From NCBI RefSeq assembly GCF_000384815.1, contig NZ_ARQF01000019.1, positions 1 to 64,000 on the forward strand: a stretch of DNA of 64,000 bases. The letters run 5' to 3'. A program made the position numbers and the translations under genes. Every line of letters starts with the position of its first letter. The stretch's first letter is position 1. Positions 1 to 64,000 of this stretch are shown one piece after another. The notes under the pieces are model-generated. The model saw only the letters and a program-made list of their open reading frames with translations. It was not told the DNA's origin and searched no databases. The stretch is from Halodesulfovibrio aestuarii DSM 17919 = ATCC 29578 (GTDB taxonomy: Bacteria > Desulfobacterota > Desulfovibrionia > Desulfovibrionales > Desulfovibrionaceae).

Positions 1-902
1 ACGCTGCCGTCGGCCGCAAGCGTATCTTCCGTGACGGAACCGCTCAGGCCGCTCTCGAAGACCGGACCGTCGTTCGTGCCGTGAATCGTCACGGTCAACG
101 ACGCACTATCTGAAGTCTGCCCATCAGAAACAGTGTAGGTGATAGAATCCGTAAGTGTTCCCCCATCACCCAATGCCACAACGTCTGAATCTTCATTATC
201 CAGAGTATACGTCCAGTTACCATCTGATCCGAGGGTAAATGTTCCGTACCGTCCCTTAGATGTAAACGGAGTAACTGTTAAAACGTCACCGTCAGGATCA
301 ATATCATTTGTAAGAACATTACCTGACACGACAGGGTTGGAGGCAACGCCATTAAAAATATCTTTGTACTCTTCTGCTGTTACGTTGCCACTAAAAGCAT
401 CAATAGTCTCATTATTGTCATTAACGGCAACAACAGGGGTGTTTTCAACTTCAGTTACGAATGAATTAGAAGAGGGAGAAGAAGAAGATAGGCTGGGGTC
501 ATCATAAGCATGGCGGATTTCTTCATTCTGAAGGCCATCGTAAACAGAATCAAACCCACTCAGGTCTGACAAGCTGGAACTATGTGGTGATGAAGACGCA
601 TCACCCGCAGCTGTATCAATGACACCATCTTCCCCTATGGCATCCATGATTGCTTCCGCTGAAAGAACGGTGCCGTCCTGCAGAACGACTACAATCGACT
701 CAGGATTATTTGCAAACCCCGTAAGCTTAAGAACAGATTCGTCTTCAAACGTTAAGATAAGATTATTCCCGTCTTCAGTAGCTTGAACTGTGTTCAAATC
801 AAAATTGAAAGAAACATCCTGTTCAGCATTGACGGCAACTTCTAGAACTTCACCAGCAGCAGGCTTTTTTACTATCTGAATCTTTTTATTATGTGCGACC
901 AT
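1..902 (-). CDS. Large LapA-type/VCBS-repeat surface adhesin, N-terminal 300 residues (partial)
   Basis: The reading frame starts at ATG 902 behind a G-rich Shine-Dalgarno sequence and runs open off the left edge, so only the N-terminus is present. There is no Sec signal peptide. Residues 1-100 look like the retention module of LapA-type type I-secreted adhesins. They contain TAAG at 97-100, the motif in which the periplasmic protease LapG cuts between the two alanines, and a second di-alanine motif, PAAG, at 14-17. A Ser-rich linker (about 103-147) follows. From about 160 to 300 comes a VCBS/cadherin-like repeat with the typical NDIDPDGD, ITYTVSDG and VTIHGTNDGP segments, and the next repeat is beginning at the window edge. 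By analogy with LapA, it would be exported by an ABC/HlyD/TolC system, anchored in the outer membrane and released when c-di-GMP is low. Desulfovibrio biofilm adhesins of this type are known. The adhesin class is firm; the LapG control is inferred. Confidence 0.85.
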   Translation of the reverse strand, partial: MVAHNKKIQIVKKPAAGEVLEVAVNAEQDVSFNFDLNTVQATEDGNNLILTFEDESVLKLTGFANNPESIVVVLQDGTVLSAEAIMDAIGEDGVIDTAAGDASSSPHSSSLSDLSGFDSVYDGLQNEEIRHAYDDPSLSSSSPSSNSFVTEVENTPVVAVNDNNETIDAFSGNVTAEEYKDIFNGVASNPVVSGNVLTNDIDPDGDVLTVTPFTSKGRYGTFTLGSDGNWTYTLDNEDSDVVALGDGGTLTDSITYTVSDGQTSDSASLTVTIHGTNDGPVFESGLSGSVTEDTLAADGS

Positions 903-1290
903 TATTCCCCCCCTGTGGGAAATACAAATAAGATTGACAGCTTCCCCAAACCCCAATCTTAAATGACATCAAAAAAAGCTATATCAAATTTAGTACTATA
1001 AATATATTAAATGAAACATATTAAGAACATTAGATTATCTATTTTTCAATAGTTTTTTTCCTTTCTTTTCAGGGCACTAATACAAGAAAAAGATGACTAC
1101 TTTTTCTTTTCTTTTCTTTTCAATGTATTAGATATGATCGTAAAAGTAGCACAGGATAAATGTTAAAAGTAAATCTTTGTTAACAAGCCTCGACAGTACG
1201 ATCGCACTTAACTTTACCATTGCATAAATAAATTAAAAAAGCGGAGAAACTAAGTTCCTCCGCTTCATAGCAGTCAGTATTATGAAAGCC
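903..1290. other. Intergenic region upstream of the adhesin
   Basis: This AT-rich stretch separates the adhesin start from the 3' end of fur; both genes are on the minus strand. It holds the fur terminator at its right end and must hold the adhesin promoter, but I cannot single out a convincing -35/-10 pair. Two similar pyrimidine tracts rich in TTTTC repeats lie near 1050-1070 and 1101-1120; on the transcribed strand they read as GAAAA repeats. No gene is apparent. Confidence 0.5.
1232..1265 (-). terminator. Intrinsic terminator of fur
   Basis: A perfect 8-bp stem, AAGCGGAG (1239-1246) with CTCCGCTT (1258-1265), is followed on the minus strand by a run of six T residues. It lies 26 bases after the fur stop codon. 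Confidence 0.85.
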
Positions 1291-1725
1291 TTACTTGCCA
1301 GATCGACAGTCACTACACACACCATATAGGTACATCCTGTGACTAGTCAGAACAAAACCATGCTTAGCAGCCAGTTCATCCTGTAGGCGTTCTATCTGGT
1401 CGTCAATTACTTCCAAATTTTTTCCGCATCGTTCACAGATCAAATGATCATGATGTTTGCTACCGTAACTTTGCTCATAACGAGCTACGCCATCGCCAAA
1501 ATGAACTTCTTTAGCGATACCAGAGTCACAGAGTAGCTTCATAGTTCGATACACGGTTGCCTGCCCAACTGAGGGGTCAGCTTTCTTAACGCGCTCGTAC
1601 AATTCTTCTGTAGTTAAGTGTCCTTCATCTTTTAAAAACACTTCAACAATCAGCATACGCTGCGGAGTAACCTTCAGGCTATTCTTTGCAATATAATCAG
1701 CAAAGACTTGAATTGGCTCTTTCAT
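1291..1725 (-). CDS. fur: Fur-family metal-dependent transcriptional regulator
   Basis: This 144-residue protein has the usual Fur length. An N-terminal winged helix (about 15-80, with TPQRMLIVEVF and GQATVYRTMKLL) precedes a dimerisation domain that carries HHDHLICERCGK (91-102) and CSDC (137-140). The two CxxC pairs (97/100 and 137/140) would form the structural zinc site. Glu84 sits where PerR proteins use an aspartate, which favours an iron-type Fur over PerR; Zur cannot be excluded. The start has a GAGGAC ribosome site. Fur represses iron-uptake genes when bound to Fe2+. It lies downstream of the M16 peptidase gene on the same strand, with an 89-bp gap that probably holds its own promoter. 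I found no convincing Fur box there. Confidence 0.88.
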   Translation of the reverse strand: MKEPIQVFADYIAKNSLKVTPQRMLIVEVFLKDEGHLTTEELYERVKKADPSVGQATVYRTMKLLCDSGIAKEVHFGDGVARYEQSYGSKHHDHLICERCGKNLEVIDDQIERLQDELAAKHGFVLTSHRMYLYGVCSDCRSGK

Positions 1726-1814
1726 ACGTCCTCGGCTTGTGTTTCACAAATGATATAAGACAATATACTTACTCAACACAAATCGCAAGCAAGCTTACTC
1801 TACTCTGCAAGACT

Positions 1815-4727
1815 CTACAGAATTTCACTAATATTCCAGCCATTCGTTTCTGCAGCTTCGCGCACACCGTTTCCACCAAGCACGCAGATATGCCCTTTTT
1901 CTGCCGCTGCGTGGAGCACATCGGCGAAAGAGTGGAAATGATCAAGCGTTGTTGACAAAATCTCATCACGCATCTGTTGACGCATCGCTTCAGTATCACC
2001 AAGCATTTTACGAGTAACAGCGGCAGAACCTTTAGCATCAGGAAGCATATGAGTATCAAGATCTCCGATAGCACCTATGATAGCCTTTTCCAATTCTGCC
2101 TTACCAAGCTTGAGATTCTGTAAATACGCAGCTGATCCGTCAAATGCTTTCAACGTATTTTCAAGGTTCGGATCGCGGTAGGAAACCTGCGCAAGAACGC
2201 CTGTACTGCGATCAAACGCTGCAAACGCGCCATACGCACCACCTTGCACGCGAACTTGATCCCAAAGCCATCCCATACGCAGATGTTTGAAAATCACATT
2301 AGCAGAGCCATGATATTTATAGCCAAGTGCGTATAGGTCAGCACCCTTGCCCACATAGTTGACCTGTGCAGGAATAAGGAATGCCTCATTTGCAATAGCA
2401 AAGGTTGGCTGCCATAACGCTGATTCAACTGGACGCTCAGGCAAAACTTCAATAAAACCTTTCACAAGGCTATCTACAGCATTAAGCCCACTTGATTCAG
2501 CAGTGACAGAAATAATCGTTTCAGACTTTTTAAGAATAGCTGCACGAACATGCTCTAAATCAGCAAGCACTTCATCCCAGTCTCCAGCAATCCTATCAGC
2601 CAAAGTACGAATGAATCCGAGATAACTGATACCGCCAGTCTGTTCAGCCACCCAGCCTGCTACATCAAAGCAGCCACGTAGATGGGACATGACTATCATA
2701 TGACCGGACGGAACAATCCCCTGTTCGATACGAGATTTTTCTTCCAGAACGATAGAACGGAAGCGCTCCTTATTATCAAGCTTGGCATCCAGAACCACGG
2801 TCTGCAACAACTCAAACAGATCAGAAACCTTATCTTCAGTAGCTTTGCCGTAAACCACAAGTTTTGCAAGCGGATCACGCTCACCAATCGTGGTCGCGGT
2901 CATAAGATCGGCACTGATCCCACCTGTTTTTGCTGCAATCCGCATACCCAGCTCAACAAAATCAAGCTTGTCTGTTCCGACCTCAGTCAAACATCGACCA
3001 AGAAGTGGTACGTACGGAAGCAACGAAGCTTCCAGCCCGGCAACATCAAACGCAGCCGAAGCATACACAACCCCGTTTGTTTCCAGATCATGCGTATACA
3101 CAGCCACACCGGAATGTGCTGCTTCTTTCTGCGGAATTGTCTTATTTTCTGCAGGAATGTCTTCGATAGTAAGGCGAGGAATACTAGCCACAGCATCATC
3201 ACTATCCGGAGTCTGCTGCATTTTCTGTAGCAAAGCTGTATTTTCAACAACAGCAGCCAGATCCGCGCTACTCATTTCATTACGAACTTCGGCAAGACAC
3301 TTCTCTACCCGTTTTGTCCGCTCTTCCTGCAAGTCTTCGTCCGGTACAAGCAGCACTGTTGTGCGATGATTATTGCCCACGAGGAATGCGCTGATAAGGT
3401 CTTCAAACAGACGATCACCATTAGCAAGACGCTCTTTAATAAAATTAAGAGGCTCTTCAAATGCAATAAGAGCCAACGGGTCGGCGTCGTACAGCCACGT
3501 GGTCAAGGAACGAACCATTATGGACAAGCCAACGGGGAACCGACCGGAGTTGTTCTCACGGAGATCAAATTCAATACTATTCACAGCAGCTTCAATACAC
3601 TCTTTATCAATACCGTCCTTAGCAAGGCCGTTAAGCGTATCAAAAATCAGAGCTTCAACAACGTCTGCATTCTCAGATTTAATACCGGAAAGACCGGTGG
3701 AGAAATACATCTGACGCAATTCGTTTTCCAGACCGACGCCCGCAAGATCCTCACCAAGGCCAGACTCGATAAGAGCCTTACGCAATGGAGACGCAGGCAT
3801 ACCTATAAGTATCTGCTCAAGCATCTGGAATGCGAGGTTCAATTCTGCTTCGGAAGTTTCAGGAAGCAGCCAGTTCATAGTAAACATAGCTCGTCCCTGA
3901 TGCTCACTGGTTGCAGGACCAGCAGCATACCCTTCCAGCAGTGCGACGGGACGCTCAAATTCTTCCTGAAGCGGTACGTACGAATCTACTTCCAGTGCGG
4001 AGAAACGCTCCAAGGTTCCTGAAAGCTTTTCAAGACGTTTTGCTTCATCATCATCGCCCCAGAAGAAAAAACGCCCGTTGGAAGGATGGTAATAAGTCTC
4101 ATGGAAATTTTTAAACTGCTCGTACGTAAGCTGAGGAATAACTTCAGGATCACCGCCGGAATCAAGACCATACGTGATATCCGGAAAAAGTGACTGCTGA
4201 GAACGCTCATGCAACACACTATCCGGAGAACTGTAAGCACCACGCATTTCATTGTATACGACGCCACGGTAACTTAACGGGTCTTCAACATTTTCAACAT
4301 GGTAATGCCAGCCTTCCTGCTCAAAAATTTGCTCATTAATGAGTGGGAAAAACGCCGCATCAAGATAAACATCTATTAAGTTATAGAAATCCTGAAGATT
4401 GGTTGAAGCTACAGGATAACAAGTCTTATCCGGATAGGTAAACGCATTCAAAAAAGTCTGCAAAGAACCTTTAAGTAATTCTACAAACGGCTCTTTTACA
4501 GGAAACTTTTCTGACCCACATAACACGGAGTGCTCCAGAATATGCGCAACACCTGTTGAATCGGATGGTGGAGTTCTGAAGGATACGCCAAACACCTTGT
4601 TTTCATCGGCATTGTTCATAGACAGCACTTGTGCACCAGTTTTACGGTGTTTCCACAAACGGGCAGTTGTTGCCAACTCTTCTACACGCTGTTCATCAAC
4701 AAGTTCAAAGCCGAACTGTTCTGTCAT
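1815..4727 (-). CDS. M16C-family zinc metalloprotease (presequence protease/insulinase-like)
   Basis: The 970-residue protein has the size of PreP-type M16C peptidases, with two M16 halves joined by a linker. The inverted zinc motif HILEH is at residues 62-66, and a third ligand is likely to be Glu160 in the segment VVYNEMRGAYSS. The segment LNAFTYPDKTCYPVAST (about 93-109) is typical of the family. The second half keeps the family fold, including a segment ending QVRVQGGAYGAFAAF. There is no signal peptide, so it is probably cytoplasmic and degrades short peptides. The start is set by a strong GGAGG site 8 bases upstream of ATG 4727. It is transcribed toward fur. The family assignment is secure, but the natural substrate cannot be told from sequence. 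Confidence 0.9.
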   Translation of the reverse strand: MTEQFGFELVDEQRVEELATTARLWKHRKTGAQVLSMNNADENKVFGVSFRTPPSDSTGVAHILEHSVLCGSEKFPVKEPFVELLKGSLQTFLNAFTYPDKTCYPVASTNLQDFYNLIDVYLDAAFFPLINEQIFEQEGWHYHVENVEDPLSYRGVVYNEMRGAYSSPDSVLHERSQQSLFPDITYGLDSGGDPEVIPQLTYEQFKNFHETYYHPSNGRFFFWGDDDEAKRLEKLSGTLERFSALEVDSYVPLQEEFERPVALLEGYAAGPATSEHQGRAMFTMNWLLPETSEAELNLAFQMLEQILIGMPASPLRKALIESGLGEDLAGVGLENELRQMYFSTGLSGIKSENADVVEALIFDTLNGLAKDGIDKECIEAAVNSIEFDLRENNSGRFPVGLSIMVRSLTTWLYDADPLALIAFEEPLNFIKERLANGDRLFEDLISAFLVGNNHRTTVLLVPDEDLQEERTKRVEKCLAEVRNEMSSADLAAVVENTALLQKMQQTPDSDDAVASIPRLTIEDIPAENKTIPQKEAAHSGVAVYTHDLETNGVVYASAAFDVAGLEASLLPYVPLLGRCLTEVGTDKLDFVELGMRIAAKTGGISADLMTATTIGERDPLAKLVVYGKATEDKVSDLFELLQTVVLDAKLDNKERFRSIVLEEKSRIEQGIVPSGHMIVMSHLRGCFDVAGWVAEQTGGISYLGFIRTLADRIAGDWDEVLADLEHVRAAILKKSETIISVTAESSGLNAVDSLVKGFIEVLPERPVESALWQPTFAIANEAFLIPAQVNYVGKGADLYALGYKYHGSANVIFKHLRMGWLWDQVRVQGGAYGAFAAFDRSTGVLAQVSYRDPNLENTLKAFDGSAAYLQNLKLGKAELEKAIIGAIGDLDTHMLPDAKGSAAVTRKMLGDTEAMRQQMRDEILSTTLDHFHSFADVLHAAAEKGHICVLGGNGVREAAETNGWNISEIL

Positions 4728-4875
4728 TGTCTTCCTCCGGAATATCCATTTTTCTCTCGTCTCTGCCTGCCTGCAGAGAACAGTAATCTTTATGATACAA
4801 TAAGATATAGATAGGCTTGTTCGCCGTCCATATATTTTGTCTTTGAACCAATAGTTGCACAGCTTTCAACAAATC

Positions 4876-4907
4876 AATAAGCCGACACAAGAATGCGTCG
4901 GCTTATT
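4876..4907 (-). terminator. Probable terminator of the diguanylate cyclase gene
   Basis: A perfect 11-bp inverted repeat (AATAAGCCGAC, 4876-4886, with its complement at 4897-4907) has a 10-base loop. On the minus strand it is followed only by a weak T-rich stretch. It lies between the cyclase stop and the peptidase start, so it most likely ends the cyclase transcript. Confidence 0.6.
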
Positions 4908-4977
4908 GCCATATCTTTTTGTAACTGCAGAATATAGTACAAAGCTCACCCTCTGTACCCTGCATCAAATTTTTTTT

Positions 4978-5757
4978 CTAACACGCAACTTCGCTTGTCA
5001 GGGGGTCAGTTTCAACAGCTTTGACAACACGGTTACGACCATCGCGTTTTGCACGGTACAACGCGTTATCTGCACTTTCATACAACTCATTAAATATCTG
5101 CGGAGAAAACTCTTCAGTTGAAGACACTCCCAATGATATTTTAACATTCAAGGTTCGCCCATCCGGCAGGACAATCGGAGTATGTTCAATCCGATCCCTG
5201 ATACGTTCGGCAAGCCTCATTGCACCATCAGTTGTTGAACCCGGCAGCAGAAGAGCGAATTCCTCACCGCCGACTCGCGCCACAATATCAGTCTTGCGGG
5301 CTGTTGTCTGCATAATATGGGCAATCTGTTGCAGGACTATATCACCTACAGAATGCCCGTACTTGTCATTCACATACTTAAAGTGATCAATGTCAGCCAT
5401 GAGCAACGCCATATTCTGGCCTGTCCGCTCTAAATGAGCAAATTCCTGATCAGCCCGTGTAAGCAGGTACCTGCTATTATACAACGAAGTAAGCGGATCC
5501 AACAGACTCATTCTGGCAAAATGCTCTTCACTTTTACTTATACACAGCGCAAACCCGACCATAACAAAGGTACTACCTACTGTTATGTATGAATACAGCG
5601 CAACTTCGTACAGAGGATCAACTACTTTCAACTGAAGTACGTGAGTAATACCGAGCCATCCCAAAGGGGCACAGATACCTAAAAGAAATGCCTGAGCAGC
5701 TCGTTGAAACCGGCTTTGCTCATTAAGATAAAATATATTCTGAATAATGCGCAGCAT
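4978..5757 (-). CDS. Membrane-anchored diguanylate cyclase (GGDEF domain)
   Basis: This 259-residue protein has two predicted membrane segments (about 22-42 and 52-74) and then a complete GGDEF domain. The catalytic signature is GGEEF at 163-167, with a metal-binding Asp at 122 in the segment ADIDHFK. The inhibitory I-site RxxD (Arg154-Asp157) lies exactly five residues before the signature, so product inhibition by c-di-GMP is expected. It should make c-di-GMP from two GTP at the inner membrane. There is no recognisable sensor domain; the short membrane hairpin may only localise it. The start has a GAGGAGTG ribosome site. It lies 20 bases after the stop of an unknown gene and is probably co-transcribed with it. 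Confidence 0.92.
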   Translation of the reverse strand: MLRIIQNIFYLNEQSRFQRAAQAFLLGICAPLGWLGITHVLQLKVVDPLYEVALYSYITVGSTFVMVGFALCISKSEEHFARMSLLDPLTSLYNSRYLLTRADQEFAHLERTGQNMALLMADIDHFKYVNDKYGHSVGDIVLQQIAHIMQTTARKTDIVARVGGEEFALLLPGSTTDGAMRLAERIRDRIEHTPIVLPDGRTLNVKISLGVSSTEEFSPQIFNELYESADNALYRAKRDGRNRVVKAVETDPLTSEVAC

Positions 5758-5777
5758 CTGTCACTCCTCAGAAGCAG

Positions 5778-6551
5778 CTAAACACTCTGCGTCCCTCCAT
5801 TGGAATGCAGATACGCTCTAGCAATTGAATGCAGGTCCTCGTAATCCATACGCGAAGCGATTCCTATGCAAAGTTCAGTAGACATAGCACACTTAAACTG
5901 CATGTCTTTAAGCAACGCTTTCTTGTGTTTCTTCAACCATTTTCGGACAAAAGGAACATCAAATCCGTCGATCACCATTGAGAGAGCGTCCCTGAAGTAC
6001 ACGGATGAGATAAGTGGCAACAAGGCCTGACACGCATCCTTCCCCTCATGCCGCGCGTAAAAAATATAAAAGAGCAACGCCACAATAAGCTTATCATCCG
6101 GCACCTTGTACCCGACATCAAAAAAACGCTCCCGCCCTTTGTATTTGTCCGGCATCAACCGCAAAAGCTCCTGAGCAAACCGGATGGCTTTGTCTCCTGG
6201 AAGCGGTGCCTGAGGAAAATCAGCATAAAGCTTTGCAACGCTTCGATGAGGATTCTCCACAGTTGCAACATCCAGCACTGCAACCCGCATGCAGTCAAAC
6301 CTTCGCTCCATAGAACTGAGCATGGTCTGTGTTTTAACTTGCGCCATCTTCCGGATGGTCTCTTCTGAAAAATTGCCGAAACCTATCTCTAAGAGGTATC
6401 GAATATATTCTTCCGAGGTATGCTGTGCCTCTTCATGAATAGGTTTAAAATTTTTTTTGTTGCCCACCAACTTCTTTAACGACAGCCAGTAAGCTGCGAC
6501 GCCCTCCACAGGCATCTCCAGTAAATCAAAATCGTGTTTTATATCCGCCAT
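5778..6551 (-). CDS. Conserved-looking protein of unknown function, paired with a diguanylate cyclase
   Basis: I do not recognise this 257-residue protein. It is predicted to be mostly alpha-helical and soluble, without signal peptide or confident membrane segment, although a short hydrophobic stretch (LIVALLFYIFYARH) lies near residues 155-168. It has many charged helices and a basic stretch near 205-215 (KWLKKHKKALLKD). A ribosome site (AAGGG) precedes the ATG. It is the first gene of a two-gene unit with the diguanylate cyclase at 4978-5757 (20-bp gap). A role in c-di-GMP signalling or surface behaviour is possible, but that comes from context only. Confidence 0.7.
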   Translation of the reverse strand: MADIKHDFDLLEMPVEGVAAYWLSLKKLVGNKKNFKPIHEEAQHTSEEYIRYLLEIGFGNFSEETIRKMAQVKTQTMLSSMERRFDCMRVAVLDVATVENPHRSVAKLYADFPQAPLPGDKAIRFAQELLRLMPDKYKGRERFFDVGYKVPDDKLIVALLFYIFYARHEGKDACQALLPLISSVYFRDALSMVIDGFDVPFVRKWLKKHKKALLKDMQFKCAMSTELCIGIASRMDYEDLHSIARAYLHSNGGTQSV

Positions 6552-6735
6552 ACACTACCCTTCACTATAACAATAGAGACGTCCAGCCCACCATATTACA
6601 GTGATAACGTAGCAGTATGGTAAACGCAACACATGAAAAGCAAAGGTAATAAATTTGAGCACAACAGCGCAAAAGCACACGCTTTACAGAGTGCGTCTTC
6701 AAATTTTTAATATAGATTGCTAGGCAATACCCATG

Positions 6736-7128
6736 CTAGCCATTAGCGGCATGCAACGTTTCAACCATCGTGGAAAAGAAATCATCTGCACATGAAGTGC
6801 TGTCCAGCCCGCATAATCCGCGGACGACAGAGGCCAGTAAGTGTAAATCTAAGGCAACATCAAAAAGTCCGTTATCAATGCGGCACTGATCGTTCTCAAC
6901 GCGCATTTTGTAAACTCTTTGATCTTTATTCACTCCATCAGAGACAACGACGGAGTAGACTTGTTCTTTAGCGTCTGTAAGATAAAGACGCTGTTTTGTG
7001 ATAGTTCCCGCCTCATGGTCATGGTACGAATTTTCAGAGCACAGCATTCCTGTAAACTCCATATCTGCACCGATATCATTCGGCAGCATAAACGTTCTCA
7101 TGCCATTGGATTCAGAAAGCATAGTCAT
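6736..7128 (-). CDS. Protein of unknown function downstream of an HTH protein
   Basis: This is a 130-residue soluble protein I do not recognise. It has a beta-rich middle (about 40-90) and a helical C-terminus with cysteines near 105 and 113. No signal peptide or membrane segment is seen. The start is well supported by a perfect AAGGAGG site 6 bases before ATG 7128. It begins 11 bases after the HTH gene stop, so the two are almost certainly co-transcribed. The function is unknown. Confidence 0.65.
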   Translation of the reverse strand: MTMLSESNGMRTFMLPNDIGADMEFTGMLCSENSYHDHEAGTITKQRLYLTDAKEQVYSVVVSDGVNKDQRVYKMRVENDQCRIDNGLFDVALDLHLLASVVRGLCGLDSTSCADDFFSTMVETLHAANG

Positions 7129-7139
7129 CCCGGACCTCC

Positions 7140-7445
7140 TTAGGTGGGTAACGTTAGCTGTTCCGGCCCCCGCGGTTTTTTAGGTTTTGTGTCTACCGGT
7201 TCCCGCTCCGGTTCCGGTTCGACAACCTGCTGTTCGACCTTCTCGAACAATACACCGCCCCCCTGAGCTTGCCAAAAAGCTTCAAGATCAACACGAGAGA
7301 CTCTGTAGCCTCGCCCAAGCTTTGCTGCTTGCAGGCTACCGTCTTTAATCGCTCTGCGAATGGTCTCTTTATGACAGCTAAGAAGTTCAGCTGCCTCACC
7401 AAGTGTGTACGTATGCTTTATGCCAATACTCAATGTTAATACCAA
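7140..7445 (-). CDS. Excisionase/MerR-like helix-turn-helix DNA-binding protein
   Basis: A 101-residue protein with an N-terminal HTH of the excisionase (HTH_17/MerR-like) type at about residues 11-58 (TLGEAAELLSCHKETIRRAIKDG, then LGRGYRVSRVDLEAFW). A Pro/Glu-rich tail (about 70-101) is probably disordered. There is no ATG before the HTH, and an in-frame stop lies just upstream. The start must therefore be TTG 7445 or TTG 7433; neither has a good ribosome site. Such domains occur in phage excisionases and in host regulators. No integrase, att repeats or other phage genes are nearby, so a chromosomal regulator acting with the downstream unknown gene seems more likely. Confidence 0.75.
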   Translation of the reverse strand: MVLTLSIGIKHTYTLGEAAELLSCHKETIRRAIKDGSLQAAKLGRGYRVSRVDLEAFWQAQGGGVLFEKVEQQVVEPEPEREPVDTKPKKPRGPEQLTLPT

Positions 7446-7670
7446 ATGCGATTACAATGCAGCGTAAAGCTATTCTGCCTACCAGAACACCTTACTGCCG
7501 ACTCTTAATGAATTATGGGTAACAGTATAACTTTCGATCAACCAATGTCAACTTTACCTGCATTTAGACCACTCTACACAACTTGTTTCTATTTTGAAAC
7601 ACTGGCATCAAATAAATCATACGTATTGTTAAAGTAAAATACACTACATGCTATTTGCTTATTCGAGCAC

Positions 7671-7699
7671 AAAAAAGCTTCGATCATATCGAAGCTTTT
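7671..7699 (-). terminator. Intrinsic terminator of thiD
   Basis: A perfect 12-bp stem (AAAAGCTTCGAT, 7673-7684, with 7688-7699) with a 3-base loop continues into a T run on the minus strand, 37 bases after the thiD stop. Confidence 0.85.
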
Positions 7700-7735
7700 G
7701 AAGAAATAAACATTCGGACAAAATTACTGCAGAAA

Positions 7736-8539
7736 CTACCGCTCACACGGGGCAGCGTGGTTGGGAGGCCCAAAGCCTTCACCCGGGGTATAGCTGTTGC
7801 GCAGACAATGAGATAAATAAATCTGCGCCTTCTTCACTGCTGGCTTCAATTCAAAGCCATGTGCCAAAAATGTCGCAATTGCGGCTGATAGAGTACACCC
7901 TGTACCATGCGTATTTTTTGTTGCAACACGCGAATGGTGTATCCCGAGAGGAGCTACATCAGGGAATCCCAACCAATCAACCAGTTCTTCATTGTTCTCA
8001 TCAAAATGCCCGCCTTTCAGCAACACGGCTTTAGGCCCCATGGCAAGAATACGCTTAATTGCTGTTGCAACATCTGCTTCTGTTGTAATTTTGATACCGG
8101 CAAGCATTTCTGCTTCCGGCTTGTTAGGTGTCACCACAGTTGCAAGCGGAAGGATTCGTTCGACAAGAGCGTCTACGGCATCCTGCTGTAACAACGCATG
8201 GCCGCTAGTGCTCACTGATACAGGATCAATTACAAGCGGGAAACTGTGCTTAATAAGTACATCTGCTACACCAGTAATAATTGGTGCAGAAAACAACATA
8301 CCCGTTTTGGCTGCAGCAATCGGAAATCCTTCCAAAACGGTTGTTAGCTGCTGCACAACAAAGTCCGGTTCCGGCGCGTGAATCCCTGTTACGCCCAGAC
8401 CATTCTGTGCAGTCAACGCCGTAATAACACTTGTACCGAACCCACCGAGCACGGTCATTGTTTTCAAATCTGCCTGAATTCCCGCGCCTCCACCGGAATC
8501 TGAACCAGCAATAGTAAGCACGCATGGATGTTTTTGCAT
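7736..8539 (-). CDS. thiD: Hydroxymethylpyrimidine/phosphomethylpyrimidine kinase
   Basis: This 267-residue protein belongs to the ribokinase-like family. It phosphorylates 4-amino-5-hydroxymethyl-2-methylpyrimidine and then its monophosphate in thiamine synthesis. Diagnostic segments are the N-terminal TIAGSDSGGGAGIQADLK, a central VIDPVSVSTSG, TPNKPEAEML, and the anion-hole/catalytic segment THGTGCTLSAAIA near residue 210. An open frame extends 30 codons further upstream to 8629, but the AGGAG site 8 bases before ATG 8539 and the family alignment fix the start there. It is monocistronic between two terminators. The leader carries no TPP riboswitch that I can recognise. Confidence 0.93.
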   Translation of the reverse strand: MQKHPCVLTIAGSDSGGGAGIQADLKTMTVLGGFGTSVITALTAQNGLGVTGIHAPEPDFVVQQLTTVLEGFPIAAAKTGMLFSAPIITGVADVLIKHSFPLVIDPVSVSTSGHALLQQDAVDALVERILPLATVVTPNKPEAEMLAGIKITTEADVATAIKRILAMGPKAVLLKGGHFDENNEELVDWLGFPDVAPLGIHHSRVATKNTHGTGCTLSAAIATFLAHGFELKPAVKKAQIYLSHCLRNSYTPGEGFGPPNHAAPCER

Positions 8540-8630
8540 TCTATGATCTCCTGAAAGGTTGCCTACAGCGTTACCCAAGGACAGGATACTCGCAAGGAAG
8601 ACGCCCTGCATAATCACGCTGAAAAGCATT

Positions 8631-8664
8631 ATAAAAAAGCCCTGCTACGTTTGCGGCAGGGCTT
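8631..8664 (-). terminator. Intrinsic terminator of proB
   Basis: A 9-bp stem AAGCCCTGC (8637-8645) with GCAGGGCTT (8656-8664) is followed on the minus strand by six T residues, directly after the proB stop. Confidence 0.88.
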
Positions 8665-8673
8665 AACTTTCTT

Positions 8674-9816
8674 TTAAACAACGGCGTCCATGAGCAAATT
8701 GTCACGGTGAATCGCTTCTGTGTAGCAACTGGCACCCATAATGGCTTCCAGTTCATCGCTATGCTTACGCAAAACTTTTTTTAGATCACCGGATGCATAG
8801 TTTGTAAGCCCCATACCAATGACAACATCATCTTCTGAAACAACACGAACAAGGGCACCCTGACCAAATACGCCATCAACACGGATAATCCCTGCCGGAA
8901 GCAAACTTTTGCCACGTTCAACAAGTGCTTTTTCCGCACCGGCATCGACAATGACTGATCCTTCCGGATCAGAATGATAGGCAAGCCAGTATTTGCGGCT
9001 GGAAACTTTTTTGCTATCCGGACAAACCCATGTGCCCATTTTTTCACCGGAAAAGGCTCGAACAATGGCGTCTTTCTGCAAACCGGATATAATAAGTGTC
9101 GGAACACCAAGCTGGGCGGCACGACCAGCAGCAGTGAGCTTGGAGAGCATACCACCTGTACCTACTGTAGTCTTACCGCCACACATAGCCTCAAGATCAA
9201 GAGACTGAATGTCTTCAATAACTTCAATTGGCTTAGCGTTAGAATCACCATCAGGGTTGGAAGTATACACACCTTTTGCAGAAGTGAGATTTATGTACAA
9301 ATCCGCATTCACAACGTTAAGAAGCAAAGAGGCAAGATTATCATTATCCGTAAACGCCAATTCAGCAGTCGCTACCGTATCGTTAGCGTTCACTATAGGA
9401 ATAGCTCGCCACGCAAGCAAGGACGCAAAGGTGTTACGCGCGTTAAGCAGACGATTACGGTCTTTCAAATCATCACGGGTAAGCAGAACTTGTGCAGACA
9501 ACTTGCCGTTGGCGGTAAACTCTTCATTATAAAAATGCATGAGTCTCCCTTGACCAACAGCTGCGGCAGCCTGCTTGTCTGGAACGCCTTTAATCTCACA
9601 ACATGTTTTCAGAACAGTTCTGCCTGCGGCGACCGCACCGGAAGAAACCAGCACAACCTGTGTCCCACGGTCATGCAACTGCGCCAGCTGATGTGTAAGG
9701 TTTTTAATAACGGTAAGGTCAACCCCCAAACCGGAAGTAAGGACAGCGCTACCCACTTTAACAACAACACATTTAGCCTGGTTCAGAACCTGCTCGCGCT
9801 CTTGTTCCCAATCCAT
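8674..9816 (-). CDS. proB: Glutamate 5-kinase with PUA domain
   Basis: The 380-residue length matches the long, PUA-containing form. It makes gamma-glutamyl phosphate, the first step of proline synthesis, in the cytoplasm. The amino-acid-kinase domain begins with VVKVGSAVLTSG, contains VLVSSGAVAAGR near residue 60 and FTDNDNLAS near 150, and a glycine-rich TVGTGGMLSKL near 215. The PUA domain occupies roughly 280-365. It follows obgE by 14 bases on the same strand and is probably co-transcribed with it, an arrangement common in bacteria. A strong terminator separates it from thiD. Confidence 0.95.
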   Translation of the reverse strand: MDWEQEREQVLNQAKCVVVKVGSAVLTSGLGVDLTVIKNLTHQLAQLHDRGTQVVLVSSGAVAAGRTVLKTCCEIKGVPDKQAAAAVGQGRLMHFYNEEFTANGKLSAQVLLTRDDLKDRNRLLNARNTFASLLAWRAIPIVNANDTVATAELAFTDNDNLASLLLNVVNADLYINLTSAKGVYTSNPDGDSNAKPIEVIEDIQSLDLEAMCGGKTTVGTGGMLSKLTAAGRAAQLGVPTLIISGLQKDAIVRAFSGEKMGTWVCPDSKKVSSRKYWLAYHSDPEGSVIVDAGAEKALVERGKSLLPAGIIRVDGVFGQGALVRVVSEDDVVIGMGLTNYASGDLKKVLRKHSDELEAIMGASCYTEAIHRDNLLMDAVV

Positions 9817-9830
9817 GATTCACCTGCGAT

Positions 9831-10949
9831 TTATTCTTCAGTCACCCATACAACTTCTACATCGGAGAAGTCATCGTCATCCTCGTCTTCGTCCTCAGGT
9901 TCCCATGTACGTGCAGTGTTAACTGGCGCGCTCATGTCGAGAGTATCACGAAGTCTCCACATCTCTTCTACCACTTCTTCTACACCAACACCGTCAAGCG
10001 CAGACATGAAGTAGATGGTACGACCATCTTCAGCAGCTTTTTCCTTAAGATGCTCTACAAGCTCTGCATCAGCAAGGTCAATTTTGTTTATGACCTGAAT
10101 CTGCAAACGATCACCGAGCACAGTATCAAACTTAACAAGCTCTTCGTTAATAAGGTCGAAACCGGACCAAGGATCTTCCAAGTCAACGTCTTCAATGCTT
10201 AGAATATGGACGAGGAAACGGGTACGTTCTACGTGCTTCAAAAAGCGGTGTCCAAGCCCCTGACCTTCGTGTGCGCCTTCAATCAGACCCGGAATATCCG
10301 CAATAACCATACGCTGGTCAGTATCATACTCGTTAATCATTACACCAAGATTTGGTGTAAGGGTCGTAAATGCATAATTTGCAATCTTTGGACGAGCAGC
10401 GGATACTTTAGAAATAAAAGTAGATTTGCCAGCATTTGGAAGGCCGAGAAGGCCGGCATCAGCAAGTATTTTAAGCTCAAGACGAACCTTGATCGATTCA
10501 CCTTCTTCACCGGGCTGGGCAAAGCGGGGAGTGCGCATTGTTGCTGATTTAAAAAATTCATTACCATGACCGCCACGCCCGCCGCGACAAAGAAGAATTT
10601 CTTCATCCGGTTCGGAAAGGTCAGCCACAAGTTCTTCAACGCCATCTGCACGAATAGCATAGAGAAGCGTACCAACAGGCAGGTCAAGAATCAGATCCTT
10701 ACCTTTACGGCCGAACATCTGGCTACCGCCACCGGAATGGCCGCCTTCTGCCGCATAGTTACGCTTTAAACGGAAGTCGTAGAGGGAAAGCAATTTGGAG
10801 GAACCGCGTACATACACGCTGCCGCCATCACCGCCGTCGCCGCCGTCCGGACCACCTTTAGGGATAAATTTTTCTCTGCGAAAAGATACGCAGCCGTTGC
10901 CGCCCTTGCCGGCACGAATATTGATGATTGCTTCATCGACAAAACGCAT
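9831..10949 (-). CDS. obgE: GTPase ObgE/CgtA (ribosome assembly and stress)
   Basis: A 372-residue protein with the Gly-rich Obg fold (1-158), a GTPase domain (about 160-335) and a short acidic C-terminal tail (about 353-368). GTP-binding motifs are GLPNAGKS (169-176), DIPG (218-221) and NKID (288-291). It associates with the large ribosomal subunit and couples its late assembly to guanine-nucleotide levels. It follows rplU-rpmA, the classic neighbours, but here a strong terminator lies after rpmA. obgE therefore probably has its own promoter or relies on read-through. It heads an obgE-proB unit. Confidence 0.96.
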   Translation of the reverse strand: MRFVDEAIINIRAGKGGNGCVSFRREKFIPKGGPDGGDGGDGGSVYVRGSSKLLSLYDFRLKRNYAAEGGHSGGGSQMFGRKGKDLILDLPVGTLLYAIRADGVEELVADLSEPDEEILLCRGGRGGHGNEFFKSATMRTPRFAQPGEEGESIKVRLELKILADAGLLGLPNAGKSTFISKVSAARPKIANYAFTTLTPNLGVMINEYDTDQRMVIADIPGLIEGAHEGQGLGHRFLKHVERTRFLVHILSIEDVDLEDPWSGFDLINEELVKFDTVLGDRLQIQVINKIDLADAELVEHLKEKAAEDGRTIYFMSALDGVGVEEVVEEMWRLRDTLDMSAPVNTARTWEPEDEDEDDDDFSDVEVVWVTEE

Positions 10950-11076
10950 AATTAGTTGCCTTGCTTATGGTTAGATTTTTGCGAAATTATATCGCATGTG
11001 CCCGCGTGCGTACAGGGTGAGATATTGTATAACGGGGTACGGAGACATTGCCCGCAGTAAAACCCGCTCTATACAC

Positions 11077-11111
11077 AAAAAAAAGGCGGAAGCGCATTGC
11101 GACTTCCGCCT
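11077..11111 (-). terminator. Intrinsic terminator of rplU-rpmA
   Basis: A perfect 9-bp stem AGGCGGAAG (11084-11092) with CTTCCGCCT (11103-11111) is followed on the minus strand by a T run of eight. It is 22 bases after the rpmA stop. Confidence 0.9.
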
Positions 11112-11133
11112 GTCAGGTCACTATAAAAGTGGA

Positions 11134-11406
11134 TTACTCAGCAGCAAATGGAACAATGCATACACGAGTTTTCACAGCTTTTTTGCGCATGTACTTTTCG
11201 TACTTAACTACGCCGTCAACCTTTGCGAACAGGGTAAAGTCTCTACCCATGCCTACGTTTTCACCAGGGAAAACTTTGGTGCCGAGCTGACGAACAAGGA
11301 TGTTACCAGCAAGAACACTCTGACCACCGTAGCATTTAACGCCACGTCGTTGGCCGTTCGAGTCGCGGCCGTTTCTGGAACTACCACCAGCTTTCTTATG
11401 TGCCAT
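11134..11406 (-). CDS. rpmA: 50S ribosomal protein L27
   Basis: The 90-residue protein begins [16 protein letters not shown], the hallmark of L27, whose flexible N-terminus reaches the peptidyl-transferase centre. It continues with the conserved [20 protein letters not shown] and FAKVDGVV. No N-terminal extension needing Prp cleavage is present, since the frame starts directly at MAHKK. It lies 25 bases after rplU and forms the usual rplU-rpmA unit. Confidence 0.97.
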
Positions 11407-11431
11407 GATTTACACTCCTTTCAAAAATGAA

Positions 11432-11740
11432 CTAGGCTTCAATGCCTTTGATTTTAAGAGCAGTGTATGCCTGACGGTGACCCTGCTTTTTACGGGAGTC
11501 ATGACGACGACGTTTTTTGAAGATAATAACCTTCTTGCCGCGGCCATGCTCGAGCACTTCAGCGGTAACTTTAGCGCCTTCAACGTAAGGAGCGCCTACG
11601 GAAAGCTCATCACCACCAACCAAAAGAACTTTATCGAGAATGATTTCGCTGCCAGCTTCTGCTTCGAGCTTCTCAACAAAAATTTTTCCGCCTTCTTCAA
11701 CACGGAACTGCTTACCGCCAGTTTCGACGATTGCGTACAT
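11432..11740 (-). CDS. rplU: 50S ribosomal protein L21
   Basis: A 102-residue protein of normal L21 length, with [18 protein letters not shown] at the start and the basic segment [18 protein letters not shown] near the end, which contacts 23S rRNA. It is the first gene of the rplU-rpmA unit, preceded by a GGAGG ribosome site and a candidate sigma70 promoter. Confidence 0.97.
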
Positions 11741-11770
11741 AATATTTATCCTCCAAAGAAAGAAAGGTAG

Positions 11771-11801
11771 ACTATACCTCTTTCCAAGGAAAGGGTGTCA
11801 A
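11771..11801 (-). promoter_or_regulatory. Candidate sigma70 promoter of rplU-rpmA
   Basis: On the minus strand a perfect TTGACA (11801-11796) is followed after 19 bases by TATAGT (11776-11771), 30 bases before the rplU start. The spacer is two bases longer than ideal; a shifted, poorer -10 (GGTATA) would give 17. Confidence 0.5.
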
Positions 11802-12064
11802 CCTGGTTTGCTTTTTTAAGAGCAATGTCAAAAGGGAAGCAATGCCCTATCATGTGGATTTGCGATTGACAAGTATCTATTTACACTTTTTAGCCAGTTG
11901 AACCAACAAAAAAGAGAAATACTCCCCGTTATATGGGGCGGGAAAGCTACTGCCTTATTGCTCTGCTTATTTATGCCGCGAACATATCATTGCAGATAAG
12001 AAAATTTATAACTGACAGGACCATACGCTTCTAGTAGTCACTAACTGAGTGTGTCTCATCTCGT

Positions 12065-12118
12065 GTCCGGAGAGAAGTACCGCACCAAGGCCCTCCCCCA
12101 AGGCTTTTCTCTCCGGAC
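12065..12118 (+). ncRNA. Long hairpin, possible part of a small RNA ended by the 12156 terminator
   Basis: A perfect 12-bp stem (GTCCGGAGAGAA, 12065-12076, with 12107-12118) encloses a 30-base loop. A terminator begins 38 bases later. A TTGACA at 11866-11871 lies upstream, but no good -10 follows it. I do not recognise the RNA: it lacks the SRP, tmRNA, RNase P and 6S signatures I know. Confidence 0.35.
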
Positions 12119-12155
12119 CCTGCAATCATTAAGGTTTTACCTTATCCCGATATTT

Positions 12156-12185
12156 AAAAGCCCTGAAATTCAGGGCTTTTTCTTG
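12156..12185 (+). terminator. Rightward intrinsic terminator without an upstream gene
   Basis: An 11-bp perfect stem AAAAGCCCTGA (12156-12166) with TCAGGGCTTTT (12170-12180) continues into a T-rich tail. No protein gene on the plus strand precedes it, which argues for a noncoding transcript. Confidence 0.75.
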
Positions 12186-12712
12186 GCATTTCAACCAACA
12201 ACCTATCCTTACTGTATATTACTCCTGCATCACCAGGCAATTGCAACATTCAAGCCTCGTTATATGCAGCCTTGATAATATTTCAAGCCAATGAAGTTTT
12301 CTTACGTTGTATCTCCAGTTATCAAAACACAAGCCTTCCCCCCCCCACCACAGCATAACAAGCATAGTTACTAACGATGCTATTGCACTCTCCTTTATTG
12401 CCACCTCAAGGCCACAAAAGTACCAACAACACGTTCAAACACAACGTCCCAACACACATATGAGCTTATGCGCTCACTCTACGCATTGAGCACTCTCCCA
12501 AATAGCATCGACACCTGTCTTCGCTGCTGTGCACCACTGCCACACGGCAAAAAACGCTTCCATGACGTGAAACAATTCGTAACACAGTTTCATTTTTCAA
12601 AACAAATAAATACAATTTATTCGCATAAATAATCAATCAAACCGCAAATTGCATGTAACTATATCTTTTTTACCGCTTGCATCTTGAAAAAAATAGCCGT
12701 ATCTAACACTCA

Positions 12713-12982
12713 TATTATTGAGGTGCAGCACTGTTTGTTCCATATAGACAGATGCCAGCTCAAAGGGCAGTCAGCTAACTCCACTTAGCGATCTATCCCT
12801 CCCCCTCAATAATAAGAATTTGTAAGACCTGTGCAATTAGTGGCCATAGTATAAGATGAGATACGATAACGATTTTTTTTACTTGGCATATCCGGTTCTT
12901 CTCCACTTTCCGGATAACCGCACACTAAGTACTTGTCTAACATTTAGCCCGCTTTCGTGGCAGAAAGCGGGCTCTTTTTTTT
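12713..12982 (+). ncRNA. Candidate structured noncoding RNA (three-way junction plus terminator)
   Basis: An 11-bp perfect outer stem (TATTATTGAGG, 12713-12723, with 12804-12814) encloses an inner ATAGA/TCTAT helix (12744-12748/12792-12796). That helix closes two hairpins, TGCC/GGCA (12753-12756/12766-12769) and GCTAA/TTAGC (12774-12778/12785-12789). Further on are a 7-bp hairpin (12889-12895/12910-12916) and the strong terminator at 12946-12982. A possible promoter, TTGCAT with a 17-base spacer and TATCTA, lies just upstream (about 12678-12706). No coding gene is present between promoter and terminator. The layout fits a small RNA of about 270 bases or an orphan riboswitch-like leader. No known family is recognised. 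Confidence 0.45.
12946..12982 (+). terminator. Strong rightward intrinsic terminator
   Basis: A 10-bp stem AGCCCGCTTT (12946-12955) with AAAGCGGGCT (12964-12973), followed by C and a run of eight T. It ends the candidate RNA at 12713, since no protein gene precedes it. Confidence 0.85.
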
Positions 12983-13401
12983 ACCCACAGCGCATTACAT
13001 TCTTCCCAATCAGCATCTTCAATAAAAAAACACTGCATACTAGCAGCGCTCTTTACTACAAACAAAAGCCACACACCAAACAAATCACGTACTCTTAACA
13101 TCGTGCACTGTTCAACGCTCTTTTTTGTTTGCATATAAAGCAACTTTTTTCATTTTATGCACTTTTGTTCCATTGATTCTATCAGAAACCACAACAGCCT
13201 AACTTCACTATGCAAACATACCTTCATAATCTACTTTGCAAACCTCGTAACCATGGTTCGGCAGTTATGTCCAAAAACTTTACCAATCAAATTAAGACAT
13301 TATATGTAGGTGCTGATATAGCAATAAAAGCTGTTGCGAATGAGAGAGGTAGCACGTAAAAATACTACGTAGAACATATTGACGAACAAGGACTGAATCT
13401 T

Positions 13402-14268
13402 ATGAAAGGCATTATCCTCGCTGGAGGCTCCGGCACACGACTGTACCCGATTACTCGCGGAGTATGTAAGCAGCTGTTACCAGTATACGACAAGCCGATG
13501 ATATACTACCCACTGTCAACTCTTATGCTTGCAGGCATTCGCGAAATCTGCATTATATCTACTCCGGAAGATCTTCCCCGATTTAAAGGAATGTTTGGAG
13601 ACGGCTCCCAGCTCGGATTACAACTAGAATACATTGAACAGCCCAAACCGGAAGGTCTGGCGCAAGCATTTATTCTTGCCGAAGAATTCATCGAAACCTC
13701 TTCCGTCAGTCTTATCCTCGGCGACAACCTGTTCTACAGCGACGGCTTGACAGAAATGCTGGAACGTTGCGCCACGACGACACACGGTGGAGTTGTTTTC
13801 GGTTACCATGTGCAAGACCCGCAGCGCTATGGCGTTGTGGAATTTGACGCAGATTTCAACGCATTGAGCGTAGAAGAAAAACCGGAGGAACCTCGTTCCT
13901 CTTACGCGGTCACGGGGCTGTATTTCTTTGACAACCGTGCGGTAGAATTTGCCAAGCAAATCAAACCGTCACCTCGTGGTGAACTTGAGATTACTGATAT
14001 TGTAGACATGTATCTGCAGGAAGGGACTCTTAAAGTAGAAGTACTTGGTCGAGGCATGGCATGGCTGGACACTGGAACATTTGATTCCATGCAGCAGGCA
14101 TCTTCCTTTGTACAAACAGTGCAGAACAGACAAGGATTGAAAATTGCCTGCATTGAAGAAGTTGCTTTTAATAAAGGGTATATAAATAAAGAGCAGTTAC
14201 GTGAATTAGCTCAGCCAATGCTCAAAAATGACTATGGTCAATACTTGATGCGACTCGTGGGTGCATAG
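13402..14268 (+). CDS. rmlA: Glucose-1-phosphate thymidylyltransferase
   Basis: A 288-residue nucleotidyltransferase of normal RmlA/RfbA length. It makes dTDP-glucose from dTTP and glucose-1-phosphate, the first step toward dTDP-rhamnose and related sugars for lipopolysaccharide or capsule. The signature [11 protein letters not shown] is near residue 8, followed by [20 protein letters not shown], and LGDNLFY near residue 110; the product-specific [13 protein letters not shown] lies near 218. An AAGGA ribosome site precedes the ATG. The other rml genes (B, C, D) are not adjacent. It stands alone, ended by a bidirectional terminator. Confidence 0.95.
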
Positions 14269-14282
14269 CTTTTAAAAGATTA

Positions 14283-14338
14283 AAAAAAAGAAAAAGACCG
14301 TTACGCAATTGCCAATACGTAACGATCTTTTTCTTTGT
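14283..14338. terminator. Bidirectional terminator between rmlA and a small membrane-protein gene
   Basis: A stem AAAGACCGTTACG (about 14293-14305) pairs with CGTAACGATCTTT (14318-14330) with one mismatch. It has a T-rich tail on the plus strand and a longer T run on the minus strand. It can serve the convergent genes on both sides. Confidence 0.8.
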
Positions 14339-14393
14339 AGACATACCATTTTGGGTTTTCCCCGAAAAACGGGAGAAACCAGTAACCAAGGTT

Positions 14394-14534
14394 CTAATGG
14401 TCGAGATGTTCACCTTTTTTAATGCGGTAAACCGCAGTGGAACAAATAACCACAAAGTAAATAAATATAAGACCAACACCCACAAAGCCCTGTGGGGTTG
14501 AGTGCATCATGCCTTCAAAAAGCTCACCTAACAT
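14394..14534 (-). CDS. Small single-pass membrane protein (46 residues)
   Basis: This short frame starts at ATG 14534 with a clear AAAGGAG ribosome site and encodes 46 residues. A hydrophilic N-terminus (MLGELFEGMMHSTPQ) is followed by one hydrophobic segment (about 16-36) and a charged C-terminus (YRIKKGEHLDH). The positive residues after the helix predict the N-terminus outside and the C-terminus inside. I do not recognise a family; small accessory subunits of oxidases or symporters have this look. It is isolated, convergent with rmlA, and ended by the shared terminator. Confidence 0.6.
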   Translation of the reverse strand: MLGELFEGMMHSTPQGFVGVGLIFIYFVVICSTAVYRIKKGEHLDH

Positions 14535-14717
14535 AGCTCCACTCCTTTACTCTTTCCTATAACCCCTGCAACGCAAAAAAATTAGTTGCGCTATTTAGTA
14601 AAAATGTCAAGATCAGTTTTGCAAAATCAGTAAAACTTTTTTCTGTTATTCCTTGTAACACAAGGCATATTACTTTTTATAATCATTTCTTCTACTTTCA
14701 TCTTAACCGGATTTCAT

Positions 14718-16118
14718 ATGACAACCAAAGATTCACAGTTCGCTAAGGGCGACACTCTTACCGTGACCATCGACGCACTCGCAACTGGCGGGAAAGCACT
14801 TACACGTTTAGACGGCATGGTAATTTTCATGGACAGGGGGCTCCCCGGCCAAACTGTTGAAGTAAAAATCACTAAAAAGAAAAAACGATTTGCAGAAGCT
14901 GTCCTCTCCAAAGTTATCAGTGACGCTCCTGATCAAATCACTCCACGCTGCGGCCATTTCGGCACATGCGGCGGCTGCCTGTGGCAGAATATGGAATATA
15001 GCAAACAGCTTGAATGGAAAAAACGTTTCGTATCCGACAGCCTGAGCCGCATTGCTGGCGCACAAGATCTCGAGATTAACGACCCGATCCCGTCCCCCGA
15101 CACCTTCTACTACCGTAACAAAATGGAATTTGCGTTCGGTGACAAGCAAGGTGACATCACTGTCGGATTGCGCCGCTACGGAACTCACAATGTTGTAGAC
15201 CTGCAGGAATGTTACCTGCAGACCGAACACACCATGGAAATTCTTGACCTCGTGCGTGAATTCGTAAATTCAACACCGGCATTGACTGCGTATGACCCAA
15301 ATACCCGCCGTGGCTACCTGCGTTTTCTCGTCATTCGTGAGACGAAGCACACTAACCAGTGCATGGTACAAATAATCACCTGTAAAGATACGACTAACGG
15401 AGACCAGCAACACCGCGCCATCCGTCAGCTCGGACAGCTTCTGCAGGAGCGTATGAATGTAACAACCTTCATACACTCACTTCGCACGCACACCTCACAG
15501 GTTGCATATGGTGAAAAAACATATGTTGTTCTGGGGCAGAAATCCCTCACCGAAGTACTAAACTTCGAAAACGGTATGCCTTCTCTTTCCCTTGCATCCC
15601 ATGCAGACGGTTTCTTCCAGGTAAATACAGACGCAACGGCACGTCTTTACGGTACAGCCATTGACCTTGCAGAACTTTCCGGCACTGAAAAAGTCTGGGA
15701 TCTGTACTGTGGAGTGGGCGGTATTGCCCTTTCGGCAGCCCCTAATGCATCCGAAGTTTTTGGTATGGAAATCACCCCGCAGGCAATCGCATCTGCAAAT
15801 GAAAACGCAAAAATCAACAACATCGAAAATGTTCGATTCGTCAGCGGTGACGTACGCAGTGCACTGGAAAACGAATCTTCCAAGCCGGATGTAGTATTTG
15901 TTGATCCGCCGCGTTCTGGTATGAATCAGGAAGTTGTAGACTTAATTATGGAGCGTACGCCGCAGCGCATTATCTATGTTTCCTGCGACCCTGCTACACA
16001 AGCACGCGACATTGCGACACTGAGCGCGCTATATACTGTTACAGCTGTCCAACCTGTTGATTTATTTCCGCAGACTGCACATATTGAAAACATTATCCGC
16101 CTCGACTTAACCAACTAA
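14718..16118 (+). CDS. rlmD: 23S rRNA (uracil-C5)-methyltransferase with Fe-S cluster, RlmD/RumA type
   Basis: The 466-residue protein has an N-terminal TRAM domain (about 10-65), then Cys78, Cys84 and Cys87 in the segment CGHFGTCGGCLWQ and a fourth Cys near 167, which would bind a 4Fe-4S cluster. The SAM-binding Rossmann domain contains VWDLYCGVGGIALS (about 326-340). The catalytic cysteine lies in YVSCDPATQARD near 415, and DLFPQTAHIENI ends the protein as in the whole TrmA/RlmC/RlmD group. It methylates a uridine of 23S rRNA (U1939 in E. coli for RlmD). The exact target among RlmC/RlmD-type enzymes is inferred. It is followed by its own terminator. Confidence 0.9.
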   Translation: MTTKDSQFAKGDTLTVTIDALATGGKALTRLDGMVIFMDRGLPGQTVEVKITKKKKRFAEAVLSKVISDAPDQITPRCGHFGTCGGCLWQNMEYSKQLEWKKRFVSDSLSRIAGAQDLEINDPIPSPDTFYYRNKMEFAFGDKQGDITVGLRRYGTHNVVDLQECYLQTEHTMEILDLVREFVNSTPALTAYDPNTRRGYLRFLVIRETKHTNQCMVQIITCKDTTNGDQQHRAIRQLGQLLQERMNVTTFIHSLRTHTSQVAYGEKTYVVLGQKSLTEVLNFENGMPSLSLASHADGFFQVNTDATARLYGTAIDLAELSGTEKVWDLYCGVGGIALSAAPNASEVFGMEITPQAIASANENAKINNIENVRFVSGDVRSALENESSKPDVVFVDPPRSGMNQEVVDLIMERTPQRIIYVSCDPATQARDIATLSALYTVTAVQPVDLFPQTAHIENIIRLDLTN

Positions 16119-16130
16119 CAATTGCCACTT

Positions 16131-16166
16131 AAAAAAGAGCGGGACAGTTTGTCCCGCTCTTTTTTG
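16131..16166 (+). terminator. Intrinsic terminator of rlmD
   Basis: A perfect 15-bp stem AAAAAAGAGCGGGAC (16131-16145) with its complement from 16151, a 5-base loop and a T run. It is 12 bases after the stop codon. Confidence 0.92.
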
Positions 16167-16406
16167 TCCCCTTCTCCCTAATGACACACTCTATGGTAAC
16201 CTACCAAATACAAGCTTGCTTCAAATCAGAAAAAGGACATTCCTCCCTCTTTCTGCAAACTTTTGCACGCACGCCAGTACTGCTGGAGCTAGTCACAAAA
16301 CCCAGTTATTTGTCCACTCAACCAGCTTGTTTTGTGTGAAAAAAAGAACAAAAAAGCAGCTTCATAAGTTGACGCAGGGTACCACGCGTGATAACTCCAA
16401 AACAAC

Positions 16407-16424
16407 TTGTGAACGATTGCACGA
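16407..16424 (+). promoter_or_regulatory. Candidate Rex operator upstream of atpI-atpB-atpE
   Basis: The sequence TTGTGAACGATTGCACGA matches the Rex consensus TTGTGAAnnnnTTCACAA at 12 of 14 fixed positions. It lies 48 bases before the first atp gene. The rex gene is at the end of this same gene block, and Rex control of atp genes has been proposed for Desulfovibrio. Confidence 0.55.
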
Positions 16425-16471
16425 AGTGATCTAGCTTATGCAGCACTTTCGCACGCTAAGGGAAATCATTT

Positions 16472-16747
16472 ATGGTCGTTAAGAAAAACAAGGGAGCTAA
16501 TCCCGGAAAATACGTTGATACAATGGGAACAGTCGGAACGATTGGTCTGCACATGGTATCTCACCCCGCTGTGGGGGCGGTGGCCGGTTATTTTCTGGAT
16601 GATTGGTTAGGAACGAAGCCTTGGATGTTCATAGCATTTTTGATTCTCGGCGTAATTGCCGGTTTCAGAGCTGTGTATGCTGACACAAAAAAGGTAATGA
16701 GGAATCAGGAAAGAGAAGATAATGAAAGATTTCAACGAAAAGATTGA
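16472..16747 (+). CDS. AtpZ/AtpI-type small membrane protein of the ATP synthase operon
   Basis: A 91-residue protein with a short hydrophilic N-terminus and two membrane segments (about 24-44 and 51-70) separated by DDWLGTKPW, the signature of the ATPase_gene1 (AtpZ) family. These proteins help assemble the c-ring or carry Mg2+/Ca2+ with AtpI; the exact role is debated. It is the first gene of the atp locus and overlaps the next gene by 26 bases, indicating translational coupling. An AAGGGA ribosome site precedes the ATG. Confidence 0.82.
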   Translation: MVVKKNKGANPGKYVDTMGTVGTIGLHMVSHPAVGAVAGYFLDDWLGTKPWMFIAFLILGVIAGFRAVYADTKKVMRNQEREDNERFQRKD

Positions 16748-17153
16748 AAAGCATCTGTATTCAAAAGGATTCAGACTGCCTGACATCCGCTCGATTCTTC
16801 GCATCCAGATTCAACTCTGCGGCATTGCCATAATTGCAGCATTATGCACAGTCTGGTTTAGCATGTGGCCAATTACATTTGCAATTGGGGCAGTAATAGC
16901 CACATTTAGTTTCTTCTCAGTTGCCAAGTTCATACAGCAAATCATCTTGCGCGAATATGACCGAAGTATGCTGTGGGGAATGCTTTTCAGATTTTATGGA
17001 CGTCTGCTTATCGTCGGAGTGGTAGTTGCCGCTTTGATTGCAAAGGCACATGTTCCTATGATGGCACTTGTGTCCGGTTTGGCTACAAGTATGGTAACGA
17101 TGCTCATCTGGATGATTTCCAATCAGAATGAGCGGAAAACCAAGGAGGCTTAG
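16722..17153 (+). CDS. atpI: ATP synthase assembly protein I
   Basis: This 143-residue protein has four predicted membrane segments (about 33-50, 52-72, 88-108, 112-132) and fits the ATP_synt_I (AtpI) family found just before atpB. It is thought to help c-ring assembly. It overlaps the AtpZ-like gene by 26 bases and ends 3 bases before the atpB ATG, so all four genes form one unit. The start ATG 16722 has an AGGAAAGAGA site upstream. Confidence 0.8.
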   Translation: MKDFNEKIEKHLYSKGFRLPDIRSILRIQIQLCGIAIIAALCTVWFSMWPITFAIGAVIATFSFFSVAKFIQQIILREYDRSMLWGMLFRFYGRLLIVGVVVAALIAKAHVPMMALVSGLATSMVTMLIWMISNQNERKTKEA

Positions 17154-17156
17154 GAT

Positions 17157-17858
17157 ATGGCAAGTGGTTTGCCTCATCCGTTGCTGCTCGCGCCTATAGT
17201 AGGCATGGACAGCATGACAATCAATGGGGAAGTAGTCAATTTTAGCCATGTGTTTTACACATGGATCGCCATGGCGATTCTATTCACTTTGGCCTTCCTT
17301 GTACGCGGACAAATAAAACTTGTCCCCGGAAAGTTACAAAATGTTTTCGAGGTCATCATTGGCGGTCTCGAAGATTTCGTAGTGAGTAACATCGGTGAAG
17401 ACGGAAGAAAGATCTTCCACGTTCTTATCGCGCTGTTCCTCTTTATTATTACAATGAACCTCATGGGCCTTGTTCCGGGCTTTGATGCCCCGACTGCTAA
17501 CGTTAATACAAACGCAGCAATGGCTCTGTTTACTTTTGGTTACTACAACTGGATCGGCCTCAGACGTTGGGGCGTTGGTTACATCAAGCACTTCTGCGGC
17601 CCATTCTGGTGGCTGTCTCCGTTGATGTTACCACTTGAACTTATTTCTCACTGTGCTCGTCCACTTTCTCTGACACTCCGTCTTTTCGGTAACATCAGAG
17701 GTGAAGAAATCGTTCTGATCCTGTTCTTCCTGCTGGCACCTATCGTAGGTACTATTCCGATCTACTTCTTGTTCGGTCTTGCTAAGTGCTTGCAGGCATT
17801 TATTTGGTTCATGCTCAGCATGATCTACCTCAAAGGCTCTCTCGAACACGCGCATTAG
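17157..17858 (+). CDS. atpB: ATP synthase F0 subunit a
   Basis: The 233-residue membrane protein forms the ion half-channels next to the c-ring. The essential arginine is in the segment [17 protein letters not shown] (about 168-184). About six hydrophobic segments are visible, and the C-terminus carries the conserved [21 protein letters not shown] strong AGGAGG ribosome site precedes the ATG. It sits between atpI and atpE, as in other Desulfovibrio genomes. Confidence 0.96.
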
Positions 17859-17935
17859 TCCGCATGTTCCGGCCTTATTCCGGGGGAAATGGTCTTTGAC
17901 CAACTAACATAAAATAATTTTAGGAGTGTTTCAAA

Positions 17936-18244
17936 ATGCGTAAGTTTCTTATGATTGCTCTCAACACCGTTGCTCTGATCTCTATCGCAGCTGTTGCATT
18001 CGCATCAGAAGGTGCTAACACCTACGGCGATCTCGTTTACTTTGGTGCTGCTCTCGGCATGGCTATTGCTGCTGCTGGTTGTGGTATCGGTCAGGGTCTT
18101 GGTCTGAAAGCTGCTTGTGAAGGTACTGCACGTAACCCAGAAGCATCTAACAAAATTACTGTTGCTCTCATTCTTGGCTTGGCATTCGTTGAATCCCTTG
18201 CTATTTACGCTCTCGTTGTTAACCTTATGCTTCTTACTGCGTAA
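17936..18244 (+). CDS. atpE: ATP synthase F0 subunit c
   Basis: A 102-residue subunit, longer than the usual 75-90 because of an N-terminal hydrophobic, signal-like segment (residues 1-23, ending VAFAS). The mature part has the two-helix hairpin with the GIGQGLGLKAACEGTARNPEA loop. The ion-binding carboxylate is the Glu in GLAFVESLAIYALV. The Gln of GIGQG and the Ser after the Glu occupy positions used as sodium ligands in Ilyobacter, but the next residue is Leu rather than Thr, so the coupling ion is uncertain. An AGGAG site precedes the ATG. The atp locus ends here with a terminator. Confidence 0.96.
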   Translation: MRKFLMIALNTVALISIAAVAFASEGANTYGDLVYFGAALGMAIAAAGCGIGQGLGLKAACEGTARNPEASNKITVALILGLAFVESLAIYALVVNLMLLTA

Positions 18245-18262
18245 GTCCACAACTTGCCTTTT

Positions 18263-18295
18263 AGAGGAGGCCGTTATTGCGGCCTCCTCTTTTTA
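18263..18295 (+). terminator. Intrinsic terminator after atpE
   Basis: A perfect 10-bp stem AGAGGAGGCC (18263-18272) with GGCCTCCTCT (18281-18290) and a T tail. It separates atpE from rex. Confidence 0.92.
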
Positions 18296-18304
18296 CCTTA
18301 AACT

Positions 18305-18322
18305 ATGAGAATTATTTCACAA
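18305..18322 (+). promoter_or_regulatory. Candidate Rex operator upstream of rex (autoregulation)
   Basis: ATGAGAATTATTTCACAA matches TTGTGAAnnnnTTCACAA at 12 of 14 fixed positions, with a perfect right half-site. It lies 13 bases before the rex start, between the atpE terminator and the ribosome site. Confidence 0.5.
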
Positions 18323-18335
18323 ATTTGGAGCGTCC

Positions 18336-18980
18336 ATGGCACAACAAAAAAGTGAACATATCCCAAGAGCGACCATTCAACGTCTGGCCGTATATGTTCA
18401 AGTGTTGGAAAATCTTCAGCGCGAAGGTACTGAAGTAATTTCCTCAGAGCCGCTTGCAAAAGCGTGCAACGTTAACGCTTCACAGATACGAAAAGACCTT
18501 GCCTACTTTGGCGAATTCGGTGTGCGAGGTGTCGGTTACTACGTAAAAAATCTTATCGCTTCTATCACTAGTGCTCTTGGTGTTGATAGAGAATGGAGAA
18601 CCGTTCTCGTTGGCGTGGGCAACCTTGGTAAAGCTCTTTTGAATCATAAAGAGTTTCGTCTTCGCGGTTTTAATATTGTTGGTGCATTTGATTGTGATCC
18701 ATTTAAAATCGGTGAAGAAGTATCTGGACTTGAAGTTGTTTGTACAAAACGTTTACGCGAAATGATTGGCGATAACGGCGCTGAAATTGGTATTATTACG
18801 ACGCCACCAGAGCGTGCTCAACGTGCTGCTAACCACCTTGTGGAAGCAGGTATTAGCGGTATTTTAAACTTTGCCCCTTCCCGAATTACGGTACCTGACC
18901 ATGTAAATGTTGAGTATGTGGACTTTTTCCACCATTTGTATGCACTGTCTTTCAATATTACTCATCCGAATACTAAATAG
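18336..18980 (+). CDS. rex: Redox-sensing transcriptional repressor Rex
   Basis: A 214-residue protein of normal Rex length. The N-terminal winged helix (about 1-85, with NASQIRKDLAYFGEFGVRG) is followed by a Rossmann NAD(H)-binding domain (LVGVGNLGKALL near 91-102). It ends with the domain-swapped C-terminal helix, FHHLYALSFN. Rex binds DNA when NADH is low and releases it when NADH rises. In Desulfovibrio vulgaris rex also follows atpE, as I recall. A TTGGAG ribosome site precedes the ATG. It probably regulates the atp locus and itself through the two candidate operators. Confidence 0.95.
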   Translation: MAQQKSEHIPRATIQRLAVYVQVLENLQREGTEVISSEPLAKACNVNASQIRKDLAYFGEFGVRGVGYYVKNLIASITSALGVDREWRTVLVGVGNLGKALLNHKEFRLRGFNIVGAFDCDPFKIGEEVSGLEVVCTKRLREMIGDNGAEIGIITTPPERAQRAANHLVEAGISGILNFAPSRITVPDHVNVEYVDFFHHLYALSFNITHPNTK

Positions 18981-19039
18981 TGCATTTGGATATAAATTAG
19001 AAAACAACGCCTAATTATCGGGCGAAAGATATATTTCGT

Positions 19040-19075
19040 TTTTTACCCCGTATACTGTTGTATGCGGGGTAAAAA
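19040..19075 (+). promoter_or_regulatory. Strong 16-bp hairpin in the leader of the SAM hydroxide adenosyltransferase gene
   Basis: The arm 19040-19055 pairs completely with 19060-19075, closing a 4-base loop; one pair is a U-G wobble on the plus strand (an A-C mismatch on the other). The run of T is in the 5' arm and the run of A in the 3' arm, so neither strand has the T tail expected of an intrinsic terminator. It lies about 40 bases before the next start codon. It may be a weak terminator of rex or a leader control element. Confidence 0.5.
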
Positions 19076-19116
19076 CGTTATGATGAGGTCAAGTTTTCTA
19101 CTTTTTGGAGGAAAAC

Positions 19117-20055
19117 ATGTCACTTAAATTTTTTCTTCTTACAGACTTTGGTTACGCGGATCCATATGTTGCGCAGATGAAAGGCGTACTCAGCACCTTG
19201 GCACCACAGTATCAAATCTTCGATATTACGCACAATCTAGCGCCATTTAATATTGCACAGGCAGGGTTCTTTCTAGACTCTACCATAGATCATCTGCCGC
19301 CTTACTCTGTAACCATCTGCGTTGTAGATCCCGGTGTTGGTACAGCCCGTGATATTGTATGCATGGTAATAGATACGAAAGTTGTTCTTGCTCCTGACAA
19401 TGGCTGCCTGTCATTCCTGCACACCCGTTACCCGAAAGCGCCAATATACCGCATCATGCAGCACCAGCTGCCTCTGGAGCACACTATTCTCACTTCAACA
19501 TTCCATGGCCGAACCTTATTCTCCCCATTAGCGGCAGATATCGCGCTGCATATTGAACAGCTTTCGTCGTATATGGAATGCACCAGACCAGCACCGTTCA
19601 GTAAAGACTCCACGCAGGACTGCAAACTCAAATTATTTCCACCGCTACCAACTGATTCCGAGTCTATTCTAACCCAGTATATGGAACGTAATGACCATTC
19701 ACGTGCACAAGCTATTGTCATGCTGCCAGAGAGTGTGGCAAAACTGGATAAGAACATTATCGAAACGTATGTGCTACATATAGACACCTTCGGCAATGTG
19801 ATTCTTGGACTACCAAACGAGACATGGCACAAGCGAATTTCAGATGGCGGCGAGCTGACTTTGTATACACAGACAACCCGCCCGCTCAAATGTGTCTCTG
19901 CCTATGCAGAACTTGCAGAAAATCAAATTGGCATCATCTGCGGCAGTCAAGGATACTTAGAAATTGCTTGCAACATGTGTTCAGCAGCGCAATTTATCAA
20001 CCTAAAGCTAGGCGAACGAATTAGAATAGCTCTCTCTGTTCCGCCCGAGATGTAA
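19117..20055 (+). CDS. SAM hydroxide adenosyltransferase (DUF62 family)
   Basis: The 312-residue protein belongs to the fluorinase/chlorinase/DUF62 superfamily, whose common members hydrolyse S-adenosylmethionine to adenosine and methionine. The N-terminus has LTDFGYADPYVAQMKGVL (Asp of the SAM pocket), VVDPGVGTARD near 70, LAPDNGCLSF near 93, and STFHGRTLFSP, followed by a C-terminal beta domain. An upstream TTG would add four residues, but the GGAGG site 6 bases before ATG 19117 fixes the start. The gene is 2 bases from cobS, a pairing that recalls the placement of these genes near cobalt/cobalamin functions. Confidence 0.85.
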   Translation: MSLKFFLLTDFGYADPYVAQMKGVLSTLAPQYQIFDITHNLAPFNIAQAGFFLDSTIDHLPPYSVTICVVDPGVGTARDIVCMVIDTKVVLAPDNGCLSFLHTRYPKAPIYRIMQHQLPLEHTILTSTFHGRTLFSPLAADIALHIEQLSSYMECTRPAPFSKDSTQDCKLKLFPPLPTDSESILTQYMERNDHSRAQAIVMLPESVAKLDKNIIETYVLHIDTFGNVILGLPNETWHKRISDGGELTLYTQTTRPLKCVSAYAELAENQIGIICGSQGYLEIACNMCSAAQFINLKLGERIRIALSVPPEM

Positions 20056-20057
20056 TA

Positions 20058-20795
20058 ATGCTGACACAGTTCTGGACTAATTATATGACGGCGCTCAGTT
20101 TTATGACGCGTCTGGGTTTCGCACGTCTGTACTCTAATGAAGAAATTGCCGCGACCATGCGTCAATTTTATGCTGTCGGGCTGACAGTAGGCATTCTTGT
20201 CACCCTGCCATTCGCCCTGGGTGCCTTTTCCCGACACCCATGGATTCAAGCATGGCTTTGGGTATTCCTGTCCATATGGATAACCCGTGCCCTCCACTGG
20301 GACGGCTGGGCAGATATCTGGGATGGTTGGGGAAGCTGCGCTCAAGGAGAACGTTTCTGGCAAATTGTTAAAGACAGTAATGTCGGAGCGTTTGGTGCTA
20401 TTGCCATGGTTATAGGAATCCTCGGACAAACTCTGCTTGCGCATGAACTATTTCAGCTTGGTCACTGGCAGGTTCTCATCTTCGCACCGATTGCAGGTCG
20501 TGTAGCAGCAGTTACTATCGGCGGATTGGGGGAAGCGCCGGAAGCCTCCAGACAGGGCCGCCTATTCCTGCAAGGAGCAACGAATTCTACCATTTTAGTA
20601 CAGACACTCCTCGCTGCTATAACCGGCATCCTTCTCTGCGGAATTCTTCCCACCCTGTACACAACCCTGCTTTGTATCTGTATGCTCTGGTCATATCTAC
20701 GAGTTGCAAAGGTGCAAGGAGGTATAAACGGTGACTTTCTTGGTGCAACCGTCATCGGTGGCGAACTTATCGCCATGCTCGCATACTTCATCTAA
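20058..20795 (+). CDS. cobS: Adenosylcobinamide-GDP ribazoletransferase (cobalamin synthase)
   Basis: A 245-residue polytopic membrane protein that joins adenosylcobinamide-GDP and alpha-ribazole in the last steps of cobalamin synthesis. The family motif is seen as HWDGWADIWDGWG near residues 76-88 and QGGINGDFLGATVIGGEL near the C-terminus, with several hydrophobic segments between. It starts 2 bases after the preceding stop. No cobalamin riboswitch precedes the operon, so its control differs from typical B12-repressed cob genes, as far as this window shows. Confidence 0.92.
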   Translation: MLTQFWTNYMTALSFMTRLGFARLYSNEEIAATMRQFYAVGLTVGILVTLPFALGAFSRHPWIQAWLWVFLSIWITRALHWDGWADIWDGWGSCAQGERFWQIVKDSNVGAFGAIAMVIGILGQTLLAHELFQLGHWQVLIFAPIAGRVAAVTIGGLGEAPEASRQGRLFLQGATNSTILVQTLLAAITGILLCGILPTLYTTLLCICMLWSYLRVAKVQGGINGDFLGATVIGGELIAMLAYFI

Positions 20796-20919
20796 CGCTA
20801 TTCTTCCCCAGACTTTTTTTTGCCAAGCCTTCCTGTTCCAGTCACTTCGGCACGAAACCTGCTACAACAGGTATATATCTAGGTAACATGTCATTCAGTT
20901 GACACTACTAGGAAGGCTT

Positions 20920-21354
20920 ATGGCACCATTTAAGTTCAAGTTACAGCAGGTGCTCGAATACCGGACGCAACTGGAAGATCAGGCCAAGCTTGTGTTGGCT
21001 GAAGCTCAACGCAAGTACGGAAGACAAGTTCGGCGTGTTGACGGGTTGCGGGAAGCACTAGCCAACAATCAAACGCTCATGAGTACTACGTCTGACCCTG
21101 CTCAAACATGGATTATCCGGAATTTTCTGCAAGGTGTGCGTCAAGATATTAGCACGGCAGAACATCGTCTGCTCACACTTGCACAGGAACTGCATTCTGC
21201 ACGGCAAGATTTGACTGAGAAATCTCAGGAAAAGAAGCTACTGGAAAAACTAAAAGAAAACCAAGCAAAGCGGCACGCACATGATGAAAAGATCAAAGAA
21301 CAACTCCAGCTCGACGAAACAGCAACACTCAGGTTCAAAGCTCAAGCTTTCTAA
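20920..21354 (+). CDS. fliJ: Flagellar protein FliJ
   Basis: This 144-residue protein is almost entirely charged coiled coil, with the FliJ N-terminus MAPFKFKLQQVLEYRTQLEDQAK. FliJ is a cytoplasmic part of the flagellar type III export apparatus that links the FliI ATPase to the export gate and escorts chaperones. The frame is open to a TTG seven codons upstream, but AGGAAGG before ATG 20920 and the family pattern fix the start. The next gene begins inside its 3' end. Confidence 0.85.
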   Translation: MAPFKFKLQQVLEYRTQLEDQAKLVLAEAQRKYGRQVRRVDGLREALANNQTLMSTTSDPAQTWIIRNFLQGVRQDISTAEHRLLTLAQELHSARQDLTEKSQEKKLLEKLKENQAKRHAHDEKIKEQLQLDETATLRFKAQAF

Positions 21355-22006
21355 AATCTGCAAGCTTCTTGGTTGCGCAATTCTGTTTAAGCTCATTCTC
21401 GTAGGCTCTATTGTTTTCGATGCAGACACACAGATTGCTTCTATTTTGCCATCAGGCACTACAGAAAAAGCTAAGACTGTGGCAGAAAATACGTCCCTTA
21501 CGCTTGAGGAACGCTTTGCACAGGTTAAAGAGAGCTTGCCATCATCTCCGGCAACGCTTACTACCACCAAAGCGCATGCAGAAGAAAAAGAAGTGCCTAA
21601 AAAACCTGCTCCGGCACCTAAGGCTGTTGAAGATTCCATGACCCGCGATCTACTCAAAACCAAACAGGTTGAACTGAATAGACGCGAACAGGAACTCACC
21701 AGACTTCAGGCCACCATCGACGGAAAGCTTGCAAAATTACAAGCTCTTGAAAAGCGTCTTCAGTCTATGCTCAACAAGGCGAAAGAGACTCAAGATAAAA
21801 AGATGAAGCACCTTGTAGACGTGTACTCCAACATGAAAGGAAAACAGGCTGCTCAAGTTCTTGAAACCCTCGATGAACAAATTTCTGTTAAAATTTTGGC
21901 TGGCATGCGCGGACGTAAAGCAGGTGAAATCCTGACATTTGTCAGACCGGACAAGGCTGCCCGCCTTTCCGAAGCGCTGACAAATATGCAGTTACCATTT
22001 GAGTAG
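21281..22006 (+). CDS. MotE-like flagellar protein with MgtE-type intracellular domain
   Basis: A 241-residue protein with a basic N-terminus, one membrane segment (about 29-46), a Pro/Ala-rich periplasmic-type linker (about 95-120), a coiled coil (about 125-185) and a C-terminal MgtE_N/FliG-like helical domain (about 186-235, YSNMKGKQAAQVLETLDEQI). This arrangement is typical of the MotE-like proteins that lie beside fliJ in Desulfovibrio and alphaproteobacteria; in Sinorhizobium MotE chaperones MotC. The start overlaps fliJ by 74 bases in another frame, a long overlap. ATG 21284 is an equally possible start. Confidence 0.75.
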   Translation: MMKRSKNNSSSTKQQHSGSKLKLSKICKLLGCAILFKLILVGSIVFDADTQIASILPSGTTEKAKTVAENTSLTLEERFAQVKESLPSSPATLTTTKAHAEEKEVPKKPAPAPKAVEDSMTRDLLKTKQVELNRREQELTRLQATIDGKLAKLQALEKRLQSMLNKAKETQDKKMKHLVDVYSNMKGKQAAQVLETLDEQISVKILAGMRGRKAGEILTFVRPDKAARLSEALTNMQLPFE

Positions 22007-22009
22007 AGA

Positions 22010-22783
22010 ATGCCTCGCATAAAAATTACTGTGGCCTATATTGGCACCCGATACGTGGGCTGGCAAATTCAACCACCTCGAGTTGAACACCCGCAGCCCA
22101 CAATTCAAGGCGAAATTGAAAAAATTCTGACCGCTGTCACTGGCACTCTTATTAGAGTGCATGGCAGCGGTCGCACTGATTCCGGCGTGCATGCAGACGC
22201 TCAGGTCGCGCATTTTGATCTTTCCGAGAAGTGGGCACGTGTAAACTGGCAAAAAATTTTTACAACTAAATTGCCACACGATATTGCTGTAACCAGTGTT
22301 GAGACTGTGGATGATGAATTCCACTCCCGATTCAGTGCAAAAGCTAAAAGCTACACATACACCCTATGGCTTAAAAACCAGTATGTACTGCCTACCCGCT
22401 ACCCGTTCGTATGGAAAACAGGCCCGCTGGACATTGCGGCTATGGAAGCAGCTGCAAGCTATCTACTAGGTGAACACGACTTTGCAACCTACCAGAACGC
22501 CGGAACAGAAATTACGAACACAGTCCGAACTATTACCCGCTTCTCTCATAGCTGTCCTGAGTATACGCAACGTGAGCAACTGCCGGACGAGCTTGTCTGG
22601 ACAGTTGAAGCATCCGGTTTTTTAAAGCAGATGGTGCGCAACCTTATGGGCACCATTGTGGCATGCGGAAGACACAAAATTGCGCCGGAATCCGTCCCCG
22701 ACATTCTTGCTGCTAAAGACCGTACAGCTGCCCCGGCTACGGCTCCTGCATGCGGCCTCTCTATGCATAAAGTTTTTTATTAA
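22010..22783 (+). CDS. truA: tRNA pseudouridine(38-40) synthase
   Basis: A 257-residue TruA that isomerises uridines 38-40 in the tRNA anticodon arm. The catalytic aspartate is in GSGRTDSGVHADAQVAHFD (about 55-73), and the C-terminal FLKQMVRNLMGTIV is also characteristic. It starts 3 bases after the MotE-like gene, so it may be co-transcribed with the flagellar genes. It converges on fliM. Confidence 0.95.
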   Translation: MPRIKITVAYIGTRYVGWQIQPPRVEHPQPTIQGEIEKILTAVTGTLIRVHGSGRTDSGVHADAQVAHFDLSEKWARVNWQKIFTTKLPHDIAVTSVETVDDEFHSRFSAKAKSYTYTLWLKNQYVLPTRYPFVWKTGPLDIAAMEAAASYLLGEHDFATYQNAGTEITNTVRTITRFSHSCPEYTQREQLPDELVWTVEASGFLKQMVRNLMGTIVACGRHKIAPESVPDILAAKDRTAAPATAPACGLSMHKVFY

Positions 22784-22859
22784 ATACCGTGCAAGACTCC
22801 ATCTACCCACGCCCTCATGCTGAATATCTTCCTGTCTTAATTCAAAATTTTAGTCATTA

Positions 22860-22892
22860 GACAAAAGAGAAGGCCGGATAAATCCGGCCTTC
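22860..22892 (-). terminator. Intrinsic terminator of fliM
   Basis: A perfect 11-bp inverted repeat GAAGGCCGGAT (22869-22879) with its complement at 22882-22892. The minus strand continues into a T-rich tail, the plus strand does not, so it mainly serves fliM. Confidence 0.8.
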
Positions 22893-23010
22893 AGTTGAAC
22901 ACGCATAACCATTTGTCCAAGATACGCGCACCGTGCCCTCTGCACAGTATGAAATTACTGTACGGTTGTTGGTGCATTGTAGCTATTACATTTTTAATGA
23001 TAATTACTAG

Positions 23011-23991
23011 CTACGTGTAGCTTGGCTCTTCTTCTTTGACAATCTGGAACGCTTTGTTTGATTTTACCGTGCCACTGATTCCGTGGAACTTTTTTACGCC
23101 TTCTATTGTTGCTTCAAGCAAATCATCAGTGTCTGTATCCAACAGGAGAACGTCCCCTGTTTTAAGACGAAGCAACTGGTTACCTGTAATCTTTGATTCA
23201 CCAAAACGAATCTTCATCTCTACAGGAGTCTCCAGCAAGCGCTCTTTCAAACGTGAAACCCAGGCATGGTCAACTTCCAGACGCTCTGTCTGAAAACTTG
23301 CATGCAGCTTGGATCGAATCGGTTCAATAGTTGCGTAAGGCAAACACATAACCATCGACCCGATAGCACTTTCCAGCTCCACTTCAAAGGTAATTACAAC
23401 CACTACGTCGCTTGGCGGTACAATTGCCGCAAACTGAGGGTTAATCTCTGAACGAACAAGCTCCAGATTAACCTCATGAACAGGACGCCAACTCTCTTCC
23501 ATGTTGTCCAACGCAATTTTAATAACGCGGTCAACAATTGCCTGCTCAATACGTGTAAATTCACGGCCTTCGATTTTTGGCTGACTTCCCGCACCGCCGA
23601 AGAAATTTTCTACCAGCGCAAAGACAAGTCGGGAGTCTACAACGATTATGGCATTACCACGCAGCGGTTCCATTTTAAAAATATTGATACTTGTCGGGAC
23701 AGGCAAAGAACGCATGAAATCACCAAATTTCGTCATATCAATCGAAATCGGGTTCAGTTCAACGCGCTTACGAACTGCGTTGGACAATGCATTAGTGCAA
23801 AGACGGGAAAAACGGTCGTTTACAATCTCAAGAACCGGCATACGTCCGCGGATGATTCTGTCCTGGTTAGCAAGGTCAAATGCGACTATGCCTGTCTCAT
23901 CTTCCGGAATGTCCGATTCACTTTCGATTTCGCCGCCGGAAAGTCCCCGCAGCAGAGCATCTACTTCGTCTTGTGCTAAGATCTTATTCAT
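23011..23991 (-). CDS. fliM: Flagellar motor switch protein FliM
   Basis: A 326-residue protein of normal FliM length. The N-terminal MNKILAQDEVDALLRGLSGG contains the short region that in other species binds phospho-CheY. The CheC-like middle domain (about 45-230) includes FGDFMRSLPVPTSINIFKM, and the SpoA/FliN-like C-terminal domain (about 245-318) includes LLRLKTGDVLLLDTDTDD. It builds the C-ring that sets the direction of rotation. It stands apart from fliJ on the opposite strand, so flagellar genes in this region are scattered. Confidence 0.95.
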   Translation of the reverse strand: MNKILAQDEVDALLRGLSGGEIESESDIPEDETGIVAFDLANQDRIIRGRMPVLEIVNDRFSRLCTNALSNAVRKRVELNPISIDMTKFGDFMRSLPVPTSINIFKMEPLRGNAIIVVDSRLVFALVENFFGGAGSQPKIEGREFTRIEQAIVDRVIKIALDNMEESWRPVHEVNLELVRSEINPQFAAIVPPSDVVVVITFEVELESAIGSMVMCLPYATIEPIRSKLHASFQTERLEVDHAWVSRLKERLLETPVEMKIRFGESKITGNQLLRLKTGDVLLLDTDTDDLLEATIEGVKKFHGISGTVKSNKAFQIVKEEEPSYT

Positions 23992-24204
23992 ACGTCCTGT
24001 ATCTCCGAAAACCTGTACTCATACAAGTGCTGAACACCTAGTGAGTAATCAAGTAGGAATTTTTTGACACAATATGTGCCTTGATAGATTTGATGCACTA
24101 TTAATGCCAACACCTAGTCAAGACTCATTGTGAAGTACTTCAGCCCAGATATATGTCGAAAAAAAACAACAACAGGCTACTCAGGAAACTACCACTCTAT
24201 TTCA

Positions 24205-24660
24205 TTAAGAATATTTTGCCCTAACGACATCAACTTCTTGCTGACTTGCATAACCGAGCATGACAATAGTTTCTGCGACTCCGTATGGACAGGAAGTTGA
24301 CCTGCGATACTTTTTAACTTTGTCCAGATCACGCTGAGTGATTACTCTTTGACTCACCAGCTCCGTTTCGAAGTTTCGTGTGTCGCTGGGGGTACTGGGA
24401 CTTGCATCCTTTACCACCTCCTTTTGCGAGCTGGATTCAGCCTTTGCCATGCGCAGTTTACTAATTACGATTTTTTTCTCTTCCCGCTTGGAAATAAGTG
24501 CAGCCTGTAACTCCGAAACTTCCCTATGTAACGAACGACGATCTTGCCTTAGTGCATTAATCTTATCGTTAATTTTTGCTGTAGCAAAAAAATTACACCC
24601 TGCAGCCAGACATACAAAAATAAGACCGCAGAATCCTAATACCAACAGATCCATTCCCAC
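24205..24660 (-). CDS. Membrane-anchored coiled-coil protein with a GspE/MshE N-terminal-like segment
   Basis: A 151-residue protein with one N-terminal membrane segment (about 4-26), a long coiled coil (about 30-72) and a compact C-terminal part (about 100-151). The C-terminal pattern, LVSQRVITQRDLDKVKKYR followed by VAETIVMLGYASQQEVDVV, resembles the N-terminal domain of type II secretion/MSHA ATPases. In MshE-type proteins that domain can bind c-di-GMP, though the key binding motif is not clearly present here. It lies 213 bases upstream of fliM on the same strand. The function is not established. Confidence 0.65.
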   Translation of the reverse strand: MGMDLLVLGFCGLIFVCLAAGCNFFATAKINDKINALRQDRRSLHREVSELQAALISKREEKKIVISKLRMAKAESSSQKEVVKDASPSTPSDTRNFETELVSQRVITQRDLDKVKKYRRSTSCPYGVAETIVMLGYASQQEVDVVRAKYS

Positions 24661-24821
24661 CTCTTTTCATAAACGTTAGGCTGGAGACAATACACCCCAT
24701 ACTAGTCTTTAGAAAACTGAAACAACGTACCTGCTTTCAAATATCTTCTCAACCTTCAAGTTTAAGCGTAAGAAGAGTCCCGCTTTCTTCCTGACATGTT
24801 TTGTGGCATGGTCTTTTTACT

Positions 24822-26363
24822 ATGCAGATTACCATCATTGATTACACCGGTCGGAAAAAGTCCCTTCACGTTTCTCAGGAAGAGCCACATACTTTGGCTC
24901 AGGTTATTTTTACCAGCGGACTTGTTCCTGCCCCACCTCTCTGCTCAGGGTTGGGTCAGTGCGGAAAATGCAGAGTACGCTTCGTAGAAAATGCACCATC
25001 ACCTGTTGGACCTGATACTCTTATCTTTAAAGAACATGCTATTGACGCAGGCTGGCGTCTGGCATGCAGACATGAACCTCAAGACGGTATGGTCATTGAG
25101 ATTCCTGAAAACACCTACGTCAGGCATGTCGAAATTGCGGAATCCAGTAGCAAGTCATTACACCTTGCTATAGATCTTGGAACCACCAGTATGCACTGGG
25201 CCTTGCTTGATGACAAAAAAAGGATTGCATTCGGTTCTGAACCTAACCCTCAGATGGGTGCCGGTTCAGAAATTATGTCACGCCTTAGCTTTGCCGCAAC
25301 AGAATCCGGTAAAGAAATTTTACAAGATCTTATTGTCTGCAGAATTGCAGAACTTATTACCGAGCTTACTGAAGACTCATTTGGTACTGTAGAATCTATT
25401 TCTATCGCTGCAAACCCGGCAATGACGTACCTGCTTCTCGGTCTTGATACTTCAGGTATTGCAACCGCTCCGTACAACCTTACCTACAAGGGTGGAAGCA
25501 TAGAAAAGATTGGCGACCTGCCTCCGGCATATATTGCACCGTTGGTGGCACCGTTTGTCGGAGGAGATCTGACAGCAGGGCTCGTTGCAATATTGCAAAA
25601 AGAACCAGAATACCCCTTCATCCTTGCAGACATGGGCACTAATGGTGAATTCATCCTTGCCCTTAGTCCGGATAATTATCTTGTTACCAGCGTTGCCCTC
25701 GGCCCGGCACTGGAAGGCGTCGGTCTGCACTATGGGGCAGCAGCAGCCAAAGGTGTAGCCACTTCATATAAACTAACACCTCAAGGTCTTGTACCATCTG
25801 TTATCGATGCTACCTATGCAGACGGCATCAGCGGGACAGGCTACCTTGCTTTAATCCACGCATTACTAAAAGTTAATTTTATTTCCAGCGACGGTCTGTT
25901 TATCGAAAAGCAGACCCATGGACTTGGTGTGCGCCTGGCTGACCGTCTGGAAATCCGTCATGGCATTCAGCACTTGGCGTTACCGGACAATATGTTCCTC
26001 TCCGCGGAAGATATTGAAGAATTCCTCAAGGTAAAGGCAGCATTCACGTTAGCATTTACCCGTATTATAGAAACAGCAGATATTTCTGCAGCACAATTAA
26101 AAAAGATATATCTTGCCGGTGCTCTTGGAGAGCACGCCGCAGTGCAGGATCTCGAAGGATTAGGATTCATTCCGGCTGGAATGGGCTCCAGAGTGGAAGC
26201 TGTAAACAACACCTCCTTGCAGGGAGCTGAACTGATGCTTATTGACCCCACCCTACGCAGCATGGCAGAAAGCCTGACCGCAAACTGTGAAGCCATTGAT
26301 CTCACAACAGACCCCGACTTCACGCAAACATTTATGCGCCACATGCGCTTTACATTTATATGA
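24822..26363 (+). CDS. RACo-like protein: 2Fe-2S ferredoxin domain plus ASKHA (DUF4445) domain
   Basis: The 513-residue protein begins with a plant-type 2Fe-2S domain (about 1-95). Its cysteines lie in the segment PLCSGLGQCGKCRVRF, with a fourth in RLACRHEPQ. It continues into an ASKHA-fold domain with an ATP-binding start, LAIDLGTTSMHWALLDD, and ADMGTNGEFIL, the second phosphate motif. This is the architecture of RACo, the ATP-dependent reductive activator of corrinoid proteins, so it may reactivate Co(II)-corrinoid methyltransferases. A TTG upstream (24801) gives a longer frame; neither start has a clear ribosome site, and I prefer ATG 24822. It overlaps the next gene by 4 bases. Confidence 0.82.
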   Translation: MQITIIDYTGRKKSLHVSQEEPHTLAQVIFTSGLVPAPPLCSGLGQCGKCRVRFVENAPSPVGPDTLIFKEHAIDAGWRLACRHEPQDGMVIEIPENTYVRHVEIAESSSKSLHLAIDLGTTSMHWALLDDKKRIAFGSEPNPQMGAGSEIMSRLSFAATESGKEILQDLIVCRIAELITELTEDSFGTVESISIAANPAMTYLLLGLDTSGIATAPYNLTYKGGSIEKIGDLPPAYIAPLVAPFVGGDLTAGLVAILQKEPEYPFILADMGTNGEFILALSPDNYLVTSVALGPALEGVGLHYGAAAAKGVATSYKLTPQGLVPSVIDATYADGISGTGYLALIHALLKVNFISSDGLFIEKQTHGLGVRLADRLEIRHGIQHLALPDNMFLSAEDIEEFLKVKAAFTLAFTRIIETADISAAQLKKIYLAGALGEHAAVQDLEGLGFIPAGMGSRVEAVNNTSLQGAELMLIDPTLRSMAESLTANCEAIDLTTDPDFTQTFMRHMRFTFI

Positions 26364-27484
26364 GCACAGTTCTTTTATTCCCAACAGCAAAAATCCGTAG
26401 CGTCTTAGACGGCTACGAAAAAGTATTGAACAAAGCCATGCCTATCAAGGCGGCTCACAAACGCGATCTGCCGTACGCTGTAGCAGATCTTTCCCGTATG
26501 CTGACAAACGAACGCGGTGGTATGCGTGCCAACTACTGGTCCACCCCGCGTACTCTTTCTGCATATCTTCGTTTTTTCCTTCCATGGAACCTGTACAGAC
26601 TGTCATGGCTGCTGCCACAGCTGCACATTCCATTGAAGAACGGTGACACAATATTAGATTTAGGCTCCGGCCCGCTCACTTTTGTGCAGGCATTGTGGCT
26701 TAGCCGCCCTGACCTGCGCAACAAGGACCTCACATTCATATGCACCGACGTGGCAAAAAAACCTATGGAACACGGACGTCGCATTTTTGAAGCAATGGCA
26801 GGTGTTGAACCGGGCAAAGGGCCTTGGAAAATCAAATTAGTCCGTGAAACGCTGGAAAAAAGTTTACGCAACAATTATGGCAAAATGGCACTAGTTGCCG
26901 GTGCCAACGTATTGAATGAACTTTCCGCTAACCGTGGGCAAACCATGGAAGACCGCTTCCTCGACCTCGCGAACAACATGGCTGGTGCCTGTAAAGAAGA
27001 CGGTTCAATCCTGTTTGTTGAACCGGGCACTCGCCTCGGCGGAAAAATTATAGGACTTACCCGTGAAGGTCTTCTTGAAACAGGCTACCTGCCGCAGGCT
27101 CCGTGTCCTCATGAAATGGAATGTCCAATGCTTGACCGTAGCGCAACAAGCTGGTGTCACTTCAACATGACAGCAGACCATGCGCCAATGTGGCTCCGCG
27201 ACCTTACCCAGCGAGCCCGTATGAACCGTAAAAACGTAAGCCTCAGCTTCCTTCTGGCAAGCAAGGCTAATCCTGAATACGGAGAAAATGTACGCGTGCT
27301 TTCTGACCCAGTCCTCATTCCGGGAAGAAAACAGAAGGCGCGTTACGCCTGTTCTAACAAAGGTATTGCTTTGCTACACGAAGCTGAGAGCTTCGAAAGC
27401 GGCAGCCTTGTCGATGTTGAGTGGCAGGACAAGCCACTTCGAGATGCAAAATCTGGCGCTTTGGAAGTTTTTCCACGTCGTTAA
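26360..27484 (+). CDS. Rsm22-family ribosomal small-subunit methyltransferase-like protein
   Basis: A 374-residue protein of the Rsm22/METTL17 family. A methyltransferase-like Rossmann region has [18 protein letters not shown] (about 94-111) and [15 protein letters not shown]. The C-terminal half has a cysteine cluster, [10 protein letters not shown] and SWCHF (about 250-275), matching the 4Fe-4S ligands reported in mitochondrial Rsm22/METTL17. It is probably a ribosome-associated assembly factor; catalysis is unproven for the family. It starts by ATGA overlap with the RACo-like gene and is followed 23 bases later by lipB. Confidence 0.82.
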
Positions 27485-27507
27485 TAGTTATATTACAGGA
27501 AGATGCA

Positions 27508-28152
27508 ATGCGCGTTGTTGATTTAGGACTCATTTCCTATGCAGATGCTGAAAAGATTCAAAAGGAAACTCTGGCAGAAGTTGTTGAAGGAGCAGAAGAA
27601 ACACTTTTTATCCTTGAACATCCGCCAGTGATTACACTTGGCCGTAACGGCGGCAGAGAAAATCTGCATGTCAGCGATGAGTTTCTTCAACAACAAAACA
27701 TTGAGCTTGCCCAATCCTCGCGAGGCGGCAATATTACCTGCCATTTCCCCGGTCAGCTGGTCGCGTATCCAATCTTTCGCGTTGCTAAAAAACCGGGTGG
27801 AATGCGCGGGCTCTTTACAGACCTTGAAGAGGTCGTCATACGTACCTGTTCTCATTACGGATTGAAAACCACCAGGCAGGAAGGCAGACCCGGTGTATGG
27901 ATCGAGAACAGAAAAATTTGTTCCATCGGCATTGCGATGCGTAAATGGACAAGCTACCACGGACTTGCATTCAACGTTTTAAACGACGTCGATTTATTTT
28001 CTTTAATCACTCTTTGCGGCCTTGCAGATGCAGAACCTACTTCGCTCGAAAAGGAACTTGGCCGCAATGACATAGACATGCAGGAAGTGAAACATGTGCT
28101 CACAGAAACGTTCAGAACCGTATTTGCGGATTCCGCCTTGGCTCAGGGTTAA
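27508..28152 (+). CDS. lipB: Octanoyl-[acyl carrier protein]:protein octanoyltransferase
   Basis: A 214-residue LipB that moves octanoate from ACP to lipoyl domains (such as GcvH or a 2-oxoacid dehydrogenase E2). Motifs are [10 protein letters not shown] (about 45-54), [20 protein letters not shown] (about 70-89), [19 protein letters not shown] with the catalytic lysine, and [15 protein letters not shown] with the catalytic cysteine. The frame is open 29 codons further upstream, but AGGAAG before ATG 27508 and the family start support this site. It overlaps lipA by 59 bases. Confidence 0.95.
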
Positions 28153-28993
28153 GATACCTTGTAATAAAACATACACAGCAACAACAGAGCTGGTAAAAGA
28201 CCTCAATCTTAATACGGTATGCCAAAGTGCCAAGTGTCCGAACATGTTCGAGTGCTTCACGGCGCATACGGCAACGTTTTTGATTATGGGCAAAACATGC
28301 ACCCGTAACTGTGCATTTTGTAATATCAGCAACGACCCTGTTGAAAAACTTGATGCCGATGAACCGGCTCGAGTGGCTGAAGCCGCAAAACGTCTCGGGC
28401 TGAAGCATGTGGTTATCACTTCTGTAACCCGCGACGACTTAATCGACGGCGGTGCAGAACACTTTGCCAAAACAATCCGTGCGGTTCGAGAAACTGTCGC
28501 GGATTGCAGCATAGAAGTACTTATCCCTGATTTTCAAGGAAGCGGAGCTTCACTCAAAATGGTTATTGATGCCCAACCGGATATCATCAACCACAATGTA
28601 GAAACTCCGCCTATGCATTACGACACTATTCGTCCACAAGCGGACTACGAGCAAAGCTTAACGCTGCTTAAACGAGTTAAGGAAGCAGGCTGCCGCTCCA
28701 AATCCGGCCTCATGGTAGGACTTGGCGAAACGGATGAAGAAGTACGTGGGGTTATCGACAACCTCGCAGCAATTGATTGTGACATCGTGACCATTGGACA
28801 GTATATGCGCCCTTCCCGTCTGCATCCGGAAGTCAAGCGCTACGTACATCCTGAGGTATTTGAAGAATACGCAGAATACGGCAAAAGCAAAGGCATTAAA
28901 CACATGTTCAGCGCCCCTCTTGTCCGCTCTTCATACAACGCGGCAATGTTTGCCGAAGAACAGAAAACAGAAGAATGTACCTCACCTAATTAA
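28094..28993 (+). CDS. lipA: Lipoyl synthase (radical SAM)
   Basis: A 299-residue radical SAM enzyme that inserts two sulfurs into the octanoyl chain. The auxiliary cluster cysteines are [12 protein letters not shown] (CX4CX5C) and the radical SAM cluster is CTRNCAFC (CX3CX2C). The C-terminal region VRSSYNAA carries the conserved serine that ligates the auxiliary cluster. ATG 28094 has an AGGAAG site but lies within lipB, giving a 59-base overlap and suggesting translational coupling. It is the last gene of the operon that starts at 24822. Confidence 0.97.
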
Positions 28994-29018
28994 AAACCAA
29001 ACTTCGTATAGCCACTAA

Positions 29019-29066
29019 AAAACGCTCTTTGCTTTTTTACTATAAACAGCAAAGAGCGTTTTCTAT
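29019..29066 (+). terminator. Intrinsic terminator of the lipB-lipA operon
   Basis: A perfect 14-bp stem AAAACGCTCTTTGC (29019-29032) with 29049-29062 and a T-rich tail, 25 bases after the lipA stop. Confidence 0.85.
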
Positions 29067-29223
29067 ATTTTCTCTTAGTCACAAAAGTCCTGACGAAAAA
29101 CCTCATCAAATATTCAGACAAACGCATTCTGTACGCTGATCACACTAACGTATACGAAAGGTGTAAGGTGCAGACAGAAAACGCGGCGAAAATATCTACA
29201 GAAGAGAATATAAGGGCTTCAAT

Positions 29224-29571
29224 TTAATCTGACGCATCTTCCCATTCTATCCCCTGAAGTGCTAATTTCTGGGATCGTGAGATATAATTTTCTACTTCAC
29301 CAAATGCCCATTCCTGCCAACATTGCATCGGAGTTACTGCTCTTACATGGTGGCTCTCGCTACATCTTTTACACCGGATAGGATCTTTTTTAGGAATCCA
29401 CCCATGCACATCTTTAGGGCATGTTTCTTTTGCTCTATCTGCAGATAAAATCTGAAATGCCCTATTCAGTTTCCATTCTCGAACTTCCTCTGAAGAGGCA
29501 TTATCCAAATAAAAGATGCGGGCTCTAGCGTCTTCTATTATCCAAGGCAAAAAATTACCATTATCGCGCAT
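29224..29571 (-). CDS. Protein of unknown function with zinc-ribbon-like cysteines
   Basis: I do not recognise this protein of 115 residues. The middle part has CPKDVHGWIPKKDPIRCKRC, so a Cys followed after 15 residues by CxxC, and HH shortly after, which may bind a metal. A Trp-rich C-terminal helix follows (about 80-110). The open frame continues to ATG 29583, but GGGAG lies inside those four extra codons at the right distance from ATG 29571, so the shorter start is preferred. It is isolated and divergent from a doubtful frame at 29609. Confidence 0.55.
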   Translation of the reverse strand: MRDNGNFLPWIIEDARARIFYLDNASSEEVREWKLNRAFQILSADRAKETCPKDVHGWIPKKDPIRCKRCSESHHVRAVTPMQCWQEWAFGEVENYISRSQKLALQGIEWEDASD

Positions 29572-29608
29572 ACTGACTCCCATTTAACAACACTACTACT
29601 CTTCTGTA

Positions 29609-29935
29609 TTGAAAAATCCCGAATTCCCAACTCCGGTAAGTCACAGCCACTTCTTTCAACATACCACAACACAAAACGTTCTTAAAGAGTGTCTAAAAAA
29701 TTCTATCTCTGAACTCTTCATCCTACGGGGCATGCCTATGCGCTGCGCCAGCAGTGTGCTCATGCTGAATCTTGATAACGGATTCGGAATCTCTTGCGCG
29801 GATTGTAAAAAAGTATTCCCTGCAACACCTGATATTTTAGTAAAAAATACTCCAAAAGAATCAGTAACCCCCTTTCTTAGCTTGGCCCGAAAAAAGGAAA
29901 TCCCTCACCTTTTCCGCTTGCCATTCTTCCTGTAA
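29609..29935 (+). CDS. Doubtful small ORF (108 codons)
   Basis: This frame can only begin with TTG, has no ribosome site and resembles nothing I know. It has a CADCKK motif and ordinary codon use. It may be a remnant or a chance frame; it is listed because the stretch would otherwise be empty. Confidence 0.25.
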   Translation: MKNPEFPTPVSHSHFFQHTTTQNVLKECLKNSISELFILRGMPMRCASSVLMLNLDNGFGISCADCKKVFPATPDILVKNTPKESVTPFLSLARKKEIPHLFRLPFFL

Positions 29936-30411
29936 TCTTTCTATAGTTTCGGGGAATGTTTCAGGAACCTGTGTACAGCTTTCTAAGAAATAAAAGTGCA
30001 TATCTTGTTTTATATTTTGCTTTTTAAACAGGAACATAAAGAACTATTGAGTATAATTTTGTATTTCTCAGAGGCTGTAATAACTGCTTTATAGAACGTT
30101 TGTTATACGCCGGCATCCTTCTTAAGCATAGCGGCATGAATTTCGTATCGCTTACGTTGTATGAGCGCACAAAACAACATACAGCACAAAACCTGTTGGC
30201 CTCACTAATAGTTGGGTGACACTGCCAGTTATATTAATTGCACTAAGAGGAGGCGCACCGAACTGAAATTTTCTGCGATCCGCAGCTCAAACAATGGTCT
30301 CTCATTTACGTGTAAGGTTTGCATCTTCCATGCTGTTTATACTGGGGAAGCTCTTCTTTTCTGGTAATCGCAGCACTTCCCGTCAACGGCTTATCCCCAG
30401 AGAAAATCATT
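29936..30411. other. Intergenic region upstream of the glycerate kinase gene
   Basis: About 480 bases without a supported gene. The glycerate kinase frame extends back to 30319, but that part lacks family similarity. A TATATT at about 30230 might be a -10 element. No structured element stands out. Confidence 0.4.
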
Positions 30412-31740
30412 ATGAATGCACATCCCAAAGACATGTTACACGAAATACTCGGCGCAGCACTTACAGCAGTCGCGCCAGACAAAGCCGTCAAAAAATTTGT
30501 ATCCCTTGATGGGGAAGCATTACTCATTGACGACGTAACCTATTACCTCAATACATTTGAGAATATTTATGTTGTCGGAGCCGGTAAAGGAGCAGCCCCT
30601 ATGGCAGCCCAACTGGAAGAAATACTCGGCGACAGAATTACCGATGGCGTTATCTGTGTAAAATACGGTCATACAGTTCCGCTCCGTATTATCCGTACCA
30701 TTGAAGGGGCTCACCCTGTTCCCGATGCAAACGGAGAACGCGGCGCTCGGGCAATCCTTGATCTAGTTACAAAAACCGGAAAAAAAGACCTTATACTTTG
30801 CTGCATTACAGGTGGAGCAAGTGCTCTTACACCTGCACTGGTAGAGGGGATATCTTTAGACGAAGGCAAGAAGGCTACACAACTGCTTCTGGAATGTGGC
30901 GCGACAATTAATGAAATCAATGCAATACGCAAACACATGTCTATATTCGGAAGCGGCAACCTCGCGCGTGCTGCATATCCTGCCCAGCTTGCAGCATTAA
31001 TCATTTCAGATGTTGTCGGCGACAATTTAGACGTCATAGCCTCCGGCCCCACATCTCCTGACAACTCTACCTTCAAAGACTGTATGGATATTTTTGAACG
31101 CTACAAGCTGATCGACAAAGTACATGTCAACATATTGGCGCACATGAAAAAAGGCGCGGAAGGAACTATCTACGAAACCCCTAAAGCCGGTGATCCTGTA
31201 TTTGATTCCGTACAGAACCTTCTTGTTGCAACCAATGAGCAAGCACTGCATGCCGCCGCAGCAAAAGCTAAAGACCTTGGCTATACTCCACGCATTATTA
31301 CTTCAAAAATGACAGGAGAAGCACGGACTGTGGCAAAAGACATCGCTAAGCAGGCAAAAAAAGCTGCTGGAGCTAAAAAAGAAAAGCTCTGTTTGCTATC
31401 CGGCGGCGAAACCACGGTTACACTGACAGGAAAAGGACTCGGCGGGAGAAATCAAGAGATGGCTCTGGCAGCAGCAGTCGCCCTTGACGGATGCCCTAAT
31501 ATTGCCATGCTGTGTGCTGGAACAGACGGTTCTGACGGCCCAACCGATGCAGCAGGTGGATTTGCGCTTCCAGACTCGCTAACACGCGCAAAAGAATGCC
31601 AAGTATGTCCGAAAATTTATCTGGCCGATAACGACTCTTACAATTATCTAAAAAGTACCGGCGATCTTTTGCAAACCGGCCCGACGTTAACCAACGTCAT
31701 GGATATCTGCATTACGTTAGTCCAACACGGCCCCTTTTAA
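30412..31740 (+). CDS. gckA: Glycerate 2-kinase (GckA/MOFRL family)
   Basis: The 442-residue protein has the DUF4147 N-terminal domain and the C-terminal MOFRL domain of class II glycerate kinases, which make 2-phosphoglycerate from D-glycerate and ATP. Visible segments are VVGAGKGAAPMAAQLE (about 46-61), EGAHPVPDANGERGARAIL, CCITGGASALTPAL (about 130-143), the GSGNLARA region, and GGRNQEMALAAAV and DGSDGPTDAAGGF in the MOFRL domain. The frame is open 31 codons further upstream, but the family starts near MNAHPKDMLHEIL. The ribosome site is weak. It is monocistronic, ended by a strong terminator. It has sometimes been annotated as hydroxypyruvate reductase. Confidence 0.88.
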   Translation: MNAHPKDMLHEILGAALTAVAPDKAVKKFVSLDGEALLIDDVTYYLNTFENIYVVGAGKGAAPMAAQLEEILGDRITDGVICVKYGHTVPLRIIRTIEGAHPVPDANGERGARAILDLVTKTGKKDLILCCITGGASALTPALVEGISLDEGKKATQLLLECGATINEINAIRKHMSIFGSGNLARAAYPAQLAALIISDVVGDNLDVIASGPTSPDNSTFKDCMDIFERYKLIDKVHVNILAHMKKGAEGTIYETPKAGDPVFDSVQNLLVATNEQALHAAAAKAKDLGYTPRIITSKMTGEARTVAKDIAKQAKKAAGAKKEKLCLLSGGETTVTLTGKGLGGRNQEMALAAAVALDGCPNIAMLCAGTDGSDGPTDAAGGFALPDSLTRAKECQVCPKIYLADNDSYNYLKSTGDLLQTGPTLTNVMDICITLVQHGPF

Positions 31741-31763
31741 AGAATACGCTTCAAATACACAGA

Positions 31764-31802
31764 AAAAATCCCGGATTGACACAAGTCAATCCGGGATTTT
31801 TA
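31764..31802 (+). terminator. Intrinsic terminator of the glycerate kinase gene
   Basis: A perfect 17-bp stem (31764-31780 with 31785-31801), loop ACAA, ending in a T run. It is 23 bases after the stop. Confidence 0.92.
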
Positions 31803-32012
31803 TATTCAAAGCAATAAATATGCTTGAACAGTACACTGATAGCCAGTGTATCAGATTGATAGCAAACTTACACAGTGCAGCGTTGCCTCAAAAACGAAAA
31901 CTATGAATCTACACAGTGTCCAATTTTTCTCACGCATAGCTTTGCGCGTAGTTATTTCAATCTGTAAAGTGCAACAGGCAACAGCCTGAATGCATCAGGC
32001 AAGTTCAAAGAA

Positions 32013-32288
32013 TTATTTTACAACTTCTTTGAGGGTCTTACCTGGAGTAAACTTAACAACTTTAGTTGCTGCAATCTCAATTTCATCACCAGTGCGAGGG
32101 TTGCGGCCTTTACGTGCTGCACGCTCAACAACTTTGAAGCTACCGAAGCCGGTGAATACTACAGAATCGCCATCCATGAGTGCTTCAGTGATAGTATCAA
32201 TAGTAGATTCGAGTACAGTTTCAGCCTGAGATTTAGAAGCAAGGTTAGCTTTAGTAAAAAGCTTTTCTACAAATTCAGCTTTTGTCAT
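32013..32288 (-). CDS. hup: HU-family DNA-binding protein
   Basis: A 91-residue nucleoid protein with the HU/IHF fold: MTKAEFVEKLFTKANL at the start, the signature GFGSFKVVERAARKGRNP (about 47-64) and TPGKTLKEVVK at the end. HU bends DNA and organises the nucleoid. Single-subunit HU and IHF-like proteins cannot be told apart by eye. A CGGAGA ribosome site precedes the ATG. The leader carries a perfect palindrome, annotated separately. Confidence 0.95.
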   Translation of the reverse strand: MTKAEFVEKLFTKANLASKSQAETVLESTIDTITEALMDGDSVVFTGFGSFKVVERAARKGRNPRTGDEIEIAATKVVKFTPGKTLKEVVK

Positions 32289-32640
32289 GAAGTTCTCCGT
32301 TACATAATGTATGAGTTTAACAGATCAGAAGATCTGATAATTTCTAATGAGACGCTCGCGTCAGCAAAGAGCAATCGCAAAGCTTAGTCAGTTTGTCAAC
32401 AACGAATCCCCCGAAAACTGTTAATTCTCAGGCATTGAGAGCTTTTTGCGGCTTTTTTAGCCCGATTTGCACGTTCATTCATCTTCAACAATGTCAATAA
32501 GGTACCTCTGACAACCACAATACACTAAATTCAGGCTCTAACACGCCCTCACAGGCCTCCATTTTTAAACGTATACTCATGGGTTGCTGTTACACACCAT
32601 TTCGCTATACAAGTAAGCTCATTACAAGGAGCATTCTACA
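32289..32640. other. Divergent intergenic region between HU and the GyrI-like operon
   Basis: It contains the HU leader with a palindrome (32321-32336) and, on the minus strand, a TTGACA near 32396-32401 that could be a -35 element of HU, though no good -10 follows at 17 bases. The AAGGAG ribosome site of the GyrI-like gene is at the right end. No gene is seen. Confidence 0.5.
32321..32336. promoter_or_regulatory. Palindrome in the HU leader
   Basis: CAGATC AGAA GATCTG is a perfect inverted repeat with 6-base arms, 33 to 48 bases upstream of the HU start. It could be a regulator-binding site or a small hairpin in the mRNA leader. Confidence 0.35.
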
Positions 32641-33108
32641 ATGGAAGTTGTTATTGAAAGGCTACCCGACATCCGTGTAGCAGCCGTTCGAGGAATTGGC
32701 CCTTACACCAGTTCTGTCCCACAAACGTGGAGTCAGCTTTCCCTGTGGATTGCCAAAAACAACTTGCTGTCACAAAATTCAATATTCTTTGGGTTGCGCC
32801 ACGACTCCACAACCACATCAAAAAATCAACTACGATACGACGCAGCTGTAAGCATTTCTGAAGAAATCGATTCCTCCGGCATAGCCAGAGAAATTTACAT
32901 CTCCGGTGGCGAATTCGCCATGTACACCCATCAAGGCTCATACAGTACTCTGGATGATGCATGGCACAAGCTGTATTGGGAATGGCTCCCTTCCAGCGGC
33001 AGAACGCCTGCCGACCACCCAAACATTGAAATCTATCTAACTGATACGACCTTTTCTGCCGATACAGAAATATTAACAAGGCTATTACTGCCACTTCAGC
33101 CCATTTAA
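32641..33108 (+). CDS. GyrI-like (AraC effector-binding) domain protein
   Basis: A 155-residue stand-alone GyrI-like domain, about the size of E. coli SbmC. It begins with the family pattern VVIERLPDIRVAAVRGIGPY and ends with WEWLPSSGRTPADHPNIEIYL. Such proteins bind small hydrophobic molecules or protect DNA gyrase, and no DNA-binding domain is present here. A clear AAGGAG site precedes the ATG. It is the first gene of a probable three-gene unit with a lipoprotein (15-bp gap) and a TPR protein. Confidence 0.85.
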   Translation: MEVVIERLPDIRVAAVRGIGPYTSSVPQTWSQLSLWIAKNNLLSQNSIFFGLRHDSTTTSKNQLRYDAAVSISEEIDSSGIAREIYISGGEFAMYTHQGSYSTLDDAWHKLYWEWLPSSGRTPADHPNIEIYLTDTTFSADTEILTRLLLPLQPI

Positions 33109-33123
33109 ACTTCTGGAGGCCAC

Positions 33124-33678
33124 ATGTTTCGCGCTCACCGATCTTTAGTATTTATCCTTTGCGCTGTACTGCTGACCATTTCCGGCTGTGCATCCTCTAA
33201 AGTGCTCTTACGGTACGTCCCTGCAAACGAACTCCCTGCTGTACAAACACAGCACAACGCCAACGTCGGCCTAGTACAATTCACCGACGCTCGTTCCACA
33301 CTGATTCTCGGCATTGATAATGACAAAGAGCTAACTCCAGTTACCAATGTCGCAGCATGGGTTACACGAGGACTTGAGAACGAACTGGTACGTCAGGGTG
33401 CAACTGTTGAATACGTCCTTACTCCTAACCAGATTGCATCATTTCCTACTCGTGTAACTGGCACAATTTCACAGCTTAAAATTACTCCGCTTTCTGTTGC
33501 AGAGTACCGGGGAGAGATTACACTCTCTATTGCCGTCAATAACGGGTTACCAACTACCTACAAGGCAACAGTTATTAAGCAAGGAGTACCTTACACAAAT
33601 ATCATCGAACCATTACTCGCAGAGTTATTACAAGAAGCAATTACACCTGCTGTTCCAATAATTCTTGCCGAAAAGTAA
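33124..33678 (+). CDS. YajG-like lipoprotein
   Basis: A 184-residue protein with a lipoprotein signal peptide: basic N-terminus, hydrophobic core and lipobox ISGC with the lipidated cysteine at residue 22. The mature part resembles the YajG family (an uncharacterised periplasmic-facing lipoprotein), including FTDARSTLILGI and VTRGLENELVRQGATVEY. The residues after Cys are Ala-Ser, so outer-membrane sorting is expected. A TGGAGG ribosome site precedes the ATG. The role is unknown. Confidence 0.75.
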   Translation: MFRAHRSLVFILCAVLLTISGCASSKVLLRYVPANELPAVQTQHNANVGLVQFTDARSTLILGIDNDKELTPVTNVAAWVTRGLENELVRQGATVEYVLTPNQIASFPTRVTGTISQLKITPLSVAEYRGEITLSIAVNNGLPTTYKATVIKQGVPYTNIIEPLLAELLQEAITPAVPIILAEK

Positions 33679-33682
33679 CACT

Positions 33683-34726
33683 ATGTTGAAATTTAGCCCC
33701 CTTACTGCCACATTTGCTCTCGTAAGCCTGTGCATCTGCACATCCTTTCCAGCATATGCAACACCTGAGCCTCTTGAGCCGGTGCCCTTTTCACACACAG
33801 TAAAAATTGCCTATGGCTACTCGCTTACTGAGCAAGCAGCCACAGTTATAGCAGAAGCATTTGCCCTGCACGGAGCGTTCACTCGTGCATCACAATGGAT
33901 CGAACACCGTCAGCAAATTGCTCGGGGATCTGAAACCACACCAGCGCTTGCAGCAAAAGAAGAAACCATTGCAGCTAATCAGCTTTACAAATTTCATCGA
34001 TCAAAGATCTTCCGCTCCAAAGACATTGACGGCAACTACATTAACGTTGAAGTAACAATCTCCCCGATTGAACAATTCGATGAAAAGCACCTTCTTGCAC
34101 TAAAACCGACAAGCCGCGCCAAAATCTTTGAAGCTATTTTCATGGCCGAAGAAAGCTACCTGCAAGAATTTTCAACCAAAACCTTTAACGACAAACAGCA
34201 CACGTTCCTGCTTAGCCTTAACGCTAACTCGAAGTTCTTTTTCGACAATATCGCAAACAGACTGCGAGCTCTCAAAGCATACAGAAAGCTTGTGCCTGAA
34301 TACACTCAAGGCACTTGGAAGAACCCCAAACAGAAGCTCAAAGAAGTTAGTCTGCTCCTGAATTCCGCTCCAGAAGAGCCTATTTTGCTACATGCGAAAG
34401 GGAGCATACTGTTTCAGTTAAAAAATACCATTGAAGCTATCCGTTACTTCAATGATGCCATCGACCTAGAGCCCAACCTTGTAGTAGCTCTGCACGACAG
34501 AGGCACAGCCTATGTTCGGGCAAATCTCCCTGACATGGCACTCGTAGATTATGACAAGGCTATATTGCTTTCACCTAATAACCCGCACCTGTATATCTCG
34601 CATGGCTCGGCAGATCTTGTACTTAAAGACTACGAATCAATGTGCAAAAACTACCGTAAAGGCTGCAGTCTAGGGCTTTGCAACGAACTCAACTGGGGGA
34701 TCGCCCGCGGCATGTGTAAGAAATAA
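33683..34726 (+). CDS. Exported tetratricopeptide-repeat protein
   Basis: A 347-residue protein with a signal peptide (about 1-25, cleavage after AYA). The middle part (about 60-210) is helical without a recognised domain. At least three TPR units fill about 220-325 (AKGSILFQLKNTIEAIRYFNDAI, then VVALHDRGTAYVRANLPDMAL). A Cys-rich tail, NYRKGCSLGLCNEL and ending GMCKK, suggests disulfides or a metal. The frame could start at a TTG six codons earlier, overlapping the lipoprotein gene, but the signal peptide fits ATG 33683. It probably works in the periplasm with the preceding lipoprotein. Confidence 0.75.
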   Translation: MLKFSPLTATFALVSLCICTSFPAYATPEPLEPVPFSHTVKIAYGYSLTEQAATVIAEAFALHGAFTRASQWIEHRQQIARGSETTPALAAKEETIAANQLYKFHRSKIFRSKDIDGNYINVEVTISPIEQFDEKHLLALKPTSRAKIFEAIFMAEESYLQEFSTKTFNDKQHTFLLSLNANSKFFFDNIANRLRALKAYRKLVPEYTQGTWKNPKQKLKEVSLLLNSAPEEPILLHAKGSILFQLKNTIEAIRYFNDAIDLEPNLVVALHDRGTAYVRANLPDMALVDYDKAILLSPNNPHLYISHGSADLVLKDYESMCKNYRKGCSLGLCNELNWGIARGMCKK

Positions 34727-34849
34727 CCTGCAGTTTTTTCTTTCTTTAAATAGGTAGGTCTTCGGCGGGCATGGGGCCAGAGCGCCTCGACTGTGATTAG
34801 CGAGAAAATTATCTTCTTAATGGACATTTCGAGTTACTGGCAATGTAAT

Positions 34850-34884
34850 AAAAAAGGGTAGAGTTTTTACTCCACCCTTTTTTT
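34850..34884. terminator. Bidirectional intrinsic terminator
   Basis: AAAGGGTAGAGT (from about 34854) pairs with ACTCCACCCTTT with one mismatch, flanked by A and T runs on both sides, so it can stop the TPR operon rightward and a minus-strand transcript leftward. Confidence 0.8.
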
Positions 34885-35001
34885 GTTTTTCTGGAACAAT
34901 ATGTAATCATCTCATTGTCAATCGCATGTCAGCATAACTAATTGCATCATACTTTTCTTATTAAAATATTATTCACAAACCTCATCTTTCATCATTCTAG
35001 T

Positions 35002-35177
35002 CTCCCCTGCTCCCCGACAAACAAAAGACGAGTCGGCCGTGCCCGAGGGGTAAGGGGCACGGCCGACGCTGCAAGGGAGGAGGATGAGTTGTGTGGCATC
35101 GCTGCCTTGCCACACGCAAGTCAACTGCTGCCTGTCGACTTGGACTAACTCTGCTGTCTCCGCAAACCTTCGGAAAC
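35002..35177 (-). ncRNA. Candidate noncoding RNA with four consecutive hairpins
   Basis: Read on the minus strand: hairpin A (GTTTCCG 35177-35171 with CGGAGAC 35162-35156, one G-U pair); hairpin B (CAAGTC 35142-35137 with GACTTG 35122-35117); hairpin C (GTGTGGCA 35115-35108 with TGCCACAC 35098-35091); and element D, with an outer helix CTCCCTTGC/GCAGGGGAG (35079-35071 with 35010-35002, one G-U pair) enclosing a 13-bp helix (35067-35055 with 35044-35032). In A and in the outer helix of D the plus strand would have mismatches where the minus strand has G-U pairs, so the minus strand is the likely RNA. The loops of B and C share AGGCAGC. TATAAT at 35226-35221 and the terminator at 34850 could bound a transcript of about 360 bases. 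No known family is recognised. Confidence 0.5.
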
Positions 35178-35484
35178 AAGCATCCATGTATCCACCATAC
35201 CCTGAAAAAAGGACTTCGCCATTATATTCTGCGTTCTAAGCTACTACTTTTTTTATGTTTAGGCAGGGTACATATAAAAAAACTTACAAAGCATAACTAG
35301 GCATACTCCTTGTGTATTCAAGACATTCTCCCAAATAAATATCTTGTACAGAATAACCCGCCCTATCAACAGGATAACACCAGCCTTATACAAAGAGCGA
35401 AGAGAGAGCTAAGACACTCCAGAGGGCTGCCTAACCACATGAGGTTACCTTGATAATCATTTTTTGAGGGAGTATGATTTATGA

Positions 35485-35760
35485 ATGATAGATATTAACC
35501 GGACTATCCCAACGGTACTTTCGCGTGTTGCGTCATTAGAAAAATCGCATGGAATTCGTATTGCCACATTCAAAAAAGATCGACACATCACCATACGACG
35601 CATCAATAAAACCACACTGCACATTGCAAGGCATGGATTTACCGACGCCGAGTACGAACTGGATGAAAGTAAGTTGAAAAAAGAAATGAAGACACTACTC
35701 AAGCAGGAATTCCCACGCAGCAATAAAGTGCATCTGAGTTCTGTCTCGAATGAAGAATAA
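35485..35760 (+). CDS. Small protein of unknown family (EFPRSNK type), copy 1
   Basis: This 91-residue protein shares its C-terminal half with the protein encoded at 40706-41059 on the other strand: LKTLLKQEFPRSNKVHLSS here, [19 protein letters not shown] there, and both have a preceding beta-rich part with a basic stretch (FKKDRHITIRRI here, [12 protein letters not shown] there). The two are clearly paralogous, and I do not know the family. No signal peptide or membrane segment is visible. GAGGGAG lies 12 bases upstream of ATG 35485; earlier ATGs are closed by stops. It converges on the metallo-beta-lactamase gene. Confidence 0.65.
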   Translation: MIDINRTIPTVLSRVASLEKSHGIRIATFKKDRHITIRRINKTTLHIARHGFTDAEYELDESKLKKEMKTLLKQEFPRSNKVHLSSVSNEE

Positions 35761-35768
35761 AAAAACTG

Positions 35769-36617
35769 CTATGACAACACGAGTTCAGAACCTTCGCGCA
35801 TGGCAAAACATAAAAGCCTTGGAGAACGTTGTGCTGCTTCGCGCTTACACGTCTCAACAATATCAAAAAGCTGCTCATCTGTGCGATCTGAATCGTGATG
35901 AAAGAGACCAAGTTGCTGTACACCTGCTGCAATAGCCAGTTCCAGAGCCTGCCGCCACGAAGAATGTCCCCGCCCCTTACAACTAAGATACTCATCACAA
36001 GTATATTGGGCATCGTGTATGAGCAAATCTACTCCACTACATAACCGCACGTACGCTGCAAAATCCATGTGCGCGCCATGATCGAATCCTATTTCGTTAT
36101 CAGGCAGATACACTACCGTTTTGCCCCGATCAGCAATCTTGAATCCAACACACCCTCCGGGATGTGATGCAGGGATAGACGTCACAAACGCACTCCCTAT
36201 TTTTGTAATATGTCCAAGTTCCAATGCAGGGTTCCAATCAATACGTGCTCCCACGGGACGAGTAGAATACGGAGAAAATATCTGTGCTTCACGAGTGTCA
36301 CATATTTTTTCCAGTTTATCCCGCAACTCTTTATGCTCAAAAACTGTTACCCGGGTGTTTGTTTCATACAGAGGTTCAAAAAAAGGTAATCCGGCCAAAT
36401 GATCATCATGCGCGTGTGTAAGCAAAAGAGTATATTCTAAGCGTTGTTCTTTCAGTAAGGTCCAACCTAACTTTCGAATACCTGTCCCGGCATCACAAAT
36501 GATCACAGACTGGTCATACGTGCGAATCTCAAGGCAAGGTGTTGCTCCACCATGAAACTGCATCTGTGTACCGGAAGTTGGAATATTACCGCGAGCCCCC
36601 CAACATCGAACAAACAT
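35769..36617 (-). CDS. Metallo-beta-lactamase-fold hydrolase
   Basis: A 282-residue MBL-fold protein. The N-terminal FVRCWGARGNIPTSG is typical of a group related to RNase Z/PhnP. Metal ligands are in LTHAHDDHLAGLPFFEPLY, followed by SHPGGCVGFKI, YLPDNE, DLLIHDAQY and GRGHSSWRQALELA, with LGLFHHD near the C-terminus. It probably cleaves a phosphodiester or similar bond; c-di-GMP-linked members of this group exist but I cannot assign a substrate. The frame is open to 36662, but AGAGGAGA before ATG 36617 fixes the start. Confidence 0.85.
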   Translation of the reverse strand: MFVRCWGARGNIPTSGTQMQFHGGATPCLEIRTYDQSVIICDAGTGIRKLGWTLLKEQRLEYTLLLTHAHDDHLAGLPFFEPLYETNTRVTVFEHKELRDKLEKICDTREAQIFSPYSTRPVGARIDWNPALELGHITKIGSAFVTSIPASHPGGCVGFKIADRGKTVVYLPDNEIGFDHGAHMDFAAYVRLCSGVDLLIHDAQYTCDEYLSCKGRGHSSWRQALELAIAAGVQQLGLFHHDSDRTDEQLFDIVETCKREAAQRSPRLLCFAMREGSELVLS

Positions 36618-36875
36618 ACGCTCTCCTCTGGAATGAGTTCTCAGAATATATACTTCAATCATACAATCTAATTCCAGATTGGTACATTACATAAATGCTC
36701 GTTTACAGCTAATGATGTATATAGATAACTCTGCATACTCCAACTGGCGAAGAAGCTAAAATCCCCTTGCACAACGGCCATCTTCCAGCCACAATTTGAA
36801 AAACATGCATTGCTGCAACAGTATCATATTCAGAACGTTGACAACGTTATCTGCTTAGATCTGAAAGGAGAATAT

Positions 36876-38075
36876 ATGTACGATACTCCCACACTAGAAC
36901 GCTACGCCGAAGTACTTTTCTGGGCACTCTCAAGAGCCCGGACTTCACCATATAAAAAAAGTGATTTTATTCTGGTAAATTATGACATTGACGGGCTCTC
37001 TCTAGCAGAAGAGGTCTGCTCACTGCTTCACGACAAAGGAATGATTCCTATCCCCAGAATGAATGAAACTCCCCGTATGCAGGTGGACAGATACACCAAA
37101 GCAAACAATAAACGCCTCACTACAATCTTCCCGGGGCAGCGCGACTTATATAACCATCTTAATGGATCAATTTCCATTTACGCTCCTGCTTCACTCGCGC
37201 ATTTGTCAAATATCGATCCAGAACTCATCGCTATGTATAGCAAAGCGCAACAACCGTTACGCGGTATTATGCAAACCCGTGAAGACATGGGGGCATTCAG
37301 CTGGACATTATGCATGTATCCTACACAGGCGTTAGCTGCACAGGCAGGTATTACTCTTGAGGAATATGCACGGCAGATTGAAATGGCATGTTACCTTAAT
37401 AAACCTGAACCCACAGTCCAATGGCGTCAATTTGCCAAAAAAGTTGATGAACTCACTGAATGGCTGGACAGTTTCGGGGATTGTGCAATGCACGTTGAAT
37501 CGGCTTCGGTCGATCTGAATGTCCGAATAGGTCAACACCGCAAATGGGTAGGTTTCACGGGCCGCAACATTCCTTCATTCGAACTGTATGTTTCGCCGGA
37601 CATGCGCCACACAAATGGTGTCTATAAATCCACGCTACCGACGTTCCGTTCCGGAAACATTATTGGGGATATTCAGTTAATATTTAAGGATGGGCGTGTC
37701 ACTAAAGTCACAGCAGATCACAATCAGGCATTTGTTGAGCAACAGCTTAATCAAGACCCCGGTGCTGCATTAGTTGGTGAATTTGCACTGGTAGACAAAC
37801 GCTTTTCTCCCATCTCCAAATTTATGGCCAACACTCTATACGATGAAAACCATGGTGGAGAAAACGGCTCTATGCATATTGCGTTAGGTAATTCTTATGC
37901 GAACACGTTTAGCGGCCATGCAGAACAATTAACAGAAGATACACGTAAAAATCTTGGATTCAACTCATCCTCACTGCATTGGGACTTAGTTAATACAGAA
38001 GAAAAAAGAGTTGTAGCGCAACTTCCAAACGGTGAACGGAAAACAATTTATGAAAATGGTAAGTTCTCGCTATAA
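36876..38075 (+). CDS. M29-family aminopeptidase
   Basis: The 399-residue protein is a thermophilic-metalloprotease-type (M29, AmpS/AmpT) aminopeptidase that trims N-terminal residues from peptides in the cytoplasm. Likely metal ligands are Glu in the segment FTGRNIPSFELYVSPD and in LVGEFALVD, His in MHIALGNSY with its conserved Tyr, and the His-x-Asp of SLHWDLVNT. The order and spacing agree with the family. AAAGGAGA before ATG 36876 sets the start, although the frame is open 22 codons upstream. It is monocistronic with its own terminator. Confidence 0.9.
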   Translation: MYDTPTLERYAEVLFWALSRARTSPYKKSDFILVNYDIDGLSLAEEVCSLLHDKGMIPIPRMNETPRMQVDRYTKANNKRLTTIFPGQRDLYNHLNGSISIYAPASLAHLSNIDPELIAMYSKAQQPLRGIMQTREDMGAFSWTLCMYPTQALAAQAGITLEEYARQIEMACYLNKPEPTVQWRQFAKKVDELTEWLDSFGDCAMHVESASVDLNVRIGQHRKWVGFTGRNIPSFELYVSPDMRHTNGVYKSTLPTFRSGNIIGDIQLIFKDGRVTKVTADHNQAFVEQQLNQDPGAALVGEFALVDKRFSPISKFMANTLYDENHGGENGSMHIALGNSYANTFSGHAEQLTEDTRKNLGFNSSSLHWDLVNTEEKRVVAQLPNGERKTIYENGKFSL

Positions 38076-38178
38076 AAGCTTATTTAAAGCATCCTGTTGT
38101 ACACAACGCTTGTACTTATCATTTTATATTGACTTCAATTCATCACCTACCATACTAAATAAGCAGACATACTATTTT

Positions 38179-38216
38179 GTGGGCGCACATTTTTGTAATG
38201 CGCCCACTTCATTTTT
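38179..38216 (+). terminator. Intrinsic terminator of the M29 aminopeptidase gene
   Basis: A perfect 9-bp stem GTGGGCGCA (38179-38187) with TGCGCCCAC (38199-38207) and a T-rich tail (TTCATTTTT). Confidence 0.8.
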
Positions 38217-38253
38217 AGAATCACTCTAAAAATAATGAAGGTAGGGGGGAGGC

Positions 38254-39396
38254 ATGGAAACCAGTACAGTAAGCACAGAAGACCTCAAAGAAATTATCTA
38301 TCACAAAAATTTGAAAGTGGGTACTTACTGGATTCTTTTTTCTTCATGTATTCTGCAAGTATTAAACGCTTACTATCTTTTTCTAGGCTTTAATCTTCTT
38401 ACACCATTAGGTATTGCATGCAATACTATCCACACAGCCTTCCTTATCATCAGTGCAATATGCATTAAATTTGCATTCAAAAGCAAACGTGCATCGCACC
38501 ATAGCTGGATCATCTCTGCATTTTGCATTGGTCTTTTCTGGGCTATTTCCACAGTAAACACCGTTTATTTCTGGAACCAGCCTGAGCCGGCCTCACGTGG
38601 AATTGTTATCGGTGCTTTTTCACTTGTCATAGGATGGTATGCGCGCCCGGCCTTGTTGCTAACAGCCTTTCCTACAATGCTTGCTGCCTACATTTACCTG
38701 ATTGTCGGGTTCAGCGACAAGACACATCTTGGTCTGCTGCTTTCGATACTCAAATTCCCTGCGCTCATGCTCGCAAGTCTGTACACTCTTCGATACTGGC
38801 TTTCTTTCTGCATGGAAAAATTTGTTGAAAACGAAATCCTCACTGAAAAGCTTGAAGCCATGGTCCGGATAGATGAGCTCACCAAAATTGCAAACCGCAA
38901 AGGGTACAACGAAGCACTGGAGCAAGCATTAGAAGTCGCACAACGCTTTGGCAAGCCGCTCACCCTGTTGCTCATTGATGTTGACTACTTCAAGCAATAC
39001 AACGACCACCTCGGTCATCAGGCCGGTGATCGCTGCATTAAAGCTATTGCAAAAGTTTTGTCCAACCATGCACGTCGTGCAATCGACACCGCAGCCCGCA
39101 TCGGTGGTGAAGAGTTTGCTTTAATCCTCCCCTCCTGTGATCAGTATCAAGCTACAACCATTGCGGATAAGATACAGGAAACCCTTGCAAATCAGATGAT
39201 CTACCATCCTGCTTCCCCGATCAGCCCCAATGTAACAATCAGCATAGGTATTTCAGAATACGTTCCAAATGATACTTCCGGTACACTCTACAACAAAGCG
39301 GACATGGCGTTGTATGAAGCGAAACATCATGGACGAAACTGTTTTGTTGTGGCCACAGATATTCAAAACAATAGCCAATCGCTTGATGCCGTGTAA
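38254..39396 (+). CDS. Polytopic membrane diguanylate cyclase (GGDEF)
   Basis: The 380-residue protein has about six membrane segments (about 24-46, 50-74, 84-106, 114-130, 132-152, 158-184), a short coiled linker and a GGDEF domain. The catalytic signature is GGEEF at 284-288 and the metal-binding segment is LIDVDYFKQYND. The I-site RxxD (Arg275-Asp278) lies five residues before the signature. The membrane part resembles a generic six-helix sensor and has no recognised ligand. The start has GGGGGA close upstream. It is the second c-di-GMP synthase of the window and unlike the first in its sensor part. Confidence 0.92.
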   Translation: METSTVSTEDLKEIIYHKNLKVGTYWILFSSCILQVLNAYYLFLGFNLLTPLGIACNTIHTAFLIISAICIKFAFKSKRASHHSWIISAFCIGLFWAISTVNTVYFWNQPEPASRGIVIGAFSLVIGWYARPALLLTAFPTMLAAYIYLIVGFSDKTHLGLLLSILKFPALMLASLYTLRYWLSFCMEKFVENEILTEKLEAMVRIDELTKIANRKGYNEALEQALEVAQRFGKPLTLLLIDVDYFKQYNDHLGHQAGDRCIKAIAKVLSNHARRAIDTAARIGGEEFALILPSCDQYQATTIADKIQETLANQMIYHPASPISPNVTISIGISEYVPNDTSGTLYNKADMALYEAKHHGRNCFVVATDIQNNSQSLDAV

Positions 39397-39439
39397 TTTT
39401 TTCTTGCCCGTCAACAACAAAGAGGGCACCATCCTCCCT

Positions 39440-39766
39440 ATGGAACACATTCTTATCAAAGTTTATGGAAGCATTTCAAATGCTAGTCCAGAACTCTACG
39501 CAGCTGCGCTGGAAATGGTACAAGAACAGAACGAAGATGCTGTTGAACTGGACGGTACATTCTTCACGATCAGCTTTGAAGGCATTTACTTTATGATGAA
39601 TGAATTCATTGCTGCCATCAAACCACACCTCACTAACGACTGTACCGGACGCATTGACTACATTGACGTTGATGAATGGAGCTTAACTCGATTCTGGATA
39701 GAAGGCGGGCTTATTACGCAAAACACTGCCGATTTAAACCATGTTATGGATCATTCCGGACATTAA
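39440..39766 (+). CDS. Small protein of unknown function downstream of a diguanylate cyclase
   Basis: A 108-residue acidic soluble protein that I do not recognise. The open frame reaches back into the cyclase gene to 39269, but the upstream part is only its shadow; MEHILIKVYGSISN at 39440 is the likely start although the ribosome site is weak. The composition is ordinary, with a beta-alpha pattern and the acidic segment RIDYIDVDEWS. A terminator follows, so it may share the cyclase transcript (43 bases between them). Confidence 0.55.
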   Translation: MEHILIKVYGSISNASPELYAAALEMVQEQNEDAVELDGTFFTISFEGIYFMMNEFIAAIKPHLTNDCTGRIDYIDVDEWSLTRFWIEGGLITQNTADLNHVMDHSGH

Positions 39767-39778
39767 CGCATAAAAAAT

Positions 39779-39804
39779 ACGCTAAACTTAATAGCGTTTT
39801 TTTT
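39779..39804 (+). terminator. Intrinsic terminator before zupT
   Basis: A short stem ACGCTA (39779-39784) with TAGCGT (39792-39797) followed by a run of eight T. Confidence 0.7.
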
Positions 39805-39891
39805 CATGCAGTTCTATACAACCAATTTTGTTTTAATTTGGTATAATTTCCCCTTACAGAGATTCTCCCCCCTTCACACGTAAGGAAGTCC

Positions 39892-40728
39892 ATGCACGAT
39901 TCCGCAACAATATTCTTTGCATTTGGCCTCACTCTTTTCGCCGGTCTGGCAACAGGCATCGGCTCTATGCTTGCCTTTTTCACAAAAAGAACAAACACAG
40001 GGTTCCTTTCTGTCGCATTAGGATTTTCAGCCGGAGTAATGCTTTATGTGTCGTTCATAGAGATATTCGTGAAGGCAAAGGTAGAACTGCAGTCTGAACT
40101 CGGCGAAGTATATGGCATGTGGGCAACTGTTGCCGCGTTCTTTGGCGGTATGCTTTTCATTGGTATTATCGACAGGTTAGTCCCAGCTGAAGAAAACCCG
40201 CATGAGATCCATAACGTTGAAGAAATTGACTCTCTCGAAGTAATAATAAAAAGAGAAACACCAGAGCAAAAAGATAGAAAATTGCTTAGAATGGGTGTTT
40301 TTACAGCGCTTGCAATCGGTATTCACAATTTTCCGGAAGGGCTTGCAACGTTTACAGCAGCACTATCCGACCCTAACCTCGGGTTTGCCATTGCTGTAGC
40401 TATAGCAATCCACAATATCCCAGAAGGAATCGCTGTTTCGGTTCCTATCTACTATGCAACAGAGAGCAGAGGCAAAGCTTTTACTCTGTCCTTCCTTTCC
40501 GGTCTGGCCGAACCGGTTGGCGCAATCATCGGTTATCTGTTGCTTATGCCCTTCCTCTCACCAACAGTTTTCGGCATTGTCTTCGCCAGCGTTGCAGGAA
40601 TCATGGTATTCATCTCTCTGGATGAATTACTTCCAACCGCACAGGCGTACGGTGAGCACCACCTGTCCATATATGGACTGGTAGCCGGTATGGCTGTTAT
40701 GGCAATTAGCCTGCTACTTTTTTTGTAG
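39892..40728 (+). CDS. zupT: ZIP-family divalent metal transporter
   Basis: A 278-residue inner-membrane protein with about eight membrane segments and the ZIP metal-site motifs [10 protein letters not shown] (about 145-154) and [11 protein letters not shown] (about 174-184). A charged loop (about 95-135) lies between helices 3 and 4. It imports zinc and probably iron or other divalent ions, as the ZupT/GufA type does. An AAGGAAG ribosome site precedes the ATG. Its 3' end overlaps by 23 bases the convergent small gene at 40706. Confidence 0.92.
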
Positions 40729-41059
40729 GGAGAGTCTCACCATACCGTCCTGCACCATGCGCCATGCGGTTCACGTTTGCATCTTCATAGGAATCAAGCG
40801 TATACAGACGAATTTTATTAGAACGGGGAAACTCTTTTTTTAACAGAGTTTTCAACAGACGTTTAACCTGTTCTGTATTCTGATTGTCCCAAACTTCCTG
40901 ATAAAAACCATCTTCAACAACACGAAAAGAATCTTCGCCACAACATACAATTACGACAGAACGATTACGCTTGAACGAGCGCATATCTACACACTGCCCA
41001 ACGTTCAGCTTCTTCATACGCTTCAATACAGAATCAATTGAAGTCTGTTTACTTGTCAT
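40706..41059 (-). CDS. Small protein of unknown family (EFPRSNK type), copy 2
   Basis: A 117-residue paralogue of the protein at 35485-35760; the shared segment, [19 protein letters not shown], is near residues 67-85. It has a longer N-terminus and a basic C-terminal extension ([14 protein letters not shown]) absent in the other copy. The central [20 protein letters not shown] looks like a beta hairpin. No signal or membrane segment is visible. It overlaps the zupT 3' end by 23 bases tail to tail. The function is unknown. Confidence 0.7.
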
Positions 41060-41151
41060 TACATTTCTCCAACAACATGACTTCTACAACGCACCGAAAT
41101 GGGGTCTATTTTCCCCAGAAAAGAACTCTGCAAAGCCCCCAACGTCATATA

Positions 41152-41640
41152 CTACGTACGTGACAATACGCCTTCAATACCAAGCAAGTAACGCTTCATA
41201 CTTACCCCCTGACCAGAAAAGCCGCCGAGCCCTGATGCAGCCACAACACGGTGACACGGAATAATCAACGGCCAGCGGTTTCGCGCCATCACCTGCCCAA
41301 CCCCACGCGCTGCGTTGGGACTTCCCGCAAGAGCTGCGAGTTCACCGTAAGAAACCGTTTCTCCATATGGCACCTGCATCAAAGCAGTCAGAACATTCTG
41401 ACCAAACGGCGTCATTTTTTCGAGGGCAAATGGAAGATCAGGCCACTGAACATGCTCGCCTAATTCATAACGCAACAGACAATCGCGCAATTGCTTCCCA
41501 ATATCTGACAACTCTTCAGTTGAGTTTTCTCCATTTGCCCATAAGAGAGACAGCTCAACCAGCTTTCCTTCCTGCCAGTTAAGAATAAGGCGAAGTCTAG
41601 TACCTACGATTTGTTCAATTTCTGGTAAAAACATATTCAC
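41152..41640 (-). CDS. ogt: Methylated-DNA-[protein]-cysteine S-methyltransferase
   Basis: A 162-residue DNA-repair protein that removes O6-alkyl groups from guanine by suicide transfer to its cysteine. The active site is IPCHRVVAASGLGGFSG, and the HTH segment includes VPYGETVSYGELAALAGSPNAARGVGQVM. A short N-terminal domain precedes it, as in Ogt. It is downstream of the radical SAM gene (34-bp gap) on the same strand. Confidence 0.93.
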   Translation of the reverse strand: MNMFLPEIEQIVGTRLRLILNWQEGKLVELSLLWANGENSTEELSDIGKQLRDCLLRYELGEHVQWPDLPFALEKMTPFGQNVLTALMQVPYGETVSYGELAALAGSPNAARGVGQVMARNRWPLIIPCHRVVAASGLGGFSGQGVSMKRYLLGIEGVLSRT

Positions 41641-41674
41641 TCACGCGCTACAATGTACGTATTGCTGCAAAAGG

Positions 41675-44720
<3,046 letters not shown>

Positions 44721-44746
44721 CGCGAGTTTCATACGCGGAAAAGGTT

Positions 44747-45235
44747 ATGCGAAAAAGTAGGCACCCCCTCTTTAAAAATATCTTCTGGTGGCTCGGCTAT
44801 ACAGTCGCAGCTATCTGGATGCAGTTTACAATCGCAGGTGTGGATTTTTTCATGCCTGCGGTTATCTGCTCTATGCAGGAAGAAAATCCCCGCCAAACCT
44901 TCTGGCTCGTGACGATGTTCGCCCTCATTCAAGAAGGTACCGGTGCCATTGCCTTTGGCTCTTCTACACTCTGGTATTGCTCCGCACTGCTGCTTATGTA
45001 CTATGGTCGATGGATGTTCGATGCGAACAACTTCTTCTTCATTGTACTGGTATCATGTGCACTCGGAGTCTGGAATGTCGGGCTTACCTTGCTGATGGCA
45101 AACTTACAATCATTCCAAGTTAATTTTCAACTCTTAGTCGCCGACAGCTGTCTGCTGGCCGGCATTATTCCTCTAGTATGGCTTTTCCTGTACTCACTAC
45201 GGCAAGGATTCCTGCGTAATGTCAATGCAACTTGA
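44747..45235 (+). CDS. mreD: Rod-shape-determining membrane protein MreD-like
   Basis: A 162-residue membrane protein with about five hydrophobic segments, placed between mreC and mrdA as mreD always is. Sequence similarity in this family is low; position and topology carry the assignment. It probably links MreC and the periplasmic machinery to MreB. It overlaps mrdA by 17 bases. An AAAGG site precedes the ATG. Confidence 0.8.
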   Translation: MRKSRHPLFKNIFWWLGYTVAAIWMQFTIAGVDFFMPAVICSMQEENPRQTFWLVTMFALIQEGTGAIAFGSSTLWYCSALLLMYYGRWMFDANNFFFIVLVSCALGVWNVGLTLLMANLQSFQVNFQLLVADSCLLAGIIPLVWLFLYSLRQGFLRNVNAT

Positions 45236-47015
45236 TCCAGAAGGCTACCAACCTCCCAAAACAGGATTATGGTTGTTGCAGGGGCTTGTGCTTCTGCTTT
45301 TTCTCATATTTCTGCTTAGATTCTGGTATCTTCAAATTCACCATGGCGAAGACTTTGCAAAAAAGTCCCGTGACAACCGGATTCGACAGGCACAAATTTA
45401 TGCCCCTCGAGGTTTGTTGCGTGCCCGCGGCGGCGAATTACTTGCAGAAAACCGCCCAGCGTATGGTCTTGGCATTGTTCGTGAAGACGTAAAAGACATC
45501 GACACAACATTGAAGCAGATTAGCCTGTGGACAGGCGTCCCTCTGGAAAATATTGAAAAACGGTATAAGAAAGGTCGCTGGCGCACCAAAGCGTTTGAAC
45601 CCCTTTTGCTTGTTCCTACCATTAATTTTTCCCAGCTAGCCACCATAGAAGCAAACTCCTTAGACTGGCCAGGCCTGGAGGTCATGACTCGACCTCAGCG
45701 GTATTACCCCGAAGGTGAACTCTTTGCGCATATCCTTGGCTATGTTTCTGAAGCTAACGAAAAAGAACTGGAAGCAAATAAAGCGTTGGACCTTGGTGAT
45801 ACCATAGGCAAACAAGGCCTTGAGCTCATCGAGGAAAATACGCTGAGAGGCACTAAGGGCTTGCGGCAAATGGAAGTTGACATATCCGGTCGCGAATACA
45901 ACTCGCAAACACTGGAAGAGCCGTCAGCCGGTTCATCCGTTACCCTGTCTATTGACCTTGGCCTGCAACGCATGGCGGCTAACGAATTAAAAGATCAGGC
46001 TGGTTGTATCGTGGTAATGAACCCGGATACTGGAGAATTGTATGCGCTTGTCACCGCACCAAGTTATGACCCCAACGCATTCACACGCGGCCTGAGTCAC
46101 AAAGAATGGGGAGAGCTGCGTGACAACCCTCAATTCCCACTTCAAAACCGGGTTATCCAATCCGTTTACCCTCCTGCATCCATCTGGAAGCTGCTCATGG
46201 CAGGCCTGTACCTGCAGGAAGGCATTGACCCTAATGAAACTATCAACTGCAACGGCAAATACAAGCTGGGCAACCATACATTCCGTTGTTGGAAAAAATG
46301 GGGACATGGCCAGGAAAATTTAACCGAAGCACTGATACACTCATGCGATGTATATTTTTATGAAATGGGTCAGCGCATCGGCATTGATAAGATCGAGGCC
46401 TTCGCCCGTAAAAACGGATTTGGTTCACAAACCGGCATTGACCTGCCGCACGAACGCTCCGGTCTTGTCCCGTCCAAAGCGTGGAAACGCAAGCGTTTCA
46501 ATCAGCCGTGGCAAGGCGGCGAAACGGTTATCACATCTATTGGTCAAGGATTTACGTTAGTTACCCCTGTCCAGATTGCCGTCTTTATATCTTCACTGCT
46601 TAATGAAAAAGGGGAACTGCTTAAGCCGAACCTCTTCAAAGGTACTCCCAAAACAGTCCGAGGGATATCACCTCTATCTAAAGATCAACGAGAATTCATT
46701 GTTAAAGCAATGCAGAAAACGGTAGAAGCCAAACACGGAACAGCACGCATTCTGCGTACGAAGCGTGCAATTGTTGGCGGCAAAACAGGGACGGCTCAGG
46801 TTACAAAGCTTAAACTTGATGCCAATGACAACCGCCTGAAAAACAAAGATCTTGAGTATTGGCAGCGAGACCATGCATGGATGGCAGCATGGTCAAAGTT
46901 CAATGGGAAAAAATACGTTGTTGTTACCATGGTTGAACACGGAGGCGGTGGTTCTTCTACTGCCGGTCCGATTATGCGCAATATCTTGAATTACATTTAT
47001 GAGAATGACAAATGA
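45219..47015 (+). CDS. mrdA: Penicillin-binding protein 2 (transpeptidase of the elongasome)
   Basis: A 598-residue class B PBP with an N-terminal membrane helix (about 17-37), a dimerisation/pedestal domain and a C-terminal transpeptidase domain. Active-site motifs are SIWK (in PPASIWKLLMAG, about residues 323-334), SCD (in HSCDVYFYEMGQRIG) and KTGT (in GGKTGTAQV, near 517). It cross-links new peptidoglycan during rod elongation with RodA. It lies between mreD and rodA with short overlaps, so the whole cluster is probably one operon. Confidence 0.96.
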   Translation: MSMQLDPEGYQPPKTGLWLLQGLVLLLFLIFLLRFWYLQIHHGEDFAKKSRDNRIRQAQIYAPRGLLRARGGELLAENRPAYGLGIVREDVKDIDTTLKQISLWTGVPLENIEKRYKKGRWRTKAFEPLLLVPTINFSQLATIEANSLDWPGLEVMTRPQRYYPEGELFAHILGYVSEANEKELEANKALDLGDTIGKQGLELIEENTLRGTKGLRQMEVDISGREYNSQTLEEPSAGSSVTLSIDLGLQRMAANELKDQAGCIVVMNPDTGELYALVTAPSYDPNAFTRGLSHKEWGELRDNPQFPLQNRVIQSVYPPASIWKLLMAGLYLQEGIDPNETINCNGKYKLGNHTFRCWKKWGHGQENLTEALIHSCDVYFYEMGQRIGIDKIEAFARKNGFGSQTGIDLPHERSGLVPSKAWKRKRFNQPWQGGETVITSIGQGFTLVTPVQIAVFISSLLNEKGELLKPNLFKGTPKTVRGISPLSKDQREFIVKAMQKTVEAKHGTARILRTKRAIVGGKTGTAQVTKLKLDANDNRLKNKDLEYWQRDHAWMAAWSKFNGKKYVVVTMVEHGGGGSSTAGPIMRNILNYIYENDK

Positions 47016-48127
47016 TTGCATTTGACAGACGCCTGCTTACACACATGAACTGGGGATTGCTTCTTATAACAATTCTCTTATTCGGCATTGGAGTCTTGAA
47101 CCTTTACTCCGCAAGTGCGTTTATGTCTCAGGAAGGTATGGCTGTTACAGCGTATTACCAGAAGCAACTTGTATGGGGCATCATAGGCTTCGGTATCCTT
47201 ATCTTATCCATACTCATCGATTATCGTCATTTAAAGAGCCTGGCATGGCCTATTTTCATCATAACCATCATCACACTCATTCTGGTACCCATCGCAGGTA
47301 AAACCATCTATGGTGCACGCCGCTGGCTTGATTTAGGTTTTTTTAACTTTCAACCGAGTGAACTGGCGAAAATTTCCACCATTGTCATCACAGCACGGCT
47401 TCTTGCCCGTTCTTCACATCCTCTGGACTGGAAAGAACTCTTCATTATGCTAGGGATCTGCTCCATTCCGGCTGCCCTCATTTTAATACAGCCGGATCTT
47501 GGTACAACACTGAACATGCTTTTAAATGTTGGTGGAATCATTCTATACCGAGGCCTGACACGCCGTGTTTTTAAAACATGCGCGATTCTAATCCCGTCGC
47601 TTGTTCCTGTAGGCTGGCTCTGTATGCTGGACTACCAGCGCCAACGCGTGCTCACATTTTTGAATCCGGGAGATGATCCTCTGGGAGCGGGCTACCAAAT
47701 TATCCAGTCCCAAATTGCTATTGGTTCCGGCCAAATTACTGGGAAAGGCTTCCTTGGCGGCACTCAGTCGCAGTTGCGTTTTTTACCGGAAAAGCATACG
47801 GATTTTGCTATTGCTGTATTCGGGGAAGAATGGGGATTTATTGGCTGTCTTTTACTGCTGTCTCTATTCTGCCTCTTTTTACTGGCTATCTTTACCACCA
47901 GCAGAGATGCAAAAGACCGTTTCGGTTCTTTTTTATCCGCCGGCGTTTTCTTTTACTTCTTCTGGCAGTTCCTTATCAACATGGGAATGGTAATGGGGCT
48001 TATGCCGGTAGTTGGTATTCCACTACCTTTTATCAGCTACGGCGGTAGTGCTACAGTGGTAAACCTGTGCCTTATCGGCCTTGTATTGAATGTCTCGATG
48101 CGACGATTTGTTTTCAAAACAGATTAA
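47012..48127 (+). CDS. rodA: Rod-shape-determining glycosyltransferase RodA
   Basis: A 371-residue polytopic SEDS protein (about ten membrane segments) that polymerises lipid II into glycan strands. Conserved parts are GARRWLDLGFFNFQPSELAK (about 95-114), LIQPDLGTTLNML (about 163-175) and GIPLPFISYGGSATVVNL (about 339-356). It overlaps the mrdA stop by 4 bases (ATGA), typical of translational coupling. Confidence 0.96.
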   Translation: MIAFDRRLLTHMNWGLLLITILLFGIGVLNLYSASAFMSQEGMAVTAYYQKQLVWGIIGFGILILSILIDYRHLKSLAWPIFIITIITLILVPIAGKTIYGARRWLDLGFFNFQPSELAKISTIVITARLLARSSHPLDWKELFIMLGICSIPAALILIQPDLGTTLNMLLNVGGIILYRGLTRRVFKTCAILIPSLVPVGWLCMLDYQRQRVLTFLNPGDDPLGAGYQIIQSQIAIGSGQITGKGFLGGTQSQLRFLPEKHTDFAIAVFGEEWGFIGCLLLLSLFCLFLLAIFTTSRDAKDRFGSFLSAGVFFYFFWQFLINMGMVMGLMPVVGIPLPFISYGGSATVVNLCLIGLVLNVSMRRFVFKTD

Positions 48128-48180
48128 CCTGTTATATGATTTTTGATACGCAACGTGCGTGAGTAGAAAAGGAGTCTCCA

Positions 48181-48540
48181 ATGGCTAAAGACGAAATCAA
48201 CGCCTTTTTAGGGTCTGGAACCATTTACGAAGGCAAACTAAACTTTCAGGGTTCAGTACGCATCGACGGTAACTTTACCGGCGAAGTGTTCTCAGAGGGC
48301 ACTCTGGTTGTAGGTAAAGATGCCAAAATGAAAGGCCAGATCCGTGTAAGCCAGATGATTCTTTCTGGAAACATCACAGGGGACGTCTACGCCACAGACC
48401 GTGTCGTGCTGCACAAAACAGCTAACCTCGTAGGCACCCTTCACACCCCTGCTCTTATTATGGAAGAAGGTGCAAAAGTGGAAGGTCAAATCTCCATGAA
48501 CGGTGCTTCAGAAACTATCATTTCTGAGCCCGCTGCGTAA
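48181..48540 (+). CDS. Bactofilin (polymer-forming cytoskeletal protein)
   Basis: A 119-residue protein with a right-handed beta-helix of repeated short strands (GKLNFQGSVRIDGNFTGEV, GTLVVGKDAKMKGQIRV, LSGNITGDVYATDRV), the hallmark of bactofilins. It forms filaments without nucleotide at the membrane and often guides cell-wall enzymes. An AAGGAG site precedes the ATG. It lies 53 bases after rodA without an intervening terminator, so it probably belongs to the mre operon and ends it. Confidence 0.92.
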   Translation: MAKDEINAFLGSGTIYEGKLNFQGSVRIDGNFTGEVFSEGTLVVGKDAKMKGQIRVSQMILSGNITGDVYATDRVVLHKTANLVGTLHTPALIMEEGAKVEGQISMNGASETIISEPAA

Positions 48541-48903
48541 TCCCTTATTCTTCTTAAAAAGTTGTAAACGAAAGACCGCCGAAAGGCGGTTTTTTTGTTT
48601 ACGGTTACATTTTATAAAAAAACTCTTTCGCAACTTTTTATAACCTTTATATATTTCTTCATTTCTCCTTGTGCAATAATGCGCATCTGCGTAACTCATC
48701 AAACTCATATAGTTACGCTGATTAAACGCTGCTACTGCACGATTGTTTTTCTCATTAACGCACGATTATCAAGCTTTCCCGCGCGACTGTTTATTTACAC
48801 AGTAACCCTTTTTTTTAAAAAAGGTTTTGACACAACATAGTGAATCAGCTAATTCGGAAAACGACTTTGAGCTTAAATTCACAACCTCACCAAGGGAGCA
48901 GGC
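48541..48903. other. Intergenic region between bactofilin and atpF'
   Basis: It holds the bactofilin terminator, an AT-rich middle and a TTGACA near 48828 that may be a -35 element of the atpF' operon. No good -10 follows at the usual distance. I find no Rex-like site here, unlike at the other atp locus. No gene is seen. Confidence 0.5.
48575..48596 (+). terminator. Intrinsic terminator after bactofilin
   Basis: Stem ACCGCC (48575-48580), GAAA tetraloop, GGCGGT (48585-48590), then a run of seven T counted from the last stem base. Confidence 0.9.
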
Positions 48904-49320
48904 ATGATCGATTTGGATATTACGTTACTTATCCAATTGGTGAACTTCCTCATCGTGCTGGTTGGCTTGAACGCACTCCTGATCCGCCCCATCCGGGAGA
49001 TTATCAAGCAACGCCAGGACAAAGTGTTAGGGTTGCTTGGCGACGCCGAACAGTTCGTCGAAGCCTCTGACTCCAAGATCAAGAACTACGAGAACGCTCT
49101 CGCTGAAGCGCGCAAAACAGCTGTTGTTGAACGCGAAAAAGTGAAAGAGACCGCTCTCGCTCAGGAAGCAGGTATTGTAGCCAAGGCAACCGCAGACGCC
49201 CAGGCATCTATCGCTGCATCCAGAGAGAAAGTCGCTACCGATGTAGCAAAAGCAATGGATAGTCTAAAAGGGCAAGTGGGCGCCCTCGCAGAAAAAACCA
49301 TAGCCAAAGTACTCGGATAG
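48904..49320 (+). CDS. atpF': ATP synthase F0 subunit b'
   Basis: A 138-residue b-type subunit with one N-terminal membrane helix (about 5-25) and a long charged helix. Two different b subunits (b' here, b next) form a heterodimeric peripheral stalk, as in photosynthetic and many sulfate-reducing bacteria. It is the first gene of the seven-gene unit. A GGGAGCAGG ribosome site precedes the ATG. Confidence 0.9.
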   Translation: MIDLDITLLIQLVNFLIVLVGLNALLIRPIREIIKQRQDKVLGLLGDAEQFVEASDSKIKNYENALAEARKTAVVEREKVKETALAQEAGIVAKATADAQASIAASREKVATDVAKAMDSLKGQVGALAEKTIAKVLG

Positions 49321-49348
49321 CCGCGAAAGCGTTGAAGGAGGGTTCGCT

Positions 49349-49912
49349 TTGAAGAAGCTGAGAACTATAGTCGGTGCATCTGCGCTGGTACTGCTTATGG
49401 CAGGTGCAGCGTTTGCAAACACCGGCGAACATGGCTTACCGTGGGATAACTTCGCATACCGCGTAATTACCCTCGCAGTCGTACTCGGCGTCATCTGGTA
49501 CGCAGGTGGAAGCAAGATAAAAGCCTTCTTTAATGGTCGCGCAAGCGGCATTGAAGAAGAGTTGATTTCTCTTGAAACCCGCAAAGCAGATGCAAAAGCC
49601 AAGCTAGCTGATGTAGAACAGCGCATTGCCAATATGGATGCAGAAGCCCAAAGCATTCTTGATGAATACCGTAAACAGGGTGAAGCAGCTAAAGCTGCTA
49701 TCATTGAGCGCGCTGAGAAGTCCGCTATCCAGATTACGGAACAAGCAGGCAAAGCAGCTGAAAACGAAGTAAAGCAGGCGATGGAGCAGATGCGTGAAGA
49801 AATGGCCGATTTAGTTGCCGAAGCTGCAGAGCAGATGATTGCTAAAAAGCTCGACAAAAAAGGTCACGAAACACTCATCGATAAATACTTAACTAAGGTG
49901 GTGCTCAGTTGA
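49349..49912 (+). CDS. atpF: ATP synthase F0 subunit b (TTG start, signal-like N-terminus)
   Basis: A 187-residue b subunit. It starts at TTG 49349, 8 bases after AAGGAGG, and no ATG is available near. The N-terminus, KKLRTIVGASALVLLMAG then AAFA, looks like a cleavable signal peptide and precedes the true membrane helix (about 40-58), followed by the long stalk helix. The c subunit in this window has a similar extension. Together with b' it links F1 to subunit a. It overlaps atpH by 4 bases. Confidence 0.9.
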   Translation: MKKLRTIVGASALVLLMAGAAFANTGEHGLPWDNFAYRVITLAVVLGVIWYAGGSKIKAFFNGRASGIEEELISLETRKADAKAKLADVEQRIANMDAEAQSILDEYRKQGEAAKAAIIERAEKSAIQITEQAGKAAENEVKQAMEQMREEMADLVAEAAEQMIAKKLDKKGHETLIDKYLTKVVLS

Positions 49913-50460
49913 CCGGTAACATCATAGCAAGAAGATACGCCAGGGCGCTATTTTCTCTTGGCAAGAAGGCCGGCTCTGAAGAGCTCAAAGCCTTCGGCAA
50001 GGAGCTTGATGCACTGGCTGGAGTGATCAAGGGCACACCTGAGCTTGGTAAAATATTCCGGAATCCAATCATCTCTATTGATGAGAAAAAAGCAGTTATC
50101 ACTGCCTTACTGGATAAAGGACAGGTAAGCGTTATTTTCCGCAACTTCTGCAATTTGCTCGCGGATAAAGATCGTCTTACTGCCATTCCGGAAATTCAAG
50201 CCTTTTACAATGTTCTGCTTGATGCCGACCAGGGAATTGTTCGCGGTGAACTTGTTACCGCAATTAAACTTCCTAAGGCCAAGTGCGATAAAGTAAAATC
50301 CCAATTGGAAAAACAGGCTGGCCAGAAGCTGTTCCTGTCTTTTAGCACCGACGAATCCATTCTTGGCGGCGTCGTTCTGAAAGTAGGCGACAAGGTACTC
50401 GACGCTAGCCTAAGAGCACAGCTGGGTATCTTGAAAGAAAACATCAAGAGGGGTGAGTAG
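49909..50460 (+). CDS. atpH: ATP synthase F1 subunit delta (TTG start)
   Basis: A 183-residue delta/OSCP subunit with the N-terminal [18 protein letters not shown]. It connects the b stalk to the top of the alpha3beta3 head. The start is TTG 49909, overlapping the atpF stop in the sequence TTGA, with AAGGTGG upstream. Confidence 0.93.
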
Positions 50461-50464
50461 GGCC

Positions 50465-51973
50465 ATGCAGATTAAAGCAGAAGAAATCTCCCAAATTATT
50501 GAAAGCCAGATCGAGAATTACGAACAGCGTGTAGAAATGAGCGAAACCGGTACTGTACTGTATGTTGGTGACGGTATCGCTCGTGTATACGGTGTACGTA
50601 ATGCTATGGCCATGGAGCTGCTGGAATTCCCAGGCGGCCTTATGGGCATGGTTCTTAACCTCGAAGAAGACAACGTTGGTGTTGCTCTTCTTGGCGACGA
50701 CACAGGTGTAAAAGAAGGCGACACAGTAAAACGTACTGGTCAGATCTTCTCCGTACCGGTTGGTGACGAAGTTATGGGTCGTGTATTGAACCCACTTGGT
50801 CAGCCAATTGACGGTCTTGGTCCAGTTGAAGCTCCTCAGGTTCGTCCTGTTGAACTTAAAGCTCCTGGTATCATTGCACGTAAATCCGTTCACGAGCCAA
50901 TGCCTACCGGTATTAAAGCTATTGACGCAATGACCCCAGTAGGTCGTGGTCAGCGTGAACTGGTTATCGGTGACCGTCAGGTTGGTAAAACAGCTGTATG
51001 TCTCGACGCTATTCTTGCACAGAAAAATACTGACATTCACTGCTTCTACGTAGCTATCGGTCAGAAAAAATCTACCGTTGCTCTTGTAGCAGATACCCTT
51101 AAGAAGCACGGCGCGATGGAATACACAACCATCATCTCTGCTACCGCTTCTGAGCCGGCACCATTGCAGTTTATTTCTGCATACACCGGCTGTACCATGG
51201 CTGAGCACTACCGTGACAACGGCAAGCACGCACTCATCGTTTACGATGATCTGTCCAAACAGGCTACTGCGTACCGCCAGATGTCTCTCTTGCTCCGTCG
51301 CCCTCCAGGACGTGAAGCGTTCCCGGGTGACGTATTCTACCTGCACTCCAGACTTCTTGAGCGTGCAGCTAAAGTTAACGACAATCTCGGTGCTGGTTCA
51401 ATGACTGCTCTGCCTATCATTGAAACTCAGGCTGGCGACGTATCTGCATACATTCCTACCAACGTAATTTCCATTACTGACGGTCAGGTTTACCTTGAGC
51501 CAAACCTCTTCAACGCTGGTATCCGCCCTGCGATTAACGTAGGTCTTTCCGTATCCCGTGTTGGTGGTGCTGCTCAGATTAAGGCTATGAAGCAGGTTGC
51601 AGGTACAATGCGTCTTGATCTTGCTCAGTACCGTGAACTCGCAGCGTTTGCTCAGTTCGGTTCTGACCTTGATAAAGCAACACAGGCTAAACTGAATCGT
51701 GGTGCCCGTCTCGTTGAGCTGCTCAAACAGCCTCAGTACGAGCCAATGGAATTCTGCGAACAGATTTCGTCTATGTATGCTGCTACTCGTGGTTTCATGG
51801 ATGACGTTGAAGTTGACAAGATTCGTGAATTCGAATCCGGCTTGCTTGACTTCCTGCGTTCTTCCAAGTCCGACATTCTTGCTGACCTCAAAGATCGTGC
51901 AGTCATTGACGACGATATTGAAGGCCGCCTGAAAGCCGCTATCGACGAGTTCAAAAAAAGCTTTAGCGCTTAA
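50465..51973 (+). CDS. atpA: ATP synthase F1 subunit alpha
   Basis: A 502-residue alpha subunit. It has a non-catalytic nucleotide site with Walker A GDRQVGKT (about 169-176) and the arginine-finger region near the segment [21 protein letters not shown] four codons upstream would extend it slightly, but ATG 50465 ([12 protein letters not shown]) matches the family. It is 4 bases from the atpH stop. Confidence 0.97.
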
Positions 51974-51989
51974 GGATTGGAGGTAGTTT

Positions 51990-52877
51990 ATGCCTTCATT
52001 GAAAGATGTCCAACTACAGATTGCTGGGGTTAAGAAAACCAAGCAGATTACAAAAGCAATGAACATGGTTGCTTCTGCAAAACTGCGTGGTGCCCAGTCT
52101 CGTATCGAACGCTTCCGCCCTTATGCGGAAAAATTCTACGAGATGCTGGGTGATCTTGCCAGCAAGGCAGACGAGAATGCACATCCACTGCTTGAAGTCC
52201 GTGAGGAAATCAAAACTTGTGCGATTGTGCTCGCAACTTCCGACCGCGGACTCTGCGGCAGCTTTAATGCTGGCCTTATTTCTAAGGCTAACAAGCTTGC
52301 CAAAGCAAAGACCGCAGAAGGTAAAGAAGTTAAATTCTACTGCGTAGGTAAGAAAGGACGCGATTTTGCACACAAATCTGAGTTTGACCTTGTAAAAGGC
52401 TACCCGGATGTGATGGGCAATTTTGATTTCTCTCTTGCTAACGAGCTGGGAATGGAAGTTATCCATTCCTACCTCACCGGTGAATTTGATGAAGTTGTAC
52501 TCATTTATGGCGAATTCGTAAGCATGGGGAAACAGATTCCTGTTGAACAACAGATTCTCCCTATGTCCTCTGAACATGCACCTGAGGTTGAAGAAGATGA
52601 TACCTATGGTGTGAAAAAAGAGTTTATTTACGAACCAGCCGTAGAAGGTCTCCTTGCAGAGCTTCTGCCCCGCTTTATTAAGGTCCAGATTTACCGTGGT
52701 CTGCTTGACACTTCTGCATCTGAGCATGCAGCTCGTATGGCAGCTATGGATAATGCCACAAAGAACTGTGACGAAATGGTCGACAACCTGACACTTATCT
52801 ACAACAAGACCCGTCAGGCTGCCATTACCAGTGACCTAATGGATATTGTCGGTGGCGCTGAAGCGCTGAAAGGATAA
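51990..52877 (+). CDS. atpG: ATP synthase F1 subunit gamma
   Basis: A 295-residue central-stalk subunit. It begins MPSLKDVQLQIAGVKKTKQI and ends TLIYNKTRQAAITSDLMDIVGGAEAL, the two long helices that form the rotating shaft. A middle Rossmann-like part has TSDRGLCGSFN. A TTGGAGG ribosome site precedes the ATG. It lies between atpA and atpD. Confidence 0.97.
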   Translation: MPSLKDVQLQIAGVKKTKQITKAMNMVASAKLRGAQSRIERFRPYAEKFYEMLGDLASKADENAHPLLEVREEIKTCAIVLATSDRGLCGSFNAGLISKANKLAKAKTAEGKEVKFYCVGKKGRDFAHKSEFDLVKGYPDVMGNFDFSLANELGMEVIHSYLTGEFDEVVLIYGEFVSMGKQIPVEQQILPMSSEHAPEVEEDDTYGVKKEFIYEPAVEGLLAELLPRFIKVQIYRGLLDTSASEHAARMAAMDNATKNCDEMVDNLTLIYNKTRQAAITSDLMDIVGGAEALKG

Positions 52878-52893
52878 GTAAGGGAGCGAATAA

Positions 52894-54306
<1,413 letters not shown>

Positions 54307-54326
54307 TCCCTAAAAGGAGCTGACTT

Positions 54327-54731
54327 ATGGAAATTACACTTCGTCTCGAGATTGTTACGCCAGATCGGCTCGTACTTAGTGAAGATGTGGACTATGTAGG
54401 CGCACCTGGAATCAACGGTGAATTTGGTATCTTACCAAACCACATCCCGTTCCTTGCTGCCCTGCAAATCGGGCCTCTGCACTATAACGTTGGTGGACAG
54501 ACACGCTACGTGTTTATCTCCGGCGGTTTTGCAGAAGTCTCCGAGAACAAGGTAACCATCCTTGCTGAGGCTGCTGAGCGTGCTGAAGATATCGATCTTG
54601 ACCGTGCGCGTCAGGCTAAAGAGCGTGCTGAACAACGCATGTCCATGGAAATGGACTCTGTTGATTACGCTCGCGCCCGAGCAGCTCTTGCTCGTTCACT
54701 TCATCGCCTCAAACTGCTTGATTCTGAATAA
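54327..54731 (+). CDS. atpC: ATP synthase F1 subunit epsilon
   Basis: A 134-residue epsilon subunit with an N-terminal beta sandwich ([33 protein letters not shown]) and a C-terminal two-helix hairpin (about 90-134) that can inhibit ATP hydrolysis. It is the last gene of the unit, with a terminator 22 bases after the stop. Confidence 0.97.
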
Positions 54732-54753
54732 TATTCAGACGATCGCAATATTA

Positions 54754-54787
54754 AAAACAGGCTGTTTTCGGACAGCCTGTTTTTTTT
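54754..54787 (+). terminator. Intrinsic terminator of the atpF'-atpC operon
   Basis: AAACAGGCTGT (54755-54765) pairs with ACAGCCTGTTT (54772-54782), with a 6-base loop and a T run. Confidence 0.92.
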
Positions 54788-54966
54788 GTTACCAACCATT
54801 TCATCTTACTGCGCCATAAAAAACATCCTCAAAACGCTCCTGCCTACGCCTCTTGCCCTCGTTCTTATCAGCATCTATTGTACGTTTCTACTAGACAAAT
54901 CCCTGCTCCCACACGTACTACATAGGCGTTAGAAGTACTTGTTACCATGTTATCTCAGGAGTAAAA

Positions 54967-56340
54967 ATGTCTGCCAGAGAAACAATCGGAGCGCTTGTGC
55001 TTGCTGCAGGTAAAGGTACCCGCATGCATTCTGACAAACCTAAAGTTCTACAGGAACTTTTAGGTGCACCAATGCTCCGTTATGTATATACCGCATTAGA
55101 TCCGCTCTTCGGCGAAGGCATCTGGACTGTTATCGGCCATAAAGCAGAAATGGTCGAACAAGCATTCGCAGGCGAAGACCGTAACTTTATTCATCAAACC
55201 GAACAGCTCGGTACAGGACACGCATTACAGACAGCATGGGACGAACTCGTAGAGTCCGGTCTTACTCATGTTCTCGTTATTAATGGTGACACTCCGTTAT
55301 TACCGCAGCCCCGGCTCATCAATTTTTTGAAAGAGTCTCTTACCAGTAACGCTGATATTGGTTTCATGACCCTTACCCTTCCACACCCCGGCTCGTTCGG
55401 CCGCGTTGTGCGTCATCTTGGAGATGTAGCAGCTATCATCGAAGCAAAAGACTACGACGAAGGCCTGCATGGTCCGGAACCCCGAGAAATTAACGCAGGC
55501 ATCTACCTGCTCAATATTGCAAGTGTTACACCACTCCTCAAGCGGCTCAGCAATGAGAACAAGAGCGGTGAATATTATATCACAGATCTGATAGGATTTG
55601 CGGTTGAACAACAATTGACCGTTACCGGTGTAGACTGTGGGAACGACCCGCATCTGCTCGGTATTAACAATCCTGCAGAACTCGTACGTTCTGAGTCTCT
55701 ACTCCGTGCCAATCTCGTTATGGAATGGCTGGATCAAGGTGTTACCATCCATGCGCCGGAATACGTGCGTCTTGGCCCAAGGGTAACACTTGAGCCGGGA
55801 GCAGTGCTGCATGGACCGTGTGAAATTTATGGAAAAACCCATGTATCACGCGGTGCTGAAATTTATTCTAACACTTGGATTAAAGATTCCAATTTAGCGG
55901 AAGGATGTGTTATTCATCCATTTAGTCACCTTGATGGCGCAACTGTCGGTAAAGACTGCTCAGCAGGTCCTTACGCACGACTTCGCCCGGGTGCTGTCAT
56001 GGAACAAGGTGCCAAAGTTGGCAACTTTGTAGAAATGAAAAAATCCGTATTGGGAGTAGGCTCCAAAGCAAACCACTTCACTTACCTTGGTGACACCGAA
56101 GTAGGTACTGGTGTTAACATTGGCGCAGGTACAATTACTTGTAACTACGACGGTGTGAACAAGCACAAAACAACCATCGAAGATTACGCCTTCATTGGCT
56201 CAAACACCTCGCTGGTTGCTCCGGTTTGTGTAGGAAAAAATTCCCTTGTGGGAGCCGGCTCCGTTATAACTAAAGATATTCCTGAAAACTCTGTTGCTGT
56301 TGCTCGCAGCAGGCAAAAAAACTTGCCCAAAAAATGCTAG
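54967..56340 (+). CDS. glmU: Bifunctional GlmU (glucosamine-1-phosphate acetyltransferase / UDP-GlcNAc pyrophosphorylase)
   Basis: A 457-residue enzyme for UDP-N-acetylglucosamine, the precursor of peptidoglycan and lipopolysaccharide. The N-terminal pyrophosphorylase has VLAAGKGTRMHSDKPKVL (about 12-29); the C-terminal left-handed beta-helix (about 255-450) has GNFVEMKKSVLGVGSKANHF and FIGSNTSLVAPV for the acetyltransferase. An AGGAG site precedes the ATG. It lies just before the zap genes. Confidence 0.95.
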   Translation: MSARETIGALVLAAGKGTRMHSDKPKVLQELLGAPMLRYVYTALDPLFGEGIWTVIGHKAEMVEQAFAGEDRNFIHQTEQLGTGHALQTAWDELVESGLTHVLVINGDTPLLPQPRLINFLKESLTSNADIGFMTLTLPHPGSFGRVVRHLGDVAAIIEAKDYDEGLHGPEPREINAGIYLLNIASVTPLLKRLSNENKSGEYYITDLIGFAVEQQLTVTGVDCGNDPHLLGINNPAELVRSESLLRANLVMEWLDQGVTIHAPEYVRLGPRVTLEPGAVLHGPCEIYGKTHVSRGAEIYSNTWIKDSNLAEGCVIHPFSHLDGATVGKDCSAGPYARLRPGAVMEQGAKVGNFVEMKKSVLGVGSKANHFTYLGDTEVGTGVNIGAGTITCNYDGVNKHKTTIEDYAFIGSNTSLVAPVCVGKNSLVGAGSVITKDIPENSVAVARSRQKNLPKKC

Positions 56341-56377
56341 TATTGATTTCTGGTACCAAAAAGGATAGTTAAAGCTT

Positions 56378-56614
56378 ATGGAACTTATAGACCGTTTAGA
56401 ACAAAGATTGGAATCTCTTCTTGAAGAAGTTGAGACCCTTAAGAATGAAAACATTCAGCTTAAAGAAGAAGTTGAAGTAAGTCTTTCTGTGCTCGAAGAA
56501 GAGAACCGCACTTTGAAGGAAGAGCTGGAACGTGAACGTTCCACGAAAGATGCAGTTATGGGCCGCATTGACGGTCTGCTGTCCAGGCTTTCAAACTCTA
56601 CAGACTCAATGTAA
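56378..56614 (+). CDS. ZapB-like cell-division coiled-coil protein
   Basis: A 78-residue protein that is coiled coil nearly throughout (LEQRLESLLEEVETLKNENI and on) and lies 6 bases before zapA, which supports a ZapB-like role at the division ring. Sequence alone is not specific, as any short coiled coil looks alike. AAGGA lies 13 bases before the ATG. Confidence 0.75.
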   Translation: MELIDRLEQRLESLLEEVETLKNENIQLKEEVEVSLSVLEEENRTLKEELERERSTKDAVMGRIDGLLSRLSNSTDSM

Positions 56615-56620
56615 TACGCT

Positions 56621-56908
56621 ATGCGCAGCTTCACTCTGAAGATACTCGGCACTGAGGTCTCTTTCAAATCCGAAACAGATCATGACACTGTTGAACGAGC
56701 TAAAATTCTTGTAGAAGATCGCTATAGCGCGCTCTACAGTCCGGGTATGCCGATAAGCAAGGAAAAGTTGCTCACCTTCCTTGTTTTAGGACTTGCAGAT
56801 GATTATTTACAAACATCAGACAAGCTGCTGGCGCTTGAACAACGATTAGAACGATTAGCAACGAGAGTGGAAAGCTGCGCAGATAATGACGCAGCATCGC
56901 AGGAATAA
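56621..56908 (+). CDS. zapA: Cell division protein ZapA
   Basis: A 95-residue protein with the ZapA pattern: an N-terminal beta part, FTLKILGTEVSFKSETDHDT, and a helical C-terminus with a coiled coil (about 62-88). ZapA bundles FtsZ filaments. It sits directly after the ZapB-like gene and before rny. Confidence 0.85.
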   Translation: MRSFTLKILGTEVSFKSETDHDTVERAKILVEDRYSALYSPGMPISKEKLLTFLVLGLADDYLQTSDKLLALEQRLERLATRVESCADNDAASQE

Positions 56909-56987
56909 GCTGCCTTAAATTGGCATATGTTCCTGCTTGTAGTAGACCATACTGTATTACTACAATGCAGACAGTCGGGGCTTTTTT
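56907..56987 (+). terminator. Structured, terminator-like element between zapA and rny
   Basis: CTGCTTGTAGTA (56933-56944) pairs with TACTACAA and GCAG (56958-56970, one bulged T) around a 13-base loop. AAGC at the zapA stop (56907-56910) can pair with GCTT (56980-56983), which is followed by four further T residues. It may be a terminator of the zap unit with a branched stem, an attenuator for rny, or a short RNA. In other bacteria the 6S RNA gene follows zapA, but this element is too short and unlike 6S. Confidence 0.45.
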
Positions 56988-57080
56988 CACTCTCACTTTA
57001 TATATAAAGGCACATTTGTGCTCTAAACTACTACACATCGCAGATTCAGCAAATCTGTGTGTAATAACGGGAGAAAAGGT

Positions 57081-58640
57081 ATGAGTCTGATCTCATTCGG
57101 ACTCGTCCTTGTTGGTGCTGTTATTGGAGCTGGCTCCGGATACGCACTGCATAAAGTTGTTTCCTCTAAGCGATTGGGTGACGCGAAGGAACTATCCACA
57201 CGCATCATTGAAGAGGCTCGCAAGGAAGCACAGGCTCAAAAGAAAGAAATCATTCTTCAGGGTCAGGACGAGATCTATAAACAAAAACGTGAAATTGACC
57301 GTGATTTTAAAGACCGTGAGAATGAAACCAAAGCTCGCGACCGTAAAATTCAGGAACTCAGTGAACGTGTAGAACGTAAACGCGAACAGGCTAACCAGAA
57401 AGAGCAGGAATTGCTTTCTCTGGAAAAAGACCTCACCCGCAAAGAACGTAAAATCGAAGACAAAATTGCCCTGCTCGACTCCAAACTTGATGAGCAGGAA
57501 TTGAAATTACAAGAAGTATCTGGACTTACCATCGAAGAAGCAAAAGAACGCCTCTTCAACGAAGTGGAAGCACGCACTAAGCACGAAGCCGCTAAAATGG
57601 TTCGCCAGATTGAAATGGAAGCAAAAGAGACTGCTAACCGCAAATCTCAGCATATTATTGCTACTGCTATCCAGCGCTACGCAGGTGACTATGTTGGTGA
57701 ACAAACTGTCACCGCAGTAACCCTGCCAAGCGAAGATATGAAAGGACGCATCATTGGCCGTGAAGGGCGTAACATTCGCGCTATCGAAGCAGCCACCGGT
57801 GTTGATCTCATTATTGATGATACCCCAGAAACAGTCATCCTCTCTGCATACAGCCCGCTGCGTCGCCAGATTGCGAAAATGGCGCTCGAACGTCTTATCA
57901 GTGACGGCCGTATCCACCCAGCACGCATCGAAGATGTTGTACGCAAGGTGCAGGAAGAGCTGGAAGTTCAGCTTCGTGAAGTAGGTGAGCAGGCTACTTT
58001 CGACGCTGGTGTTCACGGTATCCATCCAGAGCTTATCAAGTTCCTCGGTCAGCTTAAATACCGCACAAGTTTCTCCCAAAACGTGTTGCAACACTCTCTG
58101 GAAGTCTCTTCTCTCTGTGGCATGATGGCTGCTGAACTTGGCCTTGATATTAAAAAGGCTAAGCGTGCAGGCTTACTGCATGACCTTGGTAAAGCTGTTG
58201 ACCATGAAGTTGAAGGCCCGCACGCACTTATCGGTGCTGATCTGGCTAAAAAATACGGTGAGGCTAAAGACATTGTGCATGCAATTGCAGCGCACCATGA
58301 AGATACCCCGCCAACCACTGCTCTTGCAGTTCTCGTTCAAGCTGCGGATTCTCTGTCCGGTGCTCGTCCAGGAGCTCGTAAAGAACTCCTTGAGAACTAT
58401 GTTAAACGCCTTGAAGAACTTGAAGGCATTGCAACAGCATTTGACGGCGTAGCCAAAGCATACGCTATTCAGGCTGGTCGCGAAATCCGCGTTATGGTTA
58501 ATTCCGACAACGTTGATGACGATTCAACCTACCTGCTCTGTAAAGAGATTGCTGATAAGATTGAAAATAATCTTACCTACCCGGGTCAGATTCGCGTTAC
58601 TGTAATTCGCGAACGTCGCGCAGTAGGCTTTGCAAAATAG
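57081..58640 (+). CDS. rny: Ribonuclease Y
   Basis: A 519-residue endoribonuclease that starts mRNA decay at the membrane. It has an N-terminal membrane helix (about 3-23), a long coiled coil (about 30-200), a KH domain with [19 protein letters not shown] and an HD domain with [12 protein letters not shown] (about 370-385). The frame is open eight codons upstream, but GGGAGAAAAGG before ATG 57081 sets the start. A terminator follows. Confidence 0.95.
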
Positions 58641-59008
58641 CAAAAAATTCTTTTGTGAATGCAAGAAAGACCGCACATTGTGCGGTCTTTTTTTATACCA
58701 AGTACGAGCATGATAATGCACACCTCAGACGAGTTTTTTGCACCTCCAATGGAAGAGATTACCATACGTGATCATTGGATTCTCAAGAACAGCCTCCTGA
58801 CGCAAAAAACAGCGGAAAAGACACTTCCCTGCCGTGGATTTCTTCGGATAACTCTATTTGCGCTTTGCTGATTATTTCGTTTTTAGCTACAAACTCACTG
58901 TTCAACCAAAGAAAAAAGAGTTTTCCTTCACATGCCGCTGTTGAGAATGTAGTATTGATTGAGTCAGTTATTTATCTTTTTTCAGCTTTCTAATCACGGT
59001 TGCCGACT
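58641..59008. other. Intergenic region upstream of the LytTR regulator
   Basis: After the rny terminator I see no gene with a ribosome site. It presumably holds the promoter of the 59009 operon, but no confident elements can be picked. Confidence 0.4.
58666..58694 (+). terminator. Intrinsic terminator of rny
   Basis: A perfect 10-bp stem AAAGACCGCA (58666-58675) with TGCGGTCTTT (58681-58690), loop CATTG, then a T run. Confidence 0.92.
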
Positions 59009-59893
59009 ATGTTACCAACACTCCTTGTTCATCCAGATCCGGAAATCCGCACACAGCTCCGAAATTTTTTCGAACCTGTTGATTTCGTACGTATAGTGGG
59101 CGAGGCCGTGCATGTGGACGAAGCACTGGAATTGCTCGGTGCCATTGAGTACGCTGTTCTGGTCGTGGCGGTTTCCATAAAAGAGCCTCACGACGGTTTT
59201 GAACTCACACGACGACTCCGCGGACGCACCAAACAGCCTGCTCTCATTTTTCTTGCAGACAATGAGGATGATGCCTTTACCGCGTTTGAACTTGACGCCA
59301 CTGATTACCTCATTTTTCCTTGTACACAGGAACGATTCGCACGTTCTGTTACCCGCCTTGAACAATTCAAAATGCATTTCAACCTTGCACAAGAGCCTTC
59401 TACACAATGGCAGGAGTCAACAACCAGAAATACATCCGGCTCAAGGCAAGAAGAACCCGAACAAACTCTGCAACTCCCGTTGGAAGAGGAAGAGCAAGAG
59501 CAGTTCCTCCATGCCCTCCGACAAGCATGGGAATTTACAGAAAAATTTCGCCCTGCTGAAATTGAAAAGCTTGCAATTACTTCCGGTGGGCGCACCATGC
59601 TATTGCCGTACCACGAGATTATCTTTATCGAAGCCAGTGAAGACTACACCTATGTTCATACAGCTTCAGAAAAGCATCTGACTTCGTACAGATTGAAAAT
59701 TCTTGAAGCCAGACTGCGGCCGCATAATTTTTTCCGAGCACACCGAAAATTTCTTGTAAATCTGGACATGGTTACCGAAATCGCTTCGCTTCCCGGTTCA
59801 AACTTTATGCTGCGAACTGCAGGACGCACCCGCATCGAAATTCCTATCAGCCGCAGGCGGTTAGGTGAACTCAAACAAGTTCTGGGGCTATAG
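59009..59893 (+). CDS. LytTR-type response regulator with a degenerate receiver domain
   Basis: A 294-residue protein with an N-terminal receiver-like domain (about 4-120), an acidic linker (about 128-165) and a C-terminal LytTR DNA-binding domain (about 190-290: YHEIIFIEASEDYTYVHT, FFRAHRKFLVNLDMV). In the receiver the phospho-acceptor Asp position reads Ser (VVAVSIKEPHDG), the switch Thr region reads FLADNED, and the conserved Lys before Pro is Phe (YLIFPCTQERF). It should therefore not be phosphorylated in the normal way. It ends one base before acs. Start ATG 59009 rather than TTG 59000; both lack a good ribosome site. Confidence 0.85.
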   Translation: MLPTLLVHPDPEIRTQLRNFFEPVDFVRIVGEAVHVDEALELLGAIEYAVLVVAVSIKEPHDGFELTRRLRGRTKQPALIFLADNEDDAFTAFELDATDYLIFPCTQERFARSVTRLEQFKMHFNLAQEPSTQWQESTTRNTSGSRQEEPEQTLQLPLEEEEQEQFLHALRQAWEFTEKFRPAEIEKLAITSGGRTMLLPYHEIIFIEASEDYTYVHTASEKHLTSYRLKILEARLRPHNFFRAHRKFLVNLDMVTEIASLPGSNFMLRTAGRTRIEIPISRRRLGELKQVLGL

Positions 59894-59894
59894 C

Positions 59895-61868
59895 ATGACA
59901 GACAACACACAACAAACCTCCAACGGCACTGTTGAATCACTTTTAACGGAACAACGTGTTTTCCGTCCTTTGCCGCGTGTTATTGCAGATTCTGCTGTAA
60001 ACCCTGCCGATCTTAAACATGCTCACGATAGAGCACACGCCAATCGTTTAGCCTACTGGGAAGATGCGGCTGAACGCCTTCAGTGGTACCGCCGTTGGGA
60101 CACCGTACTTAACAATACTGATGCCCCCTTCTATAAATGGTTTTACGGCGCACGTTGCAATATTGTTCACAATGCACTCGACAGGCACATAACATCTCCC
60201 AACCGCAACAAGCTTGCACTTATCTGGGAAGGAGAGCCGGGTGATACAAGACGACTCACATATTTTGAACTCTACAGAGAAGTAAACAAATGCGCTAATG
60301 CACTGCGCGAACTCGGCGTCTCCAAAGGAGACAGAGTTGTTATCTATCTCCCGTCGCTACCGGAAACAGTGGTCTCCATGCTTGCAGCTGCTAAAATCGG
60401 CGCAATTCACAGTGTCGTGTTTGCAGGTTTTTCCGCCAATGCCCTCGCCGAACGCATTGAAGATGCGAAACCGAAAATTATTATCACGGTTGATGCCTTC
60501 TATCGTAATGGTCGTATTCTAACACTAAAACCACTCGTAGATGAGGCACTGGAACAAACTATACATTCCGTAGACCACACCATTGTTGTACACCGCACTC
60601 ATGTTACCGTCCCCATGGACGCCAAAAAAGATCTCTGGTGGCACGACATCATGCGTGAAAAATCATACGAGTCCATAACAGAGAGCATGGACGCCACCGA
60701 CCCGCTTTTTATGCTCTACACTTCCGGTACAACAGACAAGCCCAAAGGCGTAGTACACTCACATGGTGGTTACATGGTCGGTGTCCATCACACGTTCACA
60801 CAGGTTTTCGACAATAATGCCACTGATATTTTCTGGTGTACTGCCGATGTCGGCTGGATTACGGGGCACTCTTATGTCGTCTACGGCCCGCTTATGGCAG
60901 GTACCACGACATTTATGTATGAAGGGCATCCGCTTTATCCGGAAGCAGGAAGATTATGGTCTGTCGTGGAACGATGGGGAATTTCTGTACTCTATACAGT
61001 GCCTACACTTATCCGTATGCTTATGCGTTTCGGAGAAGAATATGCCCAGCGGCATGATCTGAGCACATTGCGTCTGCTCGGCACTGTAGGTGAACCTATT
61101 TCACCGGAAGCATGGGTCTGGTTCCATAAGCACATAGGTAGAGGGAAATGCCCACTGCTGGATACATGGTGGCAGACAGAAACGGGGATGATAATGATTT
61201 CCCCCTACCCGATTTCCGTTCTTAAACCGGGTTCTGTAGCTCGCCCGCTGCCAGCAATTGATATTGATATTGTTGATGATGACGGCAACACAGTCCCGAC
61301 AGGTAAAGGCGGCTATCTAATCATCAAACAACCTTGGCCTGCCATGATTACGACCTTATTCAACGATGATCAGGCGTACATAGATACTTATTGGTCACAC
61401 TTCCCCGGCTATTATTGCTCCGGAGATATTGCCCGGAAGGACGAGGACGGATACATCTGGCTACAGGGTCGTGCAGATGATGTTATTATGATTTCAGGGC
61501 ATCGATTCGGTACCGCTGAATTTGAAGCAGCTCTCGCAACGCACCCACTGGTTGCAGAATGTGCTGTCATTGGTATTCCTGATCCTATACGCGGCGAAGT
61601 GGCAAAAGCATTTGTCGTCTTGAAAGAACAGACTGACGCAATGTACTTTATGGACGAGGAAGACGAGACGGAACAGCAACTTATTGAGCACACTCGAGCA
61701 GAATTAGGGTCGATCGCAGTTCTTGGTTCTGTGGAGATCCGTGATGCGCTACCGCGTAACCGAAGCGGTAAAATCATGCGCAGGCTACTGCGTGCTGAAA
61801 TAACCGGTGGAGACATTGGTGATACCAGCACCTTGGAAGAAGACCCGTTCTGGGCAACTATAAAGTAG
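59895..61868 (+). CDS. acs: Acetate-CoA ligase (acetyl-CoA synthetase)
   Basis: A 657-residue AMP-forming enzyme that makes acetyl-CoA from acetate, ATP and CoA. Motifs are YTSGTTDKPKGVVHSHGGY (about 274-292, AMP-binding P-loop), DTWWQTETGM (about 418-427), and at the C-terminus PRNRSGKIMRRLLR with the lysine that is acetylated for control in other bacteria. The frame is open ten codons upstream into the LytTR gene; ATG 59895 is preferred. The close spacing suggests that the LytTR regulator and acs share a transcript. Confidence 0.95.
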   Translation: MTDNTQQTSNGTVESLLTEQRVFRPLPRVIADSAVNPADLKHAHDRAHANRLAYWEDAAERLQWYRRWDTVLNNTDAPFYKWFYGARCNIVHNALDRHITSPNRNKLALIWEGEPGDTRRLTYFELYREVNKCANALRELGVSKGDRVVIYLPSLPETVVSMLAAAKIGAIHSVVFAGFSANALAERIEDAKPKIIITVDAFYRNGRILTLKPLVDEALEQTIHSVDHTIVVHRTHVTVPMDAKKDLWWHDIMREKSYESITESMDATDPLFMLYTSGTTDKPKGVVHSHGGYMVGVHHTFTQVFDNNATDIFWCTADVGWITGHSYVVYGPLMAGTTTFMYEGHPLYPEAGRLWSVVERWGISVLYTVPTLIRMLMRFGEEYAQRHDLSTLRLLGTVGEPISPEAWVWFHKHIGRGKCPLLDTWWQTETGMIMISPYPISVLKPGSVARPLPAIDIDIVDDDGNTVPTGKGGYLIIKQPWPAMITTLFNDDQAYIDTYWSHFPGYYCSGDIARKDEDGYIWLQGRADDVIMISGHRFGTAEFEAALATHPLVAECAVIGIPDPIRGEVAKAFVVLKEQTDAMYFMDEEDETEQQLIEHTRAELGSIAVLGSVEIRDALPRNRSGKIMRRLLRAEITGGDIGDTSTLEEDPFWATIK

Positions 61869-61874
61869 GACGAA

Positions 61875-62549
61875 ATGGCATTAAAAATAGCAGTACTTGC
61901 GTCTGGATCAGGCTCCAATCTACAATCCATTATTGATGCCGTTGAGCGCGGTTCGTTAAAAGCAGATATACGTCTGGTACTATGCAACCGAAGTGATGCC
62001 TATGCACTCGAACGCGCCAAAAAAGCCGGAATTCCCACAACAACGATTCTCCATGCCGACTACAAAAGCAGGGAAACATTTGATGCGGCTATGATTGAAC
62101 AACTGCAAGCTGCTGATATTGATATTGTTGTTCTCGCAGGTTTTATGCGCATATTAACTCCTTTGTTCATTCAAACATTTGCAGGACGCATTATTAATAT
62201 CCACCCTGCGTTGCTGCCTTCATTTAAAGGAGCACACGGCATTACGGACGCTGTTAAGTACGGTGTAACACTGGCAGGATGTACAGTACATTTCGTTGAT
62301 GAAATCATGGATAATGGTGCTATTATTGCTCAAGCAGTGGTACCCTTTACATCTGAAGAACCAGTAGAAGTTGTGCAAAATCGAGTTCTTAAGCTTGAGC
62401 ACCGCATTTACCCGCAAGTGCTACAATGGATTTCCACAGGACGTGTAACTCTGAACGGACGTAAAGTTTTTGTGCAGGACATCGGATTACCCAAAGTGCC
62501 CTCTGACGGTAGCTTTATCGTTTCACCTCAATTAGAAGATGGATTTTAG
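61875..62549 (+). CDS. purN: Phosphoribosylglycinamide formyltransferase
   Basis: A 224-residue folate-dependent GAR transformylase of purine synthesis. Visible motifs are VLASGSGSNLQSIID (about 8-22), FMRILTPLFI and INIHPALLPSFKGAHG with the catalytic Asn and His (about 105-120), and VDEIMDNGAII with the catalytic Asp. AGGACG precedes the ATG. It starts 6 bases after acs; the pairing with acs has no obvious metabolic reason. Confidence 0.95.
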   Translation: MALKIAVLASGSGSNLQSIIDAVERGSLKADIRLVLCNRSDAYALERAKKAGIPTTTILHADYKSRETFDAAMIEQLQAADIDIVVLAGFMRILTPLFIQTFAGRIINIHPALLPSFKGAHGITDAVKYGVTLAGCTVHFVDEIMDNGAIIAQAVVPFTSEEPVEVVQNRVLKLEHRIYPQVLQWISTGRVTLNGRKVFVQDIGLPKVPSDGSFIVSPQLEDGF

Positions 62550-62552
62550 GTA

Positions 62553-63524
62553 ATGAAAACAGGGCGAGTGAATCTGGCTTCAGTGAATCTTAATTTGCTT
62601 GTTGCGCTTAAAGCACTGCTTGATGAAGGCAATGTTACCCGTGCAGCAAGTCGCTTAAATATTACACAAAGCGGTATGAGTAAAAACCTGAGGAATCTTC
62701 GGGAACTCTTCGATGACCCACTTCTCGTCCGCAGTGGAAACAACTTTGCTCTCACAGAACGCGCCATTGAGCTAAATCAGGATCTGGAACGCATTCTTGG
62801 TGAGGTAACCGAACTACTTGACCGCAGCAGCTTCGAGCCAGCGGAATGTGACCGAACCTTTACCTTTGCTACATCAGACTATGTGGCAGAATACATCTTT
62901 CCCAAGGTATTAGAAAACTACCTGAAAGTTGCTCCAAATATATCCATCAGACTCGAGATAGCGGACAGTTCAACAATCAGTAAATTATCGAATGGTTCCT
63001 ACGATCTCATTACTTCCATGCTTGATTCACAATATCAGGGTTTGCATCACCTCGTTATCGGACGAGATCAGTTTGCATGTTGCATGCGTAAAAATCATCC
63101 TCTAATGCTCCGCGGTGGAGGGATTTCTCTCAACGAATACTGTACACTTGATCATGCTATCATTACGGGTGGCGGCGACAAGGTACAAGTTATAGACGCA
63201 GAACTGGCTAAAATTGGACAACGGCGGACAATACGTTTTGCAGCTCCACTCTTCACGACAGTCTGTAAAGTTGTAAGCGGTTCTGATATGATTGCGACTA
63301 TGCCGAGCCATATCGCGAGCAATCTTGCACCGGAGTTCGGTCTTTCATGGTGTGCTCTCCCCTTCTATGTTGAGTCGTTTGACTACACCATTGCGTGGCA
63401 TGAGCGACATCACCATGATGCCTCACACATTTGGTTCCGGAATACAATGCAGCAGCTTGTTCAAGCCAGTCTTTACAGCTACATGGCACAGGAATCGACG
63501 AGCAACGTTTTGTGCGTACTATAG
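62553..63524 (+). CDS. LysR-family transcriptional regulator
   Basis: A 323-residue protein with an N-terminal winged HTH (about 12-70, ALLDEGNVTRAASRLNITQS) and a periplasmic-binding-like effector domain (about 95-300). It resembles the NodD/NahR/LeuO-type branch, which has FDDPLLVRSG after the HTH. The start lies 3 bases after purN, so it is probably co-transcribed with it and may regulate genes elsewhere or its own unit. The effector is unknown. Confidence 0.9.
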   Translation: MKTGRVNLASVNLNLLVALKALLDEGNVTRAASRLNITQSGMSKNLRNLRELFDDPLLVRSGNNFALTERAIELNQDLERILGEVTELLDRSSFEPAECDRTFTFATSDYVAEYIFPKVLENYLKVAPNISIRLEIADSSTISKLSNGSYDLITSMLDSQYQGLHHLVIGRDQFACCMRKNHPLMLRGGGISLNEYCTLDHAIITGGGDKVQVIDAELAKIGQRRTIRFAAPLFTTVCKVVSGSDMIATMPSHIASNLAPEFGLSWCALPFYVESFDYTIAWHERHHHDASHIWFRNTMQQLVQASLYSYMAQESTSNVLCVL

Positions 63525-63535
63525 CGGAGAAAAGT

Positions 63536-64000
63536 ATGAATAATGAAAATGCAGACGTACGTAGTCTTTCCTTATCTAAGGCAGACAAAGACTATTTGAA
63601 AAAACTCGTGCAGTGGAGCATTACCACATATTTTGAAGGAGCACATACTCTTGATGATAAGGTTGTCCCTAAGCCGCAAAACAAGCTGCTGACGCAAGAG
63701 CTTGGGGCCTTTGTCACGCTTAAAAAAAATGACACGCTGCGTGGTTGCATTGGTAATGTCGTCGGGCAAGGCCCATTATACCTTACAGTTGCCCGCATGG
63801 CACGCGCTGCAGCATTTGAAGACCCTCGCTTTCCCCAAGTATCAGAATCGGAATTTGCAGAGCTTTCTGTAGAAATATCCATCATGGGACCAATCACCAT
63901 CTGTCCGGATACCAATCGTATAGAAATCGGAATCCACGGGCTTATCATACGACACGGAGCATACTCCGGCCTTTTGCTCCCGCAGGTTGCAAAAGAATGG
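63536..64000 (+). CDS. AMMECR1-domain protein, N-terminal 155 residues (partial)
   Basis: The frame starts at ATG 63536 with GGAGAAAAG upstream and runs off the right edge. Residues 55-155 are an AMMECR1 domain: GAFVTLKKNDTLRGCIGN with the invariant LRGCIG, ARAAAFEDPRFP, and ELSVEISIMGPI, GLIIRHGAYSGLLLPQVA. In many anaerobes this domain is part of the AmmeMemoRadiSam system with a Memo-type dioxygenase-like protein and a radical SAM protein; those would lie beyond the window. The biochemical role is unknown. Confidence 0.88.
   Translation, partial: MNNENADVRSLSLSKADKDYLKKLVQWSITTYFEGAHTLDDKVVPKPQNKLLTQELGAFVTLKKNDTLRGCIGNVVGQGPLYLTVARMARAAAFEDPRFPQVSESEFAELSVEISIMGPITICPDTNRIEIGIHGLIIRHGAYSGLLLPQVAKEW

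Follow-up and report, generated by a model that had tools for sequence, protein, structure and literature searches.

A conserved, structured RNA is very probably encoded on the minus strand of the Halodesulfovibrio aestuarii DSM 17919 DNA analyzed here, a stretch of 64,000 nucleotides from contig NZ_ARQF01000019.1 (hereafter the window). Comparison with related genomes gives good support to a noncoding RNA gene of ~195 nt that has its own −10 box and terminator, is under selection on its structure, and carries two GCAGC loops and a C-rich linker. The gene sits in the gap between a TPR-repeat gene and a small open reading frame (ORF), and the GC-rich patch that a first-pass annotation had described is indeed present in this intergenic stretch. 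The features of the locus are listed below; the 5′ end of the RNA is placed from the −10 box and its 3′ end from the terminator.

33665–34726, plus strand: TPR-repeat gene, convergent with the RNA and the next gene downstream of it
34844–34892 (hairpin at 34850–34883): AAAAAAGGGTAGAGTTTTTACTCCACCCTTTTTTT, which follows the convergent TPR gene
35018–35214, minus strand: putative small noncoding RNA, ~195 nt
35221–35226, minus strand: −10 box TATAAT with no clear −35 element; AATATAAT followed by RGC in 10/10 Halodesulfovibrio homologs
35181–35185, minus strand: GGAUG, invariant in 10/10; possible closing helix P1 with CAUCC of the linker (5 pairs, 0 varying)
35155–35178, minus strand: hairpin H1, loop AAGGUUUG; 8 bp in the centroid structure and 7 in the best fold; two-sided changes in 2/8 pairs, 100% of cells paired
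35117–35142, minus strand: hairpin H2, loop AGGCAGCA; 9 bp; two-sided changes in 5/7 modelled pairs, 91.2% of cells paired
35091–35115, minus strand: hairpin H3, loop AGGCAGCGA; 8 bp; two-sided changes in 4/8 pairs
35068–35087, minus strand: linker UCAUCCUCCUCCCUUGCAGC, C-rich, resembling an anti-Shine-Dalgarno sequence, with a third GCAGC; 20/20 columns identical in 10 sequences
35018–35067, minus strand: intrinsic terminator H4; 13-bp stem (35067–35055/35044–35032), loop CUUACCCCUC, T-tract 35031–35018
35485–35760, plus strand: small ORF on the other flank of the gap

The TATAAT box at 35226–35221, already recognized in the first-pass annotation, is present in all ten homologs of the genus. 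The promoter has no −35 consensus and was not reported by a simple scan requiring a −35 match. The consecutive minus-strand helices of that annotation were recovered as H1 (8/7 bp), H2 (9 bp), H3 (8 bp), and H4 (13 bp), as were the G-U pairs in two of them, H1 and H2, and the presence of AGGCAGC in the neighboring loops of H2 (35133–35126) and H3 (35107–35099). The third GCAGC closes the linker, which also includes CCUCCUCCC in a single copy. Pairing of GGAUG with the CAUCC in the linker is possible, but because neither element ever varies, this closing helix is unproven, and GGAUG is absent from the five Nitratidesulfovibrio sequences examined.

The extent of the RNA had to be revised. The description of a minus-strand RNA with several hairpins stands, but its length and 3′ end, which had been placed at a terminator at 34850, do not: H4 and its T-tract (35031–35018) form a terminator of the RNA’s own, and conservation stops there, giving an RNA of ~195 nt that ends near 35018. 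Among the Halodesulfovibrio homologs, similarity drops off past this T-tract. TCGTCTTTTGTTTG lies directly 3′ of the 13-bp terminator hairpin (35067–35032), which is the only hairpin with CCCC in a loop. A simple terminator scan missed H4, probably owing to a loop of 10 bases, longer than that scan allows; the sole match given by the simple scans lies elsewhere (35373–35357). The hairpin at 34850 is a repeated, two-way terminator-like element, with 14 further matches to AAAAAAGGGTAGAGTTTTTACTCCACCCTTTTTTT (83–95% identity) at 11 places in the genome.

Evidence for selection on the structure comes from an alignment of ten sequences (A5), with a structure derived from the RNAalifold result that comprises 40 pairs and 397 cells. 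Pairing is preserved in 98.2% of the cells (390), and 16 of the 40 pairs change on both sides, in 39 cells in all, a count that exceeds the number of independent events because most changes separate two subgroups. Covariation had been suggested as a check on the first-pass annotation, and it is borne out: none of 500 shuffles reaches the pairing percentage, either two-sided count, or the covariation score. Further pair types are not in excess, since 484 of the 500 shuffles have as many. When the partner is shifted by 1–3 columns, pairing falls to 34–50%. At least two pairs with two-sided changes are found in each of H1, H2, H3, and the terminator, the last with 5 of 12 modelled pairs so changed and 100% paired.

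The loops and the linker behave differently from the stems. Comparison of the two subgroups gives 40.1% identity for the H2 stem and 62.5% for the H3 stem, whereas GCAGCA in the H2 loop, GCAGCGA in the H3 loop, GGAUG, and the 20-nt linker are 100% identical. Since the loops and linker are invariant while the stems diverge, selection acts on the linker and on the sequences displayed by the hairpins. This supports a function for the repeated loop motif, as proposed, with one correction: the alignment places the conserved core at GCAGC rather than AGGCAGC.

The 197-nt minus-strand stretch folds with a predicted energy of −82 kcal/mol (z −4.32), and none of 200 shuffles folds equally well. The plus strand also folds (z −3.60, 0/200 shuffles equally good) and forms the 13-bp stem too, so that energy alone does not choose the strand. 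Assignment to the minus strand, as first proposed, follows from better pairing in the alignment together with the −10 box and a T-tract found on the minus-strand side only: 390 of the 397 cells are paired on the minus strand, compared with 368 on the plus strand, a difference due chiefly to 23 cells that are G-U. In the ten Halodesulfovibrio sequences, the GCAGC motifs presented by H2 and H3 are mostly unpaired in the predictions (0.74–0.99); in five Nitratidesulfovibrio sequences the corresponding values for the H2 loop are 0.34–0.86. The linker is predicted to be largely paired with the G-rich 5′ end of the RNA in the window’s subgroup; in the predictions for the five Nitratidesulfovibrio sequences, it is largely open in four and half closed in the other.

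When 59 genomes were searched at the DNA level, all ten Halodesulfovibrio genomes, its own included, contained the stretch, and none of the 49 others did. Six of the Halodesulfovibrio copies are 95–100% identical. Those of G003–G006 match only over 53–94 bases, and the whole RNA aligns once it is anchored by the promoter and linker; all ten copies have AATATAAT at the start and the terminator at the end. A covariance model (R1) had matches in 18 of the 199 genomes searched in the family and, across the order, in 14 of 199, all among those 18, both searches using stricter filters that lose weak matches. The 18 comprise the ten Halodesulfovibrio genomes, seven Nitratidesulfovibrio genomes (37–43 bits), and G076 (24.1 bits), which we rejected, as it has none of the neighboring genes and looks like the terminator of another gene. 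With a model of the 3′ part, the RNA was located in 7/8 genomes within Nitratidesulfovibrio, the eighth assembly consisting of 820 contigs. Conservation, another check raised for the first-pass annotation, thus extends to 10/10 Halodesulfovibrio and 7/8 Nitratidesulfovibrio genomes.

The RNA of Nitratidesulfovibrio is, to judge from these alignments, an altered form. Its linker (7 sequences, one base shorter) and terminator are nearly the same as in Halodesulfovibrio, and a hairpin GAUACGU...CGUAUC again presents GGCAGCA. A CGUUU-containing stretch occupies the place of the H1 loop; the 5′ part is otherwise different, and the GCAGCGA of H3 is missing. The surrounding genes indicate that these matches are the same gene and not chance, because TPR and lipoprotein genes and an M29 aminopeptidase gene flank the RNA as in the window. 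This neighborhood is shared by the three Nitratidesulfovibrio loci checked, out of seven, and by 4/10 Halodesulfovibrio loci, the window included. In the three former (L039, L066, and L071), the aminopeptidase gene is on the opposite side of the RNA from the TPR and lipoprotein genes; the window has the same arrangement, with a beta-lactamase-fold gene and a small gene intervening. A GyrI-like gene lies further out in L039 and L066. In one Halodesulfovibrio genome (G004, L041:8724–10973), the −10 box of the RNA closely follows the end of a candidate histidine-kinase-like gene, so named on the basis of its sequence, that runs in the same direction.

Beyond these two genera of sulfate-reducing bacteria, the searches yielded no convincing homolog. 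At E up to 0.1, 49 of 199 genomes had a match to the 3′ model (R2), with the 17 known ones at 75 bits or more and the other 32 at 41.1 bits or less. Eight of these 32, together with G077 and G076, were inspected and lacked the neighboring genes, except for one GGDEF match in L075; because those genes are absent, we took the weak matches to be ordinary terminators. Among 15 M29 aminopeptidase regions from other genera, some of them cut by contig ends, only that of G010 keeps the TPR, lipoprotein, and HU neighbors, and there only ~60 bases separate the TPR match from the aminopeptidase match, too few to accommodate the RNA. The one R1 match in these 15 regions was weak (16.5 bits, L126). An exact-pattern scan of 84,980 species genomes, which may leave out records near the window’s own, returned seven stretches, three from Halodesulfovibrio, three from Desulfovibrio sp., and one from Nitratidesulfovibrio.

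In agreement with the claim that the RNA is novel, Rfam 15 gave no match at the gathering threshold in the window or in six homologous loci. At E up to 10, only sub-threshold matches were found near the RNA, most of them on the 34850 hairpin. The RNA constitutes a new family of a known kind. A limited search of the literature on Desulfovibrio sRNAs found no description of this ~195-nt RNA in the texts as far as they were available, and the literature searched contains little on regulatory RNA in Desulfovibrio and related bacteria. One study covers Rfam-based sRNA prediction in O. alaskensis (PMC11124144). Another describes Dv_sRNA2 of Desulfovibrio vulgaris, an sRNA that is located downstream of the response regulator gene DVU0679 and is a target of this regulator (PMC3333781). 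Dv_sRNA2 is likewise an sRNA with no assigned function, from a Desulfovibrio species, but it adjoins DVU0679, whereas the neighbors of our RNA are the TPR gene and, in Nitratidesulfovibrio, the M29 aminopeptidase gene; the two are set apart by gene context.

We put at about even the chances that the RNA is a trans-acting regulatory sRNA that works independently of Hfq through its presented loops and C-rich linker. The stable hairpins and terminator would protect the RNA and fix the position of the GCAGC loops and of the linker CAUCCUCCUCCCUUGCAGC. The C-rich linker would contact G-rich Shine-Dalgarno sequences near the ribosome-binding site of mRNAs, the GCAGC loops would contact GCUGC on the same kind of target, and translation would be repressed upon contact. 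Part of the linker folds back on the G-rich 5′ end in the predicted structures, which could serve as an on/off switch. Such action without Hfq would resemble that of other strongly structured, C-rich sRNAs. We infer Hfq-independent pairing because the linker contains the anti-Shine-Dalgarno motif CCUCCUCCC, because of the analogy with sX13, and because Hfq (PF17209) had no match in the five genomes of the two genera searched (G000, G005, G009, G097, and G115), while 5/14 control genomes match.

As described, sX13 of Xanthomonas is an Hfq-independent RNA of 115 nt whose C-rich loops repress mRNAs with G-rich motifs (PMC3771888). The likeness to our RNA lies in the strong structure, the several stem-loops, and the unpaired C-rich stretches with complementarity to G-rich motifs close to translation starts. 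The two differ in that sX13, in the same account, has CCCC or CCCCC in three apical loops; here CCCC is confined to the terminator loop, the long C-rich stretch belongs to the linker, and GCAGC occupies two of the loops. The bacterial group is also another one, and the present RNA has no Rfam match. In the Rhizobiales RNAs SmelA075 and SmelA099, CCUCCUCCC is described as an anti-Shine-Dalgarno motif in loops on variable stems (PMC3927594). These RNAs and the CcsR/cuckoo RNAs share with ours this motif in combination with variable stems, but they are described there as carrying it in each of three or four loops, whereas here a single copy stands in the linker. CcsR RNAs, moreover, follow a DUF1127 gene (PMC10253847); in contrast, Pfam found no DUF1127 among six proteins neighboring the present RNA.

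Searches for targets gave no support to pairing. With two mismatches allowed at most, a 15-base sequence complementary to the linker had 36 non-self matches in six genomes, compared with 21 for a reversed control pattern. The 24 of these 36 that were inspected revealed no gene start common to all six genomes; an apparent start common to G000 and G002 was rejected, as it falls on the antisense strand of a 457-codon ORF. In G005, one match stands ahead of an HU-like gene, and the same string also occurs in G006. Near the starts of 44 window ORFs, 6-base linker complements were found for 10, compared with a mean of 7.1 and a maximum of 15 for letter-shuffled linkers, a weak test in which ORF starts were set by a simple rule.

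Three of the inspected matches (G002, G007, and G009) fall in another RNA. This second conserved intergenic RNA candidate of ~300 nt, to which a match common to three genomes (L090, L091, and L098) led, lies at L114:1501–1841 (G000:C19:239493–239833) and also occurs in L112, L113, L115, L116, and L117. It was found in 6/10 Halodesulfovibrio and 0/2 Nitratidesulfovibrio genomes searched, without an Rfam match in the three copies scanned, and its C-rich stretch differs in 3/6 copies. The candidate has TTGCACAA repeats upstream, an GGGGCGGCAGGCAUGCCGCCCC hairpin, the terminator loop GCAGAGCAGGC, and what we take to be a sigma54-like promoter (consensus TTTGGCACGCTCCCTGCT).

The serious rival to a pairing sRNA is an RNA that binds a protein through its repeated GCAGC loops and linker and titrates or scaffolds it in the manner of CsrB; we consider this rather unlikely. 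It is a serious rival because the linker is predicted to be paired in the window’s subgroup and because the linker-complement searches brought out no mRNA target. The same GCAGC, moreover, is displayed on two hairpins with different stems and recurs as a third copy in the linker. CsrB and RsmZ are protein-titrating RNAs that present a repeated motif in hairpin loops, many of which carry GGA, and RNAs of the CsrB type titrate CsrA. Our RNA shares the repeated presentation of a motif in hairpin loops, but its motif is GCAGC, and only three copies are present, falling to two in the five Nitratidesulfovibrio sequences examined, where one of the two is in the linker. A sponge for CsrA specifically is not supported, as each RNA has only 3–6 GGA across 15 sequences, and the single match of the CsrB model (34854–34889) is sub-threshold and outside the RNA.

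That the locus is a cis-acting leader or attenuator of a gene downstream, or encodes a small protein, is far less probable. The RNA does end in a terminator, and a 72-aa frame crosses it in the window. This long frame is open into the linker in 7/10 Halodesulfovibrio sequences, with an ATG in six of those, and would translate the invariant linker as ILLPCS; another, short frame (8–12 codons) starts at GGAUG in 9/10. However, the next gene downstream, the TPR gene, is convergent in the loci checked, which makes a cis-acting leader unlikely. The long frame was rejected as coding, though it is open in most sequences, for two reasons. It is shifted in 3/10 (G007, G008, and G003, the last of which also has a stop), two of these being close relatives of the window. 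In addition, the six variable columns among six close sequences fall at codon positions 1 and 2 (three each) and none at position 3, the reverse of the pattern of a coding gene. The sixth codon of the short frame encodes G, R, or C among the six close sequences, its GGAUG start is missing from the Nitratidesulfovibrio sequences noted above, and the stems covary. On this pattern of variation, the RNA is very unlikely to code for protein.

Similarly improbable is a feature of the DNA itself, such as a binding or recombination site, or merely a strong terminator: the 13-bp stem folds on the plus strand too, but ~195 nt are conserved with compensatory and G-U changes that favor the minus strand, the T-tract is one-sided, and the TPR gene is followed by a hairpin of its own (34850–34883). 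A diverged form of a known housekeeping RNA such as 6S has a negligible likelihood, for although the length is similar and the 6S model (RF00013) is without a match in the window’s genome and its five closest relatives, the fold is a row of hairpins without an Rfam match, and the other four Halodesulfovibrio genomes have a 6S RNA match 6.6–8.6 kb from this RNA, so that the two are separate genes. We therefore rejected the 6S identity, given the absence of an RF00013 match in the window and the separate 6S RNA in those four genomes. The distribution of the 6S model is uneven in its own right: it found none in G000, G001, G002, G007, G008, and G009, and a match in the other four Halodesulfovibrio genomes and in 11/11 genomes of other genera. 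A diverged 6S RNA may be hidden in those six; a relaxed Rfam scan of 38000–48000 found nothing.

The conserved structured RNA with its marked functional loops, preferably read as a trans-acting sRNA, offers a testable entry into possible Hfq-free regulation of mRNAs in these bacteria, and it represents a new family so far missed by Rfam-based annotation. A more far-reaching idea, which we regard as unlikely, is that sulfate reducers without Hfq use a multivalent sRNA in which the two GCAGC loops, the C-rich linker, and the C-rich terminator loop act jointly, possibly gated by the G-rich 5′ end, on a set of mRNAs or on an RNA-binding protein that recognizes GCAGC. If this were true, the multivalent sRNA would found an RNA family not yet on record and would provide a handle on Hfq-free riboregulation in this bacterial family.
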